Source: Verrucomicrobiales bacterium (lineage in GTDB: Bacteria; Verrucomicrobiota; Verrucomicrobiia; Limisphaerales; UBA11320). Taken from it: 64,000 bases of DNA. Positions 1-64,000 of this stretch are shown here, piece by piece (within the stretch, counting starts at the first letter, position 1; each line of letters begins with the position of its first letter). The translations under genes were made by a program, and so were the position numbers. Where the stretch lies: assembly GCA_016793885.1 (NCBI GenBank), contig JAEUHE010000260.1, forward strand, positions 1 through 64,000, in the 5' to 3' direction. The notes beneath the pieces are model-generated. The model made no database searches. It saw only the letters and a list, made by a program, of their open reading frames with translations, and was not told the DNA's origin.

Positions 1-331
1 CCCCCTCCGGGGGTGCCGAAAAGCTGTAGAGGGCTACAGCACTCCATACGCTTCGCGAGGGGGATGACGCTCTGGAGTGCGGCAGACCTCTGCCGCTTTG
101 GTCTGCCCAGCGCAGCTGGGATCCCCCTCCGGGGGTCGGAAAAGCTGTAGAGGGCTACAGCACTCCATACGCTTCGCGAGGGGGATGACGCTCTGGAGTG
201 CGGCAGACCTCTGCCGCTTTGGTTTCCCCAGCGGAGCTGGGATCCCCCTCCGGGGGTGCGGAAAAGGTGTAGAGGGCTACAGCACTCCATACGCTTCGCG
301 AGGGGCATGACGCTCTGGAGTGAGGTCGTGC
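1..331. repeat. Three tandem copies of a ~121-bp hairpin repeat
   Basis: Near-identical units begin at 1, 123 and 244, each opening with CCCCCTCCGGGGG; the third breaks off near 331. Each unit carries two small hairpins, GCTGTAG-AGGG-CTACAGC and GCGGCAG-AGGT-CTGCCGC, and the flanks of the two also pair (CACTCCA with TGGAGTG). A single, more symmetrical relative lies at 54861-54965. Open frames here shift between copies and look non-coding. The unit may continue to the left of the window. Confidence 0.9.
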
Positions 332-401
332 CACCGCGATCCATAGCGCCTGGTTCCCCAAGGCGATTGTCGGGTTCCCGAGTTTTGGATGCCGACCGGG
401 A

Positions 402-1730
402 TCAGCTCGCGAATACCATCCGGCAGACGACGACGGCGGCGATGATTCCGGCGAGATCGGCCAGCAGGCCGGCGGCGAGCGCGTGGCGGACTCGCCTGAC
501 TCCCACGGAGCCAAAATAGACCGCGATCACGTAGAATGTGGTTTCGGTGCTCCCCATGAGGGTGCCGGCCATGCGGGAGAGCAGATGGTCCGGACCATGG
601 GTTTTGATGAGTTCGGCGAAGATCCCGTTGGAGCCGCTCCCGCTGAGCGGGCGCAGCAATGCCAGGGGCACCAGCTCTGAAGGAAACTGGGTCCAGCGCA
701 GTATCGGTTCGAGGCCGCGGGTGATGATTTCGATTCCACCGGCAGCCCGAAACATTCCGATGGCCGCCAGCATGGCGACCAGGTAGGGGATAATGCGGAT
801 TCCGGTCTCGAAACCCTCTTTCGCTCCTTCAATGAACTGTTCGTACACCGGCACTTTCCGCAGTGCCGCGAACAGGGGAATGAAGAGCATGATGAAGGGG
901 ATGGCCAGGAGGGATATCGATTGGATGAAGTGCGTGAAGGGAGGGATCCCCGCCTCCCGCGCCCCCAGCTGGCGCGCTAACAGCCATCCGAAGAAGCCGA
1001 GCATCAGCAGGAAGACGAGGAGCATGGGCATCCGGGGGGCGGCTGGACTTTCATTGCCAGGCGTTTGATCCCGGGTCTCGATGGAGGGTGAGAGATCCGG
1101 CATCGGCTCTACGCTGTCCGGAGGCATTGCCTTCGTAGGGCGGGGACGAAAAACGGGCAAGCCCTGCAGGAGCTTGACGGTCGTGATTCCGACGGCCGTG
1201 GACACCGTGGTAGCCATCAGCGCCGTGCCGACAATCGCGGTGGGGTTTTGCGAGCCGGCCGAGGCGAGCAGGGCGATGGTGCTGGCAGGAATCAGCTGAA
1301 CCGAGCTGGTGTTGATTGCCAGAAAAGTGCACATCGCATTGGTCGCCGTTCCCGGATGGGGGTTCAGCCGTTCCAAATCCTTCATCGCCTTCAGGCCGAG
1401 CGGCGTCGCCGCGTTCGCCAAGCCCAGCATGTTTGCCGAGATGTTCAGGAGCATGGAGCCCATGGCCGGGTGCCCGACTGGAACCTCAGGAAACAGCCAT
1501 CGCATGACTGGTCGGAGCGCTCGAGCCAAGGCCTGCACCAGCCCTGATTGATCCGCCAGCTTCATCAGGCCCAGCCACAGCGCCATCACTCCGATGAGCG
1601 GCAGCGCCAGGCCCATGACCGCGGTCTTGGATCCTTCGAACGCCGCTTCGGTGACCGCCTTGAGCTGGTTGTTGATGCCCCCAAGGACGACCGCCAGAAG
1701 CAGGAGCCCCAGCCAAATGTAGTTGAGCAT
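402..1730 (-). CDS. Fused SpmA-SpmB nucleoside-recognition (Gate) membrane protein
   Basis: A 442-residue polytopic membrane protein. The N-terminal half (about 1-200) resembles spore maturation protein A, with the conserved stretch around 'NISANMLGLANAATPLG'. The C-terminal half (about 235-442) resembles SpmB, with 'LLRPLSGSGSNGIFAELI' and 'GSTETTFYVIAVYFGSVG'. In Bacillus the two are separate proteins needed for spore-core dehydration; fused versions in non-sporulating Gram-negatives have no settled function and are usually annotated as nucleoside-recognition or transporter-like. It starts two bases after the stop of the upstream Dabb gene, so the two are probably cotranscribed. Family call is firm; substrate is unknown. 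Confidence 0.88.
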   Translation of the reverse strand: MLNYIWLGLLLLAVVLGGINNQLKAVTEAAFEGSKTAVMGLALPLIGVMALWLGLMKLADQSGLVQALARALRPVMRWLFPEVPVGHPAMGSMLLNISANMLGLANAATPLGLKAMKDLERLNPHPGTATNAMCTFLAINTSSVQLIPASTIALLASAGSQNPTAIVGTALMATTVSTAVGITTVKLLQGLPVFRPRPTKAMPPDSVEPMPDLSPSIETRDQTPGNESPAAPRMPMLLVFLLMLGFFGWLLARQLGAREAGIPPFTHFIQSISLLAIPFIMLFIPLFAALRKVPVYEQFIEGAKEGFETGIRIIPYLVAMLAAIGMFRAAGGIEIITRGLEPILRWTQFPSELVPLALLRPLSGSGSNGIFAELIKTHGPDHLLSRMAGTLMGSTETTFYVIAVYFGSVGVRRVRHALAAGLLADLAGIIAAVVVCRMVFAS

Positions 1731-1732
1731 CG

Positions 1733-2131
1733 CTATTTGCCCGCCCAGTAATCGATCACGAACACATCAGCAATCACCGGACCGACGATCTTTCCAAAAG
1801 CCTGGTGGTCGGGATGGACGAGATACTCGTCGCGGTCGCGGTCTGTCTTGAAGGTCAGGGTGAAGAGATGGGTGAAGCCTTTATCATGTTTTTCCGGGCT
1901 GACGTTGGTACCCCACTCAAACGTGTGGATCTGTTTGATCTTTCCCGGCAGCGCCCGGAATTCGTTCACCAGGTGATCGATTTCAGCCTGGGTGGCGGTG
2001 GCTTTGAACTTGAAGGCAACCACATGGACGAGCTTGCCTTTACGAACCGTCTTGGAGGAGGCGGCCGCTCCAGTGGTTTGGAGGGTCAGAAGACACACCA
2101 GCAGGGTCACACCGATTAAGATTAGTTTCAT
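1733..2131 (-). CDS. Exported Dabb (stress-responsive alpha/beta barrel) protein
   Basis: A small exported protein of about 132 residues. An N-terminal signal peptide (MKLILIGVTLLVCLLTLQ...) precedes a Dabb ferredoxin-like fold, recognisable from 'LVHVVAFKFKATATQAEID', the central 'FEWGTNVSPE' and the ending 'YLVHPDHQAFGKIV...VFVIDY'. Dabb proteins are dimeric alpha/beta barrels of varied or unknown function; exported forms are common in Verrucomicrobia and Planctomycetes. An ATG three codons upstream (2140) is an alternative start. It lies just upstream of, and probably in one transcript with, the SpmA-SpmB fusion. Confidence 0.8.
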   Translation of the reverse strand: MKLILIGVTLLVCLLTLQTTGAAASSKTVRKGKLVHVVAFKFKATATQAEIDHLVNEFRALPGKIKQIHTFEWGTNVSPEKHDKGFTHLFTLTFKTDRDRDEYLVHPDHQAFGKIVGPVIADVFVIDYWAGK

Positions 2132-2206
2132 AGCATCCATCGAGAGTTGAATTTGTGCAGAGCAGAAGACAACGGAAGTCTTGGGGAGTCAATGCGGCAG
2201 ATGGAT

Positions 2207-4066
2207 CTAGGCGGTCCGCTTGTGGAAGAACCACCATTCGAACAGAACCACCCCCAAGGCGAAAGCTGCCAGCCAGCGCCAGAGTTCCTTTCCAGCGACT
2301 TGGGTCACGTTCGAAGCGACTCCGGCATACTTGCCGATGGGCAGGGTCTCCTGTGGCATGGTGCGGGTTTCCTCGGCATCCAGGAGGTTGACACAGAACG
2401 TGACGAGATTGGTGCCCGTTCTGATCTGATAGGGTCCCTGATGCTGCGTGGCTCCGTACAGCAGCTCCTGGCTATTGGGGGCCAGGGATAGGTGGATGGC
2501 TTTTCCCTTGGGCGGGGTGATCACAGCCTCGGAGACGGGTTGGCGGGATCGCCAGCGGAGCGGTTCGCCGGCCCTGACCATCAGCTCTGAGGAGCGCGAG
2601 AGCGACGGATTGAGCCATTCCACAGCATTGGCCAGGAAGATCGGGAAGGAGACTCGCAAGGGCCAGTTGCTCTGCAGCGGATCGAAGCCGAGCCAGACAA
2701 TTCGGTGTCGGTCGCGTTCGCCCGCGACGATCATGGGGCGCTGTTGCGATTGGACCACGGAGAGGCCCCAGGGCGGCAGCTTGGGCAGGAGCGATTCAGC
2801 GACATCCACGTTGTCGAAGCTGACATAGCGCATCAGCGGGTGGGTGTGGTGCCAATCCACGATCGCCGGGGCCTTAGCAGAGTCCATCTGCTCGAACCAG
2901 TTGGTGGGCGCCACGCGGATAGCCAGCAGATTGGCTTTCGGCCAGGCGCGAGGCAGGATGTCGTCCAACACGACCAGGTCAAACTGGTCATCGGTTTCGG
3001 TTACCGAATCTCGAACAGTCAGGCGTGCGTGCGCGGCACCCCGGAGGCCCTTTTCGAGAAAGCGATTCCCCCGGGTGACCAGCAAGATATTTACCGGCTG
3101 CGGAAGGATGCTGTAGACGGACGCTTGGTCGTCGGCGGCCAGATCGTCCTGGCCGAGCAGTTTGACAGTGAAGAGACCGTCTATCTCCTGCTTGCTGATA
3201 AATACCACCGGCAGCGTGTTCGTGGCCGGAGCCGTGATGGCTTTGATCTCCAGCACCTGATCGTTGAATCGAAGCTCGAGCTGGGTAGAAACGATGTTGG
3301 TGGTGGGGTTGGAGACTCCAACGAACAGCGCTCGCTCGGCGGGGTTCTCTGGATTGGCGCGCACATCCAGGGACACGATTCCGAGGTTATTGCCGCGGTT
3401 GCCGATTCGATGGTAGATGAGAGGCAAATTCTTGCTGGCGAGTTCGCCAAGGTCCGTCGCGGCGCCGTCGCTGAAGAGGTGAATCTCCCCGCTGACCGCC
3501 ATCTCTTCCCCCCGTTTCTCGAAGGTAAAGGCGCCGGCGGTCTGCAGTGCCTCGGCGAGCCGGGTGGGGCCGTCCGAGGGCTCACAGCTCTCCAGGGCTC
3601 GGCGCAGGGCGGTTTTGTTGGATGTTGGGGACTGCTTTACCTCGGTGACGGCCCCGGCTAGCAGAATCATTCCTTGCTCCCCATCGCGAAGGCCATCGAT
3701 CCAAGACAGCGCCTCCCGTTTTGCCTTGGCGAAGCGCGTTGGAGTCTCATCGGTGCTCTGCATTGACGCGGAGGCATCCAGCACCAGCACGCGAAGGCGG
3801 GAAGGGGAGGCGGAGCCGGTGAAGTAGGGGCGTGCCAGGCCCAGGACTACCAGAGCCAGGGCGATGAGTTGAAGCGCGAGCAGCCAGTTTTTACGCAGTT
3901 TCTGAAATGGGGCATTGGCCTGGTTTTCCGCGAGGAATCGCTGCCAGAGAACGGTGCTGGACGTGAGCCGAGTGAGGCGACGTCGCTTGAGCAGATAGAA
4001 CACCACAACCACAGGCAGGGCGGCGGCGAAGGCGAAGGCTATGGGGGCTAGGAAGCTCATCCCCAC
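2207..4066 (-). CDS. BatA-like membrane protein with von Willebrand A domain
   Basis: A 619-residue protein. Residues 1-85 form the BatA N-terminal module with two membrane segments and the linking 'LKRRRLTRLTSSTVLW' stretch. A VWA domain follows, with the MIDAS motif DASAS at about residues 96-100 and a later 'LFSDGAATD'. A long periplasmic beta-rich region leads to a C-terminal membrane helix near 595-612 and a short basic tail. Bat proteins work with MoxR ATPases and DUF58 proteins, probably in envelope stress or protein maturation. Its start overlaps the end of the DUF58 gene by 10 bp, indicating coupled translation. Confidence 0.88.
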   Translation of the reverse strand: MGMSFLAPIAFAFAAALPVVVVFYLLKRRRLTRLTSSTVLWQRFLAENQANAPFQKLRKNWLLALQLIALALVVLGLARPYFTGSASPSRLRVLVLDASASMQSTDETPTRFAKAKREALSWIDGLRDGEQGMILLAGAVTEVKQSPTSNKTALRRALESCEPSDGPTRLAEALQTAGAFTFEKRGEEMAVSGEIHLFSDGAATDLGELASKNLPLIYHRIGNRGNNLGIVSLDVRANPENPAERALFVGVSNPTTNIVSTQLELRFNDQVLEIKAITAPATNTLPVVFISKQEIDGLFTVKLLGQDDLAADDQASVYSILPQPVNILLVTRGNRFLEKGLRGAAHARLTVRDSVTETDDQFDLVVLDDILPRAWPKANLLAIRVAPTNWFEQMDSAKAPAIVDWHHTHPLMRYVSFDNVDVAESLLPKLPPWGLSVVQSQQRPMIVAGERDRHRIVWLGFDPLQSNWPLRVSFPIFLANAVEWLNPSLSRSSELMVRAGEPLRWRSRQPVSEAVITPPKGKAIHLSLAPNSQELLYGATQHQGPYQIRTGTNLVTFCVNLLDAEETRTMPQETLPIGKYAGVASNVTQVAGKELWRWLAAFALGVVLFEWWFFHKRTA

Positions 4067-4953
4067 AAAGCGGTTTCACGAAGTTGTTTCAGCAGCACCT
4101 GCTCCAGGGGGGCGGCCGAGCTGATGCTATAGAATGCTATCCCGCGGGACTGGCAGAACTCCTTCAGGGTTTGGACATAGTTTTGAACGGTGCGTTGATA
4201 GGCTTTCAGGCGGAACTTGCCGAACGTCACCTCCTGAATGCCGCCGGTTTCACAATCGACCCAGCGGAGGTCTCCGAACTGAGTGGGGGCCAACTCCTCG
4301 GGCGACAGGATCTGGAGCGCATGAATCTGAAACCCCCGGCCGACGAGGGCGTTGAGCCCGGCCGCATAACCCGCGGGGTCGAGAAAATCGCTCAGAACCA
4401 CCGCCACTCCAGTTTGGCGGGCCTCCAGCGCCCCCCGTCGCAACGCATCGTTGAAGGCGGCGGGCCCTTTGGCTTGAAGGCTTGCCAGGTGGGTTAGATA
4501 GGAAAGGCCTGATTTGCGTCCACGTACCGAGCGGAGGGCTCCTCTGGCGGCGGCGTTTCCTGTCGGTTCCGGGAATGGAACGACGCTCACCCGATCGAAT
4601 CCGCACAGGGCGACATAGCCGATGGCGGCTGCAATTTGGCGTGCCAGTGTAAACTTCGCTGGATCTCCGAAGGACATGGATTCGCTCGAGTCCAAGAAGA
4701 TTCGTATCGGAAGCTCCCGTTCCTCCTCATAGAGTTTGAGGAAAAGCCGGTCGAGGCGACCGAACAAGTTCCAATCGAGGTAGCGAAGATCGTCTCCTGG
4801 AACGTAGTTGCGGAAGTCGGCGAACTCAACGGACTGACCGCGGGCTCGGCTTCGGCGCTCCCCTTTGGTGCCGCTCTTGGTGCGACGCGCGGCCAGCAGC
4901 TGAAACTGCTCGAGGCGACGAAGAAGCTTGGCGTCCAGAAGCGGTTGTTCCAT
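4057..4953 (-). CDS. DUF58 domain protein of a MoxR cluster
   Basis: A 298-residue soluble protein with the DUF58 signature 'FADFRNYVPGDDLRYLDWN' followed by a VWA-like fold with 'IFLDSSESM' (a DxSxS MIDAS-type motif). DUF58 proteins are almost always next to a MoxR AAA+ ATPase and are thought to be its partner or substrate adaptor. Here it lies 22 bp downstream of moxR and overlaps the BatA-like gene, so all three are probably in one transcript. No transmembrane segment is evident, which differs from longer DUF58 proteins that carry two N-terminal helices. Confidence 0.88.
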   Translation of the reverse strand: MEQPLLDAKLLRRLEQFQLLAARRTKSGTKGERRSRARGQSVEFADFRNYVPGDDLRYLDWNLFGRLDRLFLKLYEEERELPIRIFLDSSESMSFGDPAKFTLARQIAAAIGYVALCGFDRVSVVPFPEPTGNAAARGALRSVRGRKSGLSYLTHLASLQAKGPAAFNDALRRGALEARQTGVAVVLSDFLDPAGYAAGLNALVGRGFQIHALQILSPEELAPTQFGDLRWVDCETGGIQEVTFGKFRLKAYQRTVQNYVQTLKEFCQSRGIAFYSISSAAPLEQVLLKQLRETALWG

Positions 4954-4975
4954 GCAGCGGCTAGCGATGTCTCAA

Positions 4976-5977
4976 TCAGGCCTTGATGGGGTCGGCGCTC
5001 TTCGGGATCTCTTTGAGAATCTGGGCGAGGATGTGATCGGTGGTGATTCCTTCGGCCTCCGCCTCGAAGTTCAGGATCAAGCGATGTCGCAGCGCCGGGA
5101 TGGCGACGGAGACAATGTCGTCGAAGCTGACGTTATATCGTCCTTGGGTCAGCGCGCGGACCTTGGCGCCCACGATGAGGCATTGCGCGCCGCGTGGGCT
5201 GCTTCCGAAGCGCAGATACTGATTGGTGATCGCTGCGGCTGTGCTCGTCTGGGGATGAGTGGCCAGCACCAGACGCACGGCGTAGTCTTTGACATGCGAA
5301 GCGACGGGGACCTGGCGGACCAGCTTTTGCCACTCCATGAGTGCGGCTCCGTCGATGACTTTCTGAATCTGGGGCTTTTGTCCCTCGGTCGTCCGGTTGA
5401 TCACTTCAGTCAGCTCCGCACCCGTCGGGTAGCCCACAACCAACTTGAAAAAGAACCGGTCTAATTGGGCTTCCGGCAGGGGATAGGTGCCCTCCTGGTC
5501 AATTGGGTTTTGCGTTGCGAGTACGAAGAAGGGATCGGCGAGGCGCCGGATTTCCCCGCCGGCCGTCACGCTGCGCTCCTGCATGGCCTCGAGCATCGCC
5601 GACTGGGTCTTGGGCGTGGCACGGTTGATTTCATCGGCCAACAATAAATGGGCGAAGATCGGGCCGCGTTGGAACTCGAAGGAGCGTCGACCTTCCGGCG
5701 ATTCGACGACCAGGTTGGTGCCGAGAATGTCGGCCGGCATCAAGTCCGGGGTGAACTGGATCCGGTTGAAGGACAGATCGAGGACCTCGCTCAGGGTGCG
5801 GACCAACAGGGTTTTGCCCAGGCCTGGAACTCCCTCGAGCAGCACGTGGCCGCCGCCCAGGATGGCGATGAGTGTTCCGTCCACGATGTCTTCGTGCCCA
5901 ACGATCACGCGGCCGATCTCCTGTTTGAGGCGGACCCAGAGCGTTCGGAAGGCGCTGATTTGTTCTTCGGTGTTCAT
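4976..5977 (-). CDS. moxR: MoxR-family AAA+ ATPase
   Basis: A 333-residue AAA+ ATPase. It has Walker A 'GVPGLGKTLL', Walker B 'LLLADEINRATPKTQSAM', sensor-1 'FVLATQNPIDQEG' and the MoxR lid helices at the C-terminus. MoxR proteins act as chaperone-like ATPases that help mature or insert partner proteins, often together with VWA proteins. The gene starts three bases after the end of the coiled-coil membrane protein gene and precedes DUF58 and BatA-like genes, the standard order for this system. Length and motifs are normal for the family. Confidence 0.95.
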   Translation of the reverse strand: MNTEEQISAFRTLWVRLKQEIGRVIVGHEDIVDGTLIAILGGGHVLLEGVPGLGKTLLVRTLSEVLDLSFNRIQFTPDLMPADILGTNLVVESPEGRRSFEFQRGPIFAHLLLADEINRATPKTQSAMLEAMQERSVTAGGEIRRLADPFFVLATQNPIDQEGTYPLPEAQLDRFFFKLVVGYPTGAELTEVINRTTEGQKPQIQKVIDGAALMEWQKLVRQVPVASHVKDYAVRLVLATHPQTSTAAAITNQYLRFGSSPRGAQCLIVGAKVRALTQGRYNVSFDDIVSVAIPALRHRLILNFEAEAEGITTDHILAQILKEIPKSADPIKA

Positions 5978-5980
5978 CCG

Positions 5981-7936
5981 TTATTTTTTCAGGTCGTCGA
6001 AGTAGTCCCTGACCGACTGCTGGTAGGCCTTGGGAACCTGATCCTGATTGAGGGCGTTCTGAGCCGCGGCTTGAGCCGCCGCGGCCGTCTCGGTGAATTT
6101 GACCTGACTTTGCCCTTTGATGTGCACTCCTTTGAGAGTGATGCTTTGCATGGATCCTCCCGGAGACATCTGCCCTCGGACTTTGGTGGGGGTGAGGGCC
6201 GGGTTGTGTTCGGCCTCACCACGATCCGTGAGGCCCTTGGAATCGAGTTCTGGCTGTTGGATGCCTGAATTGTCCCAGCCCTCAGTCTGCTCGGGGATCT
6301 GCGCCCATCCCTCCTCGTCCGCCCAGGTCCCGACCCCCTTGCCGGGCTTGCCGCCCTTTCCAAAGACGGGTCGAGTGCCTCGGCATTGACCGAATTGCTT
6401 GCCTGTGCTGAGTGACATTTGCGCTCGAGAGAGCGATTCCATCGCAGCGGCCAATTGCTCGGCATCGGCCGATTGCTGGAGCAGCTTGTCGAGCTCCTCG
6501 GCCGCCTTGGCCAGGTCAGTGGCGGCCGCTTGGCGCAGTTCCGGCCGGTCACCGGATTGTTTGGATTGAGCCATTTTTTCGGCGGCACGCTTGAGGTGCT
6601 CGGCGACCTCTCCGTATTCTTTCGCGGGGCTGGAGGCGTTCTGAACCTCCTCGAGAAGCTTTTGGAGCTGTTCGGTCGTCAGGGAGCCTGAGCGGAGCTG
6701 TTGGATCATCTTTTCGAGCGTGGCTTGGGCGGCCTTGGCCTGCCCTAATTGGAGTTGCTCGGCCAGGTCCTTGGCCACTTTGGCCATTTCTTGTTGAAGC
6801 TGCTGCAGGTTCTTGCCCAGTTCCTGAAGTTTTTCCAACTCCTGCAGGGCGGTGTTGAGGTCCCGGACAAAGAAGTCAGTTTGGGCGTTGCGGAGCGCAT
6901 CAATCGCCTCATCCAAGCTGGCCATCGGAATGCCCGAGTCCTTGGCCTGTTGGGCCAGGTCGCTCAGGGAGTCCGCCAATTTTTCCCGGGCGGCCTTCGC
7001 TTCGGCGGAGTCGCCTGCGGGGAGAGCTTGGGCGCTCTGTTTAAGCTTTTCCAACCCGCTCTTCAGTTGGTCCACGGCCTCCTCTTGACCGGCTGCTTTT
7101 CCTAGCGCCTGCCTGAGGGCGTCCATGCGTTTCTGGAGATCACTGGGACCCGCTCCGTTCGATGGGGCGCGTGCCGCCTTTTCGAGTGTCCGAAGGGCGG
7201 GCTTTTCTGCGAGATTTTGAAACTGCCGTTCCAGTTTTTCCTGCAGGGTGGCGAGGTCTCGAAGCGCCTCGTTCCGGGTGGCCGAGACCTGCTGGAGCTT
7301 CTCGCCGAACTCCATGACCTCGTTCAATGCCTTTTCCGTGGGCTGAAGCACTGGCTGTCGTTGCTCGAGCTGCTGTTTGGACAGGTCAGCGAGCTGCCGG
7401 CCAGCATCGGCGAGCGACTTGGCCTCTTGTTCGGATTTGAGAGCCGCCTCGGATCGATACTCCGGGACGAAATTCAGCACGGTGGCGATCAGAGCCAGGC
7501 TGATTCCCCATCGGGCCTCCAGGGGAAAGCGCAGGGGTAGCAGCCTGCGGGGTTCGATGGTCCCCAACACGCGAACCGCGTCATTGACCACGAGGGTTTG
7601 CCACTCATTGCTTTGGGGTGATCCACGGTATTCCCAAGCCGTGCTGATCCGTTCCTGAAGGCACTTGAGCTCATCCACCCAGCGCGCGGTTTCGAGCATG
7701 GACGGGCGCTTCCAGAACCCGACGAGGAATCCTCCTACCGTTGCAACGAGGCCCACGAGGATGGCCCATGAGATGATGCTGGCGGGGAGAGGGGCCAGTT
7801 TGTAGCCGATTACAGCGAGCAGAGCCGTCACGCTGCCCCAGAGCAGACCGACTCCTGCGGAACGAAGCCCCCGGTTGAGGCGCCGGCGCCTGGACAGCCC
7901 GTCCAGCAACTGTTCGATGGTTTGTATCGACTGCAT
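5981..7936 (-). CDS. Membrane-anchored coiled-coil protein heading the MoxR operon
   Basis: About 651 residues from the internal ATG at 7936, preferred because AAGG/AGGG stretches precede it; an ATG at 7966 is possible. Two transmembrane helices near the N-terminus (roughly 25-75) are followed by a very long Gln/Ala/Lys/Leu-rich coiled coil (about 160-500) and a Gly-rich, proline-containing tail. I do not recognise an enzymatic domain. Proteins of this shape (similar to DUF4175-type proteins) are found at the head of MoxR/DUF58/VWA clusters, so it is probably the structural membrane component. First gene of the run 7966-2207, with very short gaps. Confidence 0.75.
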   Translation of the reverse strand: MQSIQTIEQLLDGLSRRRRLNRGLRSAGVGLLWGSVTALLAVIGYKLAPLPASIISWAILVGLVATVGGFLVGFWKRPSMLETARWVDELKCLQERISTAWEYRGSPQSNEWQTLVVNDAVRVLGTIEPRRLLPLRFPLEARWGISLALIATVLNFVPEYRSEAALKSEQEAKSLADAGRQLADLSKQQLEQRQPVLQPTEKALNEVMEFGEKLQQVSATRNEALRDLATLQEKLERQFQNLAEKPALRTLEKAARAPSNGAGPSDLQKRMDALRQALGKAAGQEEAVDQLKSGLEKLKQSAQALPAGDSAEAKAAREKLADSLSDLAQQAKDSGIPMASLDEAIDALRNAQTDFFVRDLNTALQELEKLQELGKNLQQLQQEMAKVAKDLAEQLQLGQAKAAQATLEKMIQQLRSGSLTTEQLQKLLEEVQNASSPAKEYGEVAEHLKRAAEKMAQSKQSGDRPELRQAAATDLAKAAEELDKLLQQSADAEQLAAAMESLSRAQMSLSTGKQFGQCRGTRPVFGKGGKPGKGVGTWADEEGWAQIPEQTEGWDNSGIQQPELDSKGLTDRGEAEHNPALTPTKVRGQMSPGGSMQSITLKGVHIKGQSQVKFTETAAAAQAAAQNALNQDQVPKAYQQSVRDYFDDLKK

Positions 7937-8239
7937 AACCTTGCTTCCCTTGGACAACCCTTGCATCGCCGGATCACGTTGGCGAGCTTAAATGGACTCA
8001 ACGGCTCTGCCCCGTTCTTTGACAATCCAACCTTGACGGTGTTTGTTACTCTTCGGAAATTTCGTTTTAGATCGATTTTTTGCTTAACCTGGCGGCGGGT
8101 TTACCGATTGAAATTAATACTGGCTCCTCTAGGGTGGCCTAACATTTGGTATGGCGTGGAATGGCCAGAGCCTCCCACAGCCAACAGGTTCAACGAAAAC
8201 TGTCTGCGTGGTTGGTAGGCTCGCATTCGAATTTAGATT
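7937..8239. other. Divergent intergenic region, MoxR operon / UDP-sugar dehydrogenase
   Basis: About 300 bp separate two divergent transcription units and should hold both promoters. It is more AT-rich than its surroundings near 8050-8130. TTGACA at 8019-8024 could be a -35 element, but no convincing -10 follows at the usual spacing, so no promoter is called. No tRNA-like or coding structure was seen. Confidence 0.4.
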
Positions 8240-9535
8240 ATGAGTGATCAAAAGATTGCCGTTATTGGTTTGGGGTATGTCGGCTTGCCTCTTTCTCTTC
8301 AGTTTGCCCGTTCAGGCGTGAGCGTGTTGGGCGTAGACTCCGATCCTGCTAAGATTAGCGATTGCAACGCGGGGCGAGGGTATATCAAGCATATCTCCGG
8401 TGAGATGATCGCGGACCAGGTGAGAGCCGGCAAGTTTTCCGCCACGGGAGATTTTTCACGACTGCGTGAGGTTTCCGCGGTGATTATTTGCGTGCCGACC
8501 CCGCTGAACAAGAACCGCGAGCCAGACATTAGCTATATCATCAAGACCGGCGAATCCATCGCCCCCCATCTCCAGCGCGGAACGCTGGTGGTCTTGGAAT
8601 CGACGACCTACCCAGGTACCACCGATGAGGACCTGCTGGTCGTTCTCGAGAAGGGATCCGGCATGAAGGCCGGGACTGATTTCCATCTGGCTTTTTCCCC
8701 TGAGCGTGAGGATCCAGGCAACCCTGACAGCAAGGTCGCCCTGATTCCCAAGGTCGTGGGCGGTCTGACGCCCGCTTGTTTGGAGCGAGCCAAATCCCTC
8801 TATGGGCAAGCCATCAAGACGGTGGTGCCGGTTTCGTCCTGCCGTGCCGCCGAAGCGACGAAGCTGCTCGAGAACATCTTCCGCGGGGTCAACATCGCCC
8901 TCGTCAACGAGTTGAAGGTTGTTTACGGAGCGATGGGGATCGATGTCTGGGAAGTGATCAACGCGGCCAAAACGAAGCCTTTCGGCTTCATGCCTTTCTA
9001 TCCCGGACCCGGCCTGGGCGGACATTGCATCCCGATTGATCCTTTCTACCTGACCTGGAAGGCGCGCGAGTACGGCCAACATACGCGGTTCATTGAGCTT
9101 GCGGGTGAGATCAACACCGCAATGCCCATGTTCGTGGTGGATCGGGTTGCTGAGGCGCTCAACAAACGCCGGAAGTCAGTGAATGGGAGCCGTGTGCTCC
9201 TGCTCGGTTTGGCTTACAAGGCGGATGTCGATGACATGCGCGAGTCGCCTACCTTCCTCCTTCTCGACCTGTTGAAACAACGCGGCGCAGATGTGGCCTA
9301 CTATGACCCGCACATCCCCGTGATTCGTCCTACCCGTGAGCACGCGAACTGGACGGGCACCAAGTCGGTCGAATGGAATCAGGCCAGCATCTCCGGTTTC
9401 GATGCGGTGTTGATTTCCACCAACCACAAGGCCGTGAATTATCAGCAGTTGGCCGATTGGTCGGACTGTATCATCGATTCCCGCAACGCCATGGTCTCTT
9501 ACAAGACCAAGCCTGGGCAGGTTGTTAAGGCGTGA
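8240..9535 (+). CDS. wbpA: UDP-N-acetylglucosamine 6-dehydrogenase-like nucleotide-sugar dehydrogenase
   Basis: A 431-residue NAD-dependent UDP-sugar dehydrogenase that oxidises the C6 hydroxyl of a UDP-hexose to a carboxylate for surface polysaccharide synthesis. The Rossmann motif GLGYVG lies at residues 10-15. The catalytic Cys is C263 in 'GPGLGGHCIPIDPFYL', and the C-terminal domain has 'LGLAYKADVDDMRESP'. The sequence resembles the WbpA/TviB branch (UDP-GlcNAc or UDP-GalNAc dehydrogenases) more than UDP-glucose dehydrogenase; the exact substrate is inference. It stands alone with its own terminator-like hairpin downstream, not within a polysaccharide cluster in this window. Confidence 0.92.
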   Translation: MSDQKIAVIGLGYVGLPLSLQFARSGVSVLGVDSDPAKISDCNAGRGYIKHISGEMIADQVRAGKFSATGDFSRLREVSAVIICVPTPLNKNREPDISYIIKTGESIAPHLQRGTLVVLESTTYPGTTDEDLLVVLEKGSGMKAGTDFHLAFSPEREDPGNPDSKVALIPKVVGGLTPACLERAKSLYGQAIKTVVPVSSCRAAEATKLLENIFRGVNIALVNELKVVYGAMGIDVWEVINAAKTKPFGFMPFYPGPGLGGHCIPIDPFYLTWKAREYGQHTRFIELAGEINTAMPMFVVDRVAEALNKRRKSVNGSRVLLLGLAYKADVDDMRESPTFLLLDLLKQRGADVAYYDPHIPVIRPTREHANWTGTKSVEWNQASISGFDAVLISTNHKAVNYQQLADWSDCIIDSRNAMVSYKTKPGQVVKA

Positions 9536-9589
9536 CGCCGCATGGGCCATCATGGGCCCGACCCGCTCTCCAGCACGGATTGATTTCAC

Positions 9590-9620
9590 AACGCCGCCGG
9601 GTCTCCGGCGGCGTTCCTGT
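9590..9620 (+). terminator. Terminator-like hairpin after wbpA
   Basis: A 10-bp GC-rich stem AACGCCGCCG / CGGCGGCGTT (9590-9599 with 9606-9615) with a six-base loop, followed by CCTGTTTC. The T-tract is short and interrupted, so termination strength is uncertain. It lies 55 bp after the wbpA stop. Confidence 0.65.
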
Positions 9621-10079
9621 TTCAGCTCCTTTGACTACCACTACCGACGGGACCTTGCAGCTAGGCGGGTGTTTGGGCCATTCCCGGCTTAGGAACTAAT
9701 AGCTGATTCGTTGCGAATGAGTGGTGAGTGCCCGGAGACGAAAGAACAAGGTCGAGCCAGGCAGTTGCGGCAAGGATGGTGTCCCGGTGGCGACTTCCGA
9801 AGTTTGCGGAGGAATTGCGTCGAAGTGCCTTGGCTCGGCGACCGGGCCGGTTTCGACGCCGGTGAACGGTTGGTGGTTCCTTCTCGAGTGCCAGGAGAAC
9901 AGGCGGCGAAAGCGCATAATCTTCCTCTTCGGCAGGAACCGCGCCCAACCCAAGCATGAAATTGAGCCTCAAGTCTTCCCCCCGTCTGCCGCTAGTATCT
10001 CTATGTGGGGGAGAGGGTGTTCAGGTTCAGAGTCAGGAGGATTCCGTCGAACGCCGACATCTCAAAGATTACATCGAAC
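9621..10079. other. Intergenic stretch without a convincing gene
   Basis: About 460 bp between the wbpA terminator and the BLUF gene. Overlapping short frames exist on both strands (for example minus 9661-9972), but none has a recognisable domain, a good ribosome-binding site or a credible composition. It should hold the BLUF gene promoter in its last part. Nothing else was seen. Confidence 0.4.
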
Positions 10080-10511
10080 GTGAAAAACTCCATCTATTAC
10101 CACGTCTACATCAGCCAGGCCGTGAAGCCATTCACCACGGCTGAGTTAGCTGAACTGCTCCACAAGGCTCGCGTCGGCAATGCGGCTCGAGGAATCACCG
10201 GATTGCTTTTGTATCAAGGTGGCACCTTCATGCAAGCGCTGGAGGGGCCTCAGCACGCGGTGGACTTGCTGGTGAACCGCATTGAGGCCGATCCTCGACA
10301 TCGTCGCATGATGAAACTGCTCAGCGGTTTTCAGGAGGAGAGGCAGTTCCCAAACTGGTCGATGGGCTTCCCGGATCTCAATTCTGAGGCCGTTCGCACC
10401 CTTCCTGGGTTTAGTGAATTCCTCCGAGTTCCCTTGGAGGAGGAGGCGCTTCTCAAAGATCATGAGCGTTGCCGGCAGGTGCTCAATACCTTCAAGAAGC
10501 TCACATTCTGA
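10080..10511 (+). CDS. BLUF-domain blue-light photoreceptor (stand-alone)
   Basis: A short FAD-binding BLUF protein, 143 residues from the GTG at 10080. That start is chosen because the BLUF fold begins right after it; an in-frame ATG at 10005 would add 25 unrelated residues. The residues that form the flavin photocycle network are present: Tyr10 (in VYIS), Asn34 (in VGNAARGITG), Gln52 (in FMQALEG), Trp93 and Met95 (in FPNWSMGF). By analogy with AppA and short BLUF proteins, blue light rearranges the Gln-Tyr-flavin hydrogen bonds. There is no attached effector domain, so it must signal by protein interaction. No light-related neighbour is seen. Confidence 0.92.
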   Translation: MKNSIYYHVYISQAVKPFTTAELAELLHKARVGNAARGITGLLLYQGGTFMQALEGPQHAVDLLVNRIEADPRHRRMMKLLSGFQEERQFPNWSMGFPDLNSEAVRTLPGFSEFLRVPLEEEALLKDHERCRQVLNTFKKLTF

Positions 10512-10574
10512 ACGAACCCCAACCGAGAACCTGCTGGAATCCCCCACCGGTTTTTGCTTAGGTCTTAGCCATTC

Positions 10575-11030
10575 ATGGCGGGACTCAAGTCTGTCACTAT
10601 CCACACCGATGGCGCATGCCGGGGCAATCCAGGCCCGGGCGGATGGGGTGCTGTACTCGAGCATGCCGGCCAACGAATGGAGCTTTCCGGCGGCAGTGTC
10701 GAAACCACCAATAATCGGATGGAACTTCAAGCGGCGATCTCGGCGCTCAAGGCGCTGAACCAGCCGTGTCAGGTCGTTTTATTCACGGACTCTCAATACG
10801 TGAAGAACGGAATCACGACCTGGATCAAGGGATGGAAGCGCAAAGGGTGGCTGACAGCGACGAAGGAACCCGTCAAAAATGAGGATCTTTGGCGACAATT
10901 GGACGATTTGACGCAGAAGCACGACGTCGAGTGGAAGTGGTTGAAGGGGCATGTCGGTCACGCGTTGAACGAGCATTGTGATTCCCTGGCTCGGGAGGCG
11001 ATTCCTCATTCCCGGGGTCGCGCAGGTTGA
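10575..11030 (+). CDS. rnhA: Ribonuclease HI
   Basis: A 151-residue RNase HI that cleaves the RNA strand of RNA-DNA hybrids. The four acidic residues of the two-metal active site are present: Asp in '[17 protein letters not shown]', Glu in '[12 protein letters not shown]', Asp in 'LFTDSQYV' and the late Asp in '[11 protein letters not shown]'. The basic handle region '[10 protein letters not shown]' is also present. Length is normal. It lies 63 bp after the BLUF gene on the same strand and may share its transcript, but no functional link is evident. Confidence 0.97.
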
Positions 11031-11116
11031 TCGGTTCGGTCGCTATTTGATTGGAGCCGCGGCGCTTTCGGGGTTGCCCGGGTCGCTTTGATCGCGTTAA
11101 GTCGGGCTCACCAATC

Positions 11117-12106
11117 ATGAAAGCACTCATCCTTGCCCCTCTCGCCCTAGCTCTCACTTGGGTGGCCGCCTCTGGCGGCGAGCTACGAATCGGTATGATC
11201 GGGCTTGATACCTCGCATACCGTCGCGTTCACCGAGCTTCTCAACAACCCCGCGAACAAGAAACACGTGCCGGGCGCTCGGGTCGTAGTTGCTTTCAAAG
11301 GGGGTAGTCCTGATCTGCCCAGCAGTTGGAATCGGGTGGAGACCTACACCACGCAGCTGCAGAAGGATTATCGGGTCAAGATCGTGGGCACGATCGAGGA
11401 GCTCTGCTCGCAGGTGGATGCCGTGCTCCTGGAGAGTGTCGATGGTCGTCCCCATCTGGATCAGGTTCGGCCCGTCTTCAAGGCGGGGAAGCCGGTATTC
11501 ATCGATAAGCCCCTGGCGGGGACTTTGAAGGATGCCATTGAGATCTACCGTCTGGCCAAGGAAAGCAAAGTGCCCTGTTTCAGCTCCTCCTCCTACCGCT
11601 TTTACTCGAGCATGACGGAGCTGAAGAAGGCAGATGTCGGCCAGATTCGGAGCGCAGTTTCCTATGGCCCCTCGGAGAAGGAGCCCCACCATCCCGATTT
11701 CTTCTGGTATGGAGTGCATCCGACCGAGGCCTTGTTCACCGTGTTGGGGCTGGGATGCCAATCCGTGGTGCGAGTGGCTACCCCCGATACGGATGTGGTG
11801 GTAGGCACCTGGTCTGAGGGGCGGACGGGAACCTTGATCGGCTTGCGCACGGGATCGACACCTCATCGGGTCACCCTCTTCGGCACCAAGGCGGTGCTCG
11901 ATCAGAAGGGCAGCGGCGACTACGCGCCGCTGGTGGCGGAGATCGTGAAATTCTTCCAGACGGGAGTCGCTCCGGTCTCCCTGGAGGAGACCATCGAACT
12001 CTTCGCCTTCATGGAAGCGGCCGACGAAAGCAAACGTCGCGCCGGCGCTCCCGTCACCATTGCTGAGGTGCTGGCCAAGAACGGCTGGGCCGGCAAGAAG
12101 CCTTAG
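11117..12106 (+). CDS. Exported Gfo/Idh/MocA-family protein
   Basis: About 329 residues from the ATG at 11117, chosen because a signal peptide starts there (MKALILAPLALALTWVAASG). The remainder is a Gfo/Idh/MocA fold: an N-terminal nucleotide-binding domain and a C-terminal alpha/beta domain, with the family motif 'IDKPLAGTLKDAIEIYRLA'. The first Rossmann loop reads 'IGMIGLDTSHTVAF', so the usual GxGxxG is not kept, and dinucleotide binding may be altered or lost. Family members are mostly NAD(P)-dependent sugar oxidoreductases; an exported form would need a tightly bound cofactor. It converges on the helicase gene, with both stop codons inside TTAG at 12103-12106. Confidence 0.8.
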   Translation: MKALILAPLALALTWVAASGGELRIGMIGLDTSHTVAFTELLNNPANKKHVPGARVVVAFKGGSPDLPSSWNRVETYTTQLQKDYRVKIVGTIEELCSQVDAVLLESVDGRPHLDQVRPVFKAGKPVFIDKPLAGTLKDAIEIYRLAKESKVPCFSSSSYRFYSSMTELKKADVGQIRSAVSYGPSEKEPHHPDFFWYGVHPTEALFTVLGLGCQSVVRVATPDTDVVVGTWSEGRTGTLIGLRTGSTPHRVTLFGTKAVLDQKGSGDYAPLVAEIVKFFQTGVAPVSLEETIELFAFMEAADESKRRAGAPVTIAEVLAKNGWAGKKP

Positions 12107-14184
12107 GCGACTTTCGCCTTGAGCTTTCGGCCGCCCAGGTGCGCTCGATTGAGTTTGGGAATGACGGCGGTGACTTGGTCACTCGCCACGTCAACGAAGC
12201 TGTGTTTTTCGCGCAGGTCGATGAAGCCAACCGCTTCGGTGGCGATGCCGGTCTCGCCTAGAATGCAGCCTTTAATGTCGCCCGGCGAAATGCCGTTCTC
12301 CTGACCTACACTCAGCCAGACGCGGGTCATTTGCTCCGGAGTCTTGCGGCTGACGGGGCGCTTGGGAGCATCAAAGGAATCTCCACGGCGCTTGCGATCG
12401 AAATCAGGAGAACTGGGCCAGCGCGCCTCGAACCCGCGCTCGGCCGGGGCGGCGAAGCGTTTCTTGGGATCCCGCGCGTCCCGTTCACGATCCCTGGACG
12501 CGGGGAACGGCTTTCGAGGCGCTTCCTGGTAGTTCTTGGGTGCGGGGCGATAGCCGCCAGGGCCTTCCGGAGGACGGCGATCGGGCTTGGCTCGAAAGTG
12601 ATCAGCGGCAGGCCGTGGAGCCGGTCGGTCCTCGGTGGGCCGTGGGCGTTTGGCGACGGTATAGGAGGATGCCGGAGGTCTGGTGGGCGGCGGGGTCGCT
12701 GGTCGAGCGGGGGGCTCTCCCGTTGAACCCGGAGTGGCATTGGCCCCGGGAGTGGAAGTTGAAGTCGGAGTGGGAGGGCGCACGGTGGCTGGCTGCGCCG
12801 CACGGTCGCTGTGGGCTTCGAAGGTAGCTTTGGACCCGCGGGCCGCCCGTGGGTCGCCCACCGAAGGCTTGGCGGTTTCGTTGGCGGCTGGACCGGTGGC
12901 TCGATTGAGATGGTGGAGCAGGGCATTGATGAGATCCATCGAGTCGAGCCCCTCTTCAAGCAAGCCTTCGATCACGTGGTCATAGTGGCGGAAGTCGCCA
13001 GCTTTCAATGTCTCGCGGACTCGCTGTACCAGCTGGTTCATGCGAGCCGCTTCGATCTCGTTATGAGTGGGCACTTCGACGCGGCGCATCCTTTGCCGGG
13101 TGTATCTTTCGATCTGTCGAATTTGAAACACCTCGCGGCCGCTCACGAACGAAATCGCCAGGCCGCTTCGGCCTGCCCGTCCGGTCCGCCCAATGCGGTG
13201 AACGTAGTCTTCGCCGTCGTAGGGAAGGTCGTAGTTGAACACCACTTGGATGTCATCAACGTCGATGCCCCGGGCCGCGACATCGGTCGCCACCAGAAAT
13301 CCCACCCCGCCGGTCCGGAATTTCTTCATCACTCGATCGCGGGCGGCCTGGGCCATGCCGCCATGAATGCAATCCGCACCGTAGCCGGCGGCGTTCATGT
13401 GCTCGGTAAGTTCGTCCACCATGCGCTGCGTGTTGCAGAAAACGATGCTCCGGTTGATGTCATGAAGATCGATCAGCCGTTCCAGCGCTTCCATTTTCCA
13501 GCGTCGATCCACTTCCACGTAAACCTGCTCGACGGTAGGTACCGTCATGGCCACGCCTTCGATTTTGACTCGCACCGGATTGCGGGTGTAGCGGGCGATC
13601 AAATCCTCGATGGCACGAGGCACGGTCGCTGAGAAGAGCACGGTTTGGCGCTCGGGCGGCATTGTCTTCAGGATGAACTCGATGTCATCGCGGAAGCCCA
13701 TGTTCAGCATCTCATCGGCCTCGTCCAGAATGACCGTCCGGATTCGATCCAGCTTGAGCGTGCCGCGATTCATGTGATCCATCACGCGGCCCGGCGTGCC
13801 GATCACGATGTTGGCTCCGGCGCGCAGACCTGCAAACTGGCGGTCGTAACTTTGACCTCCGTAGATCGGGAGCGGCTTTACCCCGGGTTTAAAGTACGCG
13901 AGCTTGTGAACCTCTTCACTCACCTGGACGGCCAGTTCGCGGGTCGGGCATAGGATCAAAACCTGGACGTAACGTTCAGCGGGTTGCATCCTTTCCACCG
14001 CCGGGATGGCGAAGGCGGCCGTCTTTCCGGAACCGGTTTGCGATTGGCCGACCACATCCTTGCCCTCCAGCAGCAAAGGCAGGGCTTCGGCTTGGATGGG
14101 GGCAGGCTGCTCGAACCCGAGACGGGCGATCGCCTTCATCAATTCCGCTGACAAACCAAAATCCGTAAAGAGTTTTGAGCTCAT
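12103..14184 (-). CDS. deaD: DEAD-box RNA helicase with DbpA-type RNA-binding tail
   Basis: A 693-residue ATP-dependent RNA helicase. Seen in order: Q-motif region 'FEQPAPIQAEALP', motif I 'SQTGSGKT', motif II 'LDEADEML', motif III 'FSATVP', motif V 'ATDVAARGIDVDDI' and motif VI 'HRIGRTGRAGRSG' within residues 1-370. A helical region (about 370-440) and a low-complexity Pro/Arg/Ala linker (about 440-610) follow. The last ~75 residues form a DbpA/CsdA RNA-binding domain ('TRVWLSVGQENGISPGDI'). Such proteins remodel structured RNA in ribosome assembly or cold adaptation. Monocistronic, transcribed leftward. Confidence 0.95.
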   Translation of the reverse strand: MSSKLFTDFGLSAELMKAIARLGFEQPAPIQAEALPLLLEGKDVVGQSQTGSGKTAAFAIPAVERMQPAERYVQVLILCPTRELAVQVSEEVHKLAYFKPGVKPLPIYGGQSYDRQFAGLRAGANIVIGTPGRVMDHMNRGTLKLDRIRTVILDEADEMLNMGFRDDIEFILKTMPPERQTVLFSATVPRAIEDLIARYTRNPVRVKIEGVAMTVPTVEQVYVEVDRRWKMEALERLIDLHDINRSIVFCNTQRMVDELTEHMNAAGYGADCIHGGMAQAARDRVMKKFRTGGVGFLVATDVAARGIDVDDIQVVFNYDLPYDGEDYVHRIGRTGRAGRSGLAISFVSGREVFQIRQIERYTRQRMRRVEVPTHNEIEAARMNQLVQRVRETLKAGDFRHYDHVIEGLLEEGLDSMDLINALLHHLNRATGPAANETAKPSVGDPRAARGSKATFEAHSDRAAQPATVRPPTPTSTSTPGANATPGSTGEPPARPATPPPTRPPASSYTVAKRPRPTEDRPAPRPAADHFRAKPDRRPPEGPGGYRPAPKNYQEAPRKPFPASRDRERDARDPKKRFAAPAERGFEARWPSSPDFDRKRRGDSFDAPKRPVSRKTPEQMTRVWLSVGQENGISPGDIKGCILGETGIATEAVGFIDLREKHSFVDVASDQVTAVIPKLNRAHLGGRKLKAKVA

Positions 14185-14272
14185 GAAGGGGAGAGCATAT
14201 CTCAGAGCGGTCCTCTGTAGCTAATGATTTTCTTGTGGCGAAAGTGGCTGAAGGAGAGCAGTTAAGCGAAGT

Positions 14273-14545
14273 TTAGGATCCAGAGCCAGGAAAACGCTCC
14301 TTGATCAGCTTTCGGATTCGCACGAGTTCCTCCGGACGTTGGAGCCGGCGGTGAATGCGCCGTTCGACCCCATCGAGCAGCTCTTGCCAGTCTTCCAGCA
14401 GCGGATTGGGATACGGTTCCCAGTTGTCGAAGCGTTTGCGGCGGATGAAGAAGTCCCACCGATCTCCGACTCGGTGGGCGTAGACCTGCACTTTTTCGCC
14501 GTCCTCGTTCCGCCGGTTCCAACTGATCTCTGCTCGTGCTCCCAT
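14273..14545 (-). CDS. Small conserved-looking hypothetical protein downstream of ispF
   Basis: A 90-residue protein starting MGARAEISWNRRNEDG, rich in charged and aromatic residues ('YAHRVGDRWDFFIRRKRFDNWE'). Two helical, Arg/Glu-rich segments lie at the C-terminus. I do not recognise a family. The start at 14545 is chosen because upstream sequence in this frame runs antisense-like through ispF. The ispF stop lies 29 bp upstream, so the two are probably cotranscribed. No signal peptide or membrane segment. Confidence 0.6.
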   Translation of the reverse strand: MGARAEISWNRRNEDGEKVQVYAHRVGDRWDFFIRRKRFDNWEPYPNPLLEDWQELLDGVERRIHRRLQRPEELVRIRKLIKERFPGSGS

Positions 14546-14574
14546 GAAAGTGAATGGATTGCTGGTGACTTGAA

Positions 14575-15054
14575 TTACTCGGGCAGTTCGACGCTGGCCA
14601 CGGCCATGGCGGCGATGCCTTCTTCCCGTCCGATGAAGCCCATGGTCTCGTTGGTGGTCGCCTTGATCCCCACCCTCTGGATGGGCAAACCCAGGGCTTT
14701 GGCGATGTTCTGCTTCATCTGCGGGATGTGCGGGGCGATTTTCGGTTGCTGCGCCAGGAGGGTCGCGTCGATGTTGAGAATCCGGCCTTTGAGCTGGCTC
14801 ACCTGTCGGGCTGCCTCTGTGAGAAATACCTGGCTGGGAGCCCCTTTCCAACGAGGATCGGTGTTGGGGAAGAAATGCCCGATGTCGCTTTCGCCGATCG
14901 CTCCCAGCACCGCATCCGTGATGGCATGGAGCAGGGCGTCGGCGTCGGAATGGCCATCCAAACCTTTGGAATGAGGAATCTCCACCCCACCTAGGATGAG
15001 CTTGCGACCTGCTGTCAGCTGATGAACATCGTAACCGATTCCGACTAATTGCAT
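14575..15054 (-). CDS. ispF: 2-C-methyl-D-erythritol 2,4-cyclodiphosphate synthase
   Basis: A 159-residue enzyme of the non-mevalonate isoprenoid pathway that cyclises CDP-methylerythritol 2-phosphate with loss of CMP. The zinc site 'GIGYDVHQL' (Asp and His), 'HSDADALLHAITDAVLGA' with the third ligand His, 'DIGHFFPNTDPRWKGA', and the C-terminal 'ATTNETMGFIGREEGIAAMAV' are all present. Length is typical for the trimeric enzyme. No other isoprenoid gene is adjacent. Confidence 0.98.
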   Translation of the reverse strand: MQLVGIGYDVHQLTAGRKLILGGVEIPHSKGLDGHSDADALLHAITDAVLGAIGESDIGHFFPNTDPRWKGAPSQVFLTEAARQVSQLKGRILNIDATLLAQQPKIAPHIPQMKQNIAKALGLPIQRVGIKATTNETMGFIGREEGIAAMAVASVELPE

Positions 15055-15117
15055 ACGGGGGATTATAGAAGCCCCGCCAGTCGCACCAAGGAATAAATCG
15101 GACGGAGGTGTTTTACC

Positions 15118-16455
15118 TTACTTCCCAACAAATCCAACAGCTCGGCCGAGTTGAACCAGGAGATAGGCAACGCCTGCGGCCGCTGGAATGGTCAGGACCC
15201 ACGCCCAGAGAATTTTTTCGATGACTTTCAGCTTCAGTGCGCTGAAACGTTTGGCGCAGCCTACGCCCATGATAGAGGTGGTGATCGCGTGAGTGGTCGA
15301 CACCGGCATGCCCAGGCTGCCGGTTACAGCCAGCACGGTTGCCGCGGTAGTCTCGGCCGCAAAGCCGTGCACCGGCTGAAGCTTAACCATCTTATGCCCC
15401 AGGGTCTTGATGATGCGCCATCCGCCGGCGGCTGTGCCCATCGCCATGGTCAGTGCGCAGAGGACCACCACCCAGTCGGGCACCGCCTGGCTGGTAGGAT
15501 CTCCCACGGTGGGCATGTAACCGAATTGGAGGAAGCTTGGCAGCCACGATTCAAACGTGTCCCCCAGGGTTAGCTTATGCAGGTCGGAGCCCGCGGGAGT
15601 ATGCAGGAAACTCATCCATGCCGGCACCTGATCAAACAACCCGGCTTTGGTTCCGGAGACCAGGGCCAGGGTGATGATGCCCATGCATTTGGTGGCGTCG
15701 TTCATTCCATGGCTGAATCCCATGTAGGCCGAACTCGCCAGCTGGAGCTTGCCGAAGACCCGGTTGACCGAACTCGGTTTCCAATTGCGCAGCAGTGCGT
15801 AGAGCAGGGCCATGAAAACGAGGCCGCAGCTAAAGCCCAGAATCGGGGAGGTCACCATGGGGATAATCACCTTATACCAAATGCCCGATTTCTCAATGCC
15901 AGGCTTTTCTTTGACCATCATGACTCGCCCGCCAAAGGCTACGACGGCGACTTTGTTGGTGCCCACCTGCAAGAAGGTGGTACCCGGCTTCAGTTGGTGG
16001 CTGGCAATCACGCTGGCCACCTCTGGAGACGGTGCCACCAGGATCTTGGCGGCCTTGGGCTTTACCTCGCTCCATTTGACCGCTTCAAAGTTGCCGTGGG
16101 CCGAAGCGAGGGCTGCGCCCACCAGGCTGCCGATTAGCGCATGGCTGGAACTGGACGGCAGTCCGAACCACCACGTGAGCAGGTTCCAGGCAATGGCCGA
16201 GGTCAGCGCGCAAATCAGGACTTGTTGAGTAATGAATTCGGCCTCCACCAGTCCGCTGGAAATGGTTTTGGCCACGGCCAAGCCAAAGAAGGCCCCAAGC
16301 AGATTGGTCACAGCGGCGAGCAGTATTGCCTGGCGCGGAGTGAGGACTTTGGTCCCTACCACCGTGGCGATGGCATTTGCCGTGTCGTGGAATCCATTGG
16401 TGTAGGTGAACACCAAGGCCACGAAGATGACGGTGAAAACGAGGAACAGTTCCAT
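15118..16455 (-). CDS. pit: PiT-family low-affinity inorganic phosphate transporter
   Basis: A 445-residue integral membrane symporter for phosphate (or metal phosphate). The two inverted PiT signatures are visible, 'TNGFHDTANAIATVVGT' near the N-terminus and 'GFSHGMNDATKCMGII' in the second half, with the C-terminal 'GSLGMPVSTTHAITTSIMGVG'. A soluble insert of roughly 80 residues lies between the halves (around residues 130-210), as in many bacterial PitA proteins. It follows two DUF47 genes on the same strand with 10 and 25 bp gaps, the usual transporter/accessory arrangement. The divergent unit on the other side is the high-affinity Pst operon. Confidence 0.95.
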   Translation of the reverse strand: MELFLVFTVIFVALVFTYTNGFHDTANAIATVVGTKVLTPRQAILLAAVTNLLGAFFGLAVAKTISSGLVEAEFITQQVLICALTSAIAWNLLTWWFGLPSSSSHALIGSLVGAALASAHGNFEAVKWSEVKPKAAKILVAPSPEVASVIASHQLKPGTTFLQVGTNKVAVVAFGGRVMMVKEKPGIEKSGIWYKVIIPMVTSPILGFSCGLVFMALLYALLRNWKPSSVNRVFGKLQLASSAYMGFSHGMNDATKCMGIITLALVSGTKAGLFDQVPAWMSFLHTPAGSDLHKLTLGDTFESWLPSFLQFGYMPTVGDPTSQAVPDWVVVLCALTMAMGTAAGGWRIIKTLGHKMVKLQPVHGFAAETTAATVLAVTGSLGMPVSTTHAITTSIMGVGCAKRFSALKLKVIEKILWAWVLTIPAAAGVAYLLVQLGRAVGFVGK

Positions 16456-16465
16456 AGGATCAAGA

Positions 16466-17092
16466 TCAGGAATTCTTCAGCAGGACATGGGAAAGAACAT
16501 TGCCGGCGTCTCGGCAGCGATCGACCGCCTTTTCGTTCAGGGCAAACAGGTCGTAGAGCATGACGGCCTTCAAGGGGGGGTAGCCCGGCTGATAGAGCTG
16601 GCTCATGAGGTTGAGAAGGGTTCGGTCGGCCTCAGCCTCGATCCTCTGAAGTTCGACCTGCAGGGCTTTGATGCCCGTCAGGTCCCGGCCATCCTTGAGG
16701 GCTTCGGTCATCTTGAAGACCAGCCCGATCGCCTGCTCGATCAGTTTCACCTGCCCCGTGAAATCCACGTCGCGGATCTGATCGGCCACGATGATGTATC
16801 TCTCGGCGAACTTCTCGATGGTCTTTGGGATTTTATAGAGTGTGTCGGCGAGCGCTTCGATATCCTCGCGCTCCATGGGGGTGACGAAGGTGGTGATCAG
16901 CATCATTTCGAGCCGATTCGTGATTTCCTTGTCATTTCTCCGGGCAATCGCGAACGCCTCGACGGTGGGTTTTGTCCCCGGTTGGATCATCTCAGCCAAG
17001 GCTTTGACGGCCTTGCATCCTTCGGCGGCGCTGGCTTGGATGAGGTCGAAGAATTCCTGTTCTCGACCGAGAATCCTCTGAAAGCTGATCAT
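16466..17092 (-). CDS. DUF47 PhoU-like Pit accessory protein, copy 2
   Basis: A 208-residue all-helical DUF47 protein, related to PhoU by fold. Family features include 'ITNRLEMMLITTFVTPMEREDIEALADTLY' (split here as 'FVTPMEREDIEALADTLYKI') and the metal-binding type 'VDRCRDAGNVLSHVLLKNS' ending. DUF47 proteins are cytoplasmic partners that modulate adjacent Pit transporters. It is a paralogue of the gene just upstream (17118-17753), with near-identical C-termini, and sits 10 bp before pit. Confidence 0.9.
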   Translation of the reverse strand: MISFQRILGREQEFFDLIQASAAEGCKAVKALAEMIQPGTKPTVEAFAIARRNDKEITNRLEMMLITTFVTPMEREDIEALADTLYKIPKTIEKFAERYIIVADQIRDVDFTGQVKLIEQAIGLVFKMTEALKDGRDLTGIKALQVELQRIEAEADRTLLNLMSQLYQPGYPPLKAVMLYDLFALNEKAVDRCRDAGNVLSHVLLKNS

Positions 17093-17117
17093 AAGTCTAA
17101 GTCGGCGACAGAAGCGT

Positions 17118-17753
17118 TCAGGAATTCTTGAGGACGATGTGTGAAACCACGTTGCCGGCGTCGCGGCAGCGATCGATGACCTTTTCTAGCAACTCGTACA
17201 GGTCTTTCATAGCCAGCACCTTGGTGGCCTCGTATTTGCCGCTGTAGAGGTCGCGCAAGATCTCGAGAATCAGCTTGTCGGCATCTCCCTCGACCTGTTG
17301 CAGGCGCGAGTTGAGTTCCTTCACGCTCTCCAGTTGGCCAGCCCCGACCTTGGGGAGCAGTTTGACCAGGGAAACGACATGCTGGGTGGCGGCATCCAGC
17401 AGGGTGATGTGCTTCCCGAAGTCGAGTTCGCGGACGATGTGCGCACTGATGATAAAGCGCTCGGCGATCTTCTCCACTGTCTTGGGAATCTTATAAAGAG
17501 CTGAACTCAGCACCTCGATATCCTCTCGTTCTAGTTGGGAGACAAAGGTTTGAACCAGGGCTTCGTTGATCTGGTTGGTGATGCGCTTGTCAGCCTCCTT
17601 GGCCTGATGAAAGTCTGCCAGGCTCGGAGTCGAGGCCGGTGACTGGAGCAGCTTCGTCAGGGCTTGCACACTGTGACGAGCTTCTTCGGCACTGGCTTCC
17701 AATAAGCCAAAAAAGCGATCGTCCTTACCAAAAAGCTTTTGCAGGGAAAACAT
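17118..17753 (-). CDS. DUF47 PhoU-like Pit accessory protein, copy 1
   Basis: A 211-residue helical protein of the DUF47 family, first gene of the leftward unit DUF47-DUF47-pit. It carries 'FVSQLEREDIEVLSSALYKI' and the ending 'VIDRCRDAGNVVSHIVLKNS', matching its downstream paralogue at the same positions. The N-terminus 'LFGKDDRFFGLLEASAEEARHSV' is also typical. Two adjacent, diverged copies suggest a heteromeric accessory complex or different conditions of action; this is inference. Its promoter must lie in the 359-bp region shared with phoU. Confidence 0.9.
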   Translation of the reverse strand: MFSLQKLFGKDDRFFGLLEASAEEARHSVQALTKLLQSPASTPSLADFHQAKEADKRITNQINEALVQTFVSQLEREDIEVLSSALYKIPKTVEKIAERFIISAHIVRELDFGKHITLLDAATQHVVSLVKLLPKVGAGQLESVKELNSRLQQVEGDADKLILEILRDLYSGKYEATKVLAMKDLYELLEKVIDRCRDAGNVVSHIVLKNS

Positions 17754-18112
17754 AACGCCCCGATGTCTAGCGTCCGTAACTCAATTGTCACGTACCGTTT
17801 TGTAGGAACCGAGCGATTGAACTATCGGTTGGAAGGAAAAAATCTGATATTTTCCTTTAAAATCGTGTCATTTGGTCGTTGTTCTAGAACTTCTTTCGTG
17901 AGGATCGACTTCAATTCAAGGACATCAACACTCATATATAGGACATGAAATAGTCACGGCTGAATGACTGTTTTAGGACATGAAGCGACAGGGAAGGGGG
18001 AGGAACGGGTTGGTTCGTGCTTGCTGCAGCGAGCTGGGTTTGTTTCCAAAACGTCACAAATGTGACATTGAGGTGTAACCCGTGTCCTATAACTTCATCC
18101 CAAGCACAACAT
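17754..18112. promoter_or_regulatory. Shared control region of Pit/DUF47 and PhoU-Pst units, with repeated ATGTCCT motifs
   Basis: A 359-bp AT-rich gap between divergent phosphate operons. AGGACAT occurs at 17919-17925, 17940-17946 and 17975-17981 (spacing 21 and 35 bp). The same core in inverse orientation, TGTCCT, lies at 18083-18088, 25 bp before the phoU start. TGTCCTATA occurs in both orientations (minus strand 17937-17945, plus strand 18083-18091). A short palindrome GTCACAAATGTGAC is at 18053-18066. These could be operators for a phosphate-responsive regulator, but they do not match the enterobacterial Pho box (CTGTCAT repeats). No -10/-35 pair is called. Confidence 0.45.
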
Positions 18113-19213
18113 ATGGCCACCCACTACGAAGAGTCGATGCGGCGTGATATCGAGCGTATTCGCTCGAAGATCAATGAGATGGCGACCTTAGGGGAACGCT
18201 CGCTCCTGGATTGCATGAAGGCGTTGAAGGAGAAGAATCGCGTTATTGCTTACTCCATCATTCTGCGCGATCAACGCATCGACGAGTTGGAGAAAGAAGT
18301 GGATCGACTTTGTCTCGAGTTCATTGTTCGGCAGCAGCCGGTGGCGCTTCCTCTCCGGATGGCCTATGCCACCATTCGGATCAATTTGGAATTGGAGCGC
18401 GTTGGAGACTACGCGGAGAGTATTGCGCGCCAAGTGCTTAAACTTGCTTCGATGGAGGTGGAAATCCCGGTGGCGCGGTTCGGAGAGATCGCTGACTTAT
18501 CCATTCCCATGTTGCGGGATTCGGTGCGCGCCTTTGTGGAGCAGGACGCTGCTCTCGCGCGATCGACCATGGCGACGGAGGAGTTGGTCGACGCCCTCAA
18601 GAGCCGTTTGAATGCGGATTTGATGCGTCTGAACCGGGAGAACAAGATTCCCATCGAGTCCCTGAACTCGTTGATGATGATTGCTCGGCACTTCGAGCGT
18701 GTCTCCGATCAAGCGAAGAACATTTGCACGGAGGTCCTTTACATGTGCACAGGCGAGTACTCCCGGCACAAGGGGGGCGAGGCCTTGCGGATGCTCTTTG
18801 TGGACCAGCGGAACGCCTGTCGCAGCCAAATGGCGGAGGCGATTGCCGCCTCCCTCGGGCAGCCCGAATTCATTTTTGCGAGTGCAGGATTGGAGCCCAC
18901 GGAGGTCGATCCTGCGACCATGACTTTTCTTCGGGGCAAGGGACTTGATGTGAGTCGGTTGGCGAGCAAAGCTGTTTCCCAGATCCCGAATCTAGAGCAC
19001 TACCAGATCATCATTGCTCTGGCCAAAGAGGCCGAAAAAATCTTTCCGAAGCCCCCCACCAAAACGGTGTGCCTCGATTGGAGTGTCGCCGATCCTTCCA
19101 AGGTGCAGGGCACGCCGGCCGAAGTTCAGGCAGCCTACGAATCAACGTACCAATTTCTGCACGCTCACATCCAGGATCTTGTGGAGGCGGTGCTGGGTGA
19201 CGAAACCGACTAG
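18113..19213 (+). CDS. phoU: PhoU fused to a low-Mr phosphatase/ArsC-like domain lacking the catalytic Cys
   Basis: 366 residues from the ATG at 18113; the open frame extends upstream but the PhoU fold begins here. Residues 1-215 are two PhoU three-helix repeats, with metal-site motifs 'NLELERVGDYAESIA' and 'ARHFERVSDQAKNI'. PhoU links Pst activity to phosphate signalling. Residues ~225-362 resemble low-molecular-weight tyrosine phosphatase/thioredoxin-type arsenate reductase. The P-loop reads DQRNACRS (231-238), where the family has CxxxxCRS, so the nucleophilic Cys is Asp231 while Cys236 and Arg237 remain. The late 'SVADPSK' (Asp327) fits the general-acid loop. The second redox Cys of ArsC is absent. 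It is probably a ligand-binding or pseudo-enzyme domain. First gene of the pst unit. Confidence 0.85.
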   Translation: MATHYEESMRRDIERIRSKINEMATLGERSLLDCMKALKEKNRVIAYSIILRDQRIDELEKEVDRLCLEFIVRQQPVALPLRMAYATIRINLELERVGDYAESIARQVLKLASMEVEIPVARFGEIADLSIPMLRDSVRAFVEQDAALARSTMATEELVDALKSRLNADLMRLNRENKIPIESLNSLMMIARHFERVSDQAKNICTEVLYMCTGEYSRHKGGEALRMLFVDQRNACRSQMAEAIAASLGQPEFIFASAGLEPTEVDPATMTFLRGKGLDVSRLASKAVSQIPNLEHYQIIIALAKEAEKIFPKPPTKTVCLDWSVADPSKVQGTPAEVQAAYESTYQFLHAHIQDLVEAVLGDETD

Positions 19214-19235
19214 TAAGACAAGGAACGCTCAACTT

Positions 19236-20162
19236 ATGATCAAACACATAGACATGGTTATCAACCGGAGGCAGGTATTGGCGGTGGCCCTCGTCAGCTG
19301 CATCGCAGTCACGGGGTGTGGGCCGAAGCAAGAGGGGGCCGCTGGCGGAGGAGCCGCGGGTGCTGCCAAGGTCACTTCGGTTCAGAACATTGGCTCTGAC
19401 ACGATGGTCAACCTCGCCCAGGCATGGGCCGAGAAGTACCATAGCGTTGATCCAACGGTCTCCGTGGAGGTCTCGGGCGGGGGATCGGGCATCGGTGTTG
19501 CCGCCCTGATCAATGGGACCTGCGATATCGCCAACTGCAGCCGCGCGCTCGAACCCGAGGAAGTAGAGAAGGCCAAGACCAAACATGGGCACGAGCCGAA
19601 GGAATACTTGGTTGGTTTCGATGCCTTGGCCATCTATGTGCATCCCAGCAATCCCATGACCGAAATCTCGGTTGAGGAGCTGAGCGAGATTTACAAAGAA
19701 GGTGGCAAGATTGAAAAATGGTCGCAGCTAGGTGCCACCTTGCCGGGCGGGGAGGAGATCATTCGGATTAGTCGTCAGAACAATTCTGGAACCTACCATT
19801 ACTTCCGAGAAATGGTGGTTGGGAAGAAGAGCGACATGAAGCTTGGATCCCGCGACATGAACGGTTCGAAGGATGTGGTGGAGCTGGTGGCGCGCACTCC
19901 GAACTCGATCGGCTACAGCGGGCTGGGGTACAGCACCGACAAGGTTAAGATTCTCAAAGTGGCGAAGACCAAGGGCGGATCCTATGTGGTGCCGAGCATT
20001 GAGAGCACGTGGGACAAGAGCTATCCCATCGCCCGCCCGATGTTCATGTACACCCCCGGCCAGCCTGCCGCACATGTTCAAAAATATTTGGACTGGGTCA
20101 TCAGCGACGCGGGTCAGGTGGTGGTGAAAGAGAGCGGGTACGTGCCGCTGCCTAAGAAATAA
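19236..20162 (+). CDS. pstS: Phosphate-binding lipoprotein PstS
   Basis: 308 residues from the ATG at 19236. A lipoprotein signal ends at lipobox 'AVTGC', so the protein is membrane-anchored on the periplasmic side. The phosphate-binding loops are visible: 'NIGSDTMVNLAQAW', 'SGGGSGIGVAALINGTCDIA', 'SRQNNSGTYHYF' and 'NSIGYSGLGY'. It captures phosphate for PstCA. It lies 22 bp after phoU and 243 bp before pstC, with a stem-loop in that gap that could set the usual excess of binding protein over permease. Confidence 0.95.
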   Translation: MIKHIDMVINRRQVLAVALVSCIAVTGCGPKQEGAAGGGAAGAAKVTSVQNIGSDTMVNLAQAWAEKYHSVDPTVSVEVSGGGSGIGVAALINGTCDIANCSRALEPEEVEKAKTKHGHEPKEYLVGFDALAIYVHPSNPMTEISVEELSEIYKEGGKIEKWSQLGATLPGGEEIIRISRQNNSGTYHYFREMVVGKKSDMKLGSRDMNGSKDVVELVARTPNSIGYSGLGYSTDKVKILKVAKTKGGSYVVPSIESTWDKSYPIARPMFMYTPGQPAAHVQKYLDWVISDAGQVVVKESGYVPLPKK

Positions 20163-20200
20163 ACCTCCGTCCGGTCTGACACCTGGGGCGAAGGATCCAT

Positions 20201-20225
20201 CTTCTCCCCAGGGCGAGGGGAGAAG
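20201..20225 (+). promoter_or_regulatory. Stem-loop between pstS and pstC
   Basis: A perfect 9-bp inverted repeat CTTCTCCCC / GGGGAGAAG (20201-20209 with 20217-20225) around a seven-base loop, 39 bp after the pstS stop. No T-tract follows, so it is more likely an mRNA-stabilising or attenuating structure than a full terminator. The remainder of the 20163-20405 gap shows no gene. Confidence 0.6.
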
Positions 20226-20405
20226 AGTCGTTCAGCTAACTGATACATGAAATGGGAAGCTTCGAAAGAAGACACGGTCCGGCTTCCGGAGCCATCTGCT
20301 TCTTCAGCTGTACCTGGGGCCGGGAGGCTCGCAGGTCTTGAGCTTCCCTCGATGAAGGGTGCGGACGCGCACCCACAGACCTTATTCAAAAACCCGCAGG
20401 CACCC

Positions 20406-21317
20406 ATGGCTCATTCCAAGAGTAAACGAAGAGAACGAGGGCGAACCTCGATGCTCGGAGAGAGGATCATTGAAACGCTGATACGCCTATGCGGCATGAG
20501 CGCGATCCTCTTCGTATTCGCCATCTTCTTCTTCGTGTTTCGCGAGGGGGCTCCGATTATCGGGAAACTCGATCTCGGCAAGTTTCTGTTCACTCCCACC
20601 TGGTACCCCACATCGCTGAACCAGCCGCGCTACGGTGTCGGTGCGCTCATTGTAGGAACGTTCAGCGTCACCGTTCTGGCGATGGTGATCGCGGTACCCT
20701 TTGGGTTGGGGGCGGCGGTCTTCATCTCGGAGTTTTGCGGACGGAAGATGAAGGAGACCTTGAAGATCATCATCGAGCTGCTAGCCGCCATCCCCAGCGT
20801 GGTTTGGGGGTTTATCGGCCTCACGGTGATGAACGTGGTCATTCAAAAGGTCTTCAATGTTCAAGTAGGCCTGAACGTGCTGAATGCGGCCATCCTTCTG
20901 GCCTTAATGAGCGTCCCGATCATGGTCAGCATCGGCGAAGATGCTTTGAAGGCGGTGCCTGATTCCTATCGCGAGGCAGGTATCGCCCTGGGATGCACTC
21001 GTTGGCAGTTGGTGTGGCGGGTGCTGTTGCCGGCGGCGAAAAACGGTTTGCTGGCCGCGGTTTTGCTGGGAGTGGGCCGGGCGGTGGGAGAGACGATGAC
21101 GGTGTTGATGGCCACTGGTCACTCGGTCAACATCCCCCATAGCATTTTCGATTCGGTCCGAACTCTGACGGCCACGATCGCCGCCGAGCTGGGCGAGACT
21201 TCGCAGGGATCTGACCACTACCGGGTCCTGTTCCTCATCGGGATTCTGCTGTTCAGCATTACGTTCGTGGTCAACCTGGCGGCTGACCTGATTGTGAAGG
21301 GGATCCGAAAAAAGTAG
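20406..21317 (+). CDS. pstC: Phosphate ABC transporter permease PstC
   Basis: 303 residues from the ATG at 20406, chosen because the basic N-terminus and first membrane helix ('LIRLCGMSAILFVFAIFFFV') follow directly; an upstream in-frame start at 20247 is less likely. About six transmembrane helices. The ABC-coupling EAA loop reads 'YREAGIALGCTRWQLVWRVL'. PstC pairs with PstA to form the membrane channel. It ends 9 bp before pstA. Confidence 0.95.
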   Translation: MAHSKSKRRERGRTSMLGERIIETLIRLCGMSAILFVFAIFFFVFREGAPIIGKLDLGKFLFTPTWYPTSLNQPRYGVGALIVGTFSVTVLAMVIAVPFGLGAAVFISEFCGRKMKETLKIIIELLAAIPSVVWGFIGLTVMNVVIQKVFNVQVGLNVLNAAILLALMSVPIMVSIGEDALKAVPDSYREAGIALGCTRWQLVWRVLLPAAKNGLLAAVLLGVGRAVGETMTVLMATGHSVNIPHSIFDSVRTLTATIAAELGETSQGSDHYRVLFLIGILLFSITFVVNLAADLIVKGIRKK

Positions 21318-21326
21318 CCCATACTC

Positions 21327-22241
21327 ATGAACGCCACTCCTCCTTCCAGCCCGGCCATGTTCGTCGAAACGGCCTTTATTCGAAAGAAGCACCGCAACGA
21401 GACCCTCGCCAAATACATCTTTGGCCTGATGGCCTTGGCGATGATCATACCCCTCCTGCTGATCGTGGGTTACCTGGTCATCAAGGCTATGCCTCTCTTG
21501 TCCTGGGATTTCCTGACCACCAATCCCACCAATGGGATGAGAAAAGGAGGGATTTGGTCAGCGTTGCTCGGGACGATCTACCTGGTTGTGCTCTCACTCT
21601 TCATCTCCGCCCCGATCGGTGTTCTCGCGGCAGTTTACCTGAATGAGTATGCCAAGGACAACTGGTTCACCCGGGTAGTGCAACTCGCGGTCGTGAACCT
21701 TGCGGGAGTGCCGAGCATCGTCCATGCGCTCTTCGGCCTGGGCGCCTTCGTGCTGTTTGCCAAGCTTGACCGTTCGATTCTGGCCGCTTCGCTCACCCTG
21801 GCCATTATGACCCTTCCCGTGGTGATCGCTTCGACTCGGGAGGCCTTGGCTTCGGTTCCGGTCAGCTTTCGAGAGGCCTGTTGGAACGTGGGAGCCACCC
21901 GCTGGCAGACCATCAAGACCATCGTGTTGCCGAATAGCATCAGCGGCATTCTCACGGGCGTCATTCTGCAGGTCAGCCGGACCGCCGGGGAGACGGCTCC
22001 GATCATGTTCACGGGTGCCGTATTTTATCGGAACATCGCTGAGGGGAATCTCTTCGCCTATGGCATCAAGGACCAGTGCATGGCTCTGTCGATGCACCTC
22101 TACACAGTCACGACCCAGGTCACCAACGCCCCGGAAGCGCTTCCGTACGCCATCGCCGTGACGCTCCTCGGCACGGTGCTTTTGGTGAACGCCACGGCGA
22201 TCATTTTCCGAGTCTACCTCCGCTCACGAAAAAAATGGTAA
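21327..22241 (+). CDS. pstA: Phosphate ABC transporter permease PstA
   Basis: A 304-residue inner-membrane permease with about six helices. The EAA coupling loop is 'FREACWNVGATRWQTIKTIV', and 'AGVPSIVHALFGLGAFVLF' is the conserved PstA core. The C-terminus ends in basic residues at the cytoplasmic face. The last codons overlap the pstB1 start (22235), giving coupled translation. Pairing PstC/PstA heterodimers with a PstB1/PstB2 heterodimer would make the whole transporter asymmetric. Confidence 0.95.
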   Translation: MNATPPSSPAMFVETAFIRKKHRNETLAKYIFGLMALAMIIPLLLIVGYLVIKAMPLLSWDFLTTNPTNGMRKGGIWSALLGTIYLVVLSLFISAPIGVLAAVYLNEYAKDNWFTRVVQLAVVNLAGVPSIVHALFGLGAFVLFAKLDRSILAASLTLAIMTLPVVIASTREALASVPVSFREACWNVGATRWQTIKTIVLPNSISGILTGVILQVSRTAGETAPIMFTGAVFYRNIAEGNLFAYGIKDQCMALSMHLYTVTTQVTNAPEALPYAIAVTLLGTVLLVNATAIIFRVYLRSRKKW

Positions 22242-23026
22242 ACATCGACCCTACACCAACGGCCGGCGTCGGAGTGAAAAAGATCGAGGTCAAAGATCTA
22301 CGGTTGAGCTATGGCCCCAAGGAGGTCATCCATGGCATCACCTTCGATATCTACGAGAACGAGATCTTTGGGATCATCGGGCCGGCGCAGTCGGGCAAGA
22401 CTTCCCTGCTGAGATGCATCAATCGAACGATCGATTTCACGGCTGGCGCTAAGTTCACTGGAACGATCCAAGTGGACGGGGAGAGCGTGGCCGACACCCG
22501 TGACGTTTACGGGCTGCGTCGAAAGATCGGCATGGTTGCGCCTCTGCCGGTGGGGCTTCCGTTGAGCATCTACGACAATGTTGCATTCGCGCCCAGAACC
22601 TCAGGAATGAACAACAAGGGTGAGCTTGATGCCCTGGTTGAGAAGTGCCTGCGGCAGGCGGCGCTGTGGGATGAGGTCAAGGACCGGCTTGACAGCCTGG
22701 GCACCAAGCTCAGCGGAGGTCAGCAACAACGGCTCACCATCGCGCGCGCTCTCTCGCATCAGCCTGATATCCTGTGCCTCGACGAATTTAGCATCGCCAT
22801 CGATCCTGTCACCACCATGCGCATCGAAGACGTGCTCAAGGAACTGAAGCAGGAGATGACCATCATCCTGGTGACTAACCTGGTGCAGCAAGCCCGCCGG
22901 CTGGCCGCGCGCACCATGTTTTTGTGGAACGGGGAGATCATCGATCTTTGCAGCACGGAGGTGATGTTTGGGCCCAATCCGCCGGATCGGCGGACCTACG
23001 AATACGTCAACGGGATCTTCGGATGA
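22235..23026 (+). CDS. pstB: PstB1: phosphate transporter ATPase with degenerate Q-loop and H-loop
   Basis: 263 residues. Walker A is GPAQSGKT (49-56), the signature is LSGGQ (159-163) and Walker B is 'ILCLDEF' with Glu184. Two residues invariant in working PstB are changed. Where PstB has MVFQ, this protein has MVAP, so the Q-loop Gln is Pro103; where it has VTHN, this one has VTNL, so the H-loop His is Asn215. The D-loop is also altered (SIAID for SALD). Overall similarity to PstB is clear ('LPLSIYDNVAF', 'LWDEVKDRLD'). It can offer a good LSGGQ to a partner but should hydrolyse ATP poorly at its own Walker site. Start and stop overlap pstA and pstB2. Confidence 0.9.
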   Translation: MVNIDPTPTAGVGVKKIEVKDLRLSYGPKEVIHGITFDIYENEIFGIIGPAQSGKTSLLRCINRTIDFTAGAKFTGTIQVDGESVADTRDVYGLRRKIGMVAPLPVGLPLSIYDNVAFAPRTSGMNNKGELDALVEKCLRQAALWDEVKDRLDSLGTKLSGGQQQRLTIARALSHQPDILCLDEFSIAIDPVTTMRIEDVLKELKQEMTIILVTNLVQQARRLAARTMFLWNGEIIDLCSTEVMFGPNPPDRRTYEYVNGIFG

Positions 23027-23826
23027 GCCATATGACACTCGATTCCAACCCCGCCTCGACCCAGGTTTCCTACGGGATCACCACCAAGGATCTCTGCCTC
23101 TGGTACGCCAAGTTCCAGGCTCTCAAGAACGTCACTGCGAACTTCAAGCGAGGGATCATCACGTCGCTCATCGGCCCAAGCGGCTGCGGAAAAACCACTT
23201 TGTTGCGTTGCTTTAACCGGGTCAACGAGCGTTACGGCTACGTGACGACAACCGGAGAAATCCGGCTGCTGGAGAAAAACATCTATGACCCCGACGTCTC
23301 GCTGATCGAGCTTCGGAAGAGCGTTGGGATGGTGTTCCAGCGTCCGAATCCCCTGCCTATTTCCGTTTACGAAAACGTGGTGTTTGGGCTCCGCATTCAC
23401 AACGAGAACACTCCTTCCAAAAGCGCGCTCGATGAAGCGGTGGAGCGAGCCCTCACCGAGGTAGGGCTGTGGAAGGATTTGAAGGATCGGCTTCAACAGC
23501 GTGCCACCTCGCTGCAGTTGGAGCAGCAACAGAAACTCTGCATCGCCCGGCTGCTTCCGCTGAAGCCGGAGATCATCTTGATGGACGAGCCCTGCAGCGC
23601 CTTGGATGTTGAGGGGACTCGAGCGATTGAGGAGCTGATGTTTGGCCTGAAGGGGCGCTATACCATCGTGATTGTGACTCACAACATGGCGCAGGCGAGG
23701 CGAACCAGCGACGAATGCATCTTTATGCTCTTGGGCGAGGTGATTGAGCACGCCCGCACCGAGGACCTATTCCTGACCCCGCGCAATCCCAAAACGGCGG
23801 ACTATATCGAGGGTCGTTACGGCTGA
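23023..23826 (+). CDS. pstB: PstB2: phosphate transporter ATPase with degenerate LSGGQ signature
   Basis: 267 residues, starting in an ATGA overlap with pstB1. Walker A is GPSGCGKTT (51-59), the Q-loop is MVFQRPNP with Gln106, Walker B is 'IILMDEPCSALD' with Glu189, and the H-loop is VTHNM with His220. All are canonical for PstB. The ABC signature, normally LSGGQQQRLCIAR, reads LQLEQQQKLCIAR (164-176), so Ser and both Gly that contact ATP gamma-phosphate are lost. The defect complements that of PstB1, pointing to an obligate heterodimer with one consensus ATP site. Last gene of the pst unit, ending 5 bp from the convergent PhnD-like gene. Confidence 0.9.
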   Translation: MSHMTLDSNPASTQVSYGITTKDLCLWYAKFQALKNVTANFKRGIITSLIGPSGCGKTTLLRCFNRVNERYGYVTTTGEIRLLEKNIYDPDVSLIELRKSVGMVFQRPNPLPISVYENVVFGLRIHNENTPSKSALDEAVERALTEVGLWKDLKDRLQQRATSLQLEQQQKLCIARLLPLKPEIILMDEPCSALDVEGTRAIEELMFGLKGRYTIVIVTHNMAQARRTSDECIFMLLGEVIEHARTEDLFLTPRNPKTADYIEGRYG

Positions 23827-23831
23827 GCCCT

Positions 23832-24764
23832 TCAAGGTCTCCTCCTCCCGTTGAACACACCGTCTGTCTTCATCGCCTCGCGCAGACCGTCGAAGTAACC
23901 ATCATCCGCCGCCAAGATGGTGGTGTTGGTATCTCCCGATGCGCCGATCGACGGCACAAGTGGCACCTCGAGCAAACTCTGTTTCAAAGCTTGCTTCAGC
24001 TTGACCGGAAGCGCCGAACGGCAGACCCAGGGTCGGCCGAAGTTGCGGAAGCGGCTGAGAATCCTGAGGTGATGCCCATTGCGAAGCGCCTGCTCGAATT
24101 CGATCATGTTGAGCGCTCCGGCGTCGTATTGGCCAGACGCGACCGCCGCTGCCACTTCGCGGTGGCTTCCGAGATGGGTTTGTCTGGCGAAGTCCTTGGC
24201 GAGGATGCCCAACTCAACCAGGTGTTGTTGCGATAGAAAATGACCGGTCGTTGACCGGCTATTGCCAAACGCGATTGATTTACCCTTCAGATCCTTCACG
24301 GTGGCGATGTTGCTGTTGCTGCGAACGCAGATCACCCCCGCGAGTAGATTGGCATCGCTTGGACTCCGGACCGCGAGCAGCTCCAGGTCGGGATTTTTTT
24401 TCCTGGCCAGCACATAGTTCGCTGCGCCGAGTTCTAAAAAATCGACATCTCCTTCCTGAAGGAAGCGCTCCCCGTCCTCGTAGGTTCGCATCACCGACAG
24501 ATAGACCTCTACAGGTTGCTCAAAGCGTTGGGACAGGGCCGTCTGCAAGGCTTTGGTGAAGGGGAGATAATGCGCAGCGGCGTCCTTCGGCTTCTGCGAA
24601 GAGTAGACCCCGAGGCCGAGTCGGTAAGGGGCGGCTTGAGTGGTGGGCGCGCAGATCAGTATCAGCAGCAGGCGTGTGAGCAGGATGCAACTTGGGGTGG
24701 TGAAAAGCCTCAACGCTCGCCAAGCTGCTGCTCGTTCGGCGGCTTCGGACCGGTTCAACATCAT
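23832..24764 (-). CDS. PhnD/SsuA-type periplasmic binding protein
   Basis: About 310 residues from paired ATGs at 24761/24764; an upstream ATG at 24833 is also open. A signal peptide ('LLTRLLLILICAPTTQA') precedes a type-2 periplasmic binding fold of the PhnD family. Seen: 'LGLGVYSSQKPKDAAAHYLPF' region, 'DVDFLELGAANYVLA', 'GKSIAFGNSRSTTGHFL' and 'VASGQYDAGALNMIEFE'. Relatives bind phosphonate, phosphite or other anions. No permease or ATPase for it lies nearby. Its position beside pst suggests a role in phosphorus uptake or sensing; the ligand is unknown. Confidence 0.8.
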   Translation of the reverse strand: MMLNRSEAAERAAAWRALRLFTTPSCILLTRLLLILICAPTTQAAPYRLGLGVYSSQKPKDAAAHYLPFTKALQTALSQRFEQPVEVYLSVMRTYEDGERFLQEGDVDFLELGAANYVLARKKNPDLELLAVRSPSDANLLAGVICVRSNSNIATVKDLKGKSIAFGNSRSTTGHFLSQQHLVELGILAKDFARQTHLGSHREVAAAVASGQYDAGALNMIEFEQALRNGHHLRILSRFRNFGRPWVCRSALPVKLKQALKQSLLEVPLVPSIGASGDTNTTILAADDGYFDGLREAMKTDGVFNGRRRP

Positions 24765-24943
24765 TGAGTGGGTATGGCTCATCCTCCCTAATCTTCGGGC
24801 TATGCCCGTTCGACTCCGACTGCTTGATTCCATCGGCAGTTTCGGCGACCCACTTCAGGGCCTGCTGGGGAAGGGTATCGCTCCGCACTTGAATATTCCT
24901 GGCAGTCACGCTTGAATGCGATGAATTGATCACACCCTCCGCC

Positions 24944-26422
24944 ATGAACCTCGCGATTGCTTTCGACCAGAGCACCCGCCGCCACAGTCAATCTCCCGCT
25001 CTCTTCTGGGGCGAAACCGAATTCACCTATCAAATGATGCAGGAACGGGTTTGCACTGCCGGATCGGCCTTGCAGACCCTATTCCAGGTCAAGGAGGGTG
25101 ATCGAGTTGCAGTTTGGCTGCGAAATTGTCCCGAGTTTGCGGCGGTAGCCCTTGGCATCCTCTGGATTGGGGGCGTGCTTGTGCCGATCAATAACTTTCT
25201 GAAGCCGGAGGAAGTGCTTCATATTCTCAATGATGCCGGGATCGATGTGTTGGTGGCCGAGGAGGCGACTCGAGATCAATGGGTCCGGTTGCTACCTCGC
25301 CGTCCGAGCCTCAAGGTGCTGACCATCGAGGAACTAGCCGTGCTTCCCCGAGGAAACTGCTGTGCCAATGTGACGCGGTGCCCTGAGGACTTGGCGGTGA
25401 TCATTTATACGTCTGGAACAACCGGCAAATCCAAGGGTGCGATGCTGACCCATTCCAACCTGCTGGCCAATGTCGAGAGCTGCCGGCAGGTTTTGCAGGC
25501 GGTGGACTCGGACCGATTCATTGTTCTGCTGCCGCTTTTTCACAGTTTTATGATGACCGTTGGGTTGTTGTTGCCGCTGCTCGTGGGAGGGTCGATCCTG
25601 CTCGTGCGGTCGCTTCATCCGGCGAAGAATATTCTCCAGGAAATCATGCTTCGGGGTGGAACAATCTTGCCAGCGATCCCGCAATTTTTCCGAACCTTAG
25701 CGGTGGCGGGAGTGCCGCCCGGATTTCCGGTCCGGATCTGCATCAGCGGAGCGGCCCCTTTGCCTGGGGAGATTCTTCGGGAGTTCAACGAGAAGGTGGC
25801 GGGGATTCCCTTGCTGGAGGGGTACGGGCTTAGCGAGGCGAGTCCGGTGGTCAGCATCAACCCGATCCGGGGCCCTTGGAAGCCGGGCTCGATTGGAATC
25901 CCGATCCCCGATGTTGAGGTTTCAGTTCAGGACGAGGACGGTCAGATCCTGGGACCAGGTGCCACGGGGGAGATCTGTGTTCGCGGCGCCAATGTCATGG
26001 TTGGCTATTGGAACCAGCCGGAGGAGACGGCGAAGGCCTTGGTGAAAGGGTGGCTGCGCACGGGTGACGTTGGTCATCGTGACACCGATGGCTATTTTTA
26101 CATCACTGATCGCAAGAAGGACATGCTTCTGGTGAATGGCATCAATGTCTATCCGCGTGAGATCGAGGAGGTCATCTATCAGTATCCGGGCGTCAAGGAA
26201 GCGGCGGTGGTGGGGCTCCAGGATCCTCGCAAGGGCGAGATGCCGGTTGCTTTCGTCGTGGCCAACGAAGGGGCCTCGATTGATGAGAGGGCGGTGGTGG
26301 CATTTTTGCGGGACAAGTTGGCGGACTATAAGGTCCCCCGGAGAGTGGTTCACCTGGCAGCTTTGCCCCGCAACGCCACTGGCAAAGTGCTTAAGGGCGA
26401 GTTGCGGCAAACCTCACTCTGA
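24944..26422 (+). CDS. AMP-dependent acyl-CoA ligase (long-chain fatty-acid type)
   Basis: 492 residues from the ATG at 24944. An adenylate-forming enzyme that activates a carboxylic acid to acyl-AMP and then acyl-CoA. Motifs: P-loop 'IIYTSGTTGKSKGAM', 'GYGLSEASPVVS' (motif A5), 'WLRTGDVGHRDTDGYFYI' and 'DRKKDMLLVNGINVYPREIE' (A8 hinge), and the C-terminal 'LPRNATGKVLKGELR' with catalytic Lys. It resembles FadD/class I long-chain ligases, but chain length cannot be read from sequence. Divergent from the PhnD-like gene across about 180 bp. Confidence 0.9.
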   Translation: MNLAIAFDQSTRRHSQSPALFWGETEFTYQMMQERVCTAGSALQTLFQVKEGDRVAVWLRNCPEFAAVALGILWIGGVLVPINNFLKPEEVLHILNDAGIDVLVAEEATRDQWVRLLPRRPSLKVLTIEELAVLPRGNCCANVTRCPEDLAVIIYTSGTTGKSKGAMLTHSNLLANVESCRQVLQAVDSDRFIVLLPLFHSFMMTVGLLLPLLVGGSILLVRSLHPAKNILQEIMLRGGTILPAIPQFFRTLAVAGVPPGFPVRICISGAAPLPGEILREFNEKVAGIPLLEGYGLSEASPVVSINPIRGPWKPGSIGIPIPDVEVSVQDEDGQILGPGATGEICVRGANVMVGYWNQPEETAKALVKGWLRTGDVGHRDTDGYFYITDRKKDMLLVNGINVYPREIEEVIYQYPGVKEAAVVGLQDPRKGEMPVAFVVANEGASIDERAVVAFLRDKLADYKVPRRVVHLAALPRNATGKVLKGELRQTSL

Positions 26423-26488
26423 GAGTTCGGGAAGCGCTCTTGCCGGATTGGCTGGCCTACGATAGGTTACTTTTCTGTGAGAACACTG

Positions 26489-27253
26489 ATGAACAAACCG
26501 CTGGAATGCATGCCTGTCCGCCAGATGGTTTCCTGGACGGCGATGGTCCTGGGATTGGGTTTGCTCGCCGGGTGTGATTCGCGCCCCGCTGTTGAGTCTG
26601 CGAAGTCCTCCCCGCCTGCCCCGGTTCAAGGTGAACTGATCCAACCCACCGTCACGACCGCTGCGGCCCCGGCTTCGGTCATCGGCTCTTCCTCAGTTGT
26701 GAGCAACGCTTCGACCAATATCTCCCCGGTCATTCCCCCGGCCGGACCGGTGCTCGGTTCCGCGACGCTTTCGCCGACCAACCTGATCTCGGCGACTTCA
26801 GAGCCGCCGAAGCTGGTGGATGGGTTTTTGGGAGTTGGCTTCGACCGCCTGTCTGCTTTCAACTTTGAGGTGACGGACGACATTCTACAATCGAGCAACA
26901 CCAATGCCGCCCAGGTTGCTTCCCGAACCGCTGAACAGATTCCCCAGACCGTCATGTCCTTTGACCAAAAGCGCATCGCGCTCAAGGGCTTCATGCTGCC
27001 GCTGAAGGTGGAGGGTGGAAAGGTGACGGAGATGCTGATCATGCGCGACCAGTCGATGTGCTGTTACGGCGCGGTTCCCAAGATCAACGAGTGGGTCAGC
27101 GTCAAGATGCTGGGCGAAGGGGTGCGTCCGATCATGGATCAGGCCATCACGCTGTATGGAAAGCTCTATGTGGGCGAGATGCGTGAGAACGGCTACCTGG
27201 TTGGCATTTACCGGATGGACGGGGAGCGGATCGACGGCCCGGCCGAGAACTGA
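26489..27253 (+). CDS. DUF3299 lipoprotein
   Basis: 254 residues from the ATG at 26489 (a GTG at 26477 is in frame). A lipoprotein signal ends at lipobox 'LLAGC'. A low-complexity Ser/Thr/Pro/Ala region (about 20-105) precedes the DUF3299 domain, recognised by 'KRIALKGFMLPLKVEGGKVT', 'RDQSMCCYGAVPKINEWVSV' and 'YGKLYVGEMRENGYLVGIYRM'. The function of DUF3299 is not established; the family is often linked to metal or envelope-related loci. Tail to tail with the barrel gene at 27284. Confidence 0.85.
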   Translation: MNKPLECMPVRQMVSWTAMVLGLGLLAGCDSRPAVESAKSSPPAPVQGELIQPTVTTAAAPASVIGSSSVVSNASTNISPVIPPAGPVLGSATLSPTNLISATSEPPKLVDGFLGVGFDRLSAFNFEVTDDILQSSNTNAAQVASRTAEQIPQTVMSFDQKRIALKGFMLPLKVEGGKVTEMLIMRDQSMCCYGAVPKINEWVSVKMLGEGVRPIMDQAITLYGKLYVGEMRENGYLVGIYRMDGERIDGPAEN

Positions 27254-27283
27254 GCCCGCCGATTGTCCGACCGCTCGTTCTGC

Positions 27284-28348
27284 TCAAAACGCCCAGTTTA
27301 CGCCCGCCGAGAGATAAATCCCTCGTCCCATCTCCAACCTCGCCGCCCTCCCGCCTTGCTCCTCACGTACTTGGCTGTCACCGAGAGTCATGAACTGGGC
27401 TCCGACGAACAGATCCGCGCGCTGGCTGGTATGCCAGAGCAGGGTGGTGTTCGCATAGCCTCCGAAAACGACATCGGTCGTTCCAATACTGCCGGAATTA
27501 AGCGCTGTCCCACCGTTCGACGTGGTGGCCCGCTCGTTAAAGGCGTAATCGCCGGTGATCAGACCCATCGCAACACCCAGGCTGGACTGCAGGGACCAGC
27601 GTCTTCCCAGATCCCAATAAAAAGTTGGGCCTAATCGGAAGTTGTAGAGAGTGAGGTCGAGTTCACGCGTGCCGCGAATGATCCCACTGATGGGCGCTTC
27701 TAATCCACCGTCCTGGGCCAGGTCATCGATCGCCGGGCCCGTGCCGCCGGTTCCTCCTTGGTAGGGCGCGTCTGGGAAAAAGGTGATGCCGTCGGTCGAA
27801 AACCAATACTGTCGACGCGAGAGGGTGGCCTGCAAAGGCCGGTTGTCCTCGATGTTGATGGGGAGGTAACTGAAACCGAAGTCCCATCCGATGAGGGTTC
27901 GTCCCCACAACAGCAGCTCGGTGCCGTAGGCCAGATCCAATCCGACTTGCGGTCCTCCATCGCGAGTAATCTCGTTGTCCTGGGTGGCGAACGACTCGGT
28001 GGAGTGCATCAACAGGCGATTGTTCGCCGCATCGTATTGGGCGGGGTTCTCGTAACCCCACTCGGTGGTATACCCACCCGCGTTGCCGGTATCGTCCACC
28101 CGCACATAGCCATCATCGAAGATCCGTTCCTGTCCCCGCGTGCCGACGGAGCCGGGGTTGCTGCCGCTCACACCGAACTGTCCACCGATCTTGAAGTCCG
28201 CTTTCAAGTTCAAGGCGACCTGGGCCCCGAGTCGGAAGTGACGGCTCCAATCCTCGGTAATCTGGGCCATGGCGGGCGGGGTGCCGATGCATAGGGCGGC
28301 CAGGCCGCCCGAAAACCATCGAGATTGGGTTGACGAGGACGGTAGCAT
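27284..28348 (-). CDS. Outer-membrane beta-barrel protein
   Basis: 354 residues from the ATG at 28348, where a signal peptide ('FSGGLAALCIGTPPAMAQ') starts; a longer frame overlaps the upstream gene. The mature part alternates hydrophobic and polar residues with many Tyr/Trp/Gly strands ('LLWGRTLIGWDFGFSYLPI', 'LTLYNFRLGPTFYWDLGRRW', 'TTLLWHTSQRADLFVGAQFM'), and ends in Phe ('SAGVNWAF'), the typical C-terminal signal for BAM-dependent insertion. No specific porin family is recognised. It follows the DUF11 gene by 5 bp, so the two are probably cotranscribed. Confidence 0.78.
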   Translation of the reverse strand: MLPSSSTQSRWFSGGLAALCIGTPPAMAQITEDWSRHFRLGAQVALNLKADFKIGGQFGVSGSNPGSVGTRGQERIFDDGYVRVDDTGNAGGYTTEWGYENPAQYDAANNRLLMHSTESFATQDNEITRDGGPQVGLDLAYGTELLLWGRTLIGWDFGFSYLPINIEDNRPLQATLSRRQYWFSTDGITFFPDAPYQGGTGGTGPAIDDLAQDGGLEAPISGIIRGTRELDLTLYNFRLGPTFYWDLGRRWSLQSSLGVAMGLITGDYAFNERATTSNGGTALNSGSIGTTDVVFGGYANTTLLWHTSQRADLFVGAQFMTLGDSQVREEQGGRAARLEMGRGIYLSAGVNWAF

Positions 28349-28353
28349 GCGGT

Positions 28354-29808
28354 TCAGGGTGATTCGATGACCCGATAGAAGCGATTGCTGCCCCCCGAGA
28401 GCGGTTTGCTCAATGTTTTTGGCGGCCCCTCGTCGAGCCATTGAACCCGATTGCCTGGCGCAACGATGCTGGGCATGGCTACGTTCCAATTTGTGGCGTT
28501 GAGCGTGTCACTGTAGAGCACCGAGTAGCGCCGACCCAAGATCGCCGCAAACTCGATCCAAACCGCCTCCACGACATTGCTGATCCGGAGGCTGATCGGC
28601 TGGGATGTTGAGAGGACCGTGTTGGTCGAGGATGCGACAGCGATCGCCGAGAGTACCAGATTCGTGTAGGGGGTGCGGGTGGGAAAGAAGTACTCCAGGG
28701 TGAGATCCACCGAGCTTCCTGCCGCCAAGGGCGCTCCATGGAGCACAAAGGGCAACCCCTGGTTGGTCCCCACGGCATTCACCAGGCGATCGGCGATTCC
28801 CGTCGTGCTTCGGTTGGTCAGCCCGGATACCAGCACCCTGGCGGCCGGAATGGCGCTCGCCCCGGCGTTGCTCAACCGCACTCTTTGGATCATCAACCCT
28901 GACTGAGGAATGAACTGTTGGGTGAGCACCAAAAAAGAGACACCTAAGCTCGCCGCAATGGGGGCCTGGATGGTGAGGTCAACCTCATCGCTGCTGTTCG
29001 TGCTATTGGAATCGTGGAAAGTGGCGGCGGTGATTTGCGCGGCGAACGAGAAGTTGCCAGCAGCGCTGGGAGCCAGGGTGAGAAGCAGCGACGACGCCGC
29101 GCCGCTGGCCAGGGAGCCTAAGGTGAGGCTCAGATTGGTGGAACTCGCGGTGAAAGTTCCGTTACTCGGAGCTATCGAACTGACGCTGGCACCCGCTGGG
29201 AACTGTCCTGTCAGGATCACGTTGGTGGCGGTGTTGGGCCCCTGGTTGGTGATATTCAGCCGATAGGTCAGCTGGTCGTTTTGAATGAAGCTTCCGGTCG
29301 GCGCTGTGATGCTGACCAACAAATCGGAGAACCCGGCTACGACGGCGCTGGTGGCTACGAGATTGGTTTCCGGCAGAAAGCTGTTGGTGGTGGTGATGCT
29401 TACCGAGTTGGTCAGCTGTCCCAGGAGAGCGGGTCGACCGTTGAAAGTAAGGGCAACATTCGAGGAGTTCGCCAAGCGGTTGACCAGAAAGCGCAAGGTT
29501 CCGTTGGTCAGGACAACCGGTCCGTTGTTGGTGTTGGCAGAGTCGTAGGTGAACGCGCCAGAGAGTCGGTTGGTGACCACCAGGTTGGTGAGGGTCACCC
29601 CGGAGACATTGGTCACGTTGATCGTGTAGGTGAGCTGGTTACCAACGATAACCGGGTCCGGGGAGTCGCTGACCGACACGTCAACCAGGGCTCCGACTGA
29701 CGGTATGAGCGACAGTCCCAACCAACCGAGCACGCACCCCAATCTGAGGATACCCCACGCAGCCCTCGGCAGGGAGACGTGAGTCGGCGATGGCAGATCA
29801 AGGCTCAC
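28354..29808 (-). CDS. Secreted DUF11-repeat protein with RFYRV-type C-terminus
   Basis: 484 residues with an N-terminal signal ('LRLGCVLGWLGLSLIPSVGA') and two to three Ig-like DUF11 repeats in 45-290 ('VSVSDSPDPVIVGNQLTYTI', 'NQLTYRLNITNQGPNTATNV'). Repeats are rich in Asn, Thr and Ser. The last ~70 residues form a separate module ('EFAAILGRRYSVLYSDTLN...W') ending 'GSNRFYRVIESP'. DUF11 proteins are surface or matrix proteins, often adhesive. Two other secreted proteins in this window end similarly. Upstream of the beta-barrel gene in the same unit, which may be its outer-membrane anchor or secretion partner (inference). Confidence 0.8.
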   Translation of the reverse strand: MSLDLPSPTHVSLPRAAWGILRLGCVLGWLGLSLIPSVGALVDVSVSDSPDPVIVGNQLTYTINVTNVSGVTLTNLVVTNRLSGAFTYDSANTNNGPVVLTNGTLRFLVNRLANSSNVALTFNGRPALLGQLTNSVSITTTNSFLPETNLVATSAVVAGFSDLLVSITAPTGSFIQNDQLTYRLNITNQGPNTATNVILTGQFPAGASVSSIAPSNGTFTASSTNLSLTLGSLASGAASSLLLTLAPSAAGNFSFAAQITAATFHDSNSTNSSDEVDLTIQAPIAASLGVSFLVLTQQFIPQSGLMIQRVRLSNAGASAIPAARVLVSGLTNRSTTGIADRLVNAVGTNQGLPFVLHGAPLAAGSSVDLTLEYFFPTRTPYTNLVLSAIAVASSTNTVLSTSQPISLRISNVVEAVWIEFAAILGRRYSVLYSDTLNATNWNVAMPSIVAPGNRVQWLDEGPPKTLSKPLSGGSNRFYRVIESP

Positions 29809-29838
29809 GATTCTCAGGCACCTTGGCTTGGCTGCGCT

Positions 29839-31335
29839 CTACCGGTTCTTTTTGGGCTCGTGAATGACCCGATCTTCCTCGATCCCGTAGGTCTCCATCA
29901 CTCGCCGGGTGGCTCGGGCTGCGGTGGTGGCGTCCAGCACCATTCGGCGCAGGGAGTCTCCTTGCATGTATTCAATCCGATGAAAGCCCTCTTTGGGTTC
30001 CTGAAAGGCCTTCGCCAGGTCGGCCAGACGGCTGATCTTCTTGCCGTTAACGGAGTCGATGACCAGCAGCCGGGTGTCCTGATACCCCAGATTGTAGATG
30101 TCCGGCAGAACGTTCGAGAGCACCACCAAGCCGGGACGGTTCTCGGTCGCCGGCTCGTTGTTGTAATAGACCAGGCGGAAGGGCGCGCGTCGTTTCCAAT
30201 CTTCTCCCCAGCTTCTCAGATATTGGCCCGTCAGCGGCTGGAATACCAGCCCACCCATGACCAGGTATTCAGGCTCGCGGTCGAAGAGATTTTCGGGAAG
30301 AAGATGTTTCTCGAAATCAGCCTGGGGGAGGCGGTATTGGATCTCGAGAGCTTTCCCATCCCGCCAAACTCGAATTTTCACCTCATCGCCAGCCCAACGG
30401 TTGCGGGTCGCCAGATTCTCGAGCAGGAGATGTCCATACATCGGATCCATGTAGTTGCCCTGGGTGTCGATGTCGAAGCCATCCACCTGGAGGATGAGAT
30501 CCTTGGCTTTGATCAAATTGGTCTGACCCAGTTCCTTGGATCCTTCGATCACGACCACCCCCTTGGGTTCGCCGGTCACGCCCAGATAGCGATGGACTGC
30601 GGGATTCTCGGTTGGCTGCCAGACGAAGTCGAAATAGCCCAGTCCCCGGTAAGTCCCCTTCTTGCGGGCTTCCAGGATGGAGCGGATAAAGGGTGCCGGA
30701 GTGGCCAGACCGAGATTTCTGGTCTGGGAGGTGACCAGACCCGCGACTTTGGTTCCCGTCATGACCGGTTCTCCCCAGCCGACACCGGTGATGTCGCTCG
30801 AGAGTTCCATCTGCGCTGGTGTGATGAAGCTCAGCTTGGCTTCGGTGATGACGAATTGATTCAGCTCCGCTTTGCGAACCTCTAAATTGCCACTGCGCCA
30901 ACGGTGGATTTGATATTCATCGCCGGTGCTTAGTTTTGTGGCCCACTCCGCCGCCTTGGTCCCCTTCAGAAAGGCCAAGTCCTTGACCGCGACCACGGCC
31001 AGGTTGGCGTGATAATCCACCCAAATCAGCTCGGCTTCGCTCCAGGCGCCACGGCCACCGCGTTGCACGCGGATCAGTGTCTGGTCGGAGAGTCCGTCGG
31101 CCGTGGTCAGCACTTCGGCGCCGCCCAGGATCAAGCCGCTCTTGCGGACGCTGCCGCTGCTCTTGTTCCAGGGCATCTGAAAGTCATAGACCTTGCGGTT
31201 CACTTCCAATTCCACCAGTGAGTCTTGTAAGACGCCGCCACCTGCCTCCTTGGTGGATTTAGCGAGGCCTGGCTGCGGAAGAACCAAGGCCAGGCAGGTC
31301 AAGGTCAGGGCGAGGAGAGATCGTGCAGAATTCAT
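29839..31335 (-). CDS. Deg-like pseudoprotease with PDZ domains (triad lost)
   Basis: 498 residues from the ATG at 31335, which overlaps the stop of the upstream protease gene as ATGA. A signal peptide (1-25) precedes a trypsin-like fold aligned along its length with the neighbour. All three catalytic positions differ. His71 of the neighbour corresponds to Asp80 (VLTTADGL), Asp102 to Asn111 (YHANLAVV) and Ser181 to Trp187 (GVGWGEPV). PDZ-like regions and the paralogous 'EYLVMGGLVFQPLTGQYLRS' section follow. It cannot be a serine protease by this mechanism, and may be a regulatory or scaffolding subunit of the active partner. Confidence 0.85.
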   Translation of the reverse strand: MNSARSLLALTLTCLALVLPQPGLAKSTKEAGGGVLQDSLVELEVNRKVYDFQMPWNKSSGSVRKSGLILGGAEVLTTADGLSDQTLIRVQRGGRGAWSEAELIWVDYHANLAVVAVKDLAFLKGTKAAEWATKLSTGDEYQIHRWRSGNLEVRKAELNQFVITEAKLSFITPAQMELSSDITGVGWGEPVMTGTKVAGLVTSQTRNLGLATPAPFIRSILEARKKGTYRGLGYFDFVWQPTENPAVHRYLGVTGEPKGVVVIEGSKELGQTNLIKAKDLILQVDGFDIDTQGNYMDPMYGHLLLENLATRNRWAGDEVKIRVWRDGKALEIQYRLPQADFEKHLLPENLFDREPEYLVMGGLVFQPLTGQYLRSWGEDWKRRAPFRLVYYNNEPATENRPGLVVLSNVLPDIYNLGYQDTRLLVIDSVNGKKISRLADLAKAFQEPKEGFHRIEYMQGDSLRRMVLDATTAARATRRVMETYGIEEDRVIHEPKKNR

Positions 31336-32792
31336 AGGCGGCGGTCCTTGGAAACCCCATAGGTTTTCAGGATTTCGCGATTGGCTTCGTCGGCCTCTGA
31401 TTTGGAGAGGCATTCCATGGAGTTGTTGGGCGCGAACTCGATCAAGTGTTGGGCTTTCGTGCCTTGCGCAAACGCTTCTATCACATCCTCGAGTTTGGTG
31501 ATCGATTTGCCGTTGATCTTCGAGACCAGGCTCCGTCCCTGGATCTTCATGTTTGCATTGACGGGATGCGACAACGTTGTCGCCAGGACGATCGGCTCGG
31601 GGCGCACGATCTCGGGCCGCTCGGTGCGTCGGTAGTAAAGCTCGTAAACGAGTTCGGCATTGGCAGCGTCCGACCAGTTTCGTCCGAAGGTTTTGAGATA
31701 GTCCAGGCTCAGTGGTGTGAAGACCAATCCCCCATAAACGAAGTAGCGGGGGAGCACGTCATATTGATTGCTCACCATCTTTTCTTGATCGTTGATCCTC
31801 ATGGGCACCTCGACCTCTTTCTCCTCGCCCTGACGCCAGATCTTCATCGCTACTTTGTCGCCATGCTGCGCCCCCTGCAGCGCCGCGGTCATGTGAAGCC
31901 GGTTCCCCTCGTAGAGGATCGTCGCATCGCTGCCGACCTCAAATCGTCCGATCTTGAGGATCACATCGTCCTCCTGCAGGATACCCTTGGCGGCTGATGC
32001 CGGCAGCAGTGCATCGATGCGGGCGCCCGGACCCTCCGGAGATAGTTTCAGGGCGCGACGATGGGCTGGGTTCTGCAGCGACACCGTCCGGATGCCGGCA
32101 TAGGGGAACCCATGGTAAGTGCCATCCTGGATGTCCTTCAAAAAGTGATCGATGACTTGGGGAGGGATGAAGAAACCGGTGTTTTCGAGACCAGTGGCAC
32201 CTTGGAAGGCCACGCCGACCACGAGTCCTTCCTGGATCACCGGTCCGCCGCTGTTTCCCGGGTTGATGGCGGCATCGGTTTGAACCCCCAGCAAGGAGCG
32301 ATTGCCGGCGTGAACATAATTCTGCAACTCGACTCGGGAGACCACGCCACGAGTGTAGGAGATCTGCTCTCCACCCGCAGGGTAGCCATAGGTCACCACC
32401 GTCGAGCGGACCTTTGGCATCTCGCCAATGGTAAGCGGCTCCATCCCGGTGAAGAAGCTTTCGTCCTCCACCTCTAGTACGGCCAGGTCGCAATCGTGGC
32501 CGATGTAGGTGACCTTGGCGGGGTAGGGCCGCGGATTTTGGTAACGTCGAACCAGGATCTGTTTCGCCCAGCTCACCACATGAGCATTGGTAAGGATTTT
32601 TTTTCCTTGGATGACAAAGCCCGTTCCCGAGCTGCGTCTCACCGGCTCAAACCGCCAGGGGGCATCCCACATGACGGATTGGCTGAAGTTGTAGATCTGG
32701 ATGACGGATTCCTCAGGGGCGGTATTGACTCCAAACGCGGTGACCGTCGCGAGTAGGAGTGGTAAAATGAGAGTCCTTCGCACAGAGCCCAA
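31332..32792 (-). CDS. Deg/HtrA-like exported serine protease
   Basis: 486 residues with a signal peptide (about 1-20) and an intact trypsin-like triad: His71 (LTNAHVV), Asp102 (HDCDLAVLEVE) and Ser181 (INPGNSGGPV). PDZ regions follow ('DALLPASAAKGILQEDDVIL'), then a C-terminal section 'RYFVYGGLVFTPLSLDYLKT', a layout closer to plant and bacterial Deg9-like proteins than to DegP. It probably handles misfolded envelope proteins. It is translated together with the triad-less paralogue downstream. Its promoter should lie in 32793-32992. Confidence 0.92.
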   Translation of the reverse strand: MGSVRRTLILPLLLATVTAFGVNTAPEESVIQIYNFSQSVMWDAPWRFEPVRRSSGTGFVIQGKKILTNAHVVSWAKQILVRRYQNPRPYPAKVTYIGHDCDLAVLEVEDESFFTGMEPLTIGEMPKVRSTVVTYGYPAGGEQISYTRGVVSRVELQNYVHAGNRSLLGVQTDAAINPGNSGGPVIQEGLVVGVAFQGATGLENTGFFIPPQVIDHFLKDIQDGTYHGFPYAGIRTVSLQNPAHRRALKLSPEGPGARIDALLPASAAKGILQEDDVILKIGRFEVGSDATILYEGNRLHMTAALQGAQHGDKVAMKIWRQGEEKEVEVPMRINDQEKMVSNQYDVLPRYFVYGGLVFTPLSLDYLKTFGRNWSDAANAELVYELYYRRTERPEIVRPEPIVLATTLSHPVNANMKIQGRSLVSKINGKSITKLEDVIEAFAQGTKAQHLIEFAPNNSMECLSKSEADEANREILKTYGVSKDRRL

Positions 32793-32992
32793 AATGACCG
32801 TCGGAACATACTGGGGTCAAGCCATTATGGACGATGGACCTGGTCGGGTTCTTTGAGTCGGAGTGACGCAAGCCTCAGAAGCCGGTGGCATCGCTGCGCG
32901 ATGCTCCGAGTTTTTGACGGTTCCGGGGGTGCTCGCACCCCCGTCTATCCAATGTCTGTGAACCTTGCGGGTTCGAGCCGGGCCCTCAAGCC
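32793..32992. other. Intergenic region with a strong hairpin
   Basis: A 200-bp gap between the haloperoxidase-like gene and the Deg-like protease gene, both leftward. It contains a perfect 8-bp stem CGGGGGTG / CACCCCCG with a CTCG loop (32924-32943), no T-tract. This could end transcription or protect the 3' end of the haloperoxidase message. No coding sequence seen. Confidence 0.5.
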
Positions 32993-35170
32993 TCAGGGCG
33001 TGGGGCTGCTCAGCACGCGAAAGAAGCGCCGTTCGGGACCGAAGCCGTTGGTCACCGATACAGAGGCATCATAGGCCAGCCCGAATCCGCCAGAAACCTC
33101 GTCGACAAAGGGCTTATCGATGCCGGACGACGACTGCAGTTTGTAGTAGAATCCGCGTTGGGTGTTGTAACGAACCGCGCATTCCTGCTCGTTGAGCTTG
33201 GATAGCTCCAACACGACCTGCGGTCGGAGGATTGAGCCATTGAAGTATTTTTGAGCAATCGTCCACACTCCCTTGCCACATTGGGATCCTACTTTCCTGC
33301 CCGCAAAATCATCCACCGGAGGATGAATCCCGCCGTAGATTCGCGAAATTCCAGCCTGATCGGCAGCGTCAAAGTAGGTTGCCCATTGAAGTTGAACCGG
33401 CTCGGAAGGCCCGATCTCGAACCCGAGATAGTTGGTACCTGCGAGGAAGCCACCCATCCCGCCAGGAAAGAAGGGAGATCCGGTGAACGCCGCGAGCACC
33501 GAGGCCGCCGATCGGCTGAAAGTGCTGTGACCGGAGATGTATCCCGGGAAGGCAGGAGTGACAAAGCTGGCCTTCTGGTAGGGCAGCCAATCGCCCGGCA
33601 GGATCCACTTCACCCCTCCATACTGGGTCTTCGGATCCGCTGGACCCCCTGGCCAGGATCGAATGACCACTTTGCCAGCGGGCAAGCCGGCATGACGTCC
33701 GCCCGCTCGGGCTGAGTCCGGCGTTACAAGCTCGATGAGCCCAGGAAGTAATGGCAGTCCCTTCGGATGATAGGAGGGGCTAAAGGGATCGCTTGATTGT
33801 CCAAGCTGGCCCATGTAGCGGACGGCGGTGATCGGGCGCCAGGCATCGTAATACCGCTTAGCTGCCCAGGCTGCGCACGCCGCATCGTGAACGGCGGCAT
33901 TCAAGGCGAAGTAGAGTTTCACATGCCACTCCAGTTCGTCGACGATCGGTCCGGTGCCTCCGACGCGACGCACCAACAGCGGGTGGCTACCCACCTCGTT
34001 GGCCAGAAGATTCCAATGGCCGGGGGGTGTTTCCGAGTTCGGGCCATCCGCCCAATACTCCGCCACTACTCGTCCGAAATCGCCTCGCTTGACGACGTTG
34101 GGGGCATAAGGTTGTCGAGTGATCGGGTTGATCCTGTGTCCCCTCCCATCCTGCGCGCCCAGGCTGTTGTTTCCGATGGCCCCGGGCGAGATATCCACCG
34201 TCATGCCGTCGTCGGGACTCAATTCGCTGCTGGCGCGAATCATCGCCACCACGCTGCTGCGGAATCCGGCATCCCCCTCTCCATCCAAGAACGGAGGAGG
34301 CCCTGGGTCGATCCACGGTTTGGAGGCATCCTCGCGGTCGAGCGCGAAGGGCCGCACTCGCGGCCATTGGGACCCCACATATTGTTGAATGGGTCCGTTA
34401 GGAAGGCCGTTGTCATCGAAGCCGTCGGCGATCGCCAAGGGCTGCCAGCGGTTCACATCGAATGGAAACGCTCCTCGCATCCCGGTCATCAAGAAAGGAT
34501 TCACCGAGGTATACCCGCCTTGCGCAGCGGGAAAGTCCCGATACCCCTCCAGCTGTCGGCTGCCGTCGTTCAGGAACCAGGCGGAGACCGCCTTGGCTAC
34601 CGCGTTGCCCACTCCGGCCGGGGTGGAAGGTGTCACGGTGGTGACATCCTTGTCGTAGCCTAACGACGCCATCCGCGCATCGAGCGCGGCCAGGCTGGTG
34701 GGTGCGTTGACGGACAGTGCGAATCGTTCCCGGAGGATCTGGTAGGCGGCATAGCTGATGGCTTCGCGCCGGGCCGCTTCGCGGTCTTCGGCCGTGTGTT
34801 TGTGGTGATAGATGAACCCGACCGATACGGAATCGTAGGCCGCCCACGCATCGTACATCGCGGTCGACAAGCTGAACAAGTTGCGGGCATGAACCGGGGG
34901 ATGAGGGCGATCGATTCGGATGGCGGTCAGGATCTCCTGATTCCAGTCCCGAGCAACATTGACCGGGAGGTTCACGGCCGCCTGCGCACTCAACGATGCC
35001 AGAGCGGTGCTGACCGCTGCGATCCAGCCTTTGGCTGCGACTGTGGAACACCAGGAGAAACCGTTTGGCCTGGTTGCTCGTGAGGAGGCCTGGTCGGGCG
35101 TCGAATCAGGCCGGGGAGAGAAAACTCGTCCAAGGGTGTTGCACTTCATGATTGAAGTGATATTCAGCAC
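32993..35170 (-). CDS. Vanadium-dependent haloperoxidase / PAP2-superfamily secreted protein
   Basis: 725 residues, with a possible signal segment around 50-65 ('WIAAVSTALASLSAQAA'). The vanadate/phosphate site is complete: 'AKRYYDAWRPITAVR' (KxxxxxxRP type), 'PGYISGHSTFSRS' with His548 of the SGH motif, and 'SRIYGGIHPPVDDFAGRKVG' (SRxxxGxHxxxD). Relatives either oxidise halides with hydrogen peroxide or act as acid phosphatases; which one applies cannot be read directly. The C-terminal ~65 residues form an extra module ending 'PERRFFRVLSSPTP', like other secreted proteins here. It lies 52 bp downstream of lptE. Confidence 0.87.
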   Translation of the reverse strand: MLNITSIMKCNTLGRVFSPRPDSTPDQASSRATRPNGFSWCSTVAAKGWIAAVSTALASLSAQAAVNLPVNVARDWNQEILTAIRIDRPHPPVHARNLFSLSTAMYDAWAAYDSVSVGFIYHHKHTAEDREAARREAISYAAYQILRERFALSVNAPTSLAALDARMASLGYDKDVTTVTPSTPAGVGNAVAKAVSAWFLNDGSRQLEGYRDFPAAQGGYTSVNPFLMTGMRGAFPFDVNRWQPLAIADGFDDNGLPNGPIQQYVGSQWPRVRPFALDREDASKPWIDPGPPPFLDGEGDAGFRSSVVAMIRASSELSPDDGMTVDISPGAIGNNSLGAQDGRGHRINPITRQPYAPNVVKRGDFGRVVAEYWADGPNSETPPGHWNLLANEVGSHPLLVRRVGGTGPIVDELEWHVKLYFALNAAVHDAACAAWAAKRYYDAWRPITAVRYMGQLGQSSDPFSPSYHPKGLPLLPGLIELVTPDSARAGGRHAGLPAGKVVIRSWPGGPADPKTQYGGVKWILPGDWLPYQKASFVTPAFPGYISGHSTFSRSAASVLAAFTGSPFFPGGMGGFLAGTNYLGFEIGPSEPVQLQWATYFDAADQAGISRIYGGIHPPVDDFAGRKVGSQCGKGVWTIAQKYFNGSILRPQVVLELSKLNEQECAVRYNTQRGFYYKLQSSSGIDKPFVDEVSGGFGLAYDASVSVTNGFGPERRFFRVLSSPTP

Positions 35171-35222
35171 AAAAGCCGTGTTTTGTAAACTGAAGAGATG
35201 AGCCTGTCGGCGCAGACCCCTC

Positions 35223-35768
35223 CTACCAGTCGCCGTCGGCTAGCAGGGAGGTGGCTTTGCGAGCCAGCGATTCGGCGAGCAGGGGAACGGATTGATGCTC
35301 GGCACTGTTCAGATCCGTGCCCACCCGGACGGTGGTGTGTCCTGAGATCTCTCGATTTACCAACACCTTACCCGTGCCGCGTTCGGTCGCGACGACGTTG
35401 GCCTTCACCACCAACTGGTAGTCGCGCGGGGTGATAATGTCCCGCGGATCGAAAGAGACATGGCTTCGCTGGTAGTCCGTGATCACCCCCGTAACGATGA
35501 TATCTCCGGTGTTATGGGTATCCAGTCGGTAGGTGGCGTCCTGCTGCAAGGATTTCCGTAGCGCTTGCCCGAACGCATCGCCGAGGCGTGGTTCGATAGT
35601 CTGGTTGACGAAGGGGTTGACCTGAATGCTGCGCGCTCCCGATTGGCGCTCATTCGTTGGCCCCAGTCGGTATCCGGCACAGCCGGTCGAGAGCAGGGCT
35701 AACCCGAGGACCCAAGCCCCCATGGCAGAGGTGACGCCGCGCGATTCCTGTCGGCGGACACTGTTCAT
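35223..35768 (-). CDS. lptE: LptE-like LPS-assembly lipoprotein
   Basis: 181 residues. The lipobox is 'LLSTGCAGYRLG', followed by the LptE-type fold: 'SIQVNPFVNQTIEPRLGDAF', 'LRKSLQQDATYRL' and 'DIIVTGVITDYQR'. LptE plugs the LptD barrel that places LPS in the outer membrane; LptD is not in this window. The start is fixed by an ATGA overlap with the bamD stop (35765-35768), although a second ATG at 35723 is nearer the signal peptide. Coupling of lptE and bamD puts two outer-membrane assembly functions in one message. Confidence 0.85.
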   Translation of the reverse strand: MNSVRRQESRGVTSAMGAWVLGLALLSTGCAGYRLGPTNERQSGARSIQVNPFVNQTIEPRLGDAFGQALRKSLQQDATYRLDTHNTGDIIVTGVITDYQRSHVSFDPRDIITPRDYQLVVKANVVATERGTGKVLVNREISGHTTVRVGTDLNSAEHQSVPLLAESLARKATSLLADGDW

Positions 35769-36745
35769 TTCTGAACCCGCTTCTTGATTTCCTCGATCCG
35801 ACGGCGGGCTTCTTCGGCCAGCTTGGAGTCCGGATCCTTGATGAGCACTTCGTTGAAGTAGATTTGGGCTCCTTCCCAGCGGCCCCGCTTCTCGTAGTAG
35901 CGTGCGATCTGGAAACTGCCGCGGGCCTGCTCGGTGCGCAGGGAGTTGATGGCCGATTTGGCTTCAGCCGCCTTTTCGTGATCAGGGAACAGCGTGTTAA
36001 AGTCCGAGAATGTCGCGATGGCCTGTGAGGAAACACTTTGGTCGTATTCGGCCGTCTTGGCTTGTTTCAGGTACGCTTGCCCGGCCTTGAAGAGGGCCTC
36101 TCCAGCAATAGGTTGATCGCTATAGCGGTCCGCCACCCGCTCATAGGCATGGGCCGCTTCGGGGTAAGCTTTAATCCATTTATTCTCATGTGCGGCTCCG
36201 ATATTCATCTGAGCCTGAGGTCCCACGCTGCTGTAGGGCCCGCTTTTGACGATCTGGTTGTAATACTTGATGGTTCGGTCCATCGAAGGAAAGAGGGGGA
36301 TCAGGCCAAAGACCTTGAAGTATTTCCCGGCCAGGAAGCGATTTGCGATCTCGAACTGTTGCTTGAGAGCCTCGTCGTAGTTGTCGATCCGTGGGTACTT
36401 TTCGACCAACTTCTGATAGGCTTTGAAAGCCTTCTCGTCGTTTCCAAGTGCCTCCTCGCTCTTGGCTACAAGGTATTGGGCCTGAGGTGCATAGTCCGAA
36501 AATGGCCAGGAGGCGACCGTGCGGCGTGCGGCTTTGCGCGCGGTGGAGAAGTCTTTGGCGTCAAAGGCCTTTTGAGCGACTTCGAGTTGGTCCTTGGCGC
36601 GGGTTCTTACCCATTTCCCTTCGCCCCCCGCCTTTTCGTACCGCCAACCCTCACCCGGGGTGTAAATCAGAGGGGCTGGTGAGCGATACGGGAACGCTAA
36701 CCAGACCAAAAGAATACCCAGCCACGCAAAACGGCGCTGATTCAT
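35765..36745 (-). CDS. bamD: Outer-membrane assembly protein BamD
   Basis: 326 residues with tetratricopeptide-type helical repeats. Typical BamD sections are 'DYAPQAQYLVAKSEEALG', 'FKAYQKLVEKYPRIDNYDEA', 'PDHEKAAEAKSAINSLR' and 'ARYYEKRGRWEGAQIYFNEV'. BamD with BamA inserts beta-barrel proteins into the outer membrane. The N-terminus has a signal segment ('WLGILLVWLAFPYRSPAP') but no Cys lipobox, unlike E. coli BamD, so it may be anchored differently. Followed by lptE through an ATGA overlap. Confidence 0.9.
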   Translation of the reverse strand: MNQRRFAWLGILLVWLAFPYRSPAPLIYTPGEGWRYEKAGGEGKWVRTRAKDQLEVAQKAFDAKDFSTARKAARRTVASWPFSDYAPQAQYLVAKSEEALGNDEKAFKAYQKLVEKYPRIDNYDEALKQQFEIANRFLAGKYFKVFGLIPLFPSMDRTIKYYNQIVKSGPYSSVGPQAQMNIGAAHENKWIKAYPEAAHAYERVADRYSDQPIAGEALFKAGQAYLKQAKTAEYDQSVSSQAIATFSDFNTLFPDHEKAAEAKSAINSLRTEQARGSFQIARYYEKRGRWEGAQIYFNEVLIKDPDSKLAEEARRRIEEIKKRVQK

Positions 36746-36778
36746 GCGACGGAACCGTATCGATGCTCAAAACCGGAG

Positions 36779-39700
36779 TCAAGGGAGCTGGCGTACCCGA
36801 TAGAAGCGGCGAGCATGTTGCGCTCCCCCGGTCACGACGACGGTCGTTCCCGAAGCCGACCCCTCGACCTGGGCTCCCACCGCCTCCCAAATGGGCAGGG
36901 TCAGCCGATCGGTGTTCTCGAGTTGGTAGCGATGGTCCGGGTCGCCCAAAAATTCCAAGATCACGTCGGTGGCTTGGATTTGGAAGCGCGTGATCAAGGG
37001 TCCTTGCGGCGGCACCGTGCTCGGAATGACACTAAACTGGTCGCTGATTCCCGTGATGCCTTCGCGCACGGAGGCTTCCAAAATCAGGCCCTCGGCCCTG
37101 GCAGGAACGGTGATCTCCCCCGTCCAGACGCCTTGTTCAAACGCGCCGGTGAGCGGTGGGAGGATCGGAATCTCCTCGTCGATCCAAAACCGGATTTCCG
37201 GCACTTGGCTGACCAATTCCGCTGGCGGCGTTTGGGCTCGCCACTCTAGGGGGGACCCAAATGCGCTGTCCGATTCAAACACCCGCCCTCGGATCCCGGC
37301 GGTCTCCACCGAGCGACACAGCCCATCCTCGCTGTAAGAACTGTTGTCAAAACTGATGTCGATGGCGACGGAGCTCATCCCGTCATGGAAGAACGGGATG
37401 TCGAAGCGCAGCTTCAGGTCCCCAGGGTCGGTCACCAACAGATCTTGATGAAAAACGACCTGCCAGTTTCCCTCCTCCCAGTCCCGGCTGCCGAACTCGC
37501 GAAGCGGAGTGGATTTAATTCGCAGGACGAAATTCTCCAGCTTCTGCCCGGGGGTGGTCTCGATCGGCAGGGACAGGGCTCGCACGGTGCCGGCTCCGCC
37601 TAAGTCCTCCGGAAGGTAGATGAATTGCGACCTCGCATCGTGAAAATAGGTGCGGAGGGGGAACTGCCACGCATTGCTTCCGCCCGTGGGGCCAGACTGC
37701 CGTCGTGACGCGATGCCCCTGATGTGCGCGGGTCCTTCGAAGCTTCTGACGACGTTTCCGAGGCTGTCCAGCGCGGTTAAGCTGACCCGGAACGGCCTCT
37801 GCACCTCTTGGGTCGATGCGATGGACGACCAGGACAATAGATTGAGGCGGTCACTATCATCGTCGAGGATGGTCACCAACCCGGCTGGTCTGGAGATGGC
37901 GACGCCCAAGGAGTTGGTCAGTAGGATGCTGAAGGTTTCGGTGGGCTCCGGCCTCTGGTCCGCCACGATGGGAACCATGACCCAATGCTGAGTCTCCCCC
38001 ACCCGGAATACGAGTTGCCCGCGCTGCGCCAGGTAGTCTCCCACCCGGCGAGCGGTTCCGTCCTGGGTGAAGTAGGTGACTGCCACATCCTGGCTGTGCT
38101 GTCCGGTGAGCTGGACCGAGACTCGGGCCGTGACGGCATCGCTGCCGTTGCGCTCGCCGACCGCCAGATCCTCGACGACCAGTCGGGGTTCTGTTTCCTC
38201 TTCCGCGATGGAGCATCGGCCCTCGGCGTCACCGAGGAGTGCTTCGGACGGGGAGTCGAGTCGGACGAGGAACCGTTCCTGCACCTCGTAGAGCGTATCG
38301 CCGAGGACCGGCACGAGGATTGTCTGATTGGTTGTTCCGGCTGGGAAAGTCAGAGTGCCACTGGCCGCGAGATAGTCCGACCCGGCTTTGGCGCCATCGT
38401 CCTCGCTACGGTAGTGAACCGTCACCAAACGTTTTACCGGAGCGGAGAGACGAACTCTGAACTGTGCGAAGTTGGTTCCCGAGTCCCCTTCAGCGACGGT
38501 TGTATCCCCGATCACCAGTAGGGGTGGATTTACATCGAATCGGGTCGTCAGCTCGTTATTGGCCAGGTGCGCTTCGGGGGTTGCCGACCTTACGGCGCTG
38601 GCGAGTTGGTAATGCCCGGGCTGGAGCCCCCGCAGGCCGATCCTCAGCAGCACTGCACCTCCAGCGTCCAATCGGCCCACTCGGCACTGAACTCCCTCCG
38701 CCGTCGTTTCCCAGTCCCCTTGGCTGGCGTTCCGGTCAACCAGCTCCAAACCGGCCGGCAGCTTGGCTGACCAATTCACGTGTTCGAACGGTGTTGGGCC
38801 GGTGTTGGTGATGGTGTAGCTGACCACAAACGTTTGGTCTAGAAACGCCGAGGCTGGCTTGGAGGTTTGGTCCAGGACTAGATCATTGGGGGCCTCCACT
38901 GAGAATTCTCCTGATCGGCCGGCATGTCCTAGACGATCAAAGGCCCAGAGCACCAGGGGCGAGCCCACCCCATTGAGAGTGAGGGTTCCGGACCACACTC
39001 CATTGGTGAAGTGCGTCGCTCGGTCAGGAGTAATGGTCGCAGGGGTGCCGGGCTCGAAGGGAAGTTGGAGACCTGGGTTGAGAGTTCCGAAAGTTCTGGG
39101 GGCGATAACCCAATCTTGGGCCGATTGGTGATTTCGGTTCCCGATCCGTTGCCAGGTGTTGGTTTGGCTGGTGATCGGGGGAAGGGGACTGCCACTCCAC
39201 CCCAATGGCGGGATCCGGACGGGCTGCTGAATGAGCGTCGGATCTGCGTCCACCGCCGTGGCAAAGTCGACCAAGTTTCCGGATGCGTCCTGGACCAGAA
39301 CTGCTACCGGCTGTCCTACGGACAGGAAGCCCCAGTTGACGTTCGTTCCCAGCCGGAAATCGGGGAAGCTGCCCGGCGCTCGCCCTCCTTCGCGAATCGA
39401 AAAGGTCTTCCCGGGAGCGATCAATGTGTTGGCCGGAATGATCAGGGCTCGCTTGGGAGAGGGCCAACGGCTCAGGTCGAAGAAGGTGATCCGCCAGCCC
39501 CCGACATCGACCGGGCCTGGACTCACGTTGGTGAATTCAGCCTGATCATCTCGGCCCGGATCGATTTCGGTAATCAGGACGCTGTCCGACGTCGCAGGCC
39601 CTATGGCGCAGCGGAGTTCCACCTCTCCCGCGAAGTTGGTGACGGTGAGTCCGAACTCATCCTGGGCCGTCAGCCGGGCTTGGATGGGGTCGCCATTCAG

Positions 39701-42700
39701 GAGTCCGCTGGTCACCGGTTCCCATCCGAAGCGATGGAGTTGCCCAACGCTGCGCGTTTCAAACCGCCAGATCGGGCTCAGGGTGGTGGCCTCGCCTCGA
39801 ATGGCTGCCACTTGCCAATAGAACGTCTGGAGGGGAGGAAGATTGGTGAGATAGATCGAGTTGGTGTTCACCCGTCCGATGCGGTTCAGAGTGCTTAACG
39901 GAGTGTTGGTTCCCACGAACACTTCGAATTCGGTTACGCCCGTGCTGCCCAGTTCCACGCTCACCTTGTCCACGCCCACATTGATGAAACCCAGGCTGTC
40001 CCGCTCCGCGAACATCAATCGCACTGTCCGCCCACGGAAGGCTGTGAGATCGTATTCATGCTGGGTCCACTCCGTGCTGAGCGGGTCTCCCGGCTGGGTC
40101 GAGAACGCAACCTCCAAGATCTGGCCTTCCAGATCCTGAATCTCCACCCGGTATTGCTGGGATGGATCGAAATACTCCGTACCGTGGTTGTGAATGTAGT
40201 CGAACCAGCTCAATCGAGCGGATTTGGCATCCGCTGGAATCGAGACATCCTGCCACATGACATGTGTACCGGGGGCATCTTGTGCCAATAGCGCATTGAA
40301 ATCACCTTCATACGCGGGCGCAGGAGTGTCGGGGCCGTCCGGGTTTACATCGCCATTGTTGATCACAAACCCCTGCGCCGATTCAGACGCCGTCTGCCAG
40401 CCGCGCAAGTCCCCGGTCTCGAAATCGCCGTTTACCAAAATTTCTCCGAACCCGGGCTTCCAGTGGAGCTCGAGCCGCGGAGGCTGGTTGGTGCTTCCGT
40501 CCTGGGGCGACGGTTCATGAATCTCAGGCGGCGTTTCATCGTCCAGGAGCGTGAACGAGTTTGACGTCGGGGAGAACGACGCAGCCTCCGCTTGGACCGA
40601 CACGCGCTGTGCGCCTTCGGGCCTGACATCATCCACCACGGTCAGCTCGAAGTTGGCTGATAACTCGCCGGCCTCCACCTCCACCTCCCCCGGTGCGGTC
40701 GCTTCGCCGGGGCTTGAGCTGGCGATGTGCACCACCACGTTGCTGCGCACCGTTCCTCCCAGGACCACCTTGCCCAGTACGGGCGGATTTCCCTCGCTGA
40801 TCGCGGCAGGCAGGACCAGCGTTAACGTCGGGCGATCGTTGTCGAGAATCCGGAGTGACGACTGCCCTGGCTCCCACCCGCCCACTCCGGCCCGGACCTC
40901 CACTTCCGTTGGTCCCTCGATTTCTTTCCCATCCAACACCACCATATCGAATCGAGCGGAAGACTGCCCGGCGGGAATGGTGACGACTGAGGGCAAACGA
41001 AGCTTTTTGGGGTCGCTCGCCTGCAAGGTCACTTTCAGGTCGTTGTCGGCCGGGCGGCTCATGGTGACCTGGCCAGCTTTGGCCAATTGCCCCGCGCCTT
41101 CATTCGCCTCCTGCGGCAGACTCAGGCTCAGTACCGCGGACTCATCGTCCTGGATGGACAGCCCGGCCGGGTGGCCATGATAGTCGATCGCCACCGCGCG
41201 TAGGGTTACGGTTCGTGTCCCGTCCAGTCGGCCGTTGTCCGGAGCCTGGATTCTAAACTCACCTCGGGTCCCCCCTTTGGGAATGACGGTGGCCAACGAG
41301 ACGCTCAGTTCGGTGGGGGGGTCGGCGAACACTGCGAAAACAACGTCCTCGGTGGCCGGGGTCCCCAGCACCACTGCGCCCAGATCGTGTCTTCCCGCAC
41401 CCTCTCGGATCGACTCGGGCAGCTCGAGACTGAACCGTCGGTAGGGGGTTCCGCTGATAGCCACATCGTCGATGGCGATGCCATCCAGCGGCACCGGATA
41501 GTTGTCGAACTGATTGAATCGAATCTGAAACCGGTCTCCGTAGTGCCATCCTTGTTCGGCGATCGGTCCGTCGAGGGACACTACGAACTCTTGATTGGTG
41601 CCGGTGAGCCTTCGCAGGCCTTGAACCTCCACCCACCAGGATCCATCCACGCTGATTGCGACGCCGTCAAAGTCCGCGCCATCACGGAACGGCCCCACCG
41701 GCGGCGGGTTGGGCTCGTCGCTAAACTCCCGGGCCCAAAATTTCATCACCACATTGGTCCAACCGCTGAGGTTAAGGCCCAGGGTGACCTCGTTGCGCGC
41801 CGGCAGCCCGTCGCTATCGCTGTCCATCAGCAGGTGCGCATTGCCGCTATGGGGGTTTCCCAAGGAGGTGAGTTCCACTCGCCCGTAGTCCGGTTTGGAG
41901 ACCAGCCATTCCGGGCTTAGCCCCGCGGCCTCGAAGTCGTCGGTGAACGGGATCTCAGCGAACTGCAGGATCCGGATGTCCAGGGACCGACGTTGCGCTA
42001 CCCCAGTGGTCAGATTGGTAATGCTTATCCGATCCAGATAGCGGCCGACTGGCAGCAGCAGAGCCTGGTCGGTAAGGCAGGCTTCCAGGGTCACAAACGA
42101 TCGTGGTGCCAGGCTTCCTGAACTCGGGCTGATGCGGAACTCGGGACGCTCCGCAGCGGCTGCCCAGAGGATCGGGGTTTCACCCTGATTCGTGAGCGTC
42201 AAGGTGCGGCAATCGGTAAAGAAAGGTCCCGACTGCCGGCCGTTGAACACCAAGACCCGTGGGCCCGAGAGTCCCAGCGAATCCGGCAAGTCGAAGGCTT
42301 CCTGCACACCTGTGGTTGTCGTGCTGACGGGGGATTCCGCGCTAAAGCCCATACCTCGGCGGGCGAAGGCCGCCCAGAGTTCAGGTTGATTGCTGCCTCG
42401 GTTGTTGATGAGATCTGCCTGCAGGATGGCGTCCCTCGCCTGTAAAAAATCGGGATTGGGCGGCGATAGCTTCATGCCATCAGTCACGAGTTGCAGGATC
42501 AAACGGTTGCCGTTTTCGAAGCCATGCTTTTTAATCAGTCGTGACCGGGCATCCCACAACGTCACGCACCAGACCTCGCCTTGATTGTGAACTTCGCTGG
42601 CCAGTCCCCGGGAAAAGGGAAAGACGGGATTCCGGGGAATTCCCTCGTGGGCGCTGATTTGGGTCGGGTCGATGTCGCGGAAGGTGAGCGGGTTTTTGGT

Positions 42701-44521
42701 CAGATCGGTGGAGTATGGGTAGCGGCGGATGCCGTAGTAGTAGTTTTCTTCCAATCCGAAAAACCCCTGGGTCACGTAACCGCCCATGGCATAGCAGGCG
42801 TCCGGGTCGTCGGAGCTCTCGCTCAACAGGGCCAAGGCGTAAAAATCGGACCATCCTTCCCCCAGGCCTCCAGCCTGGAGAGTGGTCATCCCGACGCCGC
42901 CGCCTACCAACCGGGTACTCAGGCCATGGGTGTATTCGTGGAGGATGATCTCGGCATCCAGATCCCCATCGCGACTAGGCTCCGCCCCATCGAAGACGAA
43001 CATCTGAATCCGTCCCGGTTCACCGTCGGCTGAGGGGGTGAAGTTCGCGTTGTTCACTCCCGATCCATCCTGAGCGTCTGCCAGAATGGGGTCTCCACCC
43101 TTGCCCCCTCGACCGAAGTTGTCCTTTTGGTAGTTACCGGCCGCCTCGTCAAAACCCAGTTCATAAAGGCAGTCGTGCATGAAGTTGCACCAGTAGAACA
43201 ACTGGACGACCCCGGCTTCCCGGTTTTCTTCGGCGGGACGGGACAGGTCTAGGTCCGGCGAAAACACCCGGAAGGGACGCCCTTGCGGCCGTGGTAGATC
43301 GGGGAAGTCATCCGCATTCAGGTCCAGGTGAGCATCCACGTTGTTCCCTCGCGTCTCATTCTCGCCCGCCGAGATCCAGCCCAGGGGCGAGGCGTTGGTC
43401 GATTTGGCCGCCAAGGTTACCCATTGGCGGGGTAGCAGGGGAGGCTGGAAGTTCGAGTGCGTGCACAGGCCCGGCGAGAAAGGGCTGGGGCTGTCGGACG
43501 TGAACACATGGTAGGTGGCATCCTGAAGATAGAGGGTGAGACAGCGCCGAATGAGCACCTCGGCCGAGCGGGCATCTATCAGGACCTGGTACCGTTCCGC
43601 TCCCTGACGCCGGGTCAGTTCGATGCGCCAAGCCAGCGTGATTTCATCGCGTTTCAGCGGTAGCCAAGTCAGTCGCGCCGATATGGTCCCCGGTAAGGAA
43701 GGGGTGCTGAATTGCCCACGTTGGTCGGGTTCCTCGGACGCATCCCCCTCGGGCTCGATTTCTTCGGGACTAACCGTTTCACCGATCGCCTCCGCCGCCA
43801 GGCTTATCGCCTGGACCACATCCAGGGGCGGATGCGGGACGAGTTGGTTCCAATCCGGCACGCAGGCGACGGTAAGGGCTTCGAGGTTGGGAACAAAGGT
43901 GCTGGAAACCGACAGGAGTTCGTCGGCAGCGGTGAGGTGTCCTATGAGCACGGCCTCGAACACGGGAATGCCATCGCGTTTCTGCTCCCACGTGACGCTG
44001 CGCAGGCCGCTCTTCCGACTGGTGATCTCACGTGTGGGTTCGATGTTGGCCAGGATCTCATGACCATGTCCATAGAGCCCGGCCTCTTGCTGGAGAAAGA
44101 CCTTGAGGGGTCGATGCCGATCACTGGGGGGCACCGCCTCCAGGGACTGAATTGAAACGCCATGTCCTGCACCCCCGGGGCCCGTCAGGCATCCTTGGAG
44201 GCAGCGTACATGTTTCGGCGTCTGCCATTGTGGATCGAGCTCCAAGCGCACGGAGGGAATCCTGGCCCGAAGCGCTTGCTCGGCAATTTGTTGAGCGGGG
44301 TCCGGGACGGATGCGCGGCCGGATTGCCTCTCGAGCCGGCGGTCGATGGGCGGCAGGACCGTAGGTTTCCAGAACGCATCGGTTCGGCCGGCCAGGCTGA
44401 GGAGGAGAACCAGCGTGGCCGTTCTCAGAGGTCCTAGCCAGGAGGTCCGACAACGTCTCGGATCCGTTGATGATCCCCTCGGCCGGTGAACCGGGATGGC
44501 ACTGTTGGTTCTTCGAGGCAT
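36779..44521 (-). CDS. Giant secreted M36 (fungalysin-like) metalloprotease with Calx-beta, lamin-tail and DUF11 domains
   Basis: 2580 residues. A signal segment (about 29-50) and an FTP-like propeptide (about 130-330) precede an M36 peptidase with zinc motif HEYTH (528-532) and GEGWSD (Glu555, probable third ligand). A beta-sandwich choice-of-anchor section follows near 760. Then come three Calx-beta-like repeats (about 1030-1340), a carbohydrate-binding-like section, a lamin-tail domain near 1650 ('VLITEIDPGRDDQAEFTN'), a DUF11 section ('FVVSYTITNTGPTPFEHV') and two more Calx-beta repeats ('VAEGDSGTNFAQFRV'). The end is a 70-residue module with 'ARRFYRVRQLP'. It probably acts at or outside the outer membrane on external protein. 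Monocistronic; residue ranges are approximate. Confidence 0.88.
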   Translation of the reverse strand: MPRRTNSAIPVHRPRGSSTDPRRCRTSWLGPLRTATLVLLLSLAGRTDAFWKPTVLPPIDRRLERQSGRASVPDPAQQIAEQALRARIPSVRLELDPQWQTPKHVRCLQGCLTGPGGAGHGVSIQSLEAVPPSDRHRPLKVFLQQEAGLYGHGHEILANIEPTREITSRKSGLRSVTWEQKRDGIPVFEAVLIGHLTAADELLSVSSTFVPNLEALTVACVPDWNQLVPHPPLDVVQAISLAAEAIGETVSPEEIEPEGDASEEPDQRGQFSTPSLPGTISARLTWLPLKRDEITLAWRIELTRRQGAERYQVLIDARSAEVLIRRCLTLYLQDATYHVFTSDSPSPFSPGLCTHSNFQPPLLPRQWVTLAAKSTNASPLGWISAGENETRGNNVDAHLDLNADDFPDLPRPQGRPFRVFSPDLDLSRPAEENREAGVVQLFYWCNFMHDCLYELGFDEAAGNYQKDNFGRGGKGGDPILADAQDGSGVNNANFTPSADGEPGRIQMFVFDGAEPSRDGDLDAEIILHEYTHGLSTRLVGGGVGMTTLQAGGLGEGWSDFYALALLSESSDDPDACYAMGGYVTQGFFGLEENYYYGIRRYPYSTDLTKNPLTFRDIDPTQISAHEGIPRNPVFPFSRGLASEVHNQGEVWCVTLWDARSRLIKKHGFENGNRLILQLVTDGMKLSPPNPDFLQARDAILQADLINNRGSNQPELWAAFARRGMGFSAESPVSTTTTGVQEAFDLPDSLGLSGPRVLVFNGRQSGPFFTDCRTLTLTNQGETPILWAAAAERPEFRISPSSGSLAPRSFVTLEACLTDQALLLPVGRYLDRISITNLTTGVAQRRSLDIRILQFAEIPFTDDFEAAGLSPEWLVSKPDYGRVELTSLGNPHSGNAHLLMDSDSDGLPARNEVTLGLNLSGWTNVVMKFWAREFSDEPNPPPVGPFRDGADFDGVAISVDGSWWVEVQGLRRLTGTNQEFVVSLDGPIAEQGWHYGDRFQIRFNQFDNYPVPLDGIAIDDVAISGTPYRRFSLELPESIREGAGRHDLGAVVLGTPATEDVVFAVFADPPTELSVSLATVIPKGGTRGEFRIQAPDNGRLDGTRTVTLRAVAIDYHGHPAGLSIQDDESAVLSLSLPQEANEGAGQLAKAGQVTMSRPADNDLKVTLQASDPKKLRLPSVVTIPAGQSSARFDMVVLDGKEIEGPTEVEVRAGVGGWEPGQSSLRILDNDRPTLTLVLPAAISEGNPPVLGKVVLGGTVRSNVVVHIASSSPGEATAPGEVEVEAGELSANFELTVVDDVRPEGAQRVSVQAEAASFSPTSNSFTLLDDETPPEIHEPSPQDGSTNQPPRLELHWKPGFGEILVNGDFETGDLRGWQTASESAQGFVINNGDVNPDGPDTPAPAYEGDFNALLAQDAPGTHVMWQDVSIPADAKSARLSWFDYIHNHGTEYFDPSQQYRVEIQDLEGQILEVAFSTQPGDPLSTEWTQHEYDLTAFRGRTVRLMFAERDSLGFINVGVDKVSVELGSTGVTEFEVFVGTNTPLSTLNRIGRVNTNSIYLTNLPPLQTFYWQVAAIRGEATTLSPIWRFETRSVGQLHRFGWEPVTSGLLNGDPIQARLTAQDEFGLTVTNFAGEVELRCAIGPATSDSVLITEIDPGRDDQAEFTNVSPGPVDVGGWRITFFDLSRWPSPKRALIIPANTLIAPGKTFSIREGGRAPGSFPDFRLGTNVNWGFLSVGQPVAVLVQDASGNLVDFATAVDADPTLIQQPVRIPPLGWSGSPLPPITSQTNTWQRIGNRNHQSAQDWVIAPRTFGTLNPGLQLPFEPGTPATITPDRATHFTNGVWSGTLTLNGVGSPLVLWAFDRLGHAGRSGEFSVEAPNDLVLDQTSKPASAFLDQTFVVSYTITNTGPTPFEHVNWSAKLPAGLELVDRNASQGDWETTAEGVQCRVGRLDAGGAVLLRIGLRGLQPGHYQLASAVRSATPEAHLANNELTTRFDVNPPLLVIGDTTVAEGDSGTNFAQFRVRLSAPVKRLVTVHYRSEDDGAKAGSDYLAASGTLTFPAGTTNQTILVPVLGDTLYEVQERFLVRLDSPSEALLGDAEGRCSIAEEETEPRLVVEDLAVGERNGSDAVTARVSVQLTGQHSQDVAVTYFTQDGTARRVGDYLAQRGQLVFRVGETQHWVMVPIVADQRPEPTETFSILLTNSLGVAISRPAGLVTILDDDSDRLNLLSWSSIASTQEVQRPFRVSLTALDSLGNVVRSFEGPAHIRGIASRRQSGPTGGSNAWQFPLRTYFHDARSQFIYLPEDLGGAGTVRALSLPIETTPGQKLENFVLRIKSTPLREFGSRDWEEGNWQVVFHQDLLVTDPGDLKLRFDIPFFHDGMSSVAIDISFDNSSYSEDGLCRSVETAGIRGRVFESDSAFGSPLEWRAQTPPAELVSQVPEIRFWIDEEIPILPPLTGAFEQGVWTGEITVPARAEGLILEASVREGITGISDQFSVIPSTVPPQGPLITRFQIQATDVILEFLGDPDHRYQLENTDRLTLPIWEAVGAQVEGSASGTTVVVTGGAQHARRFYRVRQLP

Positions 44522-44953
44522 CCCAGTACCTGTCCTTCAACTTGAATCGAAGTCAACCCTCCAATTGGGGGGAGGTTTTGTCCTGATTGATGACATTTCG
44601 GCCAAGCCGATTCGCGTCGTGAGTCCGGGTTTGATCCAGTTGGGCCGTTCGCTAGGCCGCTCGAAGCTCCGTTCCGAATCGAATTCTCTCTCGGACGATC
44701 GCGTGCTCTAAGCCTTTTCAATCAGACTGATGAGGAGATCGAAAATTTTGTGCTTTTTTTTTGAAAATGTGAGCCTGTTTTTTTGACGGACCTATTTGTG
44801 TGGCTTACTATTGAATTAGAATTTTCGATTCAGAGACAAAAGGCATCTGGGTGATGGTTGAGTGGACCGCGATGACCGGACGGACAAAGGGATTTTCAGT
44901 CAGCTCGATAAGGAGGCCAGGGGTTCGGTTCGCTGTCTCGGGGAGCAAGGGTT
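44522..44953. other. Divergent intergenic region, giant protease / patatin
   Basis: About 430 bp between divergent genes. 44715-44850 is clearly AT-rich, with runs such as a nine-T tract near 44754 and a seven-T tract near 44777. It is the likely site of promoters in both directions. Short frames on both strands here show no domain. An AAGG/GGAG region precedes the patatin start. Confidence 0.45.
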
Positions 44954-45991
44954 ATGATCGCACGAGCGAACAATCTTCGGTTGGATGAGGGAGCCAGGGA
45001 GTTCACCCCGGACGATACGGTTCCTGCCGAGCCGACGTTGCCCCCACCCGTTCCTCTGCTCCGCAAACCTCGAGTTGGTCTTGCCCTGTCTTGTGGCGGC
45101 GCCAAAGGACTGGCCCACATCGGAGTGATCCAGGTCTTAGAGGAGAATGGGATTGAAGTGGACGCCATCGCCGGCTCCAGCATGGGAGCTTACATCGCGG
45201 CGATCTGGGGCTTCGGGCACGACGGGAAGAAGATGGAGGCCCTGGCCCGGGAGTATGAGGGGCGGTTTGGGCTGCGTCGGCTGCTGGATCCCGTGTTCCC
45301 CCCGCGTCAGGGCTTTATTCGCGGAGAGCGGATGAAGCGTCGGCTGCAGCGGACCATTGGCGAACTCCAGTTTTCCGACATGGTGCGCAAGGCCATGGTC
45401 ATCGCCACCGAACTGAACTCCTTGGAAAAAGTCGTCTTCACCAGCGGGGAGGTCGCCTCGGCGGTCCATGCCAGTGTGGCAATCCCGGGTGTCTGCGTTC
45501 CGGTGCAGATCGGCGGTCGGGCCTACATTGATGGAGGGATTGCCGATCCCCTGCCGGTGGATGTGCTCAAAGAGGCCGGCATGGATCGGGTGATCGCCGT
45601 CAACACCATCCCGCCCCCTAGCTTTCTGAAATGCTGTGAGGAGCAGATGCGCGAGCAGGCGGTGTTGCGCGGTGAGAAGGCAGGCCTGGTTGGCTTTCTC
45701 AATCGGCACGTGAACTATTTCGCTCCTGGCAACATTCTCGACATCATGATGCGGGCGGTTCACGGATCGCAGGTGCGGGTGGCGGAGGCGGCCTGCCGCC
45801 GGGCCGACCTGGTGCTGCGGCCGTTGGCGATCGAGGGCAGCTGGATCGAGTTCAACCATCCTCAAAAATACATTGAGCTCGGGCGGCGGGTCGCCCGGGA
45901 AAATCTTGGAGCTATCAAAGCAGTTCTCAGCGCAAGGATTCCGTCGTATGAACATCAACCAACTCGGAGAGCGGTGGGCACGGTTGTCTGA
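44954..45991 (+). CDS. Patatin-like phospholipase (RssA/NTE type)
   Basis: A 345-residue serine hydrolase. The oxyanion loop is 'LSCGGAKGLAHIGV', the nucleophile elbow 'AGSSMGAYIAA' (GxSxG) and the catalytic Asp 'YIDGGIADPLPVDVL'. It should release fatty acid from phospholipid or lysophospholipid. No signal peptide is seen; a 36-residue polar N-terminus precedes the domain. Its last 44 bp overlap the start of the PaaK-like ligase, so the two are probably made together. Confidence 0.9.
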   Translation: MIARANNLRLDEGAREFTPDDTVPAEPTLPPPVPLLRKPRVGLALSCGGAKGLAHIGVIQVLEENGIEVDAIAGSSMGAYIAAIWGFGHDGKKMEALAREYEGRFGLRRLLDPVFPPRQGFIRGERMKRRLQRTIGELQFSDMVRKAMVIATELNSLEKVVFTSGEVASAVHASVAIPGVCVPVQIGGRAYIDGGIADPLPVDVLKEAGMDRVIAVNTIPPPSFLKCCEEQMREQAVLRGEKAGLVGFLNRHVNYFAPGNILDIMMRAVHGSQVRVAEAACRRADLVLRPLAIEGSWIEFNHPQKYIELGRRVARENLGAIKAVLSARIPSYEHQPTRRAVGTVV

Positions 45992-47531
45992 GCCGGAGGT
46001 TCGCCGGATGCAGGATGCCCGGCTTAGGGACTACCTGCGCAACGTCGTGCTGCCTTCCTCGGCCTTCTACCGCTCGGTTTTCGAGCAACACGGCCTGACA
46101 GCCGACTCGATTCGCACGGTGGCTGATCTCCGCCGCCTGCCCTTCACTTCGAAGGCCGATCTCATGAATTCGCCCGAGCATCCGCAGCGGTCTCGAGACT
46201 TCATGCTGATTCCGGATCCGAAGGTGATTGGAAGTCGTCCTTCGACCATAATACGGGCGATCCTGCAGGGGCGGGCCCGGGTGAAGGATGAGATTGAGCA
46301 GGAGTATCGGCCGATTTTCATGACGTCGACCACCGGCCGGTCGGCGGACCCAGTCCCTTTCGTCTACAGCCGCTTTGATCTGGAGGTGTTGGCTGCCGCG
46401 GGCAAGCGGCTCTTCGAGGTCTGTGGTGCTCGGCGCGAAATGAAGCTCATGAATCTGTTCCCGCACGCCCCGCATCTTGCCTTCTGGCAGACGCACTATG
46501 GCGGCATGGAGTTTGGCTCGCTGGTGGTGAGCACAGGCGGAGGCAAGTGCATGGGGACCGATGGCCACCTGAGAATGATGCGCAAGCTTAAGCCTGATGT
46601 GCTGATCGGCATGCCCACTTTCATTTACCATGTTTTCCAACAGGCGGTGGAGGAGGGCGTGCGCTGCGAGAATCTGTGCCGGGTGGTGCTGGGAGGTGAG
46701 CGGGTGGCGGAGGGGCTTCGACGCAAGCTCACCCAGATGGCAGCCGCGCTGGGGGCGCGGAGCTTCGATATTGTGGGCACCTACGGATTCACCGAGGCCA
46801 AGATGGCATGGGGTCAATGCCCGGTCGCCCCCGACGCCGCCTCCACGGGCTACCACCTGTATCCGGACTTCGGACTCTTTGAAGTGGTTGACCCCAAAAC
46901 CGGTGAGCCGCTTCCGCCCGGAACCGGGGGGGAACTGGTCTACACGCCGCTTTCTTCGCGGGGGAGTGTGGTGTTGCGCTACCGAACGGGCGATATCATC
47001 GATGGGGGGCAGGTTTTTGAGCGATGCCCTTGCTGCGGACGTTCCGTGCCCAGACTGGTTGGGAGCATTCGTCGCAGCACCGAGGTGAGGGAGCTGCGCC
47101 TCGACAAGATCAAAGGGACTCTGGTCGACTTCAATCAACTGGAGCACGTGCTCGACGATGCCGACGCCATCGGGGCCTGGCAGCTCGAGCTGCGCAAGCG
47201 CAATGACGATCCCTTGGAAGTCGATGAGGTCATCCTGCATGCGCACAAGGTTTCGAATCTCGACAGTGAGAAGCTGAAGCAGGATTTGCAGAACCGTTTC
47301 GCCGCCAAGACAGAGATCCATCTCAATCGGATTATCTTTCACGACGCCGAAGAGATGCGGACTTTGCAGGGAGTGGGGGTGCAGTTGAAGGAGGTGAAGG
47401 TGGTCGATCATCGTCCGGCTGAATCGACTGCGCAGGTCGCCAAACCCGCGGCTGCGGTTCCCGCCGCTTTGCTCGGGGCGCAGCCGGTCACCGGCTTGAG
47501 CGGTGAACTGGCCATGCTTTCCCGCAATTGA
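45948..47531 (+). CDS. PaaK/CapK-like adenylate-forming ligase
   Basis: 528 residues from the ATG at 45948, inside the patatin 3' end. It resembles phenylacetate-CoA ligase and coenzyme F390 synthetase-like proteins. Seen: 'FLPFTSKADLM' region as 'LRRLPFTSKADLMNSP', the P-loop-like 'MTSTTGRSADPVPFVYSR', 'DIVGTYGFTEAKMAWGQCP' and 'VVLRYRTGDIIDGG'. A Cys cluster 'FERCPCCGRSVPRL' is typical for this branch. The real acid substrate is unknown. Overlap with a lipase suggests activation of a released acid, which is inference. Confidence 0.85.
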   Translation: MNINQLGERWARLSEPEVRRMQDARLRDYLRNVVLPSSAFYRSVFEQHGLTADSIRTVADLRRLPFTSKADLMNSPEHPQRSRDFMLIPDPKVIGSRPSTIIRAILQGRARVKDEIEQEYRPIFMTSTTGRSADPVPFVYSRFDLEVLAAAGKRLFEVCGARREMKLMNLFPHAPHLAFWQTHYGGMEFGSLVVSTGGGKCMGTDGHLRMMRKLKPDVLIGMPTFIYHVFQQAVEEGVRCENLCRVVLGGERVAEGLRRKLTQMAAALGARSFDIVGTYGFTEAKMAWGQCPVAPDAASTGYHLYPDFGLFEVVDPKTGEPLPPGTGGELVYTPLSSRGSVVLRYRTGDIIDGGQVFERCPCCGRSVPRLVGSIRRSTEVRELRLDKIKGTLVDFNQLEHVLDDADAIGAWQLELRKRNDDPLEVDEVILHAHKVSNLDSEKLKQDLQNRFAAKTEIHLNRIIFHDAEEMRTLQGVGVQLKEVKVVDHRPAESTAQVAKPAAAVPAALLGAQPVTGLSGELAMLSRN

Positions 47532-48043
47532 GACCGGAGAAACGCCTGCTGCGCCGGCCGATTTTAGTGTCGGCCAGCTTGCCCCGCACTTTCAGTCGTG
47601 GTGCCGGCTCATCGGGTGCGTGGGGGGACGACCTCATGCCTCACACAAAGGCACGAAGCTCATCAAGCTTCCGAAGGTTCAGAACCGAGGAGCACCGGAC
47701 GATCCAAGACCGACTATTGAACTGCAAAGGAGGCAACGTGCGACCCTAAGCAGATGAGAGCCGAGTGTTCCTCCGTGTGACCTGCGTGCTCCCCCAGCAA
47801 CATCATTTATATCCCTCCTCTCCGGAAAGCTTGGAGAGCTTTGTGACTACTGTGAGGCACTCGGCCCGCTGCTTTCCGGGCGCTGGGGAATCTTCCGAGG
47901 ACGGTCGACCCCGTAATCGTAGCGTGGTTCCGCGGGCAGATTTGTCTGTCTGTTTCCGGTATCTCGCGCTTTTTCCAAAAAAGTTCTTGGCTGCCGCTGA
48001 TTTCATTTGGTAACACTCACGCGCCTTAAGGAGGCAAAACCAA
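47532..48043. other. Intergenic stretch with a strong ribosome-binding site at its end
   Basis: About 510 bp without a credible gene; short frames in both directions show no domain. A small inverted repeat GGCCGA / TCGGCC lies near 47555-47574 after the PaaK-like gene, without T-tract. AAGGAGG at 48028-48034, nine bases before the next ATG, is an unusually perfect Shine-Dalgarno sequence for this window. Confidence 0.5.
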
Positions 48044-48520
48044 ATGAAGAAACAACACATCAAATACATCATTGCTGGGCTCATCATGAGCGTATCCCTC
48101 ACTATTCAACCGCTGGCCGTGGCGGCGGAAAAGGAGGATTCCAAAAACAAAACGACATCGACGGAGGTGGAGGGCGGCAAGCCCGACACGGATCGTTCCG
48201 CGGAAGGGCGGAAGCTGCCTTTCCATGGAAAACTTGGTTCCTTCGACATGAAGGAAAAAACCATCACGGTGGTCTACAGCACGGGAGAGAAGGTATTCCA
48301 TGTGACGCCGGATACTGAGATCAGGAAGTATGACAAAACGGCTACCTTGGATGAAGCAGTCGTTGGGGAGCAGGTCTCCGGCGCCTATATCAAGCAAGGC
48401 GATCGCTCCGCGTTGACCAAGCTCACTCTGGCTAAGCACGCCGAGCCGAAGCCTGAGGGTGGGCGAAAAGGCTCTCGCGTGGCCAAAGAGAAAGATAAGG
48501 ACAAAGACAAGGCCAAGTAA
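48044..48520 (+). CDS. Small exported protein with an OB-like domain and Lys-rich tail
   Basis: 158 residues with a signal peptide ending near 'AVAA' (about 27). A polar linker is followed by a compact beta domain ('FHGKLGSFDMKEKTITVVY' and 'DEAVVGEQVSGAYIKQGD') that resembles DUF5666-like/OB-type exported domains. The C-terminal tail is very rich in Lys, Glu and Asp (KEKDKDKDKAK). I do not recognise a definite family. It has the strongest Shine-Dalgarno in the window and its own terminator, so it may be highly expressed as a single gene. Confidence 0.75.
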   Translation: MKKQHIKYIIAGLIMSVSLTIQPLAVAAEKEDSKNKTTSTEVEGGKPDTDRSAEGRKLPFHGKLGSFDMKEKTITVVYSTGEKVFHVTPDTEIRKYDKTATLDEAVVGEQVSGAYIKQGDRSALTKLTLAKHAEPKPEGGRKGSRVAKEKDKDKDKAK

Positions 48521-48590
48521 TCGCGAAGCTGCCCCAGCAGCCGAGGGGCGAGGAAGGGTAACCTCTGACCTAAGGCTGCAGATCGACGAA

Positions 48591-48631
48591 CGACCGGGGC
48601 AAGGCGTTGGCACCTTGTCCCGGTCGTTTTT
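48591..48631 (+). terminator. Rho-independent terminator
   Basis: A 14-bp stem CGACCGGGGCAAGG / CCTTGTCCCGGTCG (48591-48604 with 48613-48626, one G-T wobble), an eight-base loop and then TTTTT. It ends the small exported-protein transcript 70 bp after its stop codon. Confidence 0.92.
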
Positions 48632-48707
48632 CTCGTGGCGAAATGAGTTTGCATCGGGAGTGGTCCTGCTCGAGATTGATCCCGAGCGACCAACGACCAG
48701 CTCCCGC

Positions 48708-49643
48708 ATGGTCCAGATTCCCACATTTTATGATCCCGGGTTCGCGGCCCCCATCGGGGCGCACGTGATGCCGATGGAGAAGTTCGCCCGGGTGGCGGAT
48801 GGCCTTAGGCTCATGAGCGGGGTTCGATTGTCCGTCCCGCCTCCGGCCACCGCGGATGACTTACAGCGGGTGCACACCCTTGCCTACATCGAGGCCATCC
48901 GCAGCGGAACGCCACAAGTTCTGGCTGAATCGCAGAAGTTCCCGTGGAGCCCACAACTGTATCCCTCGGTCTGTCTGACCAACGGTGGGGTGATCGCGGC
49001 TGCTGGCTGTGCGTTGGATGGCGGATTGGCGGCCGCGGTGGCTAGTGGATTTCATCATGCACACGCGGATCATGGAGAAGGGTTCTGCACCTTTAACGGG
49101 CTGATCGTGGCCCTGGAACGGTTGCGGGTGGAGAGCCGGATTCGGAGCGCAGCGATTCTCGACTTTGATTTGCATTACGGCAACGGCACGGCATCGCTGG
49201 TGGCGACTCGACCTTGGATTCGAGCCCTCTCTGTTTACGGAAACGACTACGCCGCGAACCGTGCCTACGCGGATGTCGCCACCCGTTTACACGAAGACGG
49301 GGAGAATCATTTCTCGCTGCCCTTACGGGCGGGCTGCCAGCAAGCCGAACATCTGGAGCAGCTGCATCGAGGGCTGGATTGGATGATGCAAGGCGGGCGT
49401 CCCGACGTGGTGATCTACCAGGCCGGAGCCGACCCGTATCGGGAGGATCCCTACTCACCCCTCGATCTGGGCATCGAGGATCTCTGGGAGAGAGATCGGG
49501 AGATTTTTCGTTTTGCGAGGCGGCATCGGCTGCCGTTGGCTTGGGTGCTCGCCGGGGGATACACCTCGGATCTTCGCAAAGTGGTGGAGATTCATCTGAA
49601 CACCTTTAGGGCTGCATTGGAGGTCTATGGCACACGAACCTGA
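48708..49643 (+). CDS. Histone-deacetylase-family (acetylpolyamine amidohydrolase-like) protein
   Basis: 311 residues from the ATG at 48708, where the fold begins; a longer frame would run through the terminator. Zn-dependent deacetylase of the arginase/HDAC fold. Active-site motifs: 'GFHHAHADHGEGFCTFN' (116-130, His pair and Asp), 'AILDFDLHYGNGT' with zinc ligands Asp and His156, 'YQAGADPYREDP' (third ligand Asp) and the late 'AGGY' Tyr. Bacterial members deacetylate acetylpolyamines or other amides. The 17-bp overlap with the aldehyde dehydrogenase supports an amine catabolic role; substrate not proven. Confidence 0.9.
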   Translation: MVQIPTFYDPGFAAPIGAHVMPMEKFARVADGLRLMSGVRLSVPPPATADDLQRVHTLAYIEAIRSGTPQVLAESQKFPWSPQLYPSVCLTNGGVIAAAGCALDGGLAAAVASGFHHAHADHGEGFCTFNGLIVALERLRVESRIRSAAILDFDLHYGNGTASLVATRPWIRALSVYGNDYAANRAYADVATRLHEDGENHFSLPLRAGCQQAEHLEQLHRGLDWMMQGGRPDVVIYQAGADPYREDPYSPLDLGIEDLWERDREIFRFARRHRLPLAWVLAGGYTSDLRKVVEIHLNTFRAALEVYGTRT

Positions 49644-51033
49644 CTCTTGGAACAATCGCTCGCCCGGAAACCTGGATCTCGAGCTCGGGAGAATCGACCG
49701 AAGCCCGGTCGAGCCTGCAGTGCAGGCTGCCCAGGCTGCCTCCCGCGATTGGGCGCGAAGGCCGCTGACGGAGCGGGTGCAACTGCTCCGTCAGGTGCAC
49801 GCGGTGCTGGCGAGCGATCAGGAGGAGTTGGCCCGCGGAATCTCCCTCGAGACCGGCAAGCCACTTCGCGAGGCCCGGGGCGAGTTGACCGCGGTTCTCG
49901 CGAAATTCGAGCTGAGTTTTGCCGATGCCGAATTGCATCTGCCGGATCACTCCGTTCAGGACGGTCCGCATCCAGCCTGGGTGCGGCGTCGGGCTCGTGG
50001 TCCGGCAGCGGTGGTCGGGCCGTTCAACTTTCCCCTGCATCTGGGACACGGTGCCTCCCTTGCTCACTTGCTGGCTGGGAACCCGGTTTTGTTCAAACCC
50101 TCGCCGTTGGCGGCAGCGGTGGCGGGACGGTATGGCCGAGCCATGGAGGCTGGACTGCCACCGGGTGTTTTTCAGACGGTGCAAGGAGGGGCGGCGACCA
50201 GCGGTGAGTTATGCCTGCACCGGTTGGTGAGGTCGGTTTGCTTTACGGGTTCGGCCGCCGTGGGTCGTCAACTCGCCGCGGCGCTCGCGACCGACCTAAG
50301 CAAGGACCTGGCGCTGGAGTTGGGAGGGAAGAATGCCGTCATTGTTTGCGAGGACGACCCGCTGGTATCGGCTGCTCAAGCTGTGGCGGAGGGGATGTGC
50401 CTGACCGCCGGTCAGCGCTGCAACGCCACCAGCCGCATTCTGGTGGCACGGAGTCGAGCTGGCGCCTTCCTCGAGTCTCTGGGTGAGGCGTTGCGAGCTT
50501 TCGTTCCGGATAACCCACTGTTGGAGACGACTCGCCTAGGTGCCTTGATCAGTGCCTCGGCTGTGGAACGGTATCAGCGCCTTCAGGATTCGCTTGCGGG
50601 AGAGTGGCTGGTTCGCGGGGAAGTTCGGCCTGAGGTCAACGGGCAACGGGGGTATTACGTCACTCCAAGCGTCGTGCAGATCTCAGCGCGCGGTTCCGAC
50701 ACTCCGCCTCACCCGTTCCTGACCGAGGAAGCCTTCTGCCCCATCGCCTCGTTTGAAGAGTTTGATGATCTTGATGACGCGTTGCGGTTGCACAACCTGG
50801 CTCCGTTTGGGCTGACTTGTTCGATCTTTACCTCACAGGCCTCCACCTTCTGGCGATTGGCGGATGAACTGGCGGTGGGGAATGTGTATGCCAATCTCCC
50901 GACTACCTTTTCACCCTCCACGCTTCCGTTCGGCGGCTGGGGCGATTCGGGAAACCGTCGCCCCGGGGGACGTGGGTTCATTCGGTTCGTCACCGATGAA
51001 CAGGCAGTGCAGTTGGCGAAGGGGAGTTGGTAG
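49627..51033 (+). CDS. Aldehyde dehydrogenase, AstD-like
   Basis: A 468-residue NAD(P)-dependent aldehyde dehydrogenase. Catalytic Cys265 lies in 'TAGQRCNATSR', general base Glu231 in 'LELGGKN', and the N-terminal motif is 'GPFNFPLHLGHG'. The sequence is closest in character to succinylglutamate-semialdehyde dehydrogenase (AstD), which oxidises amine-derived semialdehydes in arginine breakdown. No other ast gene lies here, so the natural aldehyde is open. Translationally overlapped with the deacetylase. Confidence 0.9.
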   Translation: MAHEPDSWNNRSPGNLDLELGRIDRSPVEPAVQAAQAASRDWARRPLTERVQLLRQVHAVLASDQEELARGISLETGKPLREARGELTAVLAKFELSFADAELHLPDHSVQDGPHPAWVRRRARGPAAVVGPFNFPLHLGHGASLAHLLAGNPVLFKPSPLAAAVAGRYGRAMEAGLPPGVFQTVQGGAATSGELCLHRLVRSVCFTGSAAVGRQLAAALATDLSKDLALELGGKNAVIVCEDDPLVSAAQAVAEGMCLTAGQRCNATSRILVARSRAGAFLESLGEALRAFVPDNPLLETTRLGALISASAVERYQRLQDSLAGEWLVRGEVRPEVNGQRGYYVTPSVVQISARGSDTPPHPFLTEEAFCPIASFEEFDDLDDALRLHNLAPFGLTCSIFTSQASTFWRLADELAVGNVYANLPTTFSPSTLPFGGWGDSGNRRPGGRGFIRFVTDEQAVQLAKGSW

Positions 51034-51043
51034 TCCGGCATTT

Positions 51044-51097
51044 GGGGTCACCCATAGTGCATCGCGTCAAGGGACACAATGCACTATGGGTGACCCC
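51044..51097. repeat. Perfect 19-bp inverted repeat
   Basis: GGGGTCACCCATAGTGCAT at 51044-51062 is matched exactly, in inverse orientation, at 51079-51097 around a 16-base spacer. It sits 11 bp after the aldehyde dehydrogenase stop, between convergent operons. No T-tract follows. It may be a bidirectional transcript end or a small palindromic element. Confidence 0.9.
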
Positions 51098-51180
51098 AGT
51101 GGCTTTCTGCCCTTTCCGCGGATGACTGCACCGTGCGAGCTGAGAACAACTTCTCCTTTTACCTGGCTCGGGCAGTTGAT

Positions 51181-51375
51181 GAACCACGGATTCCATAGAT
51201 CCCACGCATCAGCCTAAAAAGGAGAATGAAACCACGGATTTCTCGGATCGCACAGATGGAAAAGAATTCTGCGGTTCAACTCCGACACTTCCCGGGTGAG
51301 GATCGCCACCGCCTATTCTTTCAGGAATCAGGTTCTCAATCCGTGAGATCCGCGAAATCCGTGGTTACTCCATTC
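51181..51375. repeat. ACCACGGAT-type palindromic repeat cluster
   Basis: GGAGAATGAAACCACGGATT... (51221-51249) pairs imperfectly with the inverse copy at 51347-51375 (...AAATCCGTGGTTACTCCATTC). A third partial direct copy begins at 51182 (AACCACGGATTCC). The elements fill the gap between convergent genes. The form is that of a miniature palindromic repeat; no open frame of note. Confidence 0.75.
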
Positions 51376-51387
51376 CCGTTTCTAGGC

Positions 51388-52836
51388 TTAAGATCCTTGT
51401 CCCGGAATCTGTGGTGGACCTTTAAATCGACGACGTTCGAATCCGAACCACACGACCAACAGCAGCGCGATGGTGGCGATTACCCAACCCAGTGCCTGCT
51501 CGTTGGGTGGTTGCATGGCGATGACGAACAGAAAGCAGCAGCCGATGGTGGAGATCGCCGCCAGCGGACGATACCAGGCACCGAGATCGAAAGGTCCCAT
51601 GCGCTTCCAGCGTCGGCCGTAGGCGACGAATCCCGCTGCCACCGGCAGCACATAGCTGAGGTAGAGAAAGATGGTGCAGACCGCCGCGATGGTGGCGTAG
51701 GGGACGAAGACCGTGAAAAACACTCCGGCGCCGGCCGTGGCCCAGACGGCGGTGGAGGGTCCGCAAGTTTTGGGGCTGACCCGACTGAGCCAGCGGGAGC
51801 CCGGCAACCCGCCATCGCGAGCAAACGCGTAGGTCATGCGAGACGAGCTGGTCAACGCGGCCACGCCGCAGAGATATTGGGCGATCACGATCCCGCCGAG
51901 CAGGATATTCGCCAGGGCAGGTGAGAGCGCAGAGCGCATGACCCACGGAACCACATCAGCCCCCTTCCTCACTCCCTCTTCGAGGCTCGGCATGGCGAGC
52001 AACAGCGCGATCAGCATGGCCCAGCCGAACGCTCCCGAGACAATGACCGCCCGAATGATCCCCCGAGGCACATTGACGGCGGCGCCCACGGTCTCCTCCG
52101 AGGTGTGAGCTGAGGCATCGAACCCGGTGATGGTGTAGGCGGGCAGCAAGAACCCGAGAGCGAACAGCCACAGCAGGTTCTCTTGCTTGGGAAACACCGG
52201 GGCTGATTCCGGTAACCCGCTATAGTTGGTGAAGGTCCAGAGCCGGGACCAGTCCCAATGGGGCACCGCTGCCAGCAGCGCGACGGTGAGCACGGTCGCG
52301 ACGCCGAGAATGAGCCATCCGCTCAAATCGGTGAGCCAAGTGGTCAGACGGATTCCGTAATGGTTGAGCAGAGCCTGAGACAACGTCATGAGGACTACCA
52401 CGACCGTCCGAATGGTGTCGGCGTGCGCATCGCTCGGAGATAGGGCGAAGACCGAAGCGGTGAAGTCGTAGGCGCCGCGATTGATGGCCGCGAGCACCGT
52501 GACCAATCCGGCGAGGTTGAACCAGGCGGTGAGCCAGCCCCAGGTGCGTCCCCCGAGAATGCTGCCCCAATGATACAGGCCTCCCGCGGTGGGAAAGGCG
52601 GAGGCGACCTGGGACATGGTCAACGCCACGGCCAGCGAGAAGAGCCCCACCAGCGGCCAGCCAAGTCCGATGCTCGCCCCGCCGACGCTGCACAGCCCGA
52701 TATGGAAGGAGGTGATCCCTCCCGCCAGAATGCAGATGATGGAGAGGGAGATGGCGAAGTTCGAGAACCCGCTCATCCGACGCGAGAGCTCCTGCTCATA
52801 TCCCAATGAGCGCAGGAGCTTCTCGTCTTCGTTCAC
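51388..52836 (-). CDS. APC-superfamily amino-acid/amine permease
   Basis: A 482-residue permease with about 12 transmembrane helices. The family motif in helix 1 is 'GFSNFAISLSIICILAGGI', and 'ITGFDASAHTSEETVGAAVNVPRGI' is the consensus following helix 6. This pattern is that of the amino acid/choline (ACT) branch, which includes GABA and choline permeases. Start fixed by an ATGA overlap with the Fe-ADH stop. With the ADH and glutamine-amidotransferase-like genes it probably forms an uptake and breakdown unit for an amine or amino acid. Confidence 0.9.
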   Translation of the reverse strand: MNEDEKLLRSLGYEQELSRRMSGFSNFAISLSIICILAGGITSFHIGLCSVGGASIGLGWPLVGLFSLAVALTMSQVASAFPTAGGLYHWGSILGGRTWGWLTAWFNLAGLVTVLAAINRGAYDFTASVFALSPSDAHADTIRTVVVVLMTLSQALLNHYGIRLTTWLTDLSGWLILGVATVLTVALLAAVPHWDWSRLWTFTNYSGLPESAPVFPKQENLLWLFALGFLLPAYTITGFDASAHTSEETVGAAVNVPRGIIRAVIVSGAFGWAMLIALLLAMPSLEEGVRKGADVVPWVMRSALSPALANILLGGIVIAQYLCGVAALTSSSRMTYAFARDGGLPGSRWLSRVSPKTCGPSTAVWATAGAGVFFTVFVPYATIAAVCTIFLYLSYVLPVAAGFVAYGRRWKRMGPFDLGAWYRPLAAISTIGCCFLFVIAMQPPNEQALGWVIATIALLLVVWFGFERRRFKGPPQIPGQGS

Positions 52837-53987
52837 AGCACCTCCTGATACAACCGCCGGAAGTCATCGGCGGTTACAGGAACAGCGTTGGTCTTGTGAC
52901 AAGGATCATCGACAGCTTGGCTGACCAAAGCCTCGAGTTGCTCCGGTTTGGCGCCATGGTCGCGGAGCTTTCCACTCATGCCGAGCCCCGATAGAAACTG
53001 GCTGATGAACTCGATGGTGCGTTGGTCGGCCTCGGTGTCCGAGACCTTTTGCAGTTCGAGTCCGCAGCTCAGTCCAACCCGTCGATACAGGCCGGGCTTG
53101 CGCGCGGCGCAGAATTTCATTCCGGCGATCAGGCAGAGAGCGTTCGCCAGCCCGTGGTGCATGCCGAACAAGCTCGAGAGCGGATGAGCCATGGAGTGCA
53201 CGACCCCGAGATCCTTTTGAAATGCGATGGCTCCCATCGCTGCCGCCACGAGCATATGGCCGCGCGCTTCCACGTCCTTGCCGTTTTTGACGGCGCGGGG
53301 CAGGGCCTCAATGATGAGTCGGATCCCCTCGAGTGCGATGCCGTCGCACAGCGGATGGAATTGCGGGCAGGTGAAGCTCTCGATGCAGTGGGTCAGGGCG
53401 TCGGCTCCCGTCGCGGCGGTGAGTTTAGCTGGCAATCCGACAGTGACCTCGGGATCCAGGATCACCAGCTTGGCCAGCAATTCGGGATGGAACAGCACCG
53501 CTTTGCGATGCGTGGAGTCCAAGGTAATGACTGAGCTTCGGCCGACTTCGCTGCCGGTGCCGGCGGTGGTCGGAATGGCCACAAAGGGAGCCAGGCCGCT
53601 CCAATCGCTTTCGTTATAAAACTTGGCCAAATCGTAACCGGGGCGTTTGACCAGCAGTCGGGCGGCTTTGCCGGCATCCAACGCGCTGCCTCCTCCGATG
53701 GCGATAACGCCGTCGCATCGGTTCTTCACGAAGGCCTCAGCTGGTTCGCGGACATCGCTCTCGATCGGGTTCGGATGAACGCCTGAATAAACGAACCAGG
53801 ATTGATCACGGGCCCCGACCCCGAGCACTTGAGCCAAGGCGGCGAAGGCCTCCGTGGGGAGTAGGCCAGGATCGGTGACTACCAAGGGGCGATGAACACC
53901 GAGTTTGGCGAGACGGGCCGGGAGTTCTTTCAGGGCGCCGGCTCCGAATAGGGTGGGAGTAGGAAAAGAGAAGGATGAGAGACTCAT
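52833..53987 (-). CDS. Iron-containing (group III) alcohol dehydrogenase
   Basis: A 384-residue NAD(P)-dependent dehydrogenase. The nucleotide site is 'IGGGSALDAGKAARLL' with 'PTTAGTGSEVGRSSV'. Metal-binding regions are 'ATGADALTHCIES', 'GVVHSMAHPLSSLFGMHHGLANAL' and a late His. Such enzymes interconvert short alcohols and aldehydes, including 4-hydroxybutyrate/succinate semialdehyde. It overlaps both neighbours by ATGA, so the three are translated together. Confidence 0.93.
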   Translation of the reverse strand: MSLSSFSFPTPTLFGAGALKELPARLAKLGVHRPLVVTDPGLLPTEAFAALAQVLGVGARDQSWFVYSGVHPNPIESDVREPAEAFVKNRCDGVIAIGGGSALDAGKAARLLVKRPGYDLAKFYNESDWSGLAPFVAIPTTAGTGSEVGRSSVITLDSTHRKAVLFHPELLAKLVILDPEVTVGLPAKLTAATGADALTHCIESFTCPQFHPLCDGIALEGIRLIIEALPRAVKNGKDVEARGHMLVAAAMGAIAFQKDLGVVHSMAHPLSSLFGMHHGLANALCLIAGMKFCAARKPGLYRRVGLSCGLELQKVSDTEADQRTIEFISQFLSGLGMSGKLRDHGAKPEQLEALVSQAVDDPCHKTNAVPVTADDFRRLYQEVL

Positions 53988-54721
53988 GTCACGATGTGGT
54001 TAATAAAATTCGCAATGACCTTTGCGGCCATCGGTTCAGGTTGTAAGGATTCCAGCCGAGCGTCCAGATCGAAGCCGATTTTGTCGCGCCATTTATCGCG
54101 GCGTGGATTCCAAAGGTAGCGGAGGATCTCCGGGTTGGTTTCGGGATGAAACTGGACTCCGAAGAGCCGATTGTCGTAGCTGAAGGACTGGACCTCGGTG
54201 TGGCTCCCCTTGGCGAGCAGTTCGCATCCAGGGGGTAACTCTAGAACGGCATCGGCATGACTCTGTAGCGCTGAGAGGCGGGAGGGCAGATCCGCAAAGA
54301 GTGCCGAAGCTCGGCCGGAGGCCGTCAGATCGATGCGCACATTGCCTAGTTCCCAGCCTGCGGGATGGCGGGCGACAACCCCGCCCAGTGCGCGACCCAG
54401 GATCTGGTGTCCGTAACACACACCCAGCAGCGGCACCCGTTGCGATCGGCAGCGTTCCACGGTCCGACACAGGGCCCCGTTGACCGGGTCGTCATTCCAG
54501 GCGTCGCGTGGCGATCCGGAGATGATCACCCCGGAGACTCGGTCTAGATCTGCAGAATCACTGTCGGGGGCGGCCGTCAGAGTCGTCATCTGGACGCCTG
54601 GTGACAACTCAACGTGCGGTCGGAACCAAGCGGAAGGGTTTCGGAGAGGATCGGCGGCGGAATACTGTTCCGTCCATAAAACCGCATCGATCAAAAGAAT
54701 GTGTTTCTGCGTGCTCGACAT
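53984..54721 (-). CDS. Class I glutamine amidotransferase-like hydrolase
   Basis: About 245 residues from the ATG at 54721 (an earlier ATG at 54739 is possible). The Cys-His-Glu triad is present: nucleophile in 'LLGVCYGHQILGRALGG' and His/Glu in 'GVQFHPETNP'. It has no synthetase partner domain, which fits gamma-glutamyl hydrolases such as PuuD or stand-alone GATases of the GuaA-like type. First gene of the leftward unit GATase-ADH-permease. A role in removing a gamma-glutamyl group during amine breakdown is inference. Confidence 0.82.
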   Translation of the reverse strand: MSSTQKHILLIDAVLWTEQYSAADPLRNPSAWFRPHVELSPGVQMTTLTAAPDSDSADLDRVSGVIISGSPRDAWNDDPVNGALCRTVERCRSQRVPLLGVCYGHQILGRALGGVVARHPAGWELGNVRIDLTASGRASALFADLPSRLSALQSHADAVLELPPGCELLAKGSHTEVQSFSYDNRLFGVQFHPETNPEILRYLWNPRRDKWRDKIGFDLDARLESLQPEPMAAKVIANFINHIVT

Positions 54722-54860
54722 CGTCCCTGGAGCCCCCAAGCCGTCCGCGGCTAGGTCCAGAGTGCGGCGAGCGTAGCAGGGTTCCTCCGTTTGAAAAGTC
54801 CGGAAATAACCACACCGGAGTGATTGAGGGTGTGATTTGATGTGGGTGAAGATAGGTGGG

Positions 54861-54965
54861 ATCCCCCTCCGGGGTTGCCGAAAAGCGGTAGAGGGCTACC
54901 GCACTCCATATTCGCCACCGGCCTCGCGGAGCGTTTTGGAGTGCGGTAGCCCTCTACCGCTTTTC
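54861..54965. repeat. Hairpin repeat related to the 1-331 array, with perfect 29-bp arms
   Basis: It opens with CCCCCTCCGGGG like the units at 1-331. The left arm 54880-54908 and the right arm 54937-54965 are exact inverse copies (29 bp), each holding the mini-hairpin GCGGTAG-AGGG-CTACCGC. The spacer is 28 bp. It lies between divergent-free ends of the GATase unit and the SPFH unit. Differences from the array units keep the stems paired. Confidence 0.92.
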
Positions 54966-55018
54966 AGGACCCGACGGAGTCGGGAATCTCCACCCGGGCG
55001 AAATCGCCCACCTCCGGG

Positions 55019-55960
55019 CTATCCCCCTTCCGTGGGTACGGGAGGAGGCGCGGGGCGGGAGGGGGCTGCACCGGACGGCTGGGCTGCGACCAGTGCCGCT
55101 AAGGTTCCGTTATTCTCCGGCATCAGCGTCACGCGTCCCGATCCAGCTAGGATGCGCTGGGTCTCCAAGACTTCGAACAGCGCCCTCGAGACATCAGGAT
55201 CGCGGGAGATGGTTTGCAGGGCATGCCCCACGATTTCAGGCCGGATGGCCGCCGCCTTGGCGAATTCGATGGCTGCCTGGCGCTCCGCGGTGCTGGTGAT
55301 GACGCTGACCTGATTGGCGCCGTCCTGCTTGATGGCTGAGGTAACCTGGCGCAACCGGTTGACCACCTTGCTCTCGATTTGACGGATCATGCCCAAGTCG
55401 CGGAAGTGGACTTTGCGAATATAGACCGACCCGAGCTTGTAGCCCCATTCATGTGATTTCGGAGAGACCTCGGCGCGCACCGTGTTGCTCATGGTATGGC
55501 GATTCACGAGCATGGTGCTCAGCGGCATGTTGCTCAGGCAGCGGACGGTCGAGTTGCTTACGTTGGCTCCCAGGGATCCTCGTGGATCGGTATTTTTGAA
55601 GAGGTAAGCCACCGGATCGCTAATGAACATTTCGTACCAGATGCCGATGCCGATGGGGGCTCCTTCCTCGGAGTTCACCGCTTGGCTGCGGCGGTACTCC
55701 TGATCCAGCCGCATGTCGAGAACATGACGAGTACCCATCCAGTTCACCACGAAGGCGCGCCAGCCGAGCTTGGCCACCAGCAGGTGCAGGCCTGGCTCAT
55801 CCAGGGTGGCAACTACTTTTCCGAAGAGCACGTAGACGAAGCAATGTCGCTCCGGAACGATGGCGTAAAGTCCCAGCAAACGGGCAGCTGCCAGCAGGAG
55901 GGGCATCAAAATGAAGCAGCCGATGAAGGTGACAGCTGCGGCGACGAAAAGCGGGATCAT
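55019..55960 (-). CDS. SPFH/band-7 membrane protein, second of a pair
   Basis: 313 residues from the ATG at 55960, which overlaps the upstream stop as ATGA. One or two N-terminal membrane segments ('FVAAAVTFIGCFILMPLLLA') are followed by an SPFH domain ('VVATLDEPGLHLLVAKLGWR', 'YEMFISDPVAYLFKNTD') and a coiled-coil-like helix ('ITSTAERQAAIEFAKAAAI'). The tail is Pro/Ala rich. SPFH proteins form large ring-like assemblies in membranes, often as two-protein pairs such as HflK-HflC. Partner and cargo here are unknown. Confidence 0.85.
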   Translation of the reverse strand: MIPLFVAAAVTFIGCFILMPLLLAAARLLGLYAIVPERHCFVYVLFGKVVATLDEPGLHLLVAKLGWRAFVVNWMGTRHVLDMRLDQEYRRSQAVNSEEGAPIGIGIWYEMFISDPVAYLFKNTDPRGSLGANVSNSTVRCLSNMPLSTMLVNRHTMSNTVRAEVSPKSHEWGYKLGSVYIRKVHFRDLGMIRQIESKVVNRLRQVTSAIKQDGANQVSVITSTAERQAAIEFAKAAAIRPEIVGHALQTISRDPDVSRALFEVLETQRILAGSGRVTLMPENNGTLAALVAAQPSGAAPSRPAPPPVPTEGG

Positions 55961-56967
55961 CGTTTTGCCTCCTGAATGACATGAGCGGCCTTTTCGAAGA
56001 GGCCCAATTTGACGTTTCGGGTATAGGCATCGAGCGCTCCCGGTCCTGAGTCCTTGAGGAAGGTCAGCTGCTTGGCCAGGCACACCAGGGGTTCTACCTC
56101 GGCTTGAGCTTTGAGAGTCTCGATCTCGACGGCGCGTTTGGATTGCACGATTTTTTGATCCGCACTGGCTTGGGCGAGGCTGATGTCGGAAGAGACGTGG
56201 TTATAGGCGGTATTGATCGCCGCCAGTGCGGAATCCACTTCGGGCGGCGGATCGATCCCTGTGATGAGCGAGGCGTCGAGTACCATCCCATAGCGGGCGG
56301 CGGAGGACTGACACTCCTTATCCATGTGCTCGTTGAGGTCGCGCAAATTCTTCCGGATGTCGTTGATCGAGATACCTGTGACGATCGTGGCTTCAGCCTG
56401 CGCCGTCCCCATTCCGCCTGGCGCGGGATGAGGTGGGGCCTCGAAATTGGCGATGCGCTCGCGCAGCACCGACACGAAATAGCCCATGACGTGGGCCAGC
56501 GGCCGTTTCACTCCGAAGAGGTAGGCATAGAGGTTCTTCTCCGACACCCGATACCGGATCTGGCCGGTGAGGCCGGTGTTCAGTTGATCCTTGGTCACCG
56601 CTTCGAGGATGGTGCCCTGCGAGTTGGCCGACGGATCTTCGGGGTCCCAGGCCATGTTGACCGTCTCGGTGGCGACGGAGACCTTGTAGACGCGTTCCCA
56701 GGGCCATTTGAAATAGGGCCCTCCGGGCATAATGACGCGGACCTGGGGGTAGGAGTAGCGGGATTTCTGGTCAGCGGTCAGTGATTCCGCGATAGGGTCA
56801 TCAAGGGTCGTCAGCGAGTCCATGCGCTGGGCCCGGCCGAAGCTCGTCTTCACCGCCCGCTCACCCTGATTGACGGTGTAGAGTCCGGCGACGAGATATT
56901 GAACAAGAAACCACGCTACGAAACCGATACAGCAGCCGACAACGACTTGCATGAATGGTAGGTCCAT
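55957..56967 (-). CDS. SPFH/band-7 membrane protein, first of a pair
   Basis: 336 residues from the ATG at 56967, just before a membrane helix ('FMQVVVGCCIGFVAWFLVQYL'). The SPFH domain includes 'YTVNQGERAVKTSFGRAQRM', 'RVIMPGGPYFKWPWERVYKV', 'LTGQIRYRVSEKNLYAYLFG' and a helical C-terminus ('ADQKIVQSKRAVEIETLKAQ'). It probably assembles with the downstream SPFH protein. It is divergent from a sigma-factor gene about 110 bp away. Confidence 0.87.
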   Translation of the reverse strand: MDLPFMQVVVGCCIGFVAWFLVQYLVAGLYTVNQGERAVKTSFGRAQRMDSLTTLDDPIAESLTADQKSRYSYPQVRVIMPGGPYFKWPWERVYKVSVATETVNMAWDPEDPSANSQGTILEAVTKDQLNTGLTGQIRYRVSEKNLYAYLFGVKRPLAHVMGYFVSVLRERIANFEAPPHPAPGGMGTAQAEATIVTGISINDIRKNLRDLNEHMDKECQSSAARYGMVLDASLITGIDPPPEVDSALAAINTAYNHVSSDISLAQASADQKIVQSKRAVEIETLKAQAEVEPLVCLAKQLTFLKDSGPGALDAYTRNVKLGLFEKAAHVIQEAKR

Positions 56968-57075
56968 GCCTGTAGCTAGACTGGTTTCCATTCGATGCCA
57001 AGGAGAATGCATGCCGGGGCACCCTCAATTCTGGCTCGCTTCGGCCCCCGTCCTCAGGCATCCACCTGGTGGCCG

Positions 57076-57825
57076 ATGTCGCAGGATGAAGCACAGTCGC
57101 ATGCCCCCGATCCGGGGAGAGATTTTCGCACCACGCACTGGAGCGTCGTGATTCGCGCGCGCGAGCATTGGTCTGACCAATCTCGTGAGGCGTTGGAGAG
57201 GCTTTGCCGGACCTATTGGTATCCGATCTATGTCTTTGTGCGGAGGCGAGGGTTCGGATCCCATGAGGCGGAAGACCTCACTCAAGGTTTTTTTACCAAG
57301 CTGCTCGAAAAAAACTACTTGGAATCGGCGGATCGTGACAAAGGACGTTTCCGCACCTTTCTGCTCACCGCCGTCACCCGTTTTCTGGCCAACGAGTGGG
57401 ATCGGGAACGAGCGCTGAAGCGTGGAGGAGGACAGACCGTCTTCTCGTTGGAGGATCTGGCCCCCGAAGGGATGGATGCCTATGATCCACCATCGGATCA
57501 GACTCCGGAGCATCTTTACGAACGGCAGTGGGCTGAAGCCGTACTTCAGCAAGTGCTTGCTCGTCTGCGCGGGGAATTCGACGGGGCGGGGCGAGCTGAA
57601 GTGTTTGATGAGTTGAAAAGCTTTTTGCTCGAAGAGAAGGGGGCGGTCTCCTATGCCGACGTTGCGAAGCGCCTCAACCTGACCCTGCCCGCTTTAAAAT
57701 CGAGCATCTTCCGGCTCCGTCAGCGCTACCGCGATTTGCTGCAGGACGAGATTTCCAACACCGTTGCCACGCCCCAGGAGGTTGAGGACGAGATCCGATA
57801 CCTGGTGGCTGTCCTCAGCCGCTAG
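57076..57825 (+). CDS. ECF-like RNA polymerase sigma factor (PVC type)
   Basis: 249 residues from the ATG at 57076, with the domain starting at 'FRTTHWSVVIRARE'. Region 2 is 'LCRTYWYPIYVFVRRRGFGS' and 'EAEDLTQGFFTKLLEKNYL'; region 4 helix-turn-helix is 'SYADVAKRLNLTLPALKSSI'. The long linker between them and the 'THWS' start are typical of large sigma-70-like regulators found in Planctomycetes and Verrucomicrobia, often linked to protein kinases. No anti-sigma gene is visible next to it. Confidence 0.88.
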   Translation: MSQDEAQSHAPDPGRDFRTTHWSVVIRAREHWSDQSREALERLCRTYWYPIYVFVRRRGFGSHEAEDLTQGFFTKLLEKNYLESADRDKGRFRTFLLTAVTRFLANEWDRERALKRGGGQTVFSLEDLAPEGMDAYDPPSDQTPEHLYERQWAEAVLQQVLARLRGEFDGAGRAEVFDELKSFLLEEKGAVSYADVAKRLNLTLPALKSSIFRLRQRYRDLLQDEISNTVATPQEVEDEIRYLVAVLSR

Positions 57826-58126
57826 CGGCTGAAGACTTAGGGTAGGTGGGGGGCGATGCCGCGCAGCTTGAGTAGGGACGGAAACTGCGTTCCTCGCTAG
57901 ATTCGCTGGGCTTTGTCGATCGGTTCTAGGCGGTCGTCGTCGGCGCGGGAAACGGCGGTTGAGATGAGGAGCAGGCCCAGCGGGCCAGTTCAGAGAGGGC
58001 GACGGGACGATGCATTCATCGGGAGGAGACAGTGCGCGGGTTCGGTTACGGTATCGATGGATAACACTTCGGCAACCTTTTGGCTGGATGGAGGCGCTGT
58101 TTTGGGGCATGCTTTTCTGGTCACCT
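57826..58126. other. Intergenic region before the DUF1501 gene
   Basis: About 300 bp with no convincing gene. The frame that continues upstream of the DUF1501 start shows no signal peptide or domain. It is presumably promoter and leader sequence. No strong hairpin seen. Confidence 0.35.
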
Positions 58127-59500
58127 ATGATTCAACTCCAGCGAGGGCCACTGGTCGCCAATTGCCGCGGCATATCGCGTCGCTCTGCGATCAAGGCGGG
58201 CTTCTCGGGGGTTTTGGGGCTCTCCTTGGCTGACTTGTTTCGCTTGCGAGCTGAGGGAGGCGCGCGGCGGAATTCCAAATCGGTGATCCTGCTCTGGCTG
58301 GATGGTGGGCCGAGCCACCTTGAGACCTACGATCCCAAGCCCGAAGCTCCCTCGGACTACCGGGGTCCTTGGGGGGCGATCGAGACCAATGTCCCGGGCA
58401 TACGACTGAGCGAGATGGTTCCTGAGCAGGCCAAACTCGCCGACAAACTGGTATTTGTCCGCTCGCTCCACCACAACACCGGGGATCATTTCGCGGCCGC
58501 TCATTGGATGCTGACCGGACGGTTCGGGTCCACCGATGCCGACAAGCCTCAGAAGTTCCCTTCCGTGGGTTCTTACGTGTCCCGAATTCAGGGACCCAAG
58601 TCGGCCGGGATGCCGGCCTATGTAGGATTACCATCGGCGGAGAGCGTGTATTTATTTCCGGGTTATCAGGGCGCGGCCTACCTTGGGCCGGCCTACAATC
58701 CCTTTGATGCCAATATCGAGCAGCGTTACCTCGGCGCTGGCCATGGGCCGGCGATCCAGTCTCCGCGCTGGCTGGCGGAGCTGAGCGCCGATACCCAGCG
58801 GCTGCAATCGCGGGTCGAACTGCTCCACGATCTCGACCAGCTTCGACGGGACGTGGATGCCAGCCGGACCATGGAGACCTTGGACCGCTACCAACAGCAG
58901 GCGGTCGATTTTGTGCTCAATACGCGGGCGCGGGATGCCTTTGATCTGGAGAAGGAAAGTGCGAAAACTCAGGATCGATATGGCCGGGGTCCCTGGGGGC
59001 ACTATGCGTTGATGGCTCGCCGGCTGGTGGAAGCGGGGGTCAGCTTTGTGACGGTGGACATGCCCCACTGGGATGACCATGCGAACATCAAGGACGGACA
59101 TGGCGCGAAAGTCCCGGTGATGGACCGGGCAGCCGCGGCGCTGATCAGCGATCTGTCCGACCGAGGGTTGCTGCAAGACACTCTGGTGCTGGTGATGGGC
59201 GAGTTCGGCCGCACACCGAAAATCAACCAGGGGCTTCCGGGGAATACCATTCCAGGGCGGGACCATTGGGGTGATGCGTTCTCGGTGATGATGGCGGGAG
59301 GCGGTTTACGTGGAGGGCAGGTTGTTGGCTCTACCAATTCCAAAGGAGAGTTTCCGGTGGAGCGGCCCTTGACCCCGGCGGATATTCTCGCCACGGTTTA
59401 CCACGTGATGGGAATCGATCCTCGGCAGACTTTCTTGGATCACACGGGTCGCCCGGTCCCCTTGTTGGATCAAGGCGAACCCATTCGAGAGATCGTTTAG
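58127..59500 (+). CDS. DUF1501 family exported protein
   Basis: 457 residues from the ATG at 58127. A twin-arginine-type N-terminus 'GISRRSAIKAGFSGVLGL' precedes an alkaline-phosphatase/sulfatase-like fold: 'VILLWLDGGPSHLETYDPKP', 'HHNTGDHFAAAHWMLTG', 'VTVDMPHWDDHANI', 'LVMGEFGRTPKIN' and 'GRDHWGDAFSVMMAGGG'. DUF1501 proteins are abundant in PVC bacteria and usually sit beside a DUF1549/DUF1553 cytochrome-like partner; none is seen here. Earlier in-frame ATGs exist at 58010 and 58088. Enzymatic role unproven. Confidence 0.88.
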   Translation: MIQLQRGPLVANCRGISRRSAIKAGFSGVLGLSLADLFRLRAEGGARRNSKSVILLWLDGGPSHLETYDPKPEAPSDYRGPWGAIETNVPGIRLSEMVPEQAKLADKLVFVRSLHHNTGDHFAAAHWMLTGRFGSTDADKPQKFPSVGSYVSRIQGPKSAGMPAYVGLPSAESVYLFPGYQGAAYLGPAYNPFDANIEQRYLGAGHGPAIQSPRWLAELSADTQRLQSRVELLHDLDQLRRDVDASRTMETLDRYQQQAVDFVLNTRARDAFDLEKESAKTQDRYGRGPWGHYALMARRLVEAGVSFVTVDMPHWDDHANIKDGHGAKVPVMDRAAAALISDLSDRGLLQDTLVLVMGEFGRTPKINQGLPGNTIPGRDHWGDAFSVMMAGGGLRGGQVVGSTNSKGEFPVERPLTPADILATVYHVMGIDPRQTFLDHTGRPVPLLDQGEPIREIV

Positions 59501-59573
59501 AGTTTTAAACTAGGACTTGACTTTCAGGTGCCCCGGGCAAGATTTTCCATTGCTTCGTATAACACTGAACTAT

Positions 59574-59807
59574 ATGGCCGACATCGCGAATCGCTATCAA
59601 GAGAACGTGGCAGGTAAATTCTTTGTGGACAGTCAATGCATTGACTGCGACCTCTGCCGCGAGACGGCTCCCAGCAACTTTACCCGGAACGACGACGGGG
59701 GATACTCTTACGTTTACAAGCAGCCGGAGACTCCCGAAGAAGAGAATCAGTGCAAAGAAGCCATGGAAGGATGTCCGGTCGAGGCGATCGGCAATGGCGG
59801 AGCATAG
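59574..59807 (+). CDS. Single-cluster ferredoxin
   Basis: 77 residues from the ATG at 59574. One [4Fe-4S]-type set of Cys: C22, C25 and C28 (QCIDCDLCRE) and C67 in 'EGCPVEAIG'. This is the Fd-IV-like small ferredoxin found in many bacteria. Cys60 is extra and could allow a disulfide. It overlaps the end of the convergent ogt gene by 61 bp. Confidence 0.92.
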   Translation: MADIANRYQENVAGKFFVDSQCIDCDLCRETAPSNFTRNDDGGYSYVYKQPETPEEENQCKEAMEGCPVEAIGNGGA

Positions 59808-60307
59808 TCATTACCGCTGGCGCTAGCCTCCCACTCCAGGAGTGCTCTTTTATTGTGAAGCCCGCCGCCATATCCGGTTAGGCTTCCGTCCGCTCCAATG
59901 ACTCGGTGGCAGGGCACGATGATGGAGATCGGGTTGCGTCCGTTGGCTAGGCCTACTGCTCGGCTTGCTTGCGGGTTGCCGATACGGCGGGCCAACTCCC
60001 CATAACTGATGGTTTTTCCGTAGGGAATTTCCTGCAGCTCTCGCCAAACCTGCTTTTGAAAAGGAGTTCCCTTGAGGTCGAGCGCGAGATCGAAGACGCG
60101 ACGAGTTCCCGCAAAATAGGCTTCTAACTGGTCCGCGGCCTCGCGGAATGGAGCGGGATCGGGTTTGCCGTCCGGTTGAGGTCGGAATGAGGAAGAATGA
60201 CCCTCCATGAACAGGCCGCTAAGTCCCTGCTCGGTCGCGGTGAGCAGCAGTGGGCCGAGTGGGCTGCCGATCCGGTGCCAACAAAGTATGGAGCTGGAAG
60301 CATTCAT
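59747..60307 (-). CDS. ogt: Methylated-DNA--protein-cysteine methyltransferase
   Basis: About 186 residues from the ATG at 60307. Suicide DNA repair protein that takes O6-alkyl groups onto the Cys of 'ISIIVPCHRVIGADG'. The helix-turn-helix 'ISYGELARRIGNPQASRAVG' with the arginine finger and the following 'LTGYGGGLHNKRALLEWE' are standard. The C-terminal ~20 residues run into the convergent ferredoxin gene. An upstream ATG at 60355 is possible. Confidence 0.95.
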   Translation of the reverse strand: MNASSSILCWHRIGSPLGPLLLTATEQGLSGLFMEGHSSSFRPQPDGKPDPAPFREAADQLEAYFAGTRRVFDLALDLKGTPFQKQVWRELQEIPYGKTISYGELARRIGNPQASRAVGLANGRNPISIIVPCHRVIGADGSLTGYGGGLHNKRALLEWEASASGNDYAPPLPIASTGHPSMASLH

Positions 60308-60531
60308 AGGGACTCTTGCTTTCGGTTGCACGGTCTGGACCTTGGAAGGTCTCATCGATGGGCTAGTTCCAGTCTGCCTCAGTCCGACGCATTTGCCATC
60401 GTTAATTTAGGGTTGAGTGGGCTCCTGTGGTCTCAACAGAATTTATCCCTACTTTTTTGAGGACGGCCCCTTGCTTCGCTCTCCACAGTCTCTTCCTTGC
60501 CTTTGGAGTCTTGCGCCGTATTCTCCTCGGC

Positions 60532-61017
60532 ATGCCTAGCTTTGACATTGTTTCACAAGTGAGCTCCATGGAGCTGGAAAATGCCTTGAACCAGGCCAAG
60601 AAGGAGTTGGCGAGTCGGTTTGACTTTCGGGGGGTTAAGGCCGAGATCGTCTTCGAGAAGGACGAGATCACCCTGACTGCCCAGGATGCCTTCAAGCTAA
60701 AGGCCTTGGAGGAAATCGTGATTGGCAAGCTGGCGAAGCGTCAGATCAGTCTGAAGAACGTCGAGCGGAAGGAGCCGGAGATTTCCTCGGTGGGCCATGG
60801 CCGCCAGATCATCAAGATCAAGCAAGGCCTGGAGTCGAGCGTGGCCAAGCAGGTGGCCTCTTTTGTGCGGGATACGAAACTGAAGGTGACCACCCAGATC
60901 CAGGGAGATGAAGTGAGGGTCTCTGGGAAGAACCGTGACGACCTGCAGGAGGTCATCGCGGCAGTGCGAGGACACGAGTTTCCCGCGGATCTTCAATTCA
61001 TCAACTTCCGAGATTGA
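60532..61017 (+). CDS. yajQ: YajQ-family nucleotide/cyclic-di-GMP-binding protein
   Basis: 161 residues from the ATG at 60532. Family signatures are 'MPSFDIVSQVSSMELENAL', 'SRFDFRGVKAEI', 'GKLAKRQISLKNVE' and 'VRVSGKNRDDLQEVIAAVRG'. YajQ proteins have two ferredoxin-like folds; in Xanthomonas a member binds cyclic di-GMP and controls transcription. Whether that applies here is unknown. Length is exactly typical. It is followed after 7 bp by a Nudix gene. Confidence 0.95.
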   Translation: MPSFDIVSQVSSMELENALNQAKKELASRFDFRGVKAEIVFEKDEITLTAQDAFKLKALEEIVIGKLAKRQISLKNVERKEPEISSVGHGRQIIKIKQGLESSVAKQVASFVRDTKLKVTTQIQGDEVRVSGKNRDDLQEVIAAVRGHEFPADLQFINFRD

Positions 61018-61024
61018 CCCTCTT

Positions 61025-61435
61025 GTGCCTCTCCCTCCTGCGGTCATCGAAGTGTCTGCCGGCCTGGTGTTTCGCGAGGGACGACTGTTGATCACCCAGC
61101 GACATGCAGGCTCGCATTTGGGGGGGCTTTGGGAATTCCCCGGTGGAAAACGGGAGCCGGACGAGACCCACGAAGCTTGCCTGGAGCGGGAGCTGCGCGA
61201 AGAGCTGGGGATCGAGGTTGAGGTGGGAGACCTGATCGAGGAGTTGGTGCATGAGTATCCGGAAAAGACCGTTCAGCTTCGATTCTTTCGGTGTTCATGG
61301 CGCCAACATGAAGCCACTCCCCTCGACTGTGCTGCGCTAGCCTGGGTCACGGCCGATGAGCTATCCCAGTATGCTTTTCCGGCGGCGGATGCACGTCTGC
61401 TGGAGAGGCTCCAGCGCGAGCGGGAATGGTGGTAA
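61025..61435 (+). CDS. MutT-like Nudix hydrolase
   Basis: 136 residues from the GTG at 61025, the first plausible start after yajQ. The Nudix box is complete: GGKREPDETHEACLERELRE followed by ELGI. The phosphate-side residues 'GLWEFPGGK' and the C-terminal 'LAWVTADELSQYAFPAAD' match MutT/8-oxo-dGTPase-type proteins that clean damaged nucleotides. Substrate is inferred. Probably cotranscribed with yajQ. Confidence 0.9.
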   Translation: MPLPPAVIEVSAGLVFREGRLLITQRHAGSHLGGLWEFPGGKREPDETHEACLERELREELGIEVEVGDLIEELVHEYPEKTVQLRFFRCSWRQHEATPLDCAALAWVTADELSQYAFPAADARLLERLQREREWW

Positions 61436-61600
61436 GGCAGCAATTGCCGCGTGAAAACAGGGTTTTTGACATCATTAACCGATGGAATACCTTGAATTCC
61501 TAAGAAATTCGCACGATTTCTCTTGCGCGGAATTGATTGCGCTGCGTAAAACACGCGCAGGTCGCAAGACTTTACGGATATACAACAACGAACAAACACT

Positions 61601-61888
61601 ATGGCCAAAGCACTTACTAAGTCTCAAATCGCTGCTTCGATCGCTGAATCGGTCGGCATCACCAAGAAGCAAGCGGTTGCCACCCTCGAGTCCATCACTG
61701 CGCTCGCTTACAAGCACGCCAAGAACAGCTTCACCTTGCCTGGCCTGGGCAAGCTCGTGTTGGTGAACCGCAAGGCTCGTCAGGGTCGCAATCCCGCCAC
61801 CGGCGCGGTCATCCAGATTCCTGCCAAGAAGGTCGTGAAGTTCCGCGTCGCGAAGGCGGCGAAGGATTCGATCCTCGGCAAGAAGTAA
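61601..61888 (+). CDS. HU-family DNA-binding protein
   Basis: A 95-residue histone-like protein. Dimerisation helices ('LTKSQIAASIAESVGITKKQ'), the arm region 'KARQGRNPATGAVIQIPAKK' with the DNA-bending Pro, and 'FTLPGLGKLVLVNRKARQG' are standard. The Lys/Ala-rich ends add positive charge. It bends and compacts DNA in the nucleoid. Codons are strongly biased to Lys AAG, and a strong terminator follows, consistent with high expression as a single gene. Confidence 0.95.
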   Translation: MAKALTKSQIAASIAESVGITKKQAVATLESITALAYKHAKNSFTLPGLGKLVLVNRKARQGRNPATGAVIQIPAKKVVKFRVAKAAKDSILGKK

Positions 61889-61905
61889 TTTCGCCGTGAG
61901 TCGAT

Positions 61906-61937
61906 GGGCACTCTGAGTTTCTCAGAGTGCCCTTTTT
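61906..61937 (+). terminator. Rho-independent terminator of the HU gene
   Basis: A perfect 12-bp stem GGGCACTCTGAG / CTCAGAGTGCCC (61906-61917 with 61921-61932), a three-base TTT loop and a following TTTTT. It lies 17 bp after the HU stop codon. Confidence 0.96.
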
Positions 61938-61969
61938 GCTTTTGATGGAGGTGGAGCAGCCTTACTTCT

Positions 61970-62503
61970 GTGCTTGGCCCAATATTCCAACAACCGCTGT
62001 CGCGGTGCGGTCAATCGCTGCTGAGCGCGATGGCGATGGCGATGGCGGTGGCGATGCTCACGGCTTGTTCGAGTCCCCCCAGCGCGGCCGTCGGCCCGTT
62101 GGCCACCGGGCCTGCCAGTCTGGAGGAATGGGTGGCCAGTGAGGCGGCTCGTTTGGGCGCTCGAGAATTTCCGGTGACCCGTCTGCAGACCCAGGGTGAT
62201 GTGGATGGAGATGGTCAACCGGATCAGGTGTGGGTCTATCGTCTGGATGGCCGCGGCGGCCTGGAGTCGTTTGAGCAATCGCTGGCCGTGCACCTTTCTA
62301 GCAACCCTCGACGGATTCGGTCGCTGCAGGTGGGAAAGAGCGGGGGACGCTCGATTTCGGGGGTGCGTGTCGTTCAGGGGAATATGGAATTGAACGCTCA
62401 GGAGTACCTGCCGACCGACCAGTCGTGTTGTCCCACGGGGCATGCCACGTTGCACATCGGACTTCGCGCAGGTCAGTTGGAACTTCTAACTCCTACTCCC
62501 TAG
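61970..62503 (+). CDS. Lipoprotein with an EF-hand-like calcium loop
   Basis: About 177 residues from a GTG at 61970; internal ATGs at 62030 and after would leave almost no n-region. The signal ends at lipobox 'MLTAC'. A short in-frame GCGATG codon repeat encodes the Met-Ala run in the signal. 'QGDVDGDGQPDQVWVY' is an EF-hand/dockerin-like Ca-binding loop of the kind found in FG-GAP-type proteins. No enzymatic motif. It ends three bases before panE. Confidence 0.65.
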   Translation: MLGPIFQQPLSRCGQSLLSAMAMAMAVAMLTACSSPPSAAVGPLATGPASLEEWVASEAARLGAREFPVTRLQTQGDVDGDGQPDQVWVYRLDGRGGLESFEQSLAVHLSSNPRRIRSLQVGKSGGRSISGVRVVQGNMELNAQEYLPTDQSCCPTGHATLHIGLRAGQLELLTPTP

Positions 62504-62506
62504 GCT

Positions 62507-63490
62507 ATGAAGATCGGGGTTGTGGGCTGCGGTGCGTTGGGAAGCTATTACGGTGGTATGCTCTCACGGTCGGGGCATCAAGTTCACTTCCTGCTTCGAT
62601 CGAACGCGGCCCTGATACGCGAACGCGGGGTGTCCATTCTCAGTCCGGCCGGCGACTTTCGCTTTCATCCGGAATGTGCCGAGCAGCCCGAGGACATCGG
62701 CGTGTGCGATGGGGTGCTGATCGGCCTGAAGACGACGGCCAACGAGGCCTTCGCTCGACTGCTGCCTGCCTTGGTGGGACCTCAGACGGCCGTTCTGACT
62801 CTACAGAACGGGCTAGGAAACGAGGAGGCGCTGGAGCGACTTTTTCCTGCGGAACAGATCCTCGGCGGACTGTGTTTTGTTTGCCTCAACCGTTTGGAGG
62901 CTGGCGTGGTGCATCACCTGGCCCATGGACGGATTTCGCTGGGGGAGTTTCGGCGTCCGCCGCTTCCGCGCACTCACGAATTCGCCGCTGCGTTCCGTCA
63001 GGCCGGGGTGCCGTGCGAGGTGAGTGAGAATCTGGAGCGAGCCCATTGGGAGAAATTGGTGTGGAACATTCCGTTCAATGGTCTGGGCGTGGCTAGCGCG
63101 GCGGGCTTGGAAGCCTTGCGGGCGGGGCAGATTCAGCCCGGCTGTGCGCTGCAGCCATGTCTGACGACCGATCAATTGTTGGCTGACCCTGATTGGCTCG
63201 AGTGGGTGCAGGCTTTGATGCGCGAGGTCATTGCCGCGGCCAATGGACTGGGTTTGGGCGTGTCGTTAGACTTGGAAGAGCGTCATCTGGCGAGCACCCG
63301 TTCGATGGGGCCGTATCGGGCGTCGACTTTAGTGGACTTCGAGCGTGGACAGCCCCTCGAGCTCGCGGCGCTCTTTCTGGAGCCGTTGCGCAGGGCTAGG
63401 GCTGCCGGTGTGCCTGTGCCGCGTCTGGAGGCGCTCTGTGCGGTGCTGAGGGCGTTGGATCGCGATCAGGGGGGATCAGGGAATGCGTGA
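62507..63490 (+). CDS. panE: 2-dehydropantoate 2-reductase
   Basis: 327 residues. NADPH-dependent ketopantoate reductase of the pantothenate/CoA pathway. The Rossmann loop is 'IGVVGCGALGSYYGGML'. Other family parts are 'TLQNGLGNEE', the catalytic Lys region 'AHWEKLVWNIPFNGL' and the late 'RSMGPYRASTLVDFERGQPL' (MxxD/E type). Length is normal. Such paralogues can also act on other 2-keto acids, so the substrate is not certain. Confidence 0.9.
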   Translation: MKIGVVGCGALGSYYGGMLSRSGHQVHFLLRSNAALIRERGVSILSPAGDFRFHPECAEQPEDIGVCDGVLIGLKTTANEAFARLLPALVGPQTAVLTLQNGLGNEEALERLFPAEQILGGLCFVCLNRLEAGVVHHLAHGRISLGEFRRPPLPRTHEFAAAFRQAGVPCEVSENLERAHWEKLVWNIPFNGLGVASAAGLEALRAGQIQPGCALQPCLTTDQLLADPDWLEWVQALMREVIAAANGLGLGVSLDLEERHLASTRSMGPYRASTLVDFERGQPLELAALFLEPLRRARAAGVPVPRLEALCAVLRALDRDQGGSGNA

Positions 63491-63570
63491 GATCGACTAA
63501 GAACGCGATAAATCCGTGGCTAGTTTCGTCCTGGATCTAGGCTAGGTGCGGGTAAGGCTCCATCCCCCGC

Positions 63571-63748
63571 GTATGGAGTTCCGCCTTCAGGCGGAGGTGG
63601 CACCGATGTGAGATTGCGCGTGGGGACATGCTAAAGCAGGAACTCCATACCCCAAGGCCCTGCTCCCCGTACGGAGTTGATTGCGGGGCGGTTCGACAAA
63701 GCCTAATCAACAAACTCCAGGGAACCGCCTGAAGGCGGAACTCCGTAC
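63571..63748. repeat. Nested inverted repeats with GTACGGAGTTCC boxes
   Basis: The arms 63571-63594 and 63725-63748 are 24-bp inverse copies with one mismatch (core GGAGTTCCGCCTTCAGGCGG). Two further boxes lie between them, GGAACTCCATACCCC at 63639-63653 and CCCCGTACGGAGTT at 63665-63678, giving four boxes in +,-,+,- order. It fills much of the 63491-63812 gap; no gene is seen there. Confidence 0.85.
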
Positions 63749-63812
63749 GGGGTGCGATGGGGACTGGGTACCCATGCGTTACTGCTCTTGCCGTCGCCCT
63801 CGAAGGCTCAGC

Positions 63813-64000
63813 CTACCTCGCCGCAACGCCCTTGGTGTTGGCTACCATCCGGCGAGCGATGAATTCCCGCACCTTCGGGATGCGGGTTTCCTGGAGCATG
63901 CGAATGCCTTGATCAGCACCCAAGCCCACCACGGGCTCGGCCGCGTACCAATACATGAAGGGAAGGTTGTGATCCTTCGCATCTTCAGCCCTCGCGAGCA
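63813..64000 (-). CDS. C-terminal end of a PVC-type secreted dehydrogenase/cytochrome-like protein (partial)
   Basis: Only the last 62 codons lie in the window; the stop is TAG at 63815-63813 on the minus strand. The readable end contains 'DHNLPFMYWYAAEPVVGLGA' and 'KVREFIARRMVANTKG'. This matches the usual ending of the large PVC-type membrane-bound dehydrogenase/HEAT-repeat/cytochrome c proteins ('DxNLPLMxWYxxEPLV...REFIARR'), abundant in Verrucomicrobia and Planctomycetes. The catalytic part lies beyond the right edge. Confidence 0.75.
   Translation of the reverse strand, partial: LARAEDAKDHNLPFMYWYAAEPVVGLGADQGIRMLQETRIPKVREFIARRMVANTKGVAAR

Follow-up and report, generated by a model that had tools for sequence, protein, structure and literature searches.

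The gene at positions 18,113 to 19,213 (forward strand) of the window, i.e., the whole stretch of 64,000 nucleotides analyzed here, encodes a PhoU protein, termed PhoUx, that carries an additional C-terminal domain with the predicted fold of an arsenate reductase (ArsC) and an Asp at the position of the nucleophilic Cys. Among its homologues, the constants of the family are the acid at this site, the fold, and the operon that phoUx leads, which ends in two PstB ATPases with complementary motif losses. We lean toward the view that PhoUx serves as the dedicated PhoU of a second Pst importer, one that is Pho-regulated and has an asymmetric PstB1-PstB2 pair, and that its pseudo-ArsC domain, locked by Asp231, is a docking or regulatory module.

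A PhoU protein with an added ArsC-like domain

The open reading frame (18,113–19,213, forward strand) was confirmed and its product is 366 aa long, comprising a PhoU domain (aa 1–215) and a pseudo-ArsC/low-Mr phosphatase domain (aa 224–361), as assigned from profiles and the predicted structure. In Pfam, PhoU matched twice (E 2.7e-34) and LMWPc matched aa 228–356 with 43.5 bits against a cut-off of 23.2. Among the NCBIfam models, TIGR02135 (PhoU) scored 147.9 bits, above its cut-off of 130.25, and the ArsC models matched with scores under their cut-offs. Each PhoU repeat carries an E(D)xxxD motif (E95/D99 and E195/D199); the first is kept in 66/66 homologues and the second in 62/66.

Full-length PhoUx was modeled with AlphaFold2 from a 63-homologue alignment, giving a mean pLDDT of 93.1 and a whole-protein pTM of 0.63, which leaves it uncertain how the two domains are placed relative to each other. 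The best structural match of aa 2–215 is PhoU 1t72 (Z 30.4), and aa 224–361 match the Bacillus subtilis ArsC 1jl3 (Z 20.8, rmsd 2.0 Å over 136 residues). When the C-terminal domain was modeled from Asp-type sequences alone, the ArsC fold was obtained again (pLDDT 94.3, pTM 0.89, Z 20.8), and a sequence profile of the Asp-type domains gave the glutaredoxin-type ArsC 2l17 as its top match in the PDB (E 7e-20). As modeled, the domain is a complete low-Mr phosphatase/arsenate-reductase fold with ArsC as its nearest relative; the alternative that it does not adopt the LMW-PTP fold is ruled out by the models and their structural matches. The initial annotation had described two PhoU repeats followed by a domain of this fold. 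Pfam and AlphaFold2 support the arrangement, the LMWPc match and the similarity to 1jl3 support the fold, and neither of the two models departed from it.

PhoUx resembles PhoU (TIGR02135; Aquifex 1t72, Pseudomonas 4q25) in its two three-helix repeats (Z ~30), in both E(D)xxxD motifs, and in being encoded with pst genes. It differs in its added C-terminal ArsC-like domain, in the position of its gene, which is first in the operon where classical phoU is last, and in forming its own PhoU clade. With ArsC (B. subtilis 1jl3; Deinococcus 8p6m; glutaredoxin-type 2l17), it shares the whole fold and the P-loop context xxNxxxSxxAE, whereas it has Asp at the nucleophile position, lacks the redox Cys residues, has often lost the Arg, and is fused to PhoU. 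Identical domain order is found in the Cys-type PhoU-ArsC fusions of the same phylum (L010–L013). Unlike PhoUx, to which they are 25–29% identical, these fusions keep the Cys P-loop and the redox Cys residues, are encoded at the 3′ end of classical pstSCAB rather than at the head of an operon, and appear to have separate origins. Neither a PhoU-arsenate reductase fusion nor a PhoU pseudophosphatase was found described in the open-access literature, a weak sign of novelty, as subscription papers lie mostly outside that body of work.

The former active site across the family

The homologue set (n = 66) derives from one Verrucomicrobiota order and from a second class of the same phylum. Full-length homologues were present in 61/293 sampled genomes of the source order and in 6/288 of the second class; a search of genome contigs with the bare C-terminal domain as query returned one locus. 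According to the translation and the homologue alignment, the P-loop DQRNACRS (18,803–18,826, forward strand) places D231 at the nucleophile position, followed by R237 and S238, so that Asp replaces the Cys of the Cx5R motif exactly as the initial annotation had read it. A tabulation of this position, which that annotation had proposed, gave D in 63 homologues, E in two, and G in one. The lone Gly231 homologue carries D at 232; therefore, an acid is present at 231 or 232 in 66/66, and Cys at 231 in 0/66. These 66 homologues rule out a single-strain mutation or a sequencing error, and the change from Cys to Asp emerges as a stable, family-wide trait rather than a deviation from homologues that mostly keep the Cys. 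Among standalone ArsC and LMW-PTP proteins of the same phylum, those of the source genome included, every P-loop read keeps the Cys.

The absence of the second redox Cys of ArsC, already remarked upon in the source protein, holds for the family and extends to the third: position 303 is L or F and position 311 mainly F or L, both being Cys in the four Cys-type fusions. Judged from these residues, with the nucleophilic Cys missing from every homologue, the loss of turnover that had been suggested is the likely outcome.

Arg237 is kept in 28/66 homologues and lost in 38/66, where it is replaced by L, A, T, C, or other residues. Both R237 and D327, the former general acid of the DP loop (19,091–19,093, forward strand), are kept in 27/66 (~40%), PhoUx of the source genome included. 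The earlier statement that Cys236, Arg237, and Asp327 remain is thus correct for the source protein but not for the family, and with Arg237 kept so incompletely, PTP-like catalysis or phosphate binding cannot be the shared function. On the tree of the PhoU parts, the minimum numbers of changes are three at position 231, 17 at 236, 21 at 237, and nine at 327; scored simply as kept or lost, position 237 changed ~13 times. With few changes at 231 and more at 237 and 327, what the family conserves is the acid, not the phosphate-binding Arg or the general acid.

These counts bear on the suggestion, made in the initial annotation, that phosphate, arsenate, or a phosphorylated partner may bind at the pseudo-active site but not be turned over, and that the domain thereby sets PhoU action on Pst. 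The gene does sit in a phosphate operon, the P-loop context is retained (N234 in 51/64 and S238 in 56/64), and weak anion binding would be possible in the homologues that keep both R237 and D327. A sensor built on the P-loop Arg is nevertheless weakened by the frequent and repeated loss of that Arg and by the constant presence of the acid, since a carboxylate at the anion site should repel oxyanions and disfavor a second anion; the DP-loop Asp has also been lost repeatedly. We therefore regard an anion sensor as unlikely.

Far less probable is the second option raised at the outset, namely that Asp231 is itself a working nucleophile or phospho-acceptor that forms an acyl phosphate, like HAD phosphatases or response-regulator receivers. 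Asp is fixed at the end of strand 1, and many members read VDD at this site, which recalls receivers. However, the site at the end of strand 3 where a second acid or phospho-acceptor would be expected varies among the homologues (position 304: S 18, D 17, A 16). The Arg and the general-acid Asp vary as well, and the conservation columns of the C-terminal domain show no conserved metal site. On these conservation grounds, a receiver-like phospho-acceptor was rejected, and little credence is left for an Asp nucleophile of any kind.

Under the reading we prefer, a locked docking or regulatory module, the Asp231 carboxylate may occupy the place of the oxyanion and satisfy the backbone amides of the P-loop, which would keep the domain closed and ligand-like in shape. 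We infer this carboxylate lock from the pattern of conservation: an Asp in place of a bound oxyanion would explain why the Arg and the catalytic Asp are dispensable and why the acid, N234, and S238 are retained. A possible precedent for the exchange of Cys for Asp, in the D2 domains of receptor PTPs, was not found in the literature consulted, and no weight is placed on it.

Descent of the domain and selection upon it

The C-terminal domain appears to descend from an arsenate reductase and to be a pseudo-enzyme now. In the ancestor of the family, the nucleophilic Cys would have been exchanged for Asp and the redox Cys residues lost; thereafter, the P-loop Arg and the general acid would have eroded in many lineages. 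In quick trees with some long branches, the Asp-type domains form a single clade relative to the Cys-type fusions and standalone ArsC (SH-aLRT 99). The Asp-type PhoU parts likewise form a single clade (99), within which the sole "classic" row is L009, a broken member. In this locus and in L122 (both G053), PhoUx is interrupted right after the P-loop and fused in frame to a PstA-like and PstB2-like tail, a join that is either a deletion or a misassembly. The Cys-type PhoU-ArsC fusions sit elsewhere in two places, so PhoU and ArsC were seemingly joined more than once; descent of the Asp-type family from these fusions is unsupported, as the fusions belong to different PhoU and ArsC clades in the quick trees. 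Sequences from the second class branch within those of the order, a hint of horizontal transfer. Among plasmid records, none covered 80% of the query.

Loss of the catalytic and redox residues across the family might also be expected of a decaying, functionless passenger left over from an old PhoU-ArsC fusion, and the C-terminal domain is in fact somewhat more divergent than the PhoU part (mean KL 2.21 versus 2.61). Such decay is difficult to reconcile with a full-length, confidently folded domain in essentially all members, with a single ancient origin, or with the invariance of the acid and of A241, F255, and W323, the last three having undergone zero changes on the PhoU-part tree. In the nine close pairs to which the dN/dS analysis was restricted, remoter pairs being saturated and left out, values were 0.06–0.17 for the C-terminal domain and 0.02–0.12 for the PhoU part. 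The domain is therefore under purifying selection, and a passenger is improbable.

Equally doubtful, if not marginally more so, is an arsenate-linked role, in which the domain would discriminate arsenate at Pst entry or act as a decoy that engages a true ArsC or the thiol donor of such an enzyme. It would fit the separate emergence of the intact-Cys fusions L010–L013 at the ends of classical pst operons, as well as family f82 (L098, L100, L101, L111, L137, and L138), in which a standalone, intact ArsC (CTGNSCRS) is encoded directly downstream of pstB2. It would not be expected from a domain whose redox Cys residues are all gone, and among the Asp-type loci examined, family f82 was the only one in which the operon had an ArsC homologue next to it.

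The pst operon and its paired ATPases

Three 11-bp Pho-box-like direct repeats (GTCACAAATGT, GACATTGAGGT, and GTAACCCGTGT; score 13 of 15) lie upstream of phoUx at 18,053–18,085 (forward strand). GT[A/C]AC-like units repeated every 11 bp are the layout of the PhoB-type Pho box. Three such units at 11-bp spacing, with a score of at least 13 of 15, were found in 22/63 phoUx upstream sequences; at the other spacings from 7 to 16, zero sequences reached 13 of 15, and shuffles gave 0.05. On these sequence grounds, the second Pst system with PhoUx is probably induced by phosphate starvation.

Downstream of phoUx, and on the same strand, follow pstS (19,236–20,162; phosphate-binding lipoprotein-like, TIGR02136 above cut-off, start taken from the reading frame), the permease genes pstC (20,247–21,317; TIGR02138 above cut-off, start uncertain) and pstA (21,327–22,241; TIGR00974 above cut-off), and the ATPase genes pstB1 (22,235–23,026) and pstB2 (23,023–23,826). 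The order phoUx-pstS-pstC-pstA-pstB1-pstB2 recurs in 45 of the 46 testable loci, i.e., those with enough surrounding DNA, the exception being L109 with pstS and pstC only. This gene order supports the link to Pst drawn in the initial annotation, as a genomic association. The source genome also carries a classical pstSCAB-phoU, followed by the top PhoB match of that genome (at 267 bits, short of the 296-bit PhoB cut-off) and a putative kinase ORF; PhoUx is therefore the paralogue belonging to a second Pst system.

Further phosphate-related genes flank the operon. Encoded divergently at 15,118–17,753 (reverse strand) are a phosphate transporter of the Pit type and, adjacent to each other, two DUF47 (PhoU-like) proteins, which brings three PhoU-related genes within 4 kb. 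The DUF47 proteins were named from by-eye sequence resemblance, with no match in NCBIfam, and these divergent neighbors adjoin only some other family members. Convergent with the operon, at 23,832–24,833 (reverse strand), lies a gene whose product resembles PhnD, a phosphate/phosphonate substrate-binding protein (85 bits to TIGR01098, under the cut-off); alongside it, no dedicated transporter genes were seen.

The PstB pair may be the operon's more striking feature. Both proteins score below the TIGR00972 PstB cut-off of 343.2 bits (PstB1 271.5, PstB2 321.9). PstB1 keeps Walker A, Walker B, and LSGGQ and has lost the Q-loop Gln (VAPLPVG) and the H-loop His (VTNLV), while PstB2 keeps Walker A, Walker B, the Q-loop, and the H-loop and reads LQLEQ in place of LSGGQ. 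This complementary loss was observed in ~50 loci, with the PstB2 signature reading LLLEQ or LQLDQ in three variants and LQLEQ otherwise. In an ABC dimer, each ATP site draws its Walker, Q-loop, and H-loop motifs from one subunit and its signature from the partner. Given the respective losses, a PstB1-PstB2 heterodimer would have one degenerate site and one canonical site, the latter formed by the Walker, Q-loop, and H-loop motifs of PstB2 with the LSGGQ of PstB1. In L086, L103, and L135, PstB1 has the Walker A sequence GPAQSAKTS, with Ala for Gly, as would be expected of a non-catalytic PstB1 site. In family f116, PstB2 is followed by a third PstB-like ATPase with a degenerate signature and H-loop (8,689–9,552 in L131, 8,278–9,297 in L133, and 227–1,015 in L136).

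Two adjacent pstB genes also occur in Firmicutes, as in Enterococcus faecalis (PMC12096839) and, as PstBA/PstBB, in B. subtilis (PMC11466899). In the E. faecalis pair, the motifs are intact in both proteins (PMC12096839), unlike the complementary, fixed losses of the PhoUx-linked PstB1 and PstB2. ABC transporters with one degenerate ATP site are on record (Stockner et al., 2020, as cited in PMC11466899). The putative heterodimer would share their combination of one canonical and one degenerate composite site; it would differ from them in that PstB1 and PstB2 are separate subunits of a Pst-type importer. No description of a PstB heterodimer with a degenerate site was found in the open-access literature.

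Coupling between PhoUx and the pair is one-way only. Five genomes with PstB2 have no adjacent PhoUx: the asymmetric pair is accompanied by a divergent classical PhoU in G515, G422, and G534, and no PhoU lies nearby in G423 and G554. An obligate coupling was rejected on this basis, and the extra domain of PhoUx is evidently not indispensable to the pair. In the seven PhoUx genomes with no PstB2 match, the contigs stop near or within the operon.

Taking PhoUx as the dedicated PhoU of this importer, its C-terminal domain may act as a docking or regulatory module that aids PhoUx action on its own PstB pair; the heterodimer, the contact with PstB, and the direction of control are what we infer here. 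A more tentative possibility is that these operons represent a distinct class of Pst importer, in which a heterodimeric ATPase with a single hydrolyzing site is under the control of a PhoU whose pseudo-ArsC domain, permanently "liganded" by its own carboxylate, gates the pump or distinguishes phosphate from arsenate.

The fusion and the split PstB motifs, with apparently only one ATP site able to fire, offer clean handles on how PhoU senses phosphate status and communicates with PstB. The C-terminal domain of PhoUx is also a clear example, from bacteria, of a pseudo-enzyme of the low-Mr phosphatase/ArsC type that is maintained by purifying selection. For proteins of this type, automatic labels such as "arsenate reductase" or "phosphatase" would mislead.
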